32,752 nucleotides of DNA. Source: Citricoccus sp. WCRC_4 (lineage in GTDB: Bacteria > Actinomycetota > Actinomycetes > Actinomycetales > Micrococcaceae). A program made the position numbers and the translations under genes. Each line of letters begins with the position of its first letter. The stretch's first letter is position 1. The stretch is taken from NCBI GenBank assembly GCA_026645375.1, contig JAPFFX010000389.1, positions 1 through 32,752 on the forward strand. The letters run 5' to 3'. The notes under the pieces were generated by a model that was not told the DNA's origin, made no database searches, and saw only the letters and a program-made list of their open reading frames with translations. Shown piece by piece: positions 1 to 32,752 of this stretch.

Positions 1-11
1 TCTTCCGATCT
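1..11 (+). other. Residual Illumina adapter-like sequence (TCTTCCGATCT)
   Basis: The first 11 nt equal the 3' end of the common Illumina adapter (...GCTCTTCCGATCT) and sit exactly at the sequence terminus. Confidence 0.85.
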
Positions 12-27
12 GTCTCCAGGGAAAAGC

Positions 28-130
28 AACCACAGAGGACACAGAGTTCACAGAGATACACAGAGTTCACAGAGATACACAGAGAACTCTTCCTCTGTGT
101 GTCTGTGTGAACTCTGTGTCCTCTGTGGTT
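28..130. repeat. Low-complexity inverted repeat with internal 19-bp tandem repeat; probably foreign or artefactual
   Basis: aaccacagaggacacagagttcac (28-51) is the exact reverse complement of 107-130. acacagagttcacagagat is repeated at 39-57 and 58-76. Composition is unlike the rest of the window. Confidence 0.85.
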
Positions 131-187
131 ATCGGTCTCCTGTTTCTTCACCGGCGGTCGGCCGCAGGCCGGGATGCCTACGCTCGG

Positions 188-838
188 GACTTCCCCCAGG
201 CCAGCGCCTCCAAGATCCGTTTCCTGGAGGAGAAGGGGCTGATCACCCCTCGCCGGACCGCGGCGGGGTACCGGAAGTACACGGACGCCGACGTCGACCG
301 CCTGCGCTTCATCCTGGCACTGCAGCGGGACCAGTACCTGCCGCTGAAGGTCATCAAGGACTACCTCGACGCGGTGGACCGCGGGGACCATCCGGAGTCA
401 CTGCCGGGCGGCCTCACGCTGACGCCACGCTCGGTCTCGGACCAGCTCGCCCAGGAATTGGCCGGGCACACCCGGCCACTGACCCGGGCCGAGCTGCAGG
501 GCATCTCCGGTGCCAGCGCCGACCTGCTCGACTCGCTCGAGCAGTACGGCATGATCGCCGCCGACGATGACGGGCGGTACAGTGAGCACTCCCTCAAGGC
601 CACTCGGTCCGCCGTGGTGCTGGCCGCCCACGGACTGGAGCCCCGGCACCTGCGTCCGTTCCGGGCGGCCGCCGACCGCGAGCTCGGTCTCATCGAACGG
701 GTGACTGCGCCCCTGGCCAGCCGCCGCGACTCCGCGGCCGGAGCCCGCGTGGCCGAGACCGCACGGGAGATCAGCGAGGCCTGCCTGGGACTGCACAGCG
801 CCCTGGTGGGCGCCGCGGTCGCCGAACTGGATTCGTGA
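188..838 (+). CDS. MerR-family regulator, FtsR/Rv1828-like, 5'-truncated at the contig end
   Basis: ORF 107..838. Homology-like sequence begins around DFPQASASKIRFLEEKGLITPRRTAAGYRKY. The upstream residues (MNSVSSVVIGLLFLHRR...) are encoded by the suspected artefact. It is followed by BFN and a second MerR, the same order as Rv1828-Rv1829-Rv1830. Confidence 0.8.
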   Translation, partial: DFPQASASKIRFLEEKGLITPRRTAAGYRKYTDADVDRLRFILALQRDQYLPLKVIKDYLDAVDRGDHPESLPGGLTLTPRSVSDQLAQELAGHTRPLTRAELQGISGASADLLDSLEQYGMIAADDDGRYSEHSLKATRSAVVLAAHGLEPRHLRPFRAAADRELGLIERVTAPLASRRDSAAGARVAETAREISEACLGLHSALVGAAVAELDS

Positions 839-845
839 GGTAGAC

Positions 846-1403
846 ATGGCCCTGCCCGACGTGGAGATGACGGTGCTGGGGGTCCGCGTGGAACTGCCCG
901 GCAACCAGCCGCTCGTACTCCTCCAGGACCCCGGCACCGGGACCCTGGTGCCGATCTGGGTGGGCGCTCCGGAGGCCAGCGCCATCGCCCTGTGGCAACA
1001 GGGCATCACCCCGCCCCGCCCCATGACCCACGATCTGCTCGTCGACGTCATCGCCGCGGCGGGCACCGCCCTGGAGTCCGTCCGGATCAGTTCGGTGCGG
1101 GACGCCGTCTTCCACGCGGAGCTCGTCCTGGACAACGGTGTCCGGGTGGACGCCAGGGCCTCCGATGCCATCGCCTGCGCCCTGCGCGCCGGGGTGCCCG
1201 TCCTGTGCGCGGCGGACGTCCTCCACGATGCCGGCGTGGACCCGGAGCAGGCGCTGGAGGACGAGGGCGAGGAGGGGACCGACGAGTCGGCCACCGGTGT
1301 GTCACGGTCCGCGGACCGTGACGCCGAGCTGAGCAAGTTCCGCGAGTTCCTCGACTCCGTGGACCCCGAGGACTTCGCCGACGGCGGGTCCGGACAGTCC
1401 TGA
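846..1403 (+). CDS. Bifunctional nuclease (BFN/DUF151) domain protein
   Basis: MALPDVEMTVLGVRVELPGNQPLVLLQD...PIWVGAPEASAIA...ARASDAIACALRAGVPV is typical of the BFN domain. Confidence 0.88.
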   Translation: MALPDVEMTVLGVRVELPGNQPLVLLQDPGTGTLVPIWVGAPEASAIALWQQGITPPRPMTHDLLVDVIAAAGTALESVRISSVRDAVFHAELVLDNGVRVDARASDAIACALRAGVPVLCAADVLHDAGVDPEQALEDEGEEGTDESATGVSRSADRDAELSKFREFLDSVDPEDFADGGSGQS

Positions 1404-1482
1404 CGGCGTCCCGGCTGCCACCGAGCCGCCCGCCGGGCCCTGCGCAGGGGGCGACACGCTCGCGGTGAAAGCGACTGGGTCT

Positions 1483-1511
1483 TTGACCGTGGGGCTCCAC
1501 GGGCCTACCGT
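1483..1511 (+). promoter_or_regulatory. Predicted housekeeping promoter TTGACC-N17-TACCGT upstream of the second merR
   Basis: -35 TTGACC 1483-1488, 17-bp spacer, -10 TACCGT 1506-1511. Confidence 0.65.
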
Positions 1512-1654
1512 CATGGGCAGAGGTTCCACATTGCCTGCCGGTCCATTCGCATCGGTCAGCGGTCCCGGGGCGGGTCGATACCCGTCGCGCCCCGCTGGTC
1601 CGGACCGGCGGCTCCTTCCTTCCCCAGTGTGGACCTGAGACCAGGAGGGTTCCA

Positions 1655-2254
1655 GTGAGTCCCAAAGGCGAGGCCGGGCAGTCCCCGGACGTGACGCATC
1701 CTGTGCCTGCACGCACCCCGGCGCAGGGCATGCTGTTCACCGAAGACCTGCCGGTGCTCGACGAGGGCGCCGGCTACCGCGGACCCACAGCGTGCAAGGC
1801 GGCCGGGATCACCTACCGCCAGTTGGACTACTGGGCCCGGACGGGTCTCGTGGTGCCCACCGTCCGGGGTGCCAGTGGCTCCGGGACGCAGCGGCTCTAC
1901 TCCTTCCGGGACATCCTCGTGCTCAAGGTGGTCAAGCGCCTGCTGGACACAGGGGTCTCGCTGCAGCAGATCCGTTCGGCCGTGGAGCACCTGCGCGAGC
2001 GGGGCGTGGAGGACCTGGCACAGATCACGCTGATGAGCGACGGTGCCTCGGTCTACGAATGCATGTCGGCCGATGAGGTCATCGACCTGGTGCAGGGCGG
2101 GCAGGGTGTCTTCGGCATCGCCGTCGGCCGGGTCTGGCGTGAGGTCGAGGGCTCCCTGGCCCAGTTGCCCTCCGAACGGCTGCATGACACCTCCGCGGAC
2201 TTCCCCGGCGACGAGCTCTCCCAGCGTCGCGCCCAGCGCAAGTCCGCCTCCTGA
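1655..2254 (+). CDS. MerR-family transcriptional regulator (Rv1830-like)
   Basis: GTG start after AGGAGGG. YRGPTACKAAGITYRQLDYWARTGLVVPTVRGASGSGTQRLYSFRDILVLKVVKRLLD is a MerR helix-turn-helix. Confidence 0.88.
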   Translation: MSPKGEAGQSPDVTHPVPARTPAQGMLFTEDLPVLDEGAGYRGPTACKAAGITYRQLDYWARTGLVVPTVRGASGSGTQRLYSFRDILVLKVVKRLLDTGVSLQQIRSAVEHLRERGVEDLAQITLMSDGASVYECMSADEVIDLVQGGQGVFGIAVGRVWREVEGSLAQLPSERLHDTSADFPGDELSQRRAQRKSAS

Positions 2255-2278
2255 ACAGCGTCCCCACGCTCCTTCCCG

Positions 2279-2321
2279 ACGACGGCCCCGTCCCTGCCGC
2301 TGGCAGGCGAGGGGCCGTCGT
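2279..2321. terminator. Bidirectional hairpin terminator between convergent merR and parA
   Basis: acgacggcccc (2279-2289) pairs with ggggccgtcgt (2311-2321). It encloses a smaller CCTGCC-gct-GGCAGG hairpin. Confidence 0.7.
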
Positions 2322-2353
2322 GGCCTGTGGGCAGGCTGGCGGGACGCCCCGTC

Positions 2354-3202
2354 TCAGTGCCGGCGCTGGGTGCGGCGGTCCTTCAAGGGCCGCTGCACCG
2401 CGGACAGCAGCTCATCGAACAGTGCCGCGGACTCGGCGGCCGTCCGGCCGGGCCAGGCATGGACGGGCCAGGCGGCTCCCTGGATCTGCTGCCAGTTGCC
2501 CTGTTCCGGGATGGCCACGGGAAGCAGCCGGTCGCCGTACATCCGCTCCATCTCGCCCAGGCGGAACTGGTGCTCCACGCTGGCCGGCCGGACGCGGTTG
2601 GCCACCACTCCGGTGGACGTCACGCCCTGGGCGTACTCCTTCCGGAAGAGGTCCAGCGCCCGCAGGGTGCGTTCGGTGCCGGCCACGGAGAACAGGCTCG
2701 GCTCGGCTACCAGCAGCACGTCCGTCGAGGCGGCCCAGGCCATCCGCGTGACGCCGTTGAGGGCCGGGGGACAGTCGATGAGGACCAGCGCGTAGCGCGT
2801 CACGGGCTCCAGCAACTGGGTGAGCCGGCGCAACTCCCGCTGGCGGGTCGTCGGGCGCTCGTACAGCGACGTCCGCGAGGAGCCGCGGACGACGTCGAGG
2901 ATCCGGGGCGTGCCGCCGGGGCCGCCGTCGCCGTCGGCCGCCGGGACCGCCGTGGAGCCGGTCCATCCCGAGGCGACCACGTGATCGGCCAGGGACACTC
3001 GCCGGGGGTGGGAGAGCAGGGTGCCCACGTCCTCGGTGCCGGCGTCCTGCCGGACCCCGAGGCCCGTCGTGGCATCGGCATGGGGGTCCATGTCCACCAC
3101 GAGGGTGGGGACGCCCTGCGCCTGCGCCGCCGAGGCCAGTCCGAGGGTGACCGAGGTCTTGCCGACCCCGCCCTTGAGGCTGGAGATGGAGATGATCTGC
3201 AC
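2354..3202 (-). CDS. ParA/MinD-family ATPase (orphan, no parB nearby)
   Basis: GTG start; MQIISISSLKGGVGKTSVTLGLA (deviant Walker A), LVVDMDPHADATTGLG, LVLIDCPPAL. Confidence 0.9.
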   Translation of the reverse strand: MQIISISSLKGGVGKTSVTLGLASAAQAQGVPTLVVDMDPHADATTGLGVRQDAGTEDVGTLLSHPRRVSLADHVVASGWTGSTAVPAADGDGGPGGTPRILDVVRGSSRTSLYERPTTRQRELRRLTQLLEPVTRYALVLIDCPPALNGVTRMAWAASTDVLLVAEPSLFSVAGTERTLRALDLFRKEYAQGVTSTGVVANRVRPASVEHQFRLGEMERMYGDRLLPVAIPEQGNWQQIQGAAWPVHAWPGRTAAESAALFDELLSAVQRPLKDRRTQRRH

Positions 3203-3275
3203 GGCGGGGGAATCCTGACTGTCGACCAGAGGGTGGGTGGCCCGGGACCGTGGTCCATCCTAGTGCTGACGACAC

Positions 3276-3291
3276 TGTGACGGGTCTCACG
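3276..3291. promoter_or_regulatory. Candidate CRP/GlxR-type site TGTGA-N6-TCACG in the parA-pyc divergent region
   Basis: tgtgacgggtctcacg resembles the TGTGA-N6-TCACA consensus (one mismatch in the half-sites). Confidence 0.4.
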
Positions 3292-3415
3292 TAGTGGGGG
3301 CCGGGGGCGTGTGCGACACTGACGGGTGATGCAAGCCACAAGGAAGTGGCCCCACCGTGCGCTGACCGCGCCTGATCGTGTTCCGGCAGACCCGCCGGGC
3401 AGCCCAGGAGGCTCC

Positions 3416-6400
3416 ATGTCATCCAACGCCACCGACGGAATGTTCTCGAAGGTGCTGGTCGCCAATCGCGGGGAGATCGCGGTCCGCGCGTTCCGTGCCT
3501 GTTACGAGCTGGGGGCGCGGACCGTGGCGGTCTTCCCGTACGAGGACCGCAACTCCATCCACCGGCAGAAGGCTGACGAGGCGTACCGGATCGGGGAGGA
3601 GGGGCACCCGATCCGGGCCTACCTGGACGTGGAGGAGATCATCCGGGTGGCCAAGGAGTCCGGGTGTGATGCCATCTACCCGGGGTACGGCTTCCTGTCG
3701 GAGAACGCCGGACTGGCGCGGGCCGCGGCGGAGGCCGGGATCGCCTTCGTGGGCCCGCCGGCGGACGTGCTGGAGCTGACCGGGAACAAGGTCGAGGCGC
3801 TGCGGGCGGCCAAGGCGGCGGGCATCCCGACGTTGAAGTCCTCTGAGCCCAGCGCGGACGCCGAGTGGCTGATCGGCCAGGCCGATCAGATCGGGTTCCC
3901 GTTGTTCGTGAAGGCCGTGGCCGGGGGCGGTGGCCGGGGCATGCGCCGGGTCGAGACGGCCCGGGACCTTCCCGATGCCCTGAGTGCGGCCATGCGTGAG
4001 GCGGAGACCGCGTTCGGGGATGCCACGGTGTTCCTGGAGATGGCGGTGCTGCGGCCCCGGCACATCGAGGTCCAGGTCCTGGCCGATGCCTCGGGGGAGA
4101 CGGTCCACCTGTTCGAGCGGGACTGTTCGATGCAGCGCCGTCACCAGAAGGTCATCGAGATCGCCCCGGCCCCGCAGCTGGACGAGTCCATCCGCCAGGC
4201 GCTCTACGCGGATGCGGTGAAGTTCGCCAAGGCCATGGGGTACGTCAACGCCGGCACCGTGGAGTTCCTGGTGGACACCGCGGGGGAGCGGGCCGGTGAG
4301 CACGTGTTCATCGAGATGAACCCCCGGATCCAGGTGGAGCACACCGTCACGGAGGAGATCACCGACGTCGACCTGGTCGCCTCCCAGCTGCGCATCGCCG
4401 CCGGCCAGAGCCTGGAGCAGCTCGGGATCCGCCAGGACGAGCTGCGGATCCGTGGGGCGGCGTTGCAGTGCCGGATCACCACGGAGGACCCGGCCAACGG
4501 CTTCCGGCCGGATACCGGGGCGATCACCGCCTACCGGTCCGCCGGCGGGTCGGGGGTGCGGCTGGACGGCGGGACGATCTACACGGGTGCGGAGATCAGC
4601 CCGCACTTCGACTCCATGCTGGTGAAGCTGACCTGCCGTGGGCGGGACTACGCCACGGCGGTGCGGCGGGCGCGGCGGGCGCTGGCCGAGTTCCGGGTGC
4701 GCGGGGTGGCCACCAACATCCCGTTCCTGATGAACGTGCTGGACGACCCCACGTTCGTGGCCGGTGACGTGGCCACGGACTTCATCGACGCCCACCCCGA
4801 GCTGGCCCAGGTCAACCGCAGTCAGGACCGCGGCTCGAAGGCCCTGCAGTACCTGGCCGATGTCACGGTGAACCAGCCCCACGGGCCCCGGGTGGACGGG
4901 ATCGACCCGCGGGACAAGCTGCCGGGGTTCCCGGGGGATAAGTCCCAGGAGCCGGACCGCAGCCCGTTCGACGGCCCCTCGGGACACCAGCCGCCCGCGG
5001 GCTGGCGGCAGGTGCTGCTGCAGCAGGGCCCCGAGGGGTTCGCCGCGGAACTGCGCGGGCGCACGGAACTGGCCGTCACGGACACGACCTTCCGTGATGC
5101 GCACCAGTCGCTGCTGGCCACCCGGGTGCGCACGCGTGACCTGCTGGCGGCCGCTCCGGCGGTGGCGCACACCCTGCCGGGACTGTTCTCGGTGGAGGCC
5201 TGGGGCGGGGCCACCTACGACGTGGCCCTGCGCTTCCTCGGCGAGGACCCCTGGGACCGGCTGGCCCGGTTGCGCCAGGAACTGCCGAACATCCCGCTGC
5301 AGATGCTGCTGCGCGGGCGCAACACGGTCGGCTACACCCCGTACCCGGTGGAGGTGACCAACGCCTTCGTGGCCGAGGCCGCCGCCACCGGCGTGGACAT
5401 CTTCCGGATCTTCGACGCGCTGAACGACGTGCGGCAGATCGCCCCGGCGATCGACGCGGTCCGGGCCACCGGGACGGCGGTGGCCGAGGCGGCCCTGTGC
5501 TACACCGGCAACCTGCTGGACCCGGCCGAGGAGCTCTACACGCTGGAGTACTACCTGGGCCTGGCCCGGCAGATGGTCGACGCCGGCGCCCACGTGTTGG
5601 CCATCAAGGACATGGCCGGTCTGCTGCGGCCGCAGGCGGCCCGGGAGCTGGTCGGTGCCCTGCGCGCCGAGTTCGACCTGCCCGTGCACCTGCACACCCA
5701 CGACACCGCCGGCGGTCAGCTGGGCACCCTGCTCGCCGCCGCCGAGGCGGGCGTGGACGCGGTCGACACGGCGGTGGCGTCCATGGCCGGGACCACCAGC
5801 CAGGTGCCGATGTCCGCCCTGGTGGCGGCCCTGGAGCACACCGAGCGGGACACCGGCCTCGGACTGGACCAGGCGGCCGCGCTGGAACCGTACTGGGAGA
5901 CCATCCGCGAGGTCTACCGGCCCTTCGAGTCCGGGCTCTCGGCACCGACGGGCCGGGTGTACCGGCACGAGATCCCGGGCGGCCAGCTGTCCAACCTGCG
6001 CCAGCAGGCCATCGCCCTGGGCCTGGGCGACCGCTTCGAGCAGATCGAGCGGATGTACGAGGCCGCCAACGACATGCTCGGCAACATCGTCAAGGTCACC
6101 CCGAGCTCCAAGGTGGTCGGGGACCTGGCCCTGCAGCTGGTCGGCATGGACGTGGACCCGGCCGCCTTCGCGGAGAACCCGCAGGACTTCGACCTGCCGG
6201 ACTCCGTGATCGGCTTCCTCTCCGGCGAACTCGGGGACCCGCCCGGCGGCTGGCCCGAGCCGTTCCGGACCCGGGCCCTGGCCAACCGCGGTGCTCGCCG
6301 GGTCGAGACCGAGCTCTCGGACCAGGACCGCGCGGCGTTGGCCGAACCCGGAGCCACGCGTCAGTCGACGTTGAACCGGCTCCTGTTCCCGGGCCCGACG

Positions 6401-6886
6401 CAGGAATACGAGGCCAACTGCGCGACCTACGGGGACACCTCCGTCCTGCACACCCGGGACTGGCTCTACGGGCTGGTGCGCGGGCGCGAGCACGTCATCT
6501 CCCTGGGCAAGGGCGTGCGCCTGCTCACCACCCTGCAGGCGATCGGCGAACCCGACGCCAAGGGCCTGCGCCCCGTGATGGTCACCCTCAACGGCCAGGC
6601 CCGCCAGATCACCGTGCGCGACCGGTCCGTCGAGTCCACCGCCCGGGCCGCCGAGAAGGCCGACCCCGCCAACACGGGCCACGTGGCCGCCCCCTTCGCC
6701 GGCGTCGTCTCCGTCACCGTCGCCGAGGGCGACACCGTGGCGGCCGGCGACACGGTCGCGACCATCGAGGCCATGAAGATGGAGGCCGCCATCACCGCCC
6801 ACGCCTCCGGCACCGTCACCCGCGTCGTGCTCGGCGGCACCACCGCCGTCGAGGGCGGCGACCTGCTCCTGACACTGGGCGAGTGA
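3416..6886 (+). CDS. pyc: Pyruvate carboxylase
   Basis: ATG preceded by AGGAG. Biotin carboxylase (KVLVANRGEIAVRAFRA), carboxyltransferase (VTDTTFRDAHQSLLATR) and biotinyl (IEAMKMEAAI) domains in one chain. Confidence 0.97.
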   Translation: MSSNATDGMFSKVLVANRGEIAVRAFRACYELGARTVAVFPYEDRNSIHRQKADEAYRIGEEGHPIRAYLDVEEIIRVAKESGCDAIYPGYGFLSENAGLARAAAEAGIAFVGPPADVLELTGNKVEALRAAKAAGIPTLKSSEPSADAEWLIGQADQIGFPLFVKAVAGGGGRGMRRVETARDLPDALSAAMREAETAFGDATVFLEMAVLRPRHIEVQVLADASGETVHLFERDCSMQRRHQKVIEIAPAPQLDESIRQALYADAVKFAKAMGYVNAGTVEFLVDTAGERAGEHVFIEMNPRIQVEHTVTEEITDVDLVASQLRIAAGQSLEQLGIRQDELRIRGAALQCRITTEDPANGFRPDTGAITAYRSAGGSGVRLDGGTIYTGAEISPHFDSMLVKLTCRGRDYATAVRRARRALAEFRVRGVATNIPFLMNVLDDPTFVAGDVATDFIDAHPELAQVNRSQDRGSKALQYLADVTVNQPHGPRVDGIDPRDKLPGFPGDKSQEPDRSPFDGPSGHQPPAGWRQVLLQQGPEGFAAELRGRTELAVTDTTFRDAHQSLLATRVRTRDLLAAAPAVAHTLPGLFSVEAWGGATYDVALRFLGEDPWDRLARLRQELPNIPLQMLLRGRNTVGYTPYPVEVTNAFVAEAAATGVDIFRIFDALNDVRQIAPAIDAVRATGTAVAEAALCYTGNLLDPAEELYTLEYYLGLARQMVDAGAHVLAIKDMAGLLRPQAARELVGALRAEFDLPVHLHTHDTAGGQLGTLLAAAEAGVDAVDTAVASMAGTTSQVPMSALVAALEHTERDTGLGLDQAAALEPYWETIREVYRPFESGLSAPTGRVYRHEIPGGQLSNLRQQAIALGLGDRFEQIERMYEAANDMLGNIVKVTPSSKVVGDLALQLVGMDVDPAAFAENPQDFDLPDSVIGFLSGELGDPPGGWPEPFRTRALANRGARRVETELSDQDRAALAEPGATRQSTLNRLLFPGPTQEYEANCATYGDTSVLHTRDWLYGLVRGREHVISLGKGVRLLTTLQAIGEPDAKGLRPVMVTLNGQARQITVRDRSVESTARAAEKADPANTGHVAAPFAGVVSVTVAEGDTVAAGDTVATIEAMKMEAAITAHASGTVTRVVLGGTTAVEGGDLLLTLGE

Positions 6887-6922
6887 GCGGGGTGGTCCCC
6901 GCGGAGCCTTAGGCTGAGAGTC

Positions 6923-8344
6923 ATGGGCACCGAAACCTACGACCTCGCCATCATCGGCTCCGGCTCCGGCAACTCCCTGGTCACCCCGTACTGGGACGAC
7001 AAGCGCGTGGCCATCATCGACTCCGGCACGTTCGGGGGCACCTGCCTCAACGTCGGCTGCATCCCCACCAAGATGTTCGCCTACCCGGCGTCACTGGCCG
7101 TGGTGCCGGAGGAGGCCAGCCGGCTCGGCGTGGACCTGGGGCTCGGCGGGACCGACTGGCCCGGGATCCGGGACCGGATCTTCTCGCGCATCGATGCCAT
7201 CTCCGCCGGGGGACTGCACTACCGGGACGTCGAGCTGCAGAACACCACCGTCATCCCGGAGGAGACACGGTTCACCGGGACCCGCCAGCTGACCACGGCC
7301 AGCGGGCGGGTCCTGGAGGCCGAGGACATCGTGGTCGCCGCGGGATCGAGGGCGGTCGTCCCCTCCGTCCCCGGCAGCGACCTGCCCCAGGTCCACACCT
7401 CGGACACCGTGATGCGCCTGCCCCGGCTGCCCCAGCGGATCGTGGTGCTGGGCGGGGGATACATCGCGGCCGAGTTCGCCTCGATCTTCTCCGGCCTGGG
7501 GTCCTCCGTGGTCCAGGTGAACCGCTCACCGAGGCTTCTGCGCCATCACGACGCGACCATCTCCGAGCGGTTCACCGAGATGGCCTCGACCCAGTGGCGG
7601 GTCGAGACCGGCTGGACCCTGTCCCGGATCGAGGAGGGGCTCGACGGCTGGGTGACCGTGCATCTCGACGGGCCCGCCAACACCACCTGGGAGGTGGACG
7701 CCGACGCCGTCCTCATCGCCTACGGCCGGGTCCCCAACAGCGACCGCCTGAACCCGGCCGCCGCCGGTCTGGACCTGCATCCCGACGGGCGGCTCGCCGT
7801 CGACGAGTACCAGCGCCTGCTGTCCGGCGGTGAGCCGGTGCCCGGGCTGTGGGCCCTGGGTGACGTCTCCAGTCCCCACCAGCTCAAGCACGTGGCCAAC
7901 CACGACCAGCGCGTGGTCAGCCACAACCTGGAGCACCGGGACGACCTGCGGGCGAACACGCTGGGTCCGGTGCCCTCGGCGGTGTTCTCACGGCCGCAGG
8001 TGGCCGCGGTCGGGCTCACCGAGGCGGAGGCCGTCCAGCAGTACGGCGCGGAGAGGATCACCGTCAAGGAGCAGAACTACGGCGATGTCGCGTACGGCTG
8101 GGCCATGGAGGACGGCACCTCCCTGTGCAAGGTCATCGCCGACCGCCAGACGGGCCGTCTCCTCGGAGCCCACCTGATCGGCCGGGATGCGCCGAACCTG
8201 ATCCAGCCACTGGTGCAGGCCATGAGCATGGGCCTGGACGCCCACGCGATGGCCCGCGGCCAGTACTGGATCCACCCGGCACTCACGGAGGTCGTGGAGA
8301 ACGCGCTGCTCGGGCTCGAGGTCCCGGACAGCGGCTGCCTCTAG
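6923..8344 (+). CDS. mtr: Mycothione reductase
   Basis: MGTETYDLAIIGSGSGNSLVTP...GGTCLNVGCIPTKMFAYPA; C-terminal HPALTEVVENALLGL. Confidence 0.92.
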   Translation: MGTETYDLAIIGSGSGNSLVTPYWDDKRVAIIDSGTFGGTCLNVGCIPTKMFAYPASLAVVPEEASRLGVDLGLGGTDWPGIRDRIFSRIDAISAGGLHYRDVELQNTTVIPEETRFTGTRQLTTASGRVLEAEDIVVAAGSRAVVPSVPGSDLPQVHTSDTVMRLPRLPQRIVVLGGGYIAAEFASIFSGLGSSVVQVNRSPRLLRHHDATISERFTEMASTQWRVETGWTLSRIEEGLDGWVTVHLDGPANTTWEVDADAVLIAYGRVPNSDRLNPAAAGLDLHPDGRLAVDEYQRLLSGGEPVPGLWALGDVSSPHQLKHVANHDQRVVSHNLEHRDDLRANTLGPVPSAVFSRPQVAAVGLTEAEAVQQYGAERITVKEQNYGDVAYGWAMEDGTSLCKVIADRQTGRLLGAHLIGRDAPNLIQPLVQAMSMGLDAHAMARGQYWIHPALTEVVENALLGLEVPDSGCL

Positions 8345-10164
8345 GACGAGACCGGCTTGGGGGCCCCGTAGATCTCCTCGACGAGGGACTCGAAGTCCTC
8401 CAGGACCACGTTGCGCTTGATCTTCAGAGACGGGGTCATCTGGCCGGACTCGATGGAGAAGTCCACGGGGACGATCCGGAACGCCCGGATCGACTCCGCC
8501 TTAGACACCGTCTCGTTGGCCTTGTCGATCACCGACTGGATGTGGTCGAGGACGACCGGGTGCGTGGCGAGCTGGTCCATCGGGGTGTCCGCGGGAAGAC
8601 CGTGCTGGCCCAGCCAGCCCGGCAGGATGTCCGCGTCCAGGGTGACGAGGGCGGACACGAACGGCCGCTGGTCGCCCACCACGACGCACTGGGAGACCAC
8701 GGCATCCGCGCGGATCTGGTCCTCCAGCAGCGCCGGCACCACGTTCTTCCCGGACGCCGTGACGATGATGTCCTTCTTCCGCCCGGTGATCGTGAGGTAA
8801 CCCTCGTCGTCCAGGTCCCCGATGTCCCCGGTGTGGAGCCAGCCGTCCACCAGGTCCTTCTCGGTGAGGTCCGGACGATTGTGGTAGCCGCGCATCACGC
8901 AGACGCCCCGGGCCAGGATCTCCCCGTCCTCGGCGATGCGCACCCCGTTGCCCGGGATCGGGGGGCCTACGGTGCCGATCTTCACGCCGTGCGGGACGTT
9001 GACCGTCACCGGCGCCGTGGTCTCGGTCAGGCCGTAGCCCTCCATGATGTTGACGCCGATGCCGTGGAAGAAGTGGCCCAGGCGTGCACCCAGGGGGCCG
9101 CCGCCGGACACGGCGTGGGTGACCTGCCCGCCCATGGCCTCACGGATCTTCCCGTAGAGCAGCTTCTCGAACACCGCGTGCTTGACGCGCAACACCAGCG
9201 GGACCCTGCCGGCACTCTGCGCCGTGGAATAGTCGATGGCGGTCTGGGCGCCGGCCGCGAAGACCTTGCCCTTGCCCCCCGTCTCCGCCTTGAGCTGTGC
9301 GGAGTTGTAGACCTTCTCGAAGACCCGGGGCACGGCGAGCAGGAAGGTGGGCCGGAAGGACTGCAGGTCCGGGACCAGCTGCTTGAGGTCGGCGGTGTGG
9401 CCCACCTTGGTGCCCGCCGCCAACGCCAGCACGGAGATGAAGCGGGCGAAGACGTGCGCGAGTGGGATGAACATCACGGTGCTGGCCTGCGGGTTGACGA
9501 CATCGCCCAGGTTCGTCCCCAGGGTCTGCAGGCTCAGCTCGGCGAAGTTGCCGTGGGTGAGTTCGCAGCCCTTCGGCTTGCCGGTCGTGCCGGAGGTGTA
9601 GATGATGGTCGCCAGGTCGGTCAGGGCGGCGGCGGAACGGCGGGACTCCATGGTGGCCTCGTCCGGTCCGCGCTCGGCCAGCCGACGCAGCTCGTCGAGA
9701 CCGTCGTCCTCGATCAGCCAGCTGGCGACCAGCGGATCCAGCTGCTCCTGCCGGACGGCGGTGTCCACGACGCCCTGGTGCCGTGAGGTGTCACAGACGA
9801 CCGCCCGCACGTTGGCGTCGGAGATGATCCAGGCGACCTGGCTGGGGGAGGACGTCTCGTAGATCGGGACGGTGACGGCGCCGGCGTACCAGATGGCCAC
9901 GTCCATCAGGGTCCACTCGTAGCGGGTGGGGGCCATGATCCCCACGCGGTCCCCCGGTTCCAGGCCGGCGGCGGCCAGGCCGCGCGCGAGGGTGCGGACA
10001 TCGTCGCGGAACTCGCTGGCGCTGACGTCGGTCCACTCGGCCGGGGCGGTCTGCCGTGCGAACAGGGGGCGCCGCGGATCGGCCAGGACCTGTTGCTCCA
10101 CCAGGTCCGTGATGTTCATGTCCCGGGGGACGTCAACGACGGGAGGGGAGATGTATTCCTTCAA
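8341..10164 (-). CDS. Long-chain fatty-acid-CoA ligase, FadD15-like
   Basis: AMP-binding motif IIYTSGTTGKPKGCELTH, GYGLTE, HTGDIG. TTG start preceded by AGGAG. Confidence 0.92.
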   Translation of the reverse strand: MKEYISPPVVDVPRDMNITDLVEQQVLADPRRPLFARQTAPAEWTDVSASEFRDDVRTLARGLAAAGLEPGDRVGIMAPTRYEWTLMDVAIWYAGAVTVPIYETSSPSQVAWIISDANVRAVVCDTSRHQGVVDTAVRQEQLDPLVASWLIEDDGLDELRRLAERGPDEATMESRRSAAALTDLATIIYTSGTTGKPKGCELTHGNFAELSLQTLGTNLGDVVNPQASTVMFIPLAHVFARFISVLALAAGTKVGHTADLKQLVPDLQSFRPTFLLAVPRVFEKVYNSAQLKAETGGKGKVFAAGAQTAIDYSTAQSAGRVPLVLRVKHAVFEKLLYGKIREAMGGQVTHAVSGGGPLGARLGHFFHGIGVNIMEGYGLTETTAPVTVNVPHGVKIGTVGPPIPGNGVRIAEDGEILARGVCVMRGYHNRPDLTEKDLVDGWLHTGDIGDLDDEGYLTITGRKKDIIVTASGKNVVPALLEDQIRADAVVSQCVVVGDQRPFVSALVTLDADILPGWLGQHGLPADTPMDQLATHPVVLDHIQSVIDKANETVSKAESIRAFRIVPVDFSIESGQMTPSLKIKRNVVLEDFESLVEEIYGAPKPVSS

Positions 10165-10309
10165 CGTTCGCTCCTGGTGATCGACGGTAGCCGCCTGCGT
10201 GGCAGAGTGGTGGTCCTGGGTGCAGGCCGTCCGGGGCGGGGGGTCCCCATGATCTCCGACCCTACCGGAGGGGCCGCGGCCGGTGTGTCCTGCACCACAG
10301 GAAATATTC

Positions 10310-10321
10310 TACTCATGAGTA
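10310..10321. promoter_or_regulatory. 12-bp perfect palindrome TACTCATGAGTA, operator-like
   Basis: It lies in an AT-rich island between divergent fadD and the ROK kinase, abutting a putative -10 TATTCT (10305-10310). Confidence 0.4.
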
Positions 10322-10378
10322 ACTTCGGTTGTCAGCACGATGGTGGGACGGGCGGTCCGGAAGGCAGTGGACGGGAAG

Positions 10379-11455
10379 ATGGGCGGATCTGCACACCCGG
10401 GGGCGCCGGTGGCCGCTGCCATCGGCCTCGACGTCGGAGGCGGGGCGGTCAAGGCCGGGGCGGTCCTGCTGGACGGCCGCGGCCGGCTGATGCCCACGCT
10501 CACGGAGGTCCGGGTCAGCCACCACCTCGAGGCGGACGGGTCCGGCCTGAGTGCCCTGTGCGTTCACACGGCGCGGCAGCTGTTCCAGGCCCTGGAGGCC
10601 AGCTGGCCGGGCGTGCCCGTGCCGTGGGGAGTCTCCGCCGCCGCCTGGATCGACCCGCGCAACGGCACCGCCGTCTTCAGCCCACACCTGATGGGGTGGC
10701 GCCAGCGGCCCCTGCCCCACGACCTGGGCGCGGCCCTGTCGGAGGCGACCGGACTGCCCGCCGCCGCACAGACGGCCGCCCGCGCATCCCGCGGTACCGT
10801 CCCGTTGCCCGCGGTCGTCAATGACGCGGATGCGGCGGCCTGGGCGGAGGCCCGACTGGGGGACTCGGGTATCCCGCCGGCGGATCCGGGCCTGGTCGAC
10901 CGGCCGGACCGGATGGTCATGGTCGCCATCGGCACCGGCATCGGGGGCGCGCTGGTGCAGGACGGGGTCGTGGACGTCGGCGCGCACGGGATGGCCGGGG
11001 AGTTCGGGCACATGACCGTGGACCCCTCGGGGCTGCCGTGCCCCTGCGGGAACACCGGCTGCTGGGAACTGCTCGTCTCCGCCGAGGCCCTGGCCGCGCG
11101 CGCCGGTCGCCCCTCCGCCCGACCGGTCCTCGACGACGCATTGCGCGGGGATCCGCGCGCCGTGCGGGCGGTGCAGGAGACGGGGCGGTGGCTGGGCCGC
11201 GGACTGGCCACCCTGGCCGCCGTGCTGGACCCCTCCCGGTTCGTCATCGGCGGCGGGGTCGGCGTCGCCGGTGACCTCCTGCTGGAGCCGGCACGGGCGG
11301 AACTGGCCCGCCACATCCCCGGCGGGCGACGGCGTCCGATCCCGTCCGTGATGGTCGCGAGCCTGGGCAACCGGGCCGGCTGGCTGGGCGCGGCAGGGGT
11401 GGCGCTCGAGCGCGCCGGCTGGTCCGTGAGGGGGGCGGCCGCCTCGGGGCAGTGA
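10379..11455 (+). CDS. ROK-family sugar kinase
   Basis: AIGLDVGGGAVKAG, MVAIGTGIGGALVQDG, GEFGHMTVDPSGLPCPCGNTGCWE (ROK zinc-binding motif). The start codon is uncertain (10340 or 10379). Confidence 0.88.
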   Translation: MGGSAHPGAPVAAAIGLDVGGGAVKAGAVLLDGRGRLMPTLTEVRVSHHLEADGSGLSALCVHTARQLFQALEASWPGVPVPWGVSAAAWIDPRNGTAVFSPHLMGWRQRPLPHDLGAALSEATGLPAAAQTAARASRGTVPLPAVVNDADAAAWAEARLGDSGIPPADPGLVDRPDRMVMVAIGTGIGGALVQDGVVDVGAHGMAGEFGHMTVDPSGLPCPCGNTGCWELLVSAEALAARAGRPSARPVLDDALRGDPRAVRAVQETGRWLGRGLATLAAVLDPSRFVIGGGVGVAGDLLLEPARAELARHIPGGRRRPIPSVMVASLGNRAGWLGAAGVALERAGWSVRGAAASGQ

Positions 11456-11468
11456 CCGGTCGCGCGGC

Positions 11469-11966
11469 TCAGACCTGCGCGCCGTCGTCTCCGGGGCCGT
11501 CCCGGTCCGCGTCCCGCGGCAGCGCGAAGAAGAGCCCGACGGCGCCCGCCACGAACGCGGCGATCAGCACCGCGAGCACGAGTCCGGGCACGGAGGGCCA
11601 GAGGATCGCCGTGAGCAACAGGGCCGCCGGTGCCCCGGCCACCCCGATCATGCTCAGCACGATGGCCGGGTTGCCCGAGCCGAGCGCGGGGGGTTCGGGC
11701 GGGACGAAGTCCCCGTCGTCCTCGTCCGCCGAGTAGTCGCGTGGACCCCACTCCCGGGCGGGGGGCGCGGACTCCTCGCGGTCCGGCGCCTCCGGATCCG
11801 GTCCGGCCGGCCCGGCCGCGGTCGACGCCGGCCACGCCGGATCCCGGGCACCGGCGTCCAGGGGGCCCAGCCCGGCGATGATCTCCTGCCACTGGCGGTC
11901 GACGTCGTCCGGGTCCCGGTGCTCGGGATCGCTGCCCTCGTGGTCGCGGTCCAGGGGTTCAGCCAT
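11469..11966 (-). CDS. Hypothetical protein with two predicted C-terminal TM helices
   Basis: NPAIVLSMIGVAGAPAALLLTAILWPSVPGLVLAVLIAAFVAGAVGLFFALPR. Start ATG 11966 overlaps the 3' end of the upstream hydrolase gene. Confidence 0.6.
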   Translation of the reverse strand: MAEPLDRDHEGSDPEHRDPDDVDRQWQEIIAGLGPLDAGARDPAWPASTAAGPAGPDPEAPDREESAPPAREWGPRDYSADEDDGDFVPPEPPALGSGNPAIVLSMIGVAGAPAALLLTAILWPSVPGLVLAVLIAAFVAGAVGLFFALPRDADRDGPGDDGAQV

Positions 11967-12750
11967 GGACATCGACCCGTCCACGTAGCAGCTCGGCGAT
12001 GAACCGGACCGACTCGTCCTCGATGACCCCCGCGTCCCAGTCCAGGGTGGCCACGTGCAAGCTGTTGTGGAGCGGCCGGACGGTCAGCAATCCCGGGGCC
12101 AGGCCGCGGCGGAGGGCGGTCATGGAGGAATGGGGCACCACGTGGTCCGTGGTGGACCGGAACGCCAGGACCGGTGCCGTGATCCGCGGCAGTCCCGCGC
12201 GGACGGCGGCCTGGAGGGCGCCGACCTGCTGGACGGCTGCCACCGGGGTGCGCGGGTAGGCCTGCTCGTCCACCCCGGGGCGCGCAGCGTCATTGGCGAT
12301 CGGGGCCACGCTGCGGACGGCGTACTTGAGCACTCTCGCCAGCGGGGCCGCCGGGGAGGCGAAGCGCAGTCCGGGATTCACCACGACGACGCCGGACACC
12401 GGCCGGTGGGCGGCCGCATCGAGGGCGAGCGCGCCGCCCATGGACAGTCCGGCGACGACCACGCGCCCGTGCAGGGCGAACAGGCGGTCCACCGTGTCCC
12501 GCGCGGTGGTCCGCCACTCGTCGGCACTGACGACTCGGAGGTCCTGCCACCGGGTCCCGTGGCCGGGCAACAGCGGGACCTCCACGTGCGCTCCCGCCGA
12601 GGCCAGGGCGTGGGCCCAGCCGGTCACGGACACGGGACCGGAGGTGAACCCGTGGAACAGGGCGACCCCCGTCGAACCGGACCCCGCGGCCGCGGCCAGG
12701 GGGCCGTCGTCAGCGCCGTGGAGGGACAGCGCCCGCTGGTGGGCGATCAT
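11959..12750 (-). CDS. Alpha/beta hydrolase (carboxylesterase/monoacylglycerol lipase-like)
   Basis: VALFHGFTSGPVSVTGWA, nucleophile elbow VAGLSMGGALALD, HNSLHVATLDWD. ATG at 12750 sits 6 nt after TACGCT. Confidence 0.85.
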   Translation of the reverse strand: MIAHQRALSLHGADDGPLAAAAGSGSTGVALFHGFTSGPVSVTGWAHALASAGAHVEVPLLPGHGTRWQDLRVVSADEWRTTARDTVDRLFALHGRVVVAGLSMGGALALDAAAHRPVSGVVVVNPGLRFASPAAPLARVLKYAVRSVAPIANDAARPGVDEQAYPRTPVAAVQQVGALQAAVRAGLPRITAPVLAFRSTTDHVVPHSSMTALRRGLAPGLLTVRPLHNSLHVATLDWDAGVIEDESVRFIAELLRGRVDVHG

Positions 12751-12834
12751 GTCCCCAGCGTAGCGTCCCGGCCCCCCGGGATCGCTCCCTAGACTGGGAA
12801 CGGTCCACGCCGCCGCCCTGAGAGGAAGACCATC

Positions 12835-13533
12835 GTGTTCTACTGGTTCGCCAAGACCTTCGTGGTGGCCCCCGTGACGAACCTCGTGTTCCGGCCCTGG
12901 GTGAAGGGCCTGGGCAACGTCCCCGACGAGGGTGGGGCCATCCTGGCCAGCAACCACCTCTCGGTGTCCGACTCGATCTTCATGCCGTCCCAACTCGGCC
13001 GCCAGGTCCACTTCCTGGCGAAGATGGAGTACTTCACGGGCAGGGGGGTCAAGGGGTGGCTGACCCGGAAATTCTTCGAGGCCACCAATCAGCTGCCGAT
13101 GGACCGTGCAGGCGGGCAGGCCTCCCTGGACTCCCTGCGCTCCGGACTCGAGGTGCTGCAGGAGGGCAAGCTGCTCGGCATCTACCCGGAGGGCACCCGC
13201 AGCCCGGACGGCCGGCTGTACCGGGGCAAGCTCGGCGTGGCGAAGCTGGCCCTGAACGCGCGGGTCCCGGTCGTGCCGATCGCGATGATCGGCACGGACA
13301 AGGTCCAGCCGATCGGCAGGACCATCCCGAACATCCGCCGCGTGGGCATGATCTTCGGCCCCCCGCTCGACTTCTCCGAGTACTACGACCGCGCCGGCGA
13401 CCGCTTCGTCGAGCGCCAGGTCACCGATCAGGTCATGGAGGCCATCCGGCGCCTGTCGGGTCAGGAGTACGTGGACGTGTACGCCGCCACCGTGAAGAAC
13501 GCGCCCCCGGCGGACGGCCGTGACGTCGGTTGA
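12835..13533 (+). CDS. 1-acyl-sn-glycerol-3-phosphate acyltransferase (PlsC family)
   Basis: ILASNHLSVSDSIFMP (N-H-x4-D variant), GIYPEGTRSPDG. GTG start. Confidence 0.88.
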   Translation: MFYWFAKTFVVAPVTNLVFRPWVKGLGNVPDEGGAILASNHLSVSDSIFMPSQLGRQVHFLAKMEYFTGRGVKGWLTRKFFEATNQLPMDRAGGQASLDSLRSGLEVLQEGKLLGIYPEGTRSPDGRLYRGKLGVAKLALNARVPVVPIAMIGTDKVQPIGRTIPNIRRVGMIFGPPLDFSEYYDRAGDRFVERQVTDQVMEAIRRLSGQEYVDVYAATVKNAPPADGRDVG

Positions 13534-13612
13534 GCGCGAGGCCGGGCCGGCGCCCGGGCGCCGGACGCCCGCGGAGGGGTGGGGGGCGGTAGGAGATCGT
13601 CACGTGGACGTG

Positions 13613-13629
13613 GGAACGGCAACCGTTCC
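13613..13629. promoter_or_regulatory. Perfect inverted repeat GGAACGG-caa-CCGTTCC upstream of the aroG -10
   Basis: Arms 13613-13619 and 13623-13629. Putative -10 TACCCT is at 13631-13636 and ATG is 6 nt further on. Confidence 0.5.
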
Positions 13630-13642
13630 GTACCCTTGGAGC

Positions 13643-15046
13643 ATGATTTCTGATCCCCGCACCGATACCCCGGCCTTCGGCTCAGCCCAGTCCAATGGGG
13701 CCGCCGACTATCCCGGCCTGGACACGTGGCGGGAGAAGCCGATCACCCAGCAGCCCACCTGGGAGGACCGGGACGCCTTCGCCGAGGTGATGACGGAACT
13801 GTCCTCCGCCCCTCCGCTGGTGTTCGCCGGTGAGGTCGACGTGCTGCGCACCCAGTTGGCCGCCGCGGCACGGGGCGAGGCGTTCCTGCTCCAGGGTGGT
13901 GACTGCGCCGAGACCTTCGCCGGGGCCACGGCCAACAAGATCAGCGCCCGCGTGAAGACCATCCTGCAGATGGCCGTGGTGCTCACCTACGGCGCCTCCC
14001 TGCCGGTGGTCAAGATGGGGCGGATGGCCGGTCAGTTCGCCAAGCCGCGTTCCTCGGACACCGAGACGCGGGACGGCGTGACCCTGCCGAGCTTCCGGGG
14101 TGAGATCGTCAACGGCTTCGACTTCACGCCCGAGTCGCGCCGGCACGATCCGCGACGGATGGTGCAGGCCTACAACACCTCCGCCTCGACCCTCAACCTG
14201 GTCCGCGCCTTCACCCAGGGCGGCTTCGCAGACCTCCGGTCCGTGCACGCCTGGAACCAGGGGTTCATGAGGAACCCCGCGTACTCCCGCTACGAGGAAC
14301 TCGCCCAGGAGATCGACCGCGCCGTCCGGTTCATGGACGCCGCCGGCGCCGACTTCGAGGCCCTGCGACGCACCGACTTCTTCACCGCGCACGAGGCCCT
14401 GCTGCTGGACTACGAGCGTCCGTTGACCCGCCTCGACTCGCGCTCGGGTTTGCCGTACGCCACCTCGGGACACTTCCTGTGGATCGGCGAGCGGACCCGT
14501 GACCTGGACGGCGCCCACGTCGAATTCCTCTCCAAGGTGCGCAACCCCATCGGGGTCAAGCTCGGCCCCTCCACGAAGCCCGAGGACGCCCTGGCGCTCA
14601 TCGACAAGCTGGATCCCGAGCGGGAGCCGGGACGGTTGACGTTCATCACGCGCATGGGCGCGGAGAAGATCCGGGAGAACCTGCCCCCGCTGGTCGAGGC
14701 GGTCCGGGACTCGGATGCCACCCCGCTGTGGGTCACCGATCCGATGCACGGCAATACCGTGACCGCTGCGAACGGCTACAAGACCCGCCGCTTCGACGAC
14801 GTCATGAACGAGGTGCGCGGTTTCTTCGAGGTCCACCGCGATGCCGGGACCTACCCGGGCGGGCTGCACGTGGAGATGACGGGCGACGACGTGGCCGAGT
14901 GCCTCGGTGGCTCCGATCCGATCGACGAGTCCGCGTTCGCCGATCGCTACGAGTCCCTCGTGGACCCCCGGCTGAACCACCAGCAGTCCCTGGAGATGGC
15001 CTTCCTGGTCACCGAGGCGCTGTCCCGGTCCGGCCGCGGGGCCTGA
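13643..15046 (+). CDS. aroG: 3-deoxy-7-phosphoheptulonate synthase, class II
   Basis: LLQGGDCAETFAGATANKI, KMGRMAGQFAKPRSS, PSFRGEIVNGFDF, TDPMHGNTV, GGLHVEMTGDDVAECLGG. Confidence 0.95.
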   Translation: MISDPRTDTPAFGSAQSNGAADYPGLDTWREKPITQQPTWEDRDAFAEVMTELSSAPPLVFAGEVDVLRTQLAAAARGEAFLLQGGDCAETFAGATANKISARVKTILQMAVVLTYGASLPVVKMGRMAGQFAKPRSSDTETRDGVTLPSFRGEIVNGFDFTPESRRHDPRRMVQAYNTSASTLNLVRAFTQGGFADLRSVHAWNQGFMRNPAYSRYEELAQEIDRAVRFMDAAGADFEALRRTDFFTAHEALLLDYERPLTRLDSRSGLPYATSGHFLWIGERTRDLDGAHVEFLSKVRNPIGVKLGPSTKPEDALALIDKLDPEREPGRLTFITRMGAEKIRENLPPLVEAVRDSDATPLWVTDPMHGNTVTAANGYKTRRFDDVMNEVRGFFEVHRDAGTYPGGLHVEMTGDDVAECLGGSDPIDESAFADRYESLVDPRLNHQQSLEMAFLVTEALSRSGRGA

Positions 15047-15100
15047 GCGGGCGGACGCCCCGGAGGCGGGTCCGCCGTCGGCCGGGGCGTCCGCCCCTCA
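15044..15100. terminator. Bidirectional terminator hairpin between convergent aroG and the PASTA kinase
   Basis: Perfect 15-bp arms gggcggacgccccgg (15049-15063) and ccggggcgtccgccc (15082-15096), extended by TGAG/CTCA that includes the aroG stop codon. Confidence 0.75.
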
Positions 15101-15118
15101 GGTCGCGGCGCAGCCGCG

Positions 15119-17242
15119 TCAGAGGATGATGATGCGGACGGTCGAGCCCGGACGGGCCTGGCTGCCGGGCTCGGGAGTCTGACGGCGGACCGTGCCCTCC
15201 CGGTCTCCGAGGAGCTCCCCGAGGATCTCCGTCTCCTCCACGGTGAAGCCGGCATCCTCGAGGAGCTGGCGGGCGCGTCCCGCGGGCTGACCGGTCACGT
15301 CGGGCACCGTGACGAAGGCCGGTCCGGCGGAGACCACGACGGCGACCGGATGGCCGCCGCGCAGGCTCGCCCCGGCGCCGGGTTCCTGGCGGACCACCAG
15401 CCCTCGGTCCACGGTGTCCGAGTGCTCCGTGGAGACCCGGCCCAGGCTCAATCCCGCTCCGACGAGTGCGCGGGAGGCCTCCTCGCGCGCCAGGCCGGTG
15501 ACGTCCGGCACGTCGAACAGTTCCGGTCCCAGGGACACGGTGACCAGCACGGTGTTGAACCTGCGCAGCTCGGTGCCGGGACCCGGATCGGTGGAGATCA
15601 CGCTGTCCGCGGCCACGACGTCATGGTGGACGCTGGTCAGCGAGTAACCGACCCCCGTCTGCTGCAACTCCTCCACCGCCGCGGTCTTGCTGTGTCCCTC
15701 CACGTCCGGGACGATCACCAGGGCCCCCGGTCCGGAACCGAAGAACCAGCCGGCCAGGACCAGCCCCGCCGTCAGGATCAGGACGACGGCCGCCCAGATC
15801 CACATCCGTGTCCCGCTCCGCCGGCCCAGGTCCTCGGTGGGGGTGCGGGCACGCCGGATCGCCTGGCGTCGCTGCCGCCGCGTCGAGGGCGGCTTGGAGG
15901 ACCTGCCGGGGGAAGGGGGAAGCAGCGGACCGGGGACGGTGCCGCGTTCCTGGGCCGGGGATGCCGGGACGGCTGCACCGGTCCCGGAGTGCCCGGCGCC
16001 GCCGGGGCGACGTCCCGGGTCCGGCGGCAGGCTCGGCAGGACGGAGGTGCGCTGGGTGCCCGGTGCGGGTAGGACCGTGGTGACGCCGGGATCCAGGGCC
16101 TCCGTGGCGCCGTCGTCACCGATCACGTCCGTGGCATCCCCCGATGTCTCGCCGCGGTCCTCGTCCCGGTACCCGTCCTCCCCGTATCCGTCGTCCTGGT
16201 ACCCGTCATCGATGACGGGCTCCCGGGCGTTCACCGTGGGGGTCACGGCCCCGAGGGCCTCGGTGGCCTGGCCACCTGCCCGGGCCTGGTCGTCCGGATC
16301 CGCGCGCACCCCCCGGAGCGCCTCCGTGGACCGTTCCCCGGCCGTCCCGGCCGCGACGACCGGTGGCTCGAAATCGAGGTCCGCGTCCGCCATCGTGGAG
16401 CGCAGGTGCCGGATCTCGGTGAGCAGTACGCCGGCGTCTGCCGGCCGGTCCCGCGCGTTCTGGGCGGTGCACCACAGCACGAGCCGGTCGAGGGCGTCGG
16501 CGAGTCCGGGGATGCGGCGGGAGGGCGGCGGGACCTCGTTGTTGACGTGCTGATAGGCGACCTGGATGGGCGAGGAGCCGACGAACGGCTGCCGCCCGGT
16601 GAGCATCTCATAGGCCATGATGCCGACCGCGTAGATGTCGCTGCGTTCATCGGCGGGGGATCCGCTCACCAGCTCCGGGGAGATGTAGGCCACGGTGCCC
16701 ACGAGGGCCGCCCCGATGCCCGTGAAGTCGGTGGTCGCCCGGGCGAGGCCGAAGTCGGCCACCTTGATCTGCCCGTCGCGGGACACCAGGACATTCTCCG
16801 GCTTCATGTCCCGGTGGACCAGTCCTGCCCGGTGGGCCGCCGCGAGCCCGTCCACGATGGCCTCGAGATAGGCCAGGGCCACCCGTGGGGTCATCGCCCG
16901 GCGGCGCTGCAGCACGGTCCGGAGCGTGTACCCGGGGACGTACTCCATCACGAGATAGGCGAGGTCCCCGTCGGGGCTCTCGTCCACGCCCTGGTCCAGG
17001 ACGTTGACGACGTGCGGGTGGGACAGCCGGGCCGCCGTCTTGGCCTCGAGCTCGAACCGTTCCACCAGCGCCGGGTTCTCGGCCAGGTGGGGGTACAGCA
17101 CCTTCAGGGCGACCTCGCGGTCCAGGCGCCGGTCGACCGCCAGGTACACCGTGGACATACCGCCCCGGGCCAGGCGGGACCGTATCTCGTACCGTCCCTC
17201 GATGACGGTCCCGTTCAAGGGGTCGGTGCGGCGTTCCTTCAC
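15119..17242 (-). CDS. Ser/Thr protein kinase with C-terminal TM and three PASTA domains (PknL-locus kinase)
   Basis: GRYEIRSRLARGGMSTVYLAVD, VHRDMKPENVLV, DFGLA; TM IWAAVVLILTAGLVLAGWF; three PASTA units (VPDVEGHS..., VPDVTGLA..., VPDVTGQP...). Confidence 0.93.
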   Translation of the reverse strand: MKERRTDPLNGTVIEGRYEIRSRLARGGMSTVYLAVDRRLDREVALKVLYPHLAENPALVERFELEAKTAARLSHPHVVNVLDQGVDESPDGDLAYLVMEYVPGYTLRTVLQRRRAMTPRVALAYLEAIVDGLAAAHRAGLVHRDMKPENVLVSRDGQIKVADFGLARATTDFTGIGAALVGTVAYISPELVSGSPADERSDIYAVGIMAYEMLTGRQPFVGSSPIQVAYQHVNNEVPPPSRRIPGLADALDRLVLWCTAQNARDRPADAGVLLTEIRHLRSTMADADLDFEPPVVAAGTAGERSTEALRGVRADPDDQARAGGQATEALGAVTPTVNAREPVIDDGYQDDGYGEDGYRDEDRGETSGDATDVIGDDGATEALDPGVTTVLPAPGTQRTSVLPSLPPDPGRRPGGAGHSGTGAAVPASPAQERGTVPGPLLPPSPGRSSKPPSTRRQRRQAIRRARTPTEDLGRRSGTRMWIWAAVVLILTAGLVLAGWFFGSGPGALVIVPDVEGHSKTAAVEELQQTGVGYSLTSVHHDVVAADSVISTDPGPGTELRRFNTVLVTVSLGPELFDVPDVTGLAREEASRALVGAGLSLGRVSTEHSDTVDRGLVVRQEPGAGASLRGGHPVAVVVSAGPAFVTVPDVTGQPAGRARQLLEDAGFTVEETEILGELLGDREGTVRRQTPEPGSQARPGSTVRIIIL

Positions 17243-17288
17243 CATTACAGGGTAGACCGGGAGCCCGGACGCGCCGGGGACGCGGGGG

Positions 17289-18398
17289 TCAGAACCGCTG
17301 CATGTACCCCTTGACCTTGGACACGTACCGCTTGGTGTCCGGGTACATGCCGTTACGCGTCACCCCGCCCAGTCCCTGGTAGTAGGCCGCGATGCCGATG
17401 TCCACCGACGGGGCGTTGCGCTGCAGCTGGCGAATGATGGCGACGCCCGCGGTGGCGTTGTCGTAGGGGTCCAGCAGGTTGAGCTTGCGCCCCACCAGCT
17501 CCGAGGCCCAGGTGCCCGAGGACGGGATGACCTGCATGGCACCGATGGCGTTGGCGGGGGAGACGGCGGTCTGGTTGAAGCTGGACTCCGCGAAGGAGTG
17601 TGCCAGCGCGAGGCTCGGGTCGACGCCCATCCGGCGCGCCGTATCGGCGATGATCGCCTGCATCTGGGACCGTGAGGGAACACCGGTACCCAGCAGGGCG
17701 CGCTTGTTCTCGTTGGCTGAGGCGACCACGTGGTCCGGGTAGGTGTAGTGGAGGAAGGTGTCCGGCACCAGGCCGTTGCCGGGCGCCGAACCCTGGCTGG
17801 AGGACGCGGTGCCGGAGAGCTTGAGGGTCTGGCCGGGCTGGATGACCGAGGCGGAGGACAGGCCGTTGGCCGTGAGCAGGGTCGACAGTCCGATGCCGTT
17901 GCGGGCGGCGATGCCCGACAGGGTGTCCCCGGCCTTCACGGTGTAGTTCCCGGCCGAGGCGCGGGAGGCGGAGCCTGCGGTCTGCTGGCCCGCGGTGCCG
18001 GAGAGCTTGAGGGTCTGGCCGGGGTGGATGACCGAGGCGGAGGACAGGCCGTTGGCCGTGAGCAGGGTCGACAGTCCGATGCCGTTGCGGGCGGCGATGC
18101 CGGACAGGGTGTCCCCGGCCTTCACGGTGTGGGTGGATGCCGTCCTGGACGCCTGGGTGGCCCCGGTGGAAGCGACGAAGGCTGCCGGCAGGCTGGAGGC
18201 CAGCGAGGCGGAGGAGAGCCGCACCTGGGCCATCTCGATGTTGACGGAGGTGACCGACCTGGGCGCCAGCGCCTGTCGGGGCGCGTCGGCGGCCGCGGGG
18301 GCCGCCAGGGCGGCTGATCCCAGCACCAGGAGGGGCAGGGTGGACGTGGCCACGGCGGACCTCAGCAGGCGCGGTGTACCGGTTGGGCGTTCAGGCAT
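17289..18398 (-). CDS. Secreted LysM (x2) plus lytic transglycosylase (SLT) cell-wall hydrolase
   Basis: Signal peptide-like N-terminus. Two TVKAGDTLSGIAARNGIGLSTLLTANGLSSASVIxPGQTLKLSG repeats. SLT-like ALAHSFAESSFNQTAVSPANAIGAMQVIP. Confidence 0.92.
   Translation of the reverse strand: MPERPTGTPRLLRSAVATSTLPLLVLGSAALAAPAAADAPRQALAPRSVTSVNIEMAQVRLSSASLASSLPAAFVASTGATQASRTASTHTVKAGDTLSGIAARNGIGLSTLLTANGLSSASVIHPGQTLKLSGTAGQQTAGSASRASAGNYTVKAGDTLSGIAARNGIGLSTLLTANGLSSASVIQPGQTLKLSGTASSSQGSAPGNGLVPDTFLHYTYPDHVVASANENKRALLGTGVPSRSQMQAIIADTARRMGVDPSLALAHSFAESSFNQTAVSPANAIGAMQVIPSSGTWASELVGRKLNLLDPYDNATAGVAIIRQLQRNAPSVDIGIAAYYQGLGGVTRNGMYPDTKRYVSKVKGYMQRF
17805..18130. repeat. 140-bp intragenic direct duplication of the LysM coding unit (186-bp offset)
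   Basis: 17805-17944 versus 17991-18130 differ at only two positions by eye. Confidence 0.85.
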
Positions 18399-18489
18399 GG
18401 ATTTCCTCTGCGGTGCGGCACCGAAGGAGGCATCGCGACCAGTGTGACTGGCGTGACAATCCTTGTCGGATGGTGCCTGTGATCAAAAT

Positions 18490-18557
18490 GTGACGTACGA
18501 CAACGTACCGGACGATGTTTATCGAAAGGTAATCAACAACGTAACGATAAGGTAACC
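18490..18557. promoter_or_regulatory. Candidate MtrA-type direct-repeat array (GTAAC-N6-GTAAC and flanking variants)
   Basis: GTAATC 18529, GTAACG 18541, GTAACC 18552, plus GTGACG/GTACGA/GTACCG at 18490-18510, upstream of the LysM hydrolase. Confidence 0.45.
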
Positions 18558-18646
18558 GTGGCGTGTCGCCCTCTGCACCCCTCAAGCCGCCCTCAACGCG
18601 TGTCAAGGGCGTTTCGAGAGTTCTCGCCGATCGCTACGATTAAGCG

Positions 18647-19036
18647 GTGACTACAACGCACCAGAACGAGAACCCGTCATCGGAACTGCCCCTGGAGGAC
18701 CTGGTCGGCGAGTGGGTTGCCTTCCCTGACCTGGCCGAGCGCTGGGACATCCCCGTGACCCGGGTGCACAACATGGTCAACGACGGCCGCCTGCTGGCCT
18801 CCCGCATCGGGGAGAACGCCTATCGGGCGGTGCCGGCCCTGTTCGTGCAGGAGGACGGCCCCCTGGAGGCGCTGCGGGGGACCGTCTCCGTGCTGAAGGA
18901 CGCGGGATTCAGCGAGGACCAGGCCATCCGGTGGCTGTTCACCGCCGACGATTCGCTTCCCGGCCGCCCGGTGGATGCCCTGCGCGAGGGACGCAAGACC
19001 GAGATCCGGCGCCGCGCCCAGGCGCTGGCCTGGTAG
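18647..19036 (+). CDS. Rv2175c-family DNA-binding protein
   Basis: LVGEWVAFPDLAERWDIPVTRVHNMVNDGRLLASRIGENAYRAVPALF...IRWLFTADDSLPGRPVDALREGRKTEIRRRAQALAW. Located next to the kinase locus as in mycobacteria. Confidence 0.85.
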   Translation: MTTTHQNENPSSELPLEDLVGEWVAFPDLAERWDIPVTRVHNMVNDGRLLASRIGENAYRAVPALFVQEDGPLEALRGTVSVLKDAGFSEDQAIRWLFTADDSLPGRPVDALREGRKTEIRRRAQALAW

Positions 19037-19045
19037 CGGACCGTC

Positions 19046-20155
19046 CTAGCGGCTCTGGCGCAGGATGCGGTGCGCCAGGCGGGCGAGCCCGTGCCGCACC
19101 GCATCGTCGACCGGCATCTCCTCCAGGGCGCCCAGTGCCTGGTCACCCAGCGTGGAGACCTCGTCCTCGACCCGGCCCCGGGCACCACACTCCGCCAGCA
19201 ACGCCTGGAGCTCGGCCACGGACTCGGGCGTGAGGTCCGGATCACCCAGCGAATCCTCCAGGGCCGTCGCCTGGCCCGGAGCCAGCAGGGAGAGTGCGTG
19301 GGCCACCAGTTCGGTGCGCTTGCCCTCCCGCAGATCGTCCCCGGCCGGTTTCCCGGTGACAGCAGGATCGCCGAAGACGCCCAGCAGGTCGTCCTGCAGC
19401 TGGAAGGCCTCACCCAGGGGGAGGGAGAAGGCCTCGTAGTGGGAGAGGGGTGCGCCGGCCGTGTCGGCCAGCACTCCGCCGAGGTTGAGCGGGTGCACCA
19501 CCGAGTACCGGGCGGACTTGTACCGCAGGACGGTGCGCGCTCGGGCCAGTGCCTCAGCGGGGTCCTGTCCGGGCACCTCGACCTCGTCGAGGACATCGAG
19601 GTACTGGCCCGCCATGACCTCGAAGCGCATCCGGTTGAACATGGTCCTGCCGGCGGACGGCGATCCCGTGGCGTCCGCCGCTCGGGCGAACACCTCCTCG
19701 CTCAGGGCCAGGCACAGGTCCCCGGTCAGGATCGCGGCGGACGTCCCGAAGTGCTCGGGGTCCTGGCGCCATCCCGCCTGCTGGTGACGGGCGGCGAAGG
19801 CCCGGTGGATGCTGGGTTCCCCGCGGCGCGTATCGGACCGGTCAAGGATGTCGTCGTGGATCAGCGCAGCGGCCTGGAACAGTTCCAGGCCCACCGCCGC
19901 GTCGATGATGCGCTGGTCGTCCACGGCACCGCCGGCACCGCGCCATCCCCACCAGGCGAGGATGGCCCGCAAGCGCTTGCCGCCGCGCACCAGGCCGGCG
20001 ATGGCCTCGACCAGGGGAGCGGCCGACGTCGAGATCTCCTCGGCGCTGCGCCGGTAGTCGGCGAGCAGCGCCGCCATCCGGCGGTCCACCGCCTCGACGA
20101 AGGTCTCCTCCGGGAGGTGGTCCTGACAGGGGGGTGCGGGGGCTGAGGATGACAC
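19046..20155 (-). CDS. Polyprenyl (geranylgeranyl-type) diphosphate synthase, IdsA-like
   Basis: GGKRLRAILAWWG, first Asp-rich motif LIHDDILDRSDTRRG, second motif QLQDDLLGVFGD. GTG start inferred from the TAGGCT-N7-GTG context. Confidence 0.9.
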   Translation of the reverse strand: MSSSAPAPPCQDHLPEETFVEAVDRRMAALLADYRRSAEEISTSAAPLVEAIAGLVRGGKRLRAILAWWGWRGAGGAVDDQRIIDAAVGLELFQAAALIHDDILDRSDTRRGEPSIHRAFAARHQQAGWRQDPEHFGTSAAILTGDLCLALSEEVFARAADATGSPSAGRTMFNRMRFEVMAGQYLDVLDEVEVPGQDPAEALARARTVLRYKSARYSVVHPLNLGGVLADTAGAPLSHYEAFSLPLGEAFQLQDDLLGVFGDPAVTGKPAGDDLREGKRTELVAHALSLLAPGQATALEDSLGDPDLTPESVAELQALLAECGARGRVEDEVSTLGDQALGALEEMPVDDAVRHGLARLAHRILRQSR

Positions 20156-20162
20156 GTCCTCC

Positions 20163-20191
20163 AGCCTACCGTCGGGACATCGGCCTAGGCT
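20163..20191. promoter_or_regulatory. Compact divergent promoter with mirror-image TAGGCT -10 elements
   Basis: Minus-strand TAGGCT (20168-20163) and plus-strand TAGGCT (20186-20191), 17 bp apart, each 6-7 nt from a start codon. Confidence 0.6.
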
Positions 20192-20197
20192 GGACTC

Positions 20198-21454
20198 ATG
20201 GATGAACGCAGTTCCGCTGGGGGACCACCACCGGCGGCCCAGGATCCGTCCTGGGATGCCGTCATCCTCCACGTGGACATGGATGCCTTCTTCCTCTCCG
20301 TCGAGCTGCTCGAACGCCCGGATCTCATGGGCCGGCCTGCACTCGTGGCCCACCGGGGTGGGCGTTCGGTAGTGCTCTCCGCCTCCTATGAGGCACGGAG
20401 CAGTGGCGTGCGCTCGGCGATGCCGCTGGCCCATGCGCTGGCGCTCTGCCCGGGCGTCGCGGTGGTGGAACCACGGCACGACCGGTACACCGCCGCCTCC
20501 CGTCAGGTGATGGACATCCTGGGATCCTTCACGCCGGTGATCGAGCAGCTCAGTATCGACGAGGCCTTCCTGGACGTCTCCGGAGCCCGACGCCGCCTCG
20601 GCCCGCCGGCCCGGATCGGCGCCTTGATCCGCGAACGCGTCAGGGAACGGACGGGGTTGCCGTGCACCGTGGGTGCGGCAACCACCAAGTCCGTGGCCAA
20701 GATCGCCTCTACCCGGGCCAAGCCCGACGGGCTCGGTGTGGTTCCCGGTGCACAGACCCGGGCCTTCCTGGACCCGCTGCCGGTCTCGGCGCTCTGGGGC
20801 GTCGGCCCCGTGCTGCACCGCAGGCTCGTGGAGGCCGGCCTGGAGACCGTGGGGGACATCGCCGCCCAGTCACCCCGACGCATGCAACGCTGGCTCGGGT
20901 CCACCGGGCCGGCCCTGGTCGACCTGGCCCGCGGCATCGACAACCGCGCGGTGGTGCCCGAGCGGGAGACCAAGTCCCTGGGGGTGGAACGGACGTTCGA
21001 CGTGGACGTCACGGACCGGGAGGAACTGCACAGGATCCTGGTGGCACTGTCCCATGAGTGCGCCTTCCGGCTCCGCCGGGCCGGGTTCCGTGCCGGTGCG
21101 ATCTCCGTCAAGCTCAAGGCCCCCGACCTGTCCGTGCGGAACAGGTCCCGCTCCCTGGCGGTGCCGGTGGACTCGGCCGGGCCCCTGGCCGAGGTGGCCG
21201 AGGAGCTCCTGGCCGAACTGCTGGCGGCGCGGCGGCACCCGGCCCGACTGGTGGGCCTTCGCGCCGAGCGGCTCAGCGGCGCCGGCGACGCCGTACAGGA
21301 CGCGCTTCCCTGGGAGGACGAGGGATCGCCGCCGGACCGGTCAGAGACGGACCGGGTCGCGGACGACATCCGGCGGAAATTCCCCTCCGCAGCCCTACGG
21401 CCGGCAACGATCGTGGACGGCAGGTCCGCACCCCGGCGCCCAGACCTACGCTGA
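20198..21454 (+). CDS. dinB: DNA polymerase IV (Y-family)
   Basis: ILHVDMDAFFLSVELLERPDL, VVLSASYEARSSGVRSAMP, SIDEAFLDVSG, AATTKSVAKIASTRAKPDG. Confidence 0.95.
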   Translation: MDERSSAGGPPPAAQDPSWDAVILHVDMDAFFLSVELLERPDLMGRPALVAHRGGRSVVLSASYEARSSGVRSAMPLAHALALCPGVAVVEPRHDRYTAASRQVMDILGSFTPVIEQLSIDEAFLDVSGARRRLGPPARIGALIRERVRERTGLPCTVGAATTKSVAKIASTRAKPDGLGVVPGAQTRAFLDPLPVSALWGVGPVLHRRLVEAGLETVGDIAAQSPRRMQRWLGSTGPALVDLARGIDNRAVVPERETKSLGVERTFDVDVTDREELHRILVALSHECAFRLRRAGFRAGAISVKLKAPDLSVRNRSRSLAVPVDSAGPLAEVAEELLAELLAARRHPARLVGLRAERLSGAGDAVQDALPWEDEGSPPDRSETDRVADDIRRKFPSAALRPATIVDGRSAPRRPDLR

Positions 21455-21566
21455 TCGCGGAAAAGTCCAATCTGGGTGGGTCGACGGGCGTGGCCGATAT
21501 GGCGTGGCGTGCGGCCCGGGCCCTATGCTAGTACTACGAAATTCGTGGCTGGAGGAGGAGGCAGCG

Positions 21567-21935
21567 ATGCCGTTGTCTGAGCGGGAGCAGAAGCTCCTGG
21601 AGCAGCTGGAACAACAGCTGAACGCCGAGGACCCGCACTTTGCCACGAGCATGAGTGAGACGGGAACCACTCGCTTCTCGACCTCGCGACTGGTCGCCGG
21701 TGCGGTGACTGCGGCGGTCGGCCTCGGAGTCATGCTCTGGGGAATCTCCCAGCAGGCCATCTGGCTGGGCATCATCGGCTTCGTCCTGATGGCCGTCGGC
21801 GTCTACGTCGGGACGGCGCGGACCAAGGCCGGTTCAGCGGGGCGCGCGTCCGGTACGGCATCGGCCAAGAAGAACTCTGCTTTCATGAACGGACTGGAGC
21901 AGCGCTGGGAACAGCGCCGCCATCAAGACCCGTGA
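21567..21935 (+). CDS. DUF3040 domain membrane protein
   Basis: MPLSEREQKLLEQLEQQLNAEDPHFATSM followed by two TM helices. GGAGGAGG Shine-Dalgarno. Confidence 0.9.
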   Translation: MPLSEREQKLLEQLEQQLNAEDPHFATSMSETGTTRFSTSRLVAGAVTAAVGLGVMLWGISQQAIWLGIIGFVLMAVGVYVGTARTKAGSAGRASGTASAKKNSAFMNGLEQRWEQRRHQDP

Positions 21936-21969
21936 GCGTGGCAGCAGCCTGTCACGACTGATTCACCCG

Positions 21970-21996
21970 GGACCCCGTCGCATCGCGGCGGGGTCC
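21970..21996 (+). terminator. Rho-independent-like terminator downstream of the DUF3040 gene
   Basis: GGACCCCGtcgc-atc-gcggCGGGGTCC stem (about 12 bp with one G-U pair), followed by TCTCGTTGT. Confidence 0.7.
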
Positions 21997-22006
21997 TCTC
22001 GTTGTC

Positions 22007-22069
22007 CCCCACTTCCCTCCACCGGGCCGCCCCACTTCCCTCCACCGGGCCGCCCCACTTCCCTCCTCC
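22007..22069 (-). repeat. Three tandem 23-bp-period repeats carrying inverted mraZ-operator-like boxes
   Basis: ccccacttccctccacc at 22007-22023 and 22030-22046, with one mismatch at 22053-22069. The reverse complement GGTGGAGGGAAGTGGGG matches 16/17 of the mraZ operator at 22222-22238. Confidence 0.8.
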
Positions 22070-22216
22070 CCGGCCAACACGGTGGGACCGTCGCCCCTGA
22101 CCACCCCGGGGGCCGGAGGGGGTCGGCGGTCATCCGGGGACGACTCTGAGTGGGGCATTCGCAATATCCTCCCATGTCAGAGCCCGTTTCACGCCACGAC
22201 GAAGGGGTCGTGTGGC

Positions 22217-22268
22217 TTGACGGTGGAGGGCAGTGGGGTAAAGTGGAGGACATCAGAGGATGGTGGTG
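22217..22268 (+). promoter_or_regulatory. mraZ/dcw promoter with 10-bp-phased MraZ-type boxes
   Basis: TTGACG (22217-22222)-N16-TAAAGT (22239-22244). GTGGAG 22223, GTGGGG 22233, GTGGAG 22243, degenerate TCAGAG 22253, GTGGTG 22263. Confidence 0.7.
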
Positions 22269-22315
22269 TTGAGGGAGGCTCAAGCGGCCCTTTCGGACGG
22301 CAAAGGCGGTGCTCC

Positions 22316-22747
22316 ATGTTCTTGGGGACCTACACGCCTCGGCTGGACGAGAAGGCCCGTCTGATCCTCCCGGCGAAGTTCCGCGAGGAGCTAGCCGACG
22401 GTCTGGTCCTCACCAGGGGACAGGAGCGGTGCATCTACGTCTTCAGTGCTCGTGAGTTCGAGAGGGTTCACGAGCAGATGAGGTCGGCTCCGCTGTCCTC
22501 ACGCCAGGCCAGGGACTACATCCGCGTCTTCCTGTCAGGCGCCTCCGACGAGGTTCCGGACAAGCAGGGGCGGATCACCATTCCGGGACCGCTGCGCAAC
22601 TATGCGGGACTGGACCGGGACGTGGCGGTCATCGGAGCCGGTACGCGAGCCGAGATCTGGGATGCCGAGGCCTGGAACTCCTACTTGGAGGACCAGGAGA
22701 ACGCCTTCTCGGAGACCGATGAGGAAGTCCTCCCGGGGATCTTCTGA
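22316..22747 (+). CDS. mraZ: Transcriptional regulator MraZ
   Basis: [43 protein letters not shown]...[26 protein letters not shown]. Confidence 0.96.
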
Positions 22748-22840
22748 CCGGCCGGTCCTCCGCCCTCCGGCGGCCGGGGCGGCGGACACAACCGAACAGC
22801 GCGGATTCTTGCATGAGACCTCCAGCCGCCCCAGGCCGGA

Positions 22841-22924
22841 CCTGACCCGACTTCCCCTGGGCCAGGCACGGAACCGGTGAGCGATTCCGGCCCTGACCCG
22901 ACTTCCCCCGGGCCAGGCACGGAA
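22841..22924. repeat. Two 33-bp direct repeats (51-bp period) between mraZ and rsmH
   Basis: cctgacccgacttcccc[t/c]gggccaggcacggaa at 22841-22873 and 22892-22924, 32/33 identical. Confidence 0.85.
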
Positions 22925-23046
22925 GACGTGCGGATGGGGATCTGATCCAAGGGTCCGCCTGTCACTTAATGGGGTCCTCTGCCGTCGCGAGCCGGACGGG
23001 GACCCGTGGAACCGGACGAGGTCGAGCGTGGAAAGGGACACACGGC

Positions 23047-24042
23047 TTGGGTGAAGAGCAGAGACCGGCACAGGACCGGCACGTTCCCGTCATGCGCGAC
23101 CGCGTCCTGGACCTGCTCTCCCCGGGACTCGACGCTGCCCGCGTCGCCGGGCGCCGTCCCGTAGCCCTGGACGGCACCCTGGGCATGGGGGGACACGCCG
23201 AGGCGATCCTCCGACGGCACCCGGACGCGGTCGTCGTGGGGATCGACCGGGACACCGAGGCGTTGCGCCTGGCGGCCGAGCGCCTGGCGTGGGCCGGGGA
23301 CCGCCTGCGGACCTGGCACGGGACCTATGACGGTGTCGCCGAGGCCCTGGCCTCGGCCGGTTTCGCCGAGGCGGACGCCATGCTCTTCGACCTGGGCGTC
23401 TCCTCGTACCAGCTGGATGAGCGGGAGCGCGGTTTCGCCTACTCCTACGACGCGCCGTTGGACATGCGCATGGACACGACCGGGGGGATCACCGCCGCCG
23501 ACGTCGTGAACGAGTACGACGAGGACCGGTTGCGCCGGATCATCCGGTCCTGGGGTGAGGAGAAGTTCGCCGGCAGGATCGCCTCGGCCATCGTCCGCGC
23601 CCGCCAGGACGCGCCCTTCGAGACCACTGGCCGGCTCGTGGAGGTCATCCGTTCGGCCGTCCCCGCCGCTGCCGGCCGCAGCGGCGGGCATCCCGCCAAG
23701 CGCACGTTCCAGGCCCTCCGGATCGAGGTCAACGAGGAACTCGACGTGCTCGAGGAGACGCTGCCCGCAGCGATGCGCGCCCTGTCAGTGGGCGGGCGGC
23801 TCGTGGTCATGAGCTACCACTCGCTCGAGGACCGGATCACCAAGAAGGCCATCACGGCACAGTCCACCTCCACGGCGCCCCCCGGATTCCCGGTCGAACT
23901 GGAGGAACACGAACCGGTGGTCCGGGTCCTGACTAGGGGCGTGGACAAACCCACGGAAAAAGAAATCGAAGAAAACCCTCGCGCCTCCTCAGCAAAAGTG
24001 CGCGCCATTGAGAAGATCAGACCATCAAGGAGCACAGCATGA
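23047..24042 (+). CDS. rsmH: 16S rRNA (cytosine1402-N4)-methyltransferase
   Basis: [69 protein letters not shown]. The TTG start is inferred; the ORF is open further upstream. Confidence 0.92.
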
Positions 24043-24836
24043 CCGCAACGCAGCAGCGCACTGCCATGCAGCAGCCCGTCCACGCCCGCGAGAGCACCGC
24101 TCCGCAGCTGGACCGGGCTGCTCCTTGGCAACCCACCGTCAGCCCTGAGTACCGTGCCGCACCGGCGGGCACCCAGGGCGCGGAGAACCGGGGCCGGACA
24201 CCGCTGGCCGTGGTCCCGGCGCCGGTCAGGAGGACCGGCCGGGGCTTCGTCGCCCTGTGCGTCGGCATCCTGGCCATGGCGCTGCTGGCCGTGCTGGTGG
24301 TCAACATCACGGTCTCCAACCGGCAGTACGAGATGGTCGGACTCAAGAGCGAGCAACTGGACCTGACCCAGTCGAACGAGCTGCTGCGCCAGCAGGTCGA
24401 GCACCTCGAGGCGCCGCAGAACCTCGCTGCCGAGGCAGACCGGCTCGGCATGGTGAAACCGGGGGACATCGCTGCGGTCGACCTCGCCACCGGCCGGGTC
24501 ACCGGCGCCGCCACCTCGGCCGAAGGCGAGGACGGGCCCACCGGCCTGATCGCCGCGCCCGTCGGCCCGGCCGAACGGGCTGCCGCCCAGGCCGCCGAAA
24601 CCGAGGCCGGAGAGACCGGCCGGGAGCCCGGGCAGGACGCGGCCGGGACGACGGCACCCGAGGCGCCGGCCGGCGTGCAGCCCGAACAGGACGCTGCGAC
24701 CGGGCCGGACGCTGAGGCCGGGCAGAATGCTGAGACGCGGCAGGACCCGTCCGGCACCGTCGCATCCGGCGCCGACCGGGATCTCAACGGCGGGACGATC
24801 CCCGCCCCGCAGTTCGCCGCCAGCAGCGCCGACTGA
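24039..24836 (+). CDS. ftsL: FtsL-like septum formation protein with long C-terminal low-complexity tail
   Basis: Position between rsmH and ftsI. Single TM ([27 protein letters not shown]), then a coiled-coil-like [45 protein letters not shown] overlap with rsmH. Confidence 0.8.
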
Positions 24837-24938
24837 GACGCACCGCCGGACACGGTCCGGCCTGAACCACCCCCGACGAACTGACGAACGACCGGACGAC
24901 GGCCCTGCCGTGGGAACCGGCAGGAAGGACTGCAGCAG

Positions 24939-26732
24939 ATGGCCCAGGCCTCCGATGCCCGAAGCGCCACGGACACGACCGGCAGGCGCCTGCGCCTGGG
25001 CATGGTCATCGCCCTGGTCCTTCTGGCGGTGCTGGCCCTGCGGCTGGTCCTCATCCAGGGGGTGGACGCCTCCGGCCACGCGCAGGACGCCATGAAGGAG
25101 CGGTTGCGCTCGGTGACGGTGTCGCCCGACCGCGGATCGATCCTGGATTCCCAGGGACGGGTGATGGCCGCCTCGGTGGCCCGCTACGACCTGGTGGCCG
25201 ACCAGCGCCTGGTGAAGGACTTCCGGCGCTGGGACGAGGAGAGCGCCTCGATGGTCGACGTGTCCCTGTCCGACTCACTCGACCGGCTCTCCGGGATCCT
25301 GGGCATGGATCGTGCCGAGCTCGAGGCCCGCATGGTCGGTGACCGGCCGTACAAGGTCGTATCCAAGGGGGTCACACCGGAGATCAAGGACCAGGCGCTG
25401 GACCTCGGCATCCCGGGCCTGCTGGCTGAACCCGTCACCGAGCGCACCTACCCCAACGGTTCGGTGGCCGGTTCGATCCTGGGCTTCGTCGGCGGTGACG
25501 GCACCCCGCTCGAGGGACTCGAGCTGAGCCAGGACGAACAGCTCTCCGGCGAACCCGGCAAGCGTACCTACGAGATCTCCGCCGACGGCGTGCGCATCCC
25601 GAACGCCGAGTTCTCCGAGGAACCCGCCGTCGACGGCCAGGACGTCAGGCTGACCATCGACCAGGACGTCCAGTGGTTCGCGCAGGAGGCGATCGCCGCG
25701 AAGACGGAGTCCTACGACGCACTGTGGGGCAACATCGTGGTGATGGACGCCAAGACGGGTGAATTGCTGGCCATGGCGGACTCCACCACGGTGGATCCCT
25801 CCGATCCGACTGCCACGGACAGCCTCTTCTGGCGGCCCACCGCACTGACCCAGTCCTACGAGCCCGGATCCACCGGCAAGGTCCCCACGTTCGCCACCGC
25901 GCTCGAGGTCGGCGGCGTGGAGCCGACCGACGCCTACGAGGTGCCCAACAAGCAGGAGTTCGACGGGCAGATCATCAACGACTCGATGCCCCACGACACC
26001 TACGAGATGACCACGGCCGGCATCTTCACCCGGTCCTACAACACCGGCACGGTCCAGGTGGCCCAGAGCGTCGACGACCGGACCCGCTACGAGTACATGA
26101 AGAAGCTCGGGATCGGCGAGCACCTGGACATCGGCCTGCCCGGCAGCAACAAGGGGATCCTGGTGCCGCCCGAGCAGTGGGACGGCCGCCAGCGGCTCAC
26201 CACGATGTTCGGCCAGGGATACACCCAGACCACCCTGCACATGGCGCAGGTCTTCCAGACCATCGCCAACGGCGGGGTCCGGCGGCATCCCCAGCTGATC
26301 GACGCCTACATCGATCCCGACGGCTCGGAACACGTGCAGCCGGACCCCGAGGGCACCCGGATCTACTCCGAGGAGACGGCCGAGGAGATGCTGCGGATGA
26401 TGGAGGGCGTCGTGCAGGTGGGGACCGCCGGACCGGCGAAGATCCCCGGCTACCGCGTGGGCGGCAAGACCGGTACGGGCGAGGCCGCCGGCGTCGGCGG
26501 TTACAACGGCTACACGACCTCCTTCACCGGCGTGGCCCCGCTGGACGATCCCCGGTTCGTCGTGGCCGTCTCCGTCCACCGCCCGCAGGGCAACTGGAAG
26601 AACTGGGAGGTCGAGGACACCGCCGCCGAGGTCCTGTCCTACCTGCTGAACCAGTACAGCGTCCCGCCCTCGGACGCCGAGCCGCAACACTACGATGTCT
26701 TCACCGACGAGCCCCAGAAACGACCCTGGTAG
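24939..26732 (+). CDS. ftsI: Class B penicillin-binding protein FtsI/PBP3
   Basis: PDRGSILDSQGRVMA, YEPGSTGKVPTFA (SxxK), RSYNTG (SxN), GGKTGTGE (KTG). Confidence 0.93.
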   Translation: MAQASDARSATDTTGRRLRLGMVIALVLLAVLALRLVLIQGVDASGHAQDAMKERLRSVTVSPDRGSILDSQGRVMAASVARYDLVADQRLVKDFRRWDEESASMVDVSLSDSLDRLSGILGMDRAELEARMVGDRPYKVVSKGVTPEIKDQALDLGIPGLLAEPVTERTYPNGSVAGSILGFVGGDGTPLEGLELSQDEQLSGEPGKRTYEISADGVRIPNAEFSEEPAVDGQDVRLTIDQDVQWFAQEAIAAKTESYDALWGNIVVMDAKTGELLAMADSTTVDPSDPTATDSLFWRPTALTQSYEPGSTGKVPTFATALEVGGVEPTDAYEVPNKQEFDGQIINDSMPHDTYEMTTAGIFTRSYNTGTVQVAQSVDDRTRYEYMKKLGIGEHLDIGLPGSNKGILVPPEQWDGRQRLTTMFGQGYTQTTLHMAQVFQTIANGGVRRHPQLIDAYIDPDGSEHVQPDPEGTRIYSEETAEEMLRMMEGVVQVGTAGPAKIPGYRVGGKTGTGEAAGVGGYNGYTTSFTGVAPLDDPRFVVAVSVHRPQGNWKNWEVEDTAAEVLSYLLNQYSVPPSDAEPQHYDVFTDEPQKRPW

Positions 26733-26739
26733 ACCCCGG

Positions 26740-28470
26740 ATGACCACACCACTGACTCCCGCCGCGCAGGACGCGGCCTTCCGTCCCGCCCAGACCGAGC
26801 CGATCCGCTGGGACGACCTGCTCGCCGGACTCGCTCGCGCGGGCCAGCCGGCCGACGTCGTCGGCAGCACCGCGGACCGTCCGGGCCCCACCGGCGTCAC
26901 CATGGACTCGCGGATGGTCCGCCCGGGCGACCTCTACGCCGGCGTCCCCGGGGCCTCCCGGCACGGCGCGGAGTTCGCCGGGACGGTCATCGCCGCCGGG
27001 GCGCGAGGCATCCTGACGGACCGAGAGGGCGCCAGGCTGTGCGCCGCCTCCTCCGCCGGCATCCCGGTGCTCATCGTGGAGGACGTGCGCGACGCCGTCG
27101 GGCCGGCTGCCGCGGCCGTGTACCGCAACATTGGGGCCGGGCCCCGGTTGTACGGGATCACGGGGACGAACGGCAAGACCACCACGAACTACTTCCTGAC
27201 GGCCCTGCTCGGCGCGCTGGGGGAGACCACCGGGATGATCGGGACGATCGAGATCCGGGCCGGTCGCCGGGTGGTGCCCAGCACCCTGACCACCCCGGAG
27301 TCCACCCAGTTGCACGCCCTGATGGCCCTGATGCGCCAGGAGGAGGTCTCCTCGGCGGTGATGGAGGTCTCCTCGCACTCCGTCAGCTACCGACGGATCT
27401 CAGGACTGCACTACGCGGTGGCCGGGTTCAGCAACCTCACGCAGGACCACCTGGACCTGCACGGTTCCATGGACGAGTACTTCCGGGCCAAGGGTGGCCT
27501 GTTCGACGCCGACCGCACGGACCGTGCCGTGATCACCCTCGACGGCGGACCGGACGCGCCCGACGCCGACGGCCAGACGTGGGGGACCAGGATGGCCGCC
27601 CACGCAGGCTGCCCGGTCGTGACCCTGGCCCTGGGACCCGCGGCCGACCATGGTGGACGCGCTCTGACCGGTGACTGGACCCTCACGGACCTCGTCGCCG
27701 AGAGCATGGGCCACCGGTTCACGCTGCGCCACGCCGCCTCGGGGCGGGACGTCACCGGTTCCACCGGGCTGCCCGGGCGGTTCAACGTCGCCAACGCCGC
27801 CCTGGCCGCCGTGATGGTGTTCGAGTCCCGGCCGCCGGAGGACTGGGACGAGATCGCCGCCGTGCTCGATGCGCCCGTGGGAGAGGGGCCGTTCGCCACG
27901 GCCGTGCCCGGGCGCATGGAGGTCGTCGGCCGGGCCCCGGACGCGATCGTCGACTTCGCCCACAACCCCGACGGCCTGGTCCGCGCCCTCGGATCGGTCC
28001 GCGAGGCACGCCGCGCCACCGGCAACGACGCCGGACGGACGATCCTGGTCTTCGGGGCCACCGGTGACCGGGACCGGGCCAAGCGCCCGGGCATGGGCCG
28101 GATCGCCGCTGAATGGGCCGACGTCGTGATCGTCACGGACGACGACCCGCACACCGAACCCCCGGCCGGGATCAGGACCGAGGTCCTGCGGGGGGTCCAC
28201 GAGGGCGTGCGCACCGCGGCCGCAGCCGGCCGCACCGTCCAGGTGCACGAGTCGGCGCCACGCCAGGACGCGATCGAGCTGGCCGTGTCCTTGGCCACAC
28301 CGGCCGACACCGTCCTGCTCGCCGGCCGCGGTCACGAGACCGTGCAGGACATGGACGGAGTGGACATCCCGCTCGACGATCGCGTCGAGCTGCGGGGCGC
28401 CCTGGCACGGCACGGCCACGGCCCCTCACCGGTTTCGCCCGGGCCTGCACGTAAAGTTGACGGGTCATGA
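26740..28470 (+). CDS. murE: UDP-MurNAc-tripeptide synthetase MurE
   Basis: GITGTNGKTTTNYFL, TTPESTQLHALM, EVSSHSV, NLTQDHLDLHGSM, DFAHNPDGL, LAGRGHE. Confidence 0.95.
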   Translation: MTTPLTPAAQDAAFRPAQTEPIRWDDLLAGLARAGQPADVVGSTADRPGPTGVTMDSRMVRPGDLYAGVPGASRHGAEFAGTVIAAGARGILTDREGARLCAASSAGIPVLIVEDVRDAVGPAAAAVYRNIGAGPRLYGITGTNGKTTTNYFLTALLGALGETTGMIGTIEIRAGRRVVPSTLTTPESTQLHALMALMRQEEVSSAVMEVSSHSVSYRRISGLHYAVAGFSNLTQDHLDLHGSMDEYFRAKGGLFDADRTDRAVITLDGGPDAPDADGQTWGTRMAAHAGCPVVTLALGPAADHGGRALTGDWTLTDLVAESMGHRFTLRHAASGRDVTGSTGLPGRFNVANAALAAVMVFESRPPEDWDEIAAVLDAPVGEGPFATAVPGRMEVVGRAPDAIVDFAHNPDGLVRALGSVREARRATGNDAGRTILVFGATGDRDRAKRPGMGRIAAEWADVVIVTDDDPHTEPPAGIRTEVLRGVHEGVRTAAAAGRTVQVHESAPRQDAIELAVSLATPADTVLLAGRGHETVQDMDGVDIPLDDRVELRGALARHGHGPSPVSPGPARKVDGS

Positions 28471-29981
28471 TCGAACTCACCGCCTCCGCCATCGCCGGGG
28501 CCACCGGGGGCGTCCTCACCGCCTCGGCGTCCCCTGACCTACTGGTCAGCGCAGCCACCACCGACTCCCGCGAGGTCTCTCCGGGGACCCTGTTCATCGC
28601 CAAGCCGGGTGAGCAGGCCGACGGGCACGACTTCATCCCGGCGGCCCGGTCCGCCGGGGCCACCCTCGTGCTCGCCGAGCGCGAGACCACGGACGCCGGG
28701 GGACAGGCCGACCCGGCCGTCATCGTCGACGACGTGGTCCTGGCCATGGGACGGCTGGCGTCGTACATCGTCGCCCGGATCCGGGAGCACTCGCCGACCA
28801 CGGTCATCGGCATCACCGGGTCGGCGGGCAAGACCACCACGAAGGACCTGCTGGCGAGCATCCTGGGCACCGACGGTCCCACCGTGGCGCCGCAGGGGTC
28901 CTACAACGGGGAGGTGGGCGTCCCACTGACCGTGTTCCGGGCCGGCCTGGACACCCGCTACCTGGTGGTCGAGATGGGTGCCGACGGAATCGGCAACATC
29001 GAGTACCTGGCGGACATGGTCGCGCCGGACATCGGCGTGGTCCTGATGGTCGGCAGCGCCCACGCCGGCAAGTTCGGCGGCGTGGAGAACATCGCCCGGA
29101 CCAAGGGCGAACTGGTGGAGGCGTTGCCGGCAGACGGCGTGGCCGTCCTGAACCGTGATGACGCCCGGGTGGCCGCGATGGTGGACCGGACCTCCGCCCG
29201 GCTGGCGTGGTTCTCCACCGAGGACGGCAGCTTCCCGCTCATCGACGCGGACGTGGCCGACGGTACCGCGGACTTCTCCGCCCTGGCCGCGAACCTGACC
29301 ACGACCGAGGGGCAGCACCCCGAGTTCGACCTGCAGCTGGGTGCGGGCACCGCGGCCGAGACCCATCACGTGGTCTCGGGACTGATCGGCCGGCACCACG
29401 CCACGAACATCGCAGCGGCCGCAGCGGCCGCCCATGCCGCCGGGCTGCCGGCCGACAGGATCGCCGCCGCCCTCGACGGGGCAGGAGCGAGGAGCCGCCG
29501 GCGGATGGAGCGCACCGATCGCCCGGACGGCGTGACGATCATCAATGACGCGTACAACGCCAACCCGGAGTCCATGCGGGCGGCGCTGAAGACGCTGGCC
29601 ATGATCGGACGTTCCACGGGACGCCGGACGTGGGCCGTGCTGGGGGAGATGCTCGAGCTGGGGGAGGCCCGGATCGCCGAGCACACCGCGATCGGCACGG
29701 CCGTGGTCCGGTTGAACATCGACCAGCTCGTGGTGGTCGGCCGCGGTGCGCGGCCGCTCTACACCTCCGCCGTCAACGAGGGGTCCTGGGGCGACGAGGT
29801 CGACTTCGCCGAGGACCTGGACGAGGCCGAGGAACTGCTCCGGCGCCGCCTGGCACCGGGGGACGTGGTGTTGTTCAAGTCCTCCAACGGCGCTGGCCTG
29901 GGGGACCTCGGGGATCGACTAGCATTGGCCCCGGCCAGCCCGGAACCGGGTGCCGGAAGCCGGAAGGAGCAGCGCCAGTGA
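28467..29981 (+). CDS. murF: UDP-MurNAc-pentapeptide synthetase MurF
   Basis: GITGSAGKTTTKDLLASIL, NGEVGVPLT, VEMGADGIGNI, INDAYNANPESMRAAL. Confidence 0.95.
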   Translation: MIELTASAIAGATGGVLTASASPDLLVSAATTDSREVSPGTLFIAKPGEQADGHDFIPAARSAGATLVLAERETTDAGGQADPAVIVDDVVLAMGRLASYIVARIREHSPTTVIGITGSAGKTTTKDLLASILGTDGPTVAPQGSYNGEVGVPLTVFRAGLDTRYLVVEMGADGIGNIEYLADMVAPDIGVVLMVGSAHAGKFGGVENIARTKGELVEALPADGVAVLNRDDARVAAMVDRTSARLAWFSTEDGSFPLIDADVADGTADFSALAANLTTTEGQHPEFDLQLGAGTAAETHHVVSGLIGRHHATNIAAAAAAAHAAGLPADRIAAALDGAGARSRRRMERTDRPDGVTIINDAYNANPESMRAALKTLAMIGRSTGRRTWAVLGEMLELGEARIAEHTAIGTAVVRLNIDQLVVVGRGARPLYTSAVNEGSWGDEVDFAEDLDEAEELLRRRLAPGDVVLFKSSNGAGLGDLGDRLALAPASPEPGAGSRKEQRQ

Positions 29982-31081
29982 TAGGCCTGTTGATCGGTGG
30001 TCTGCTCGGGCTGGTCCTGACGCTCGTGGGGACCCCCCTGTTCATCCGCTTCCTGGTCAGGAAGGGATACGGACAGTTCATCCGCGACGACGGACCGACC
30101 ACCCACAAGACCAAGCGCGGCACCCCGACCATGGGCGGGGCCGTGTTCGTGGTGGTGACCGTGGTGGCCTACTTCCTGACGCACTGGATCATGGGCGGCC
30201 TGGGACTGGAGAACGCCGGGCCGACCGCCTCGGCGATGATCCTGTTGTTCCTGATGGCCGGCATGGGACTGGTGGGGTTCCTGGACGACTTCAGCAAGAT
30301 CTCCAACCAGCGTTCCCTCGGACTGACGCCCTGGGCGAAGATCGTCCTGCAGGGCGTGGTGGGCACCGCCTTCGCCGTGCTCGCCCTGAACTTTCCGGAC
30401 GGGCGCGGGCTCACCCCCGCCTCGACGTCCATCTCCTTCGTGCGTGACCTGCCGATCGACCTGGCCTTCGCCGGCCCGGTCATGGGACTGATCCTGTTCG
30501 TGGTCTGGTCCAACCTGATCACCACGGCCACCACCAACGCGGTGAACCTGACCGACGGGCTGGACGGCCTGGCCACCGGCGCCACCGCCATGATCACCGC
30601 CGCCTACATGCTGATCACCATCTTCCAGTCCAACCAGGCGTGCTCCGCGTCCGGCGCGGCCGCGGGCTGCTACGAGGTCCGTGACCCGCTGGACCTGGCG
30701 ATGCTCGGGGCCATCCTCACCGGCTCGCTCATGGGCTTCCTGTGGTGGAACACCTCGCCGGCGAAGATCTTCATGGGGGACACGGGGTCGCTGGCCCTGG
30801 GCGGGGCCCTGGCCGGGTTCGCCATCCTGTCCCGCACCGAACTGCTCGTCATCGTCCTGGCCGGGCTGATGGTCCTCATCACCCTGTCCGTGATCATCCA
30901 GGTCGGCTACTTCAAGCTCTCCGGCGGCAAGCGCGTGTTCCTCATGGCCCCGCTGCAGCACCACTTCGAGCTCAAGGGCTGGGCGGAGGTCACGGTGGTC
31001 GTGCGGTTCTGGCTGATCGGCCTGCTCTGCGTGGCCCTCGGCGTGTCCCTCTTCTACGGCGAATGGGTGCTGGTCCGATGA
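29978..31081 (+). CDS. mraY: Phospho-N-acetylmuramoyl-pentapeptide-transferase
   Basis: GTG start overlapping the murF stop. DDGPTTHKTKRGTPTMGG, NAVNLTDGLDGLA, PLQHHFELKGW. Confidence 0.95.
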   Translation: MIGLLIGGLLGLVLTLVGTPLFIRFLVRKGYGQFIRDDGPTTHKTKRGTPTMGGAVFVVVTVVAYFLTHWIMGGLGLENAGPTASAMILLFLMAGMGLVGFLDDFSKISNQRSLGLTPWAKIVLQGVVGTAFAVLALNFPDGRGLTPASTSISFVRDLPIDLAFAGPVMGLILFVVWSNLITTATTNAVNLTDGLDGLATGATAMITAAYMLITIFQSNQACSASGAAAGCYEVRDPLDLAMLGAILTGSLMGFLWWNTSPAKIFMGDTGSLALGGALAGFAILSRTELLVIVLAGLMVLITLSVIIQVGYFKLSGGKRVFLMAPLQHHFELKGWAEVTVVVRFWLIGLLCVALGVSLFYGEWVLVR

Positions 31082-32610
31082 CGACCGGGAACGCTGCCAC
31101 CCATCCCCGGCTCGACGCCCTGACCACGTGGGACGCGGACTGGTCCGGGTTGCGGGTGGTCGTGGCCGGCCTCGGCCTGTCCGGGTTCTCCGCGGCCGAC
31201 ACCCTGGCCGAGCTCGGAGCCGACGTCGTGGTCGTGGACGGCCGGGACAGCCCGGAGAACCGTGCCCGGGCAGACACCCTGAGGATCGTGGGGGTCCGCG
31301 AGGTCCTGCTCGGCGAGGACCAGGCCCGGTTCCTTCCCGACGTCGGCGGGTCTTCCGCCGAGCTCGTGGTCACCTCCCCGGGATGGCGCCCGGACCAGCC
31401 GTTGCTGGCCGCGGCCGTGGACGCCGGCGTCCCGGTCTGGGGAGACGTCGAACTGGCTTGGCGGGTCCGCCAACGCGCCGGACGCAAGACGGCCGACTGG
31501 CTCGTGGTCACCGGCACCAACGGCAAGACCACCACGGTGGGCATGATGGAGTCCATGCTGCTGGCCGCCGGCCTGAGGGCGGTGGCCTGTGGCAACGTGG
31601 GCACCCCCATCCTGGACGCGATCCGCGATCCGGAGGGCTGGGACGTGATCGCCGTGGAGCTCTCCAGCTTCCAGCTGCACTGGACCCACCACATCGAGCC
31701 GGCCGCATCGGCCGTGCTGAACGTGGCCGAGGACCACGTGGACTGGCACGGGTCCTTCGAGGCGTACTGCGCGGACAAGGCCAGGATCTACGAGCACACC
31801 CGCGAGGCGTGCATCTTCAACGAGGCCCAGCCCGAGACCATGCGCATGGTCGAGCAGGCCGACGTCCAGGAGGGCTGCCGCGCGGTGTCCTTCACCACGG
31901 ACACGCCGGGACTGTCCATGCTCGGCGTGGTGGACGGCATCCTCGTGGACCGGGCCTTCCTGGACGAACGGGCCCATCAGGCCCTGGAACTCGGCCATGT
32001 CGAGGACCTCGGGCCGATCGCGCCCCGGCACCAGGTGGCCAACGCCCTGGCCGCAGCCGCGCTGGTGCGCGCCATCGGCGTGCCGCCGGAGGCCGTCCGG
32101 GACGGGCTGCGGTCCTACCGCCCCGGGGAGCACCGCATCCAGCTCGTGGCCAAGGCGGATGACGTGCTGTGGATCAACGACTCCAAGGCGACCAACCCCC
32201 ATGCGGCGGACGCCTCACTGGCCGCCTTCACCGACGTGGTCTGGATCGCCGGCGGACTGCCCAAGGGCGTGACCTACGACGAGCTGGTCTCCCGCCACGC
32301 CCACCGCCTGCGTGCCGTGGTGCTCATCGGGGCGGATCCCAGCGAACTGGCAGGTGCCTTACAGCGACACGCACCCGACGTCCCGGTCCTGTCGACGGCG
32401 GTACGCGACACTGGAGGGGATCCCTCGGACGGCCATCGGGCCATGGACGCCGCGGTCCGGGAGGCCGATGACGTGGCCCGGCCCGGAGACGTCGTGCTCA
32501 TGGCGCCCGCGGCGGCGTCCATGGACCAGTTCACGTCCTACGCAGACCGAGGGAACGCCTTCATCGACGCCGTCGCCCGCCTCATGGAACACAAGGGGCT
32601 GAGCAGCTAA
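31078..32610 (+). CDS. murD: UDP-N-acetylmuramoylalanine-D-glutamate ligase
   Basis: VVVAGLGLSGFSAADTLAELGADVVVVD, VTGTNGKTTTVGMMESML, CGNVGTPILDA, ELSSFQLHWT, LWINDSKATNPHAADASL. Confidence 0.95.
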   Translation: MTTGNAATHPRLDALTTWDADWSGLRVVVAGLGLSGFSAADTLAELGADVVVVDGRDSPENRARADTLRIVGVREVLLGEDQARFLPDVGGSSAELVVTSPGWRPDQPLLAAAVDAGVPVWGDVELAWRVRQRAGRKTADWLVVTGTNGKTTTVGMMESMLLAAGLRAVACGNVGTPILDAIRDPEGWDVIAVELSSFQLHWTHHIEPAASAVLNVAEDHVDWHGSFEAYCADKARIYEHTREACIFNEAQPETMRMVEQADVQEGCRAVSFTTDTPGLSMLGVVDGILVDRAFLDERAHQALELGHVEDLGPIAPRHQVANALAAAALVRAIGVPPEAVRDGLRSYRPGEHRIQLVAKADDVLWINDSKATNPHAADASLAAFTDVVWIAGGLPKGVTYDELVSRHAHRLRAVVLIGADPSELAGALQRHAPDVPVLSTAVRDTGGDPSDGHRAMDAAVREADDVARPGDVVLMAPAAASMDQFTSYADRGNAFIDAVARLMEHKGLSS

Positions 32611-32621
32611 GGAGCCCACCC

Positions 32622-32752
32622 ATGGTGACCACCCCCCAACGGCCCCTGCGCCGTACCCGGGGTCCCGCCAGGGGCCGGCGTCCCCGTCCGGCGACCGGCG
32701 CGGTCCCGTCCGTGTCCGGTGCCTCGTCCGCGCGCGCGGGCACCGGCCGCGC
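32622..32752 (+). CDS. ftsW: Partial 5' end of probable FtsW
   Basis: Open frame from ATG 32622 to the window end (MVTTPQRPLRRTRGPARGRRPRP...). The Arg/Pro-rich cytoplasmic N-terminus and position after murD support it; no diagnostic FtsW motif is visible yet. Confidence 0.6.
   Translation, partial: MVTTPQRPLRRTRGPARGRRPRPATGAVPSVSGASSARAGTGR

Follow-up and report, generated by a model that had tools for sequence, protein, structure and literature searches.

An inverted array of MraZ-type boxes upstream of a Citricoccus dcw promoter as a candidate auxiliary operator

Upstream of the dcw promoter of Citricoccus sp. WCRC_4, a short tandem array on the minus strand repeats the boxes of the mraZ operator in inverted orientation. 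We propose that this array, at positions 22007–22069 of the 32,752-nucleotide stretch analysed here (the window), is an auxiliary, distal MraZ operator. From it, MraZ would bridge to the operator at the promoter, and the resulting loop would strengthen autoregulation; we give this reading a probability of roughly 0.6. In the proposed mechanism, MraZ would bind the three plus-strand promoter boxes as well as the inverted box pairs of the distal array. Since MraZ forms ring-like oligomers, one oligomer, or two in contact, could engage the two sites at once and thereby loop the DNA between them, making autoregulation of the dcw promoter stronger. In Mollicutes, the MraZ bound to its site is described as an octamer, and the MraZ chains with solved structures in the PDB comprise four distinct sequences. 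Repression of dcw by MraZ is reported for both E. coli and M. genitalium (PMC8475190), and lac repression loops of 6–8 turns function in cells (PMC5081198).

The repeat finder TRF reports a tandem repeat of period 23 at 22007–22066 (2.6 copies, 100%). Copies 1 and 2 (22007–22029 and 22030–22052) are identical, and on the minus strand each consists of GTGGAGGGAAGTGGGG, one base off the proximal mraZ operator, plus a 7-bp linker. Their box pairs, at 22007–22022 and 22030–22045, read GTGGA GGGAA GTGGG G. From 22053, the operator-like part of copy 3 matches the others except that its first box is GAGGA in place of GTGGA. Thus, what an earlier note on this DNA took for a three-copy array is two perfect units and one degenerate unit (GAGGAGGGAAGTGGGG, pair at 22053–22068), with two intact pairs and one degenerate pair of GTGG-type boxes at ∼10-bp spacing. 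That note's basic observation of a 23-bp, operator-like array on the minus strand is real, and its match of 16/17 positions between GGTGGAGGGAAGTGGGG in the array and GGTGGAGGGCAGTGGGG in the proximal operator (plus strand, 22222–22238) was reproduced. Across the array the boxes are spaced 10-13-10-13, which makes each 23-bp period a box pair 10 bp apart followed by a step of 13 bp, more than the plain repeat of about two helical turns that the note suggested. An Rfam search of the window returned no match.

The first gene of the dcw cluster, mraZ, lies at 22316–22747 on the plus strand (PF02381, E = 3.8e-35). Its promoter, on the same strand, has a consensus-matching −35 hexamer, TTGACG (22217–22222), and a −10-like hexamer, TAAAGT (22239–22244); TTGAC is kept before the operator in most relatives, and the −10-like hexamer is kept in relatives too. 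The proximal operator (22223–22248, plus strand) overlaps this promoter and is the only operator to do so. It comprises three GTGGR boxes; with the third, GTGGA at 22243, all three lie 10 bp apart. The array lies ∼150–210 bp upstream of the −35 hexamer, and because it neither overlaps nor adjoins the mraZ promoter, we name it an auxiliary site rather than the operator itself. The upstream neighbor is a DUF3040 gene (21567–21935, plus strand; PF11239), and between it and the array lies a 12-bp G+C-rich inverted repeat (21970–21996, plus strand), a possible terminator hairpin for which the terminator scan made no call. Roles for the array as an MraZ sink or in terminator read-through, also suggested earlier, gained no positive evidence.

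Inverted pairs recur far beyond this genome. We gathered mraZ upstream regions from the Micrococcaceae, from other families of the order, and from the wider class. Across 96 non-redundant Micrococcaceae regions we counted 400 minus-strand GTGGR boxes, where dinucleotide shuffles give 138.6 ± 9.2; minus-strand pairs spaced by 10 bp number 73, against 0.7 in shuffles, and plus-strand pairs are absent. The initial GTGGR definition gave a puzzling 7-bp spacing; the 10-bp pairs include a GTGGT box, and the definition was widened to GTGGN. Under this definition, 122 of 157 actinobacterial regions (18 families) have at least one inverted 10-bp pair upstream of the operator, where shuffles predict 3.9, and direct pairs are near chance (3 of 157, 0.7 expected). 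At Micrococcaceae loci, inverted pairs reach 4.56 per kb between −330 and −60, compared with 0–0.13 per kb elsewhere. The distal consensus equals proximal boxes 1 and 2, and the sequence between boxes differs across the families that carry inverted pairs. The 10-13 rhythm is also seen in families f6, f11, and f22, the last of which looks like Mycobacteriaceae. Within the wider class, inverted pairs are present in f22, f71, f75, f77 (in part), f78, f79, f81, f82, f88, and f89. The mraZ-bearing families f73, f74, f76, f80, and f83 have none, which counts against the proposed auxiliary operator. In f80 (L225, L226, and L235), extra direct GTGG boxes lie on the plus strand upstream of the operator, a possible alternative layout.

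A further element, TGACCTGCG, comes after the near inverted pair across many families (L169, L152, L127, L176, L230, and others), at −54 to −56, −64 to −67, or −77/−78 from proximal box 1. The window does not contain it, and few Micrococcaceae do. We would give even odds to the broader proposal that many actinobacterial dcw promoters carry an old second set of MraZ operators, inverted, with helically phased near sites and often with TGACCTGCG, on which an MraZ ring would build a looped complex controlling division genes.

It is useful to set this arrangement beside known systems. MraZ operators in E. coli, Mollicutes, and Burkholderia are short G-rich direct repeats of ∼10-bp period that adjoin the dcw promoter and are bound by oligomeric MraZ (PMC8475190, PMC5282649, PMC7761207). 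The boxes in the window are likewise G-rich with a ∼10-bp period, but the loci analysed here have an additional set, upstream of the promoter, that is inverted and often paired. In Burkholderia, by contrast, MraZ binds only one half of the upstream region and leaves the upstream half unbound; the arrangement is therefore not general to MraZ. Looping auxiliary operators are known from lac (O1–O3), ara, and gal. Like those systems, the dcw loci have extra upstream operator copies, and the near sites of relatives are placed in step with the DNA helix; in the window, the second copy stands at a distance, has 16/17 identity, and is confined to this part of the genome. The differences are the ring-forming MraZ as the protein, the multi-box arrays, the fixed inverted orientation, and a loop that here we infer. 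Distal MraZ sites were not described in the literature searched, a collection with few subscription papers and no bioRxiv preprints. If the broader proposal is correct, it adds a layer of dcw regulation undescribed for any MraZ in that literature. MraZ is among the most widely conserved bacterial regulators, and a conserved second, inverted set would give its ring a job, namely bridging two DNA segments. Moreover, actinobacterial dcw promoter constructs cut just upstream of the −35 hexamer would miss part of the control region.

Looping is favored by the helical positioning of near sites in relatives. As the near pair of a region we took the pair closest to proximal box 1 if it lay no more than 130 bp away, with its downstream CCAC as coordinate. 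In the 157-region set, near pairs occur at −63 to −66 (18), −75 to −78 (45), −85 to −89 (5), −94 to −98 (9), and −106 to −109 (4), and none occur at −67 to −74, −79 to −84, −90 to −93, or −99 to −105. These positions fit a period of 10.84 bp best (R = 0.73, p ≤ 2e-4 against uniform placement). Relatedness was handled by collapsing duplicates only. Counting each family-position once gives R = 0.72 and p = 2e-4, and counting each position once gives p = 0.0014. When fitted to the Micrococcaceae, period and phase also predict the positions in other families (p = 8e-5). In the larger class set, a few near positions (−91, −114, −117, and −122) lie within the gaps or past them. Far clusters, by contrast, are weakly phased. 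Their phasing looked good in the order-level set, weakened once the class was added, and had no phase in common with the near sites of the larger set, and it was set aside.

The window array belongs to this far class, with downstream CCACs at −181 and −204 from proximal box 1. The window has no near pair and a tripled far cluster, and this short tandem cluster may compensate for the missing pair. Thus, the phasing argument backs the class of sites rather than the window array, and the array's place in the weakly phased class is a point against our reading. The earlier suggestion of an auxiliary, looping operator accordingly draws support from near sites in relatives and little from far clusters like this one. 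Helical positioning relative to the promoter would be equally expected if MraZ on the distal sites had to occupy one DNA face, acting on RNA polymerase directly as from an upstream activating site. Weakly phased far arrays, in turn, would fit sites that raise the local MraZ concentration; neither route needs bridging. We consider such direct or concentrating action unlikely. An activating MraZ would not match the repression of dcw reported for both E. coli and M. genitalium, and the near sites, ∼60–80 bp upstream of the −35 region, are probably far for direct contact.

That MraZ itself would read the distal boxes is suggested by covariation within the Micrococcaceae, where the second boxes, distal and proximal, covary at their fifth base. 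The distal base is G in 64% of regions with proximal GTGGG, compared with 10% of those with GTGGA (p = 7e-7, or 3e-4 after GC regression, both uncorrected for kinship). Outside the Micrococcaceae, covariation is mixed, and the disagreement of f6 and f14 weighs against an MraZ-bound auxiliary operator. Family f21, which looks like Streptomycetaceae, has no MraZ match in 10 genomes. Its loci (L298–L307) keep a dcw-type promoter, TTGACC...GTGGACTAAAGT, before rsmH, with one box left and no box pairs of either orientation. Loss of the pairs along with MraZ is consistent with MraZ as reader, but it is not decisive because the five mraZ-bearing families named above also lack inverted pairs. The distal boxes might instead serve another regulator of GTGG sites, such as a second activator or a partner recognizing the adjacent TGACCTGCG. 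The company of TGACCTGCG with near pairs in many families would suit this idea, as would the binding of MtrA to the Dietzia mraZ promoter. We nonetheless judge it improbable, given the near-identity to the MraZ operator with its 10-bp direct spacing, the Micrococcaceae covariation, and the near absence of the boxes elsewhere in the genome. Furthermore, Micrococcaceae keep the boxes even though TGACCTGCG is rare there.

The nearest named relative found, Citricoccus sp. CH26A (MraZ 99% identical), has the same three units, with GTGG boxes intact in two and a third that is also degenerate (ATGGA). Like the window, it has no near pair, and its far cluster is a short array. Its spacer reads GGGAT in every copy, compared with GGGAA in the window. 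Thus, in a conservation check set beforehand, the GTGG boxes proved to be kept although a spacer base had changed in every copy. Together with the inverted pairs in many families, the three units kept in CH26A bear out the description of the array as a conserved, inverted, and distal set of MraZ-like boxes. Arrays with different spacing occur in other congeners, for example, 12-bp repeats in L014 (which matches C. zhacaiensis, L037). One Arthrobacter-like mraZ region, with 81% MraZ identity, sits on a contig (L082) whose label reads Vibrio cholerae strain 35D, which is probably contamination or a mislabelled record.

Within genomes, the sites are largely confined to this locus. Allowing at most one mismatch, GTGGAGGGNAGTGGGG has four matches in the 3.39-Mb genome, all in this stretch, and its reversed control has two in the whole genome. 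In eight congeneric genomes, GTGGAGNNANGTGGGG has six matches, all at mraZ as judged against mraZ coordinates, five distal and inverted and one proximal. Across 39 related genomes, we found six instances of the 10-13-10 double unit (reversed control, 0); four of the six are inverted and no more than about 400 bp upstream of mraZ, one in another family (G058). These counts bear on the possibility that the window array might be a neutral minisatellite, or that a pyrimidine-rich composition gives it its likeness to the operator. Copies 1 and 2 are identical, as after a recent tandem duplication, and the CH26A spacer base has been homogenized between copies. Such an origin is nevertheless very improbable: boxes, orientation, spacing, and location are conserved across families whose inter-box sequence differs, and the boxes occupy a single place in the genome. 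Compositional noise is disfavored by the excess over dinucleotide shuffles, the strict 10-bp spacing, and the single orientation.

Finally, it is hardly credible that the inverted boxes serve as operator for a minus-strand promoter driving an antisense or divergent transcript, which their orientation by itself would fit, since no promoter-like site was found on the minus strand at 21500–23100 (in a scan that actinobacterial promoters need not match), no divergent gene adjoins the array, the DUF3040 gene being on the plus strand, and the distal consensus is without the TAAA seen between proximal boxes 2 and 3.

On the other side of mraZ, the mraZ-rsmH gap of the window contains a direct repeat at 22836–22924, with two 38-bp copies that are 95% identical and 51 bp apart.
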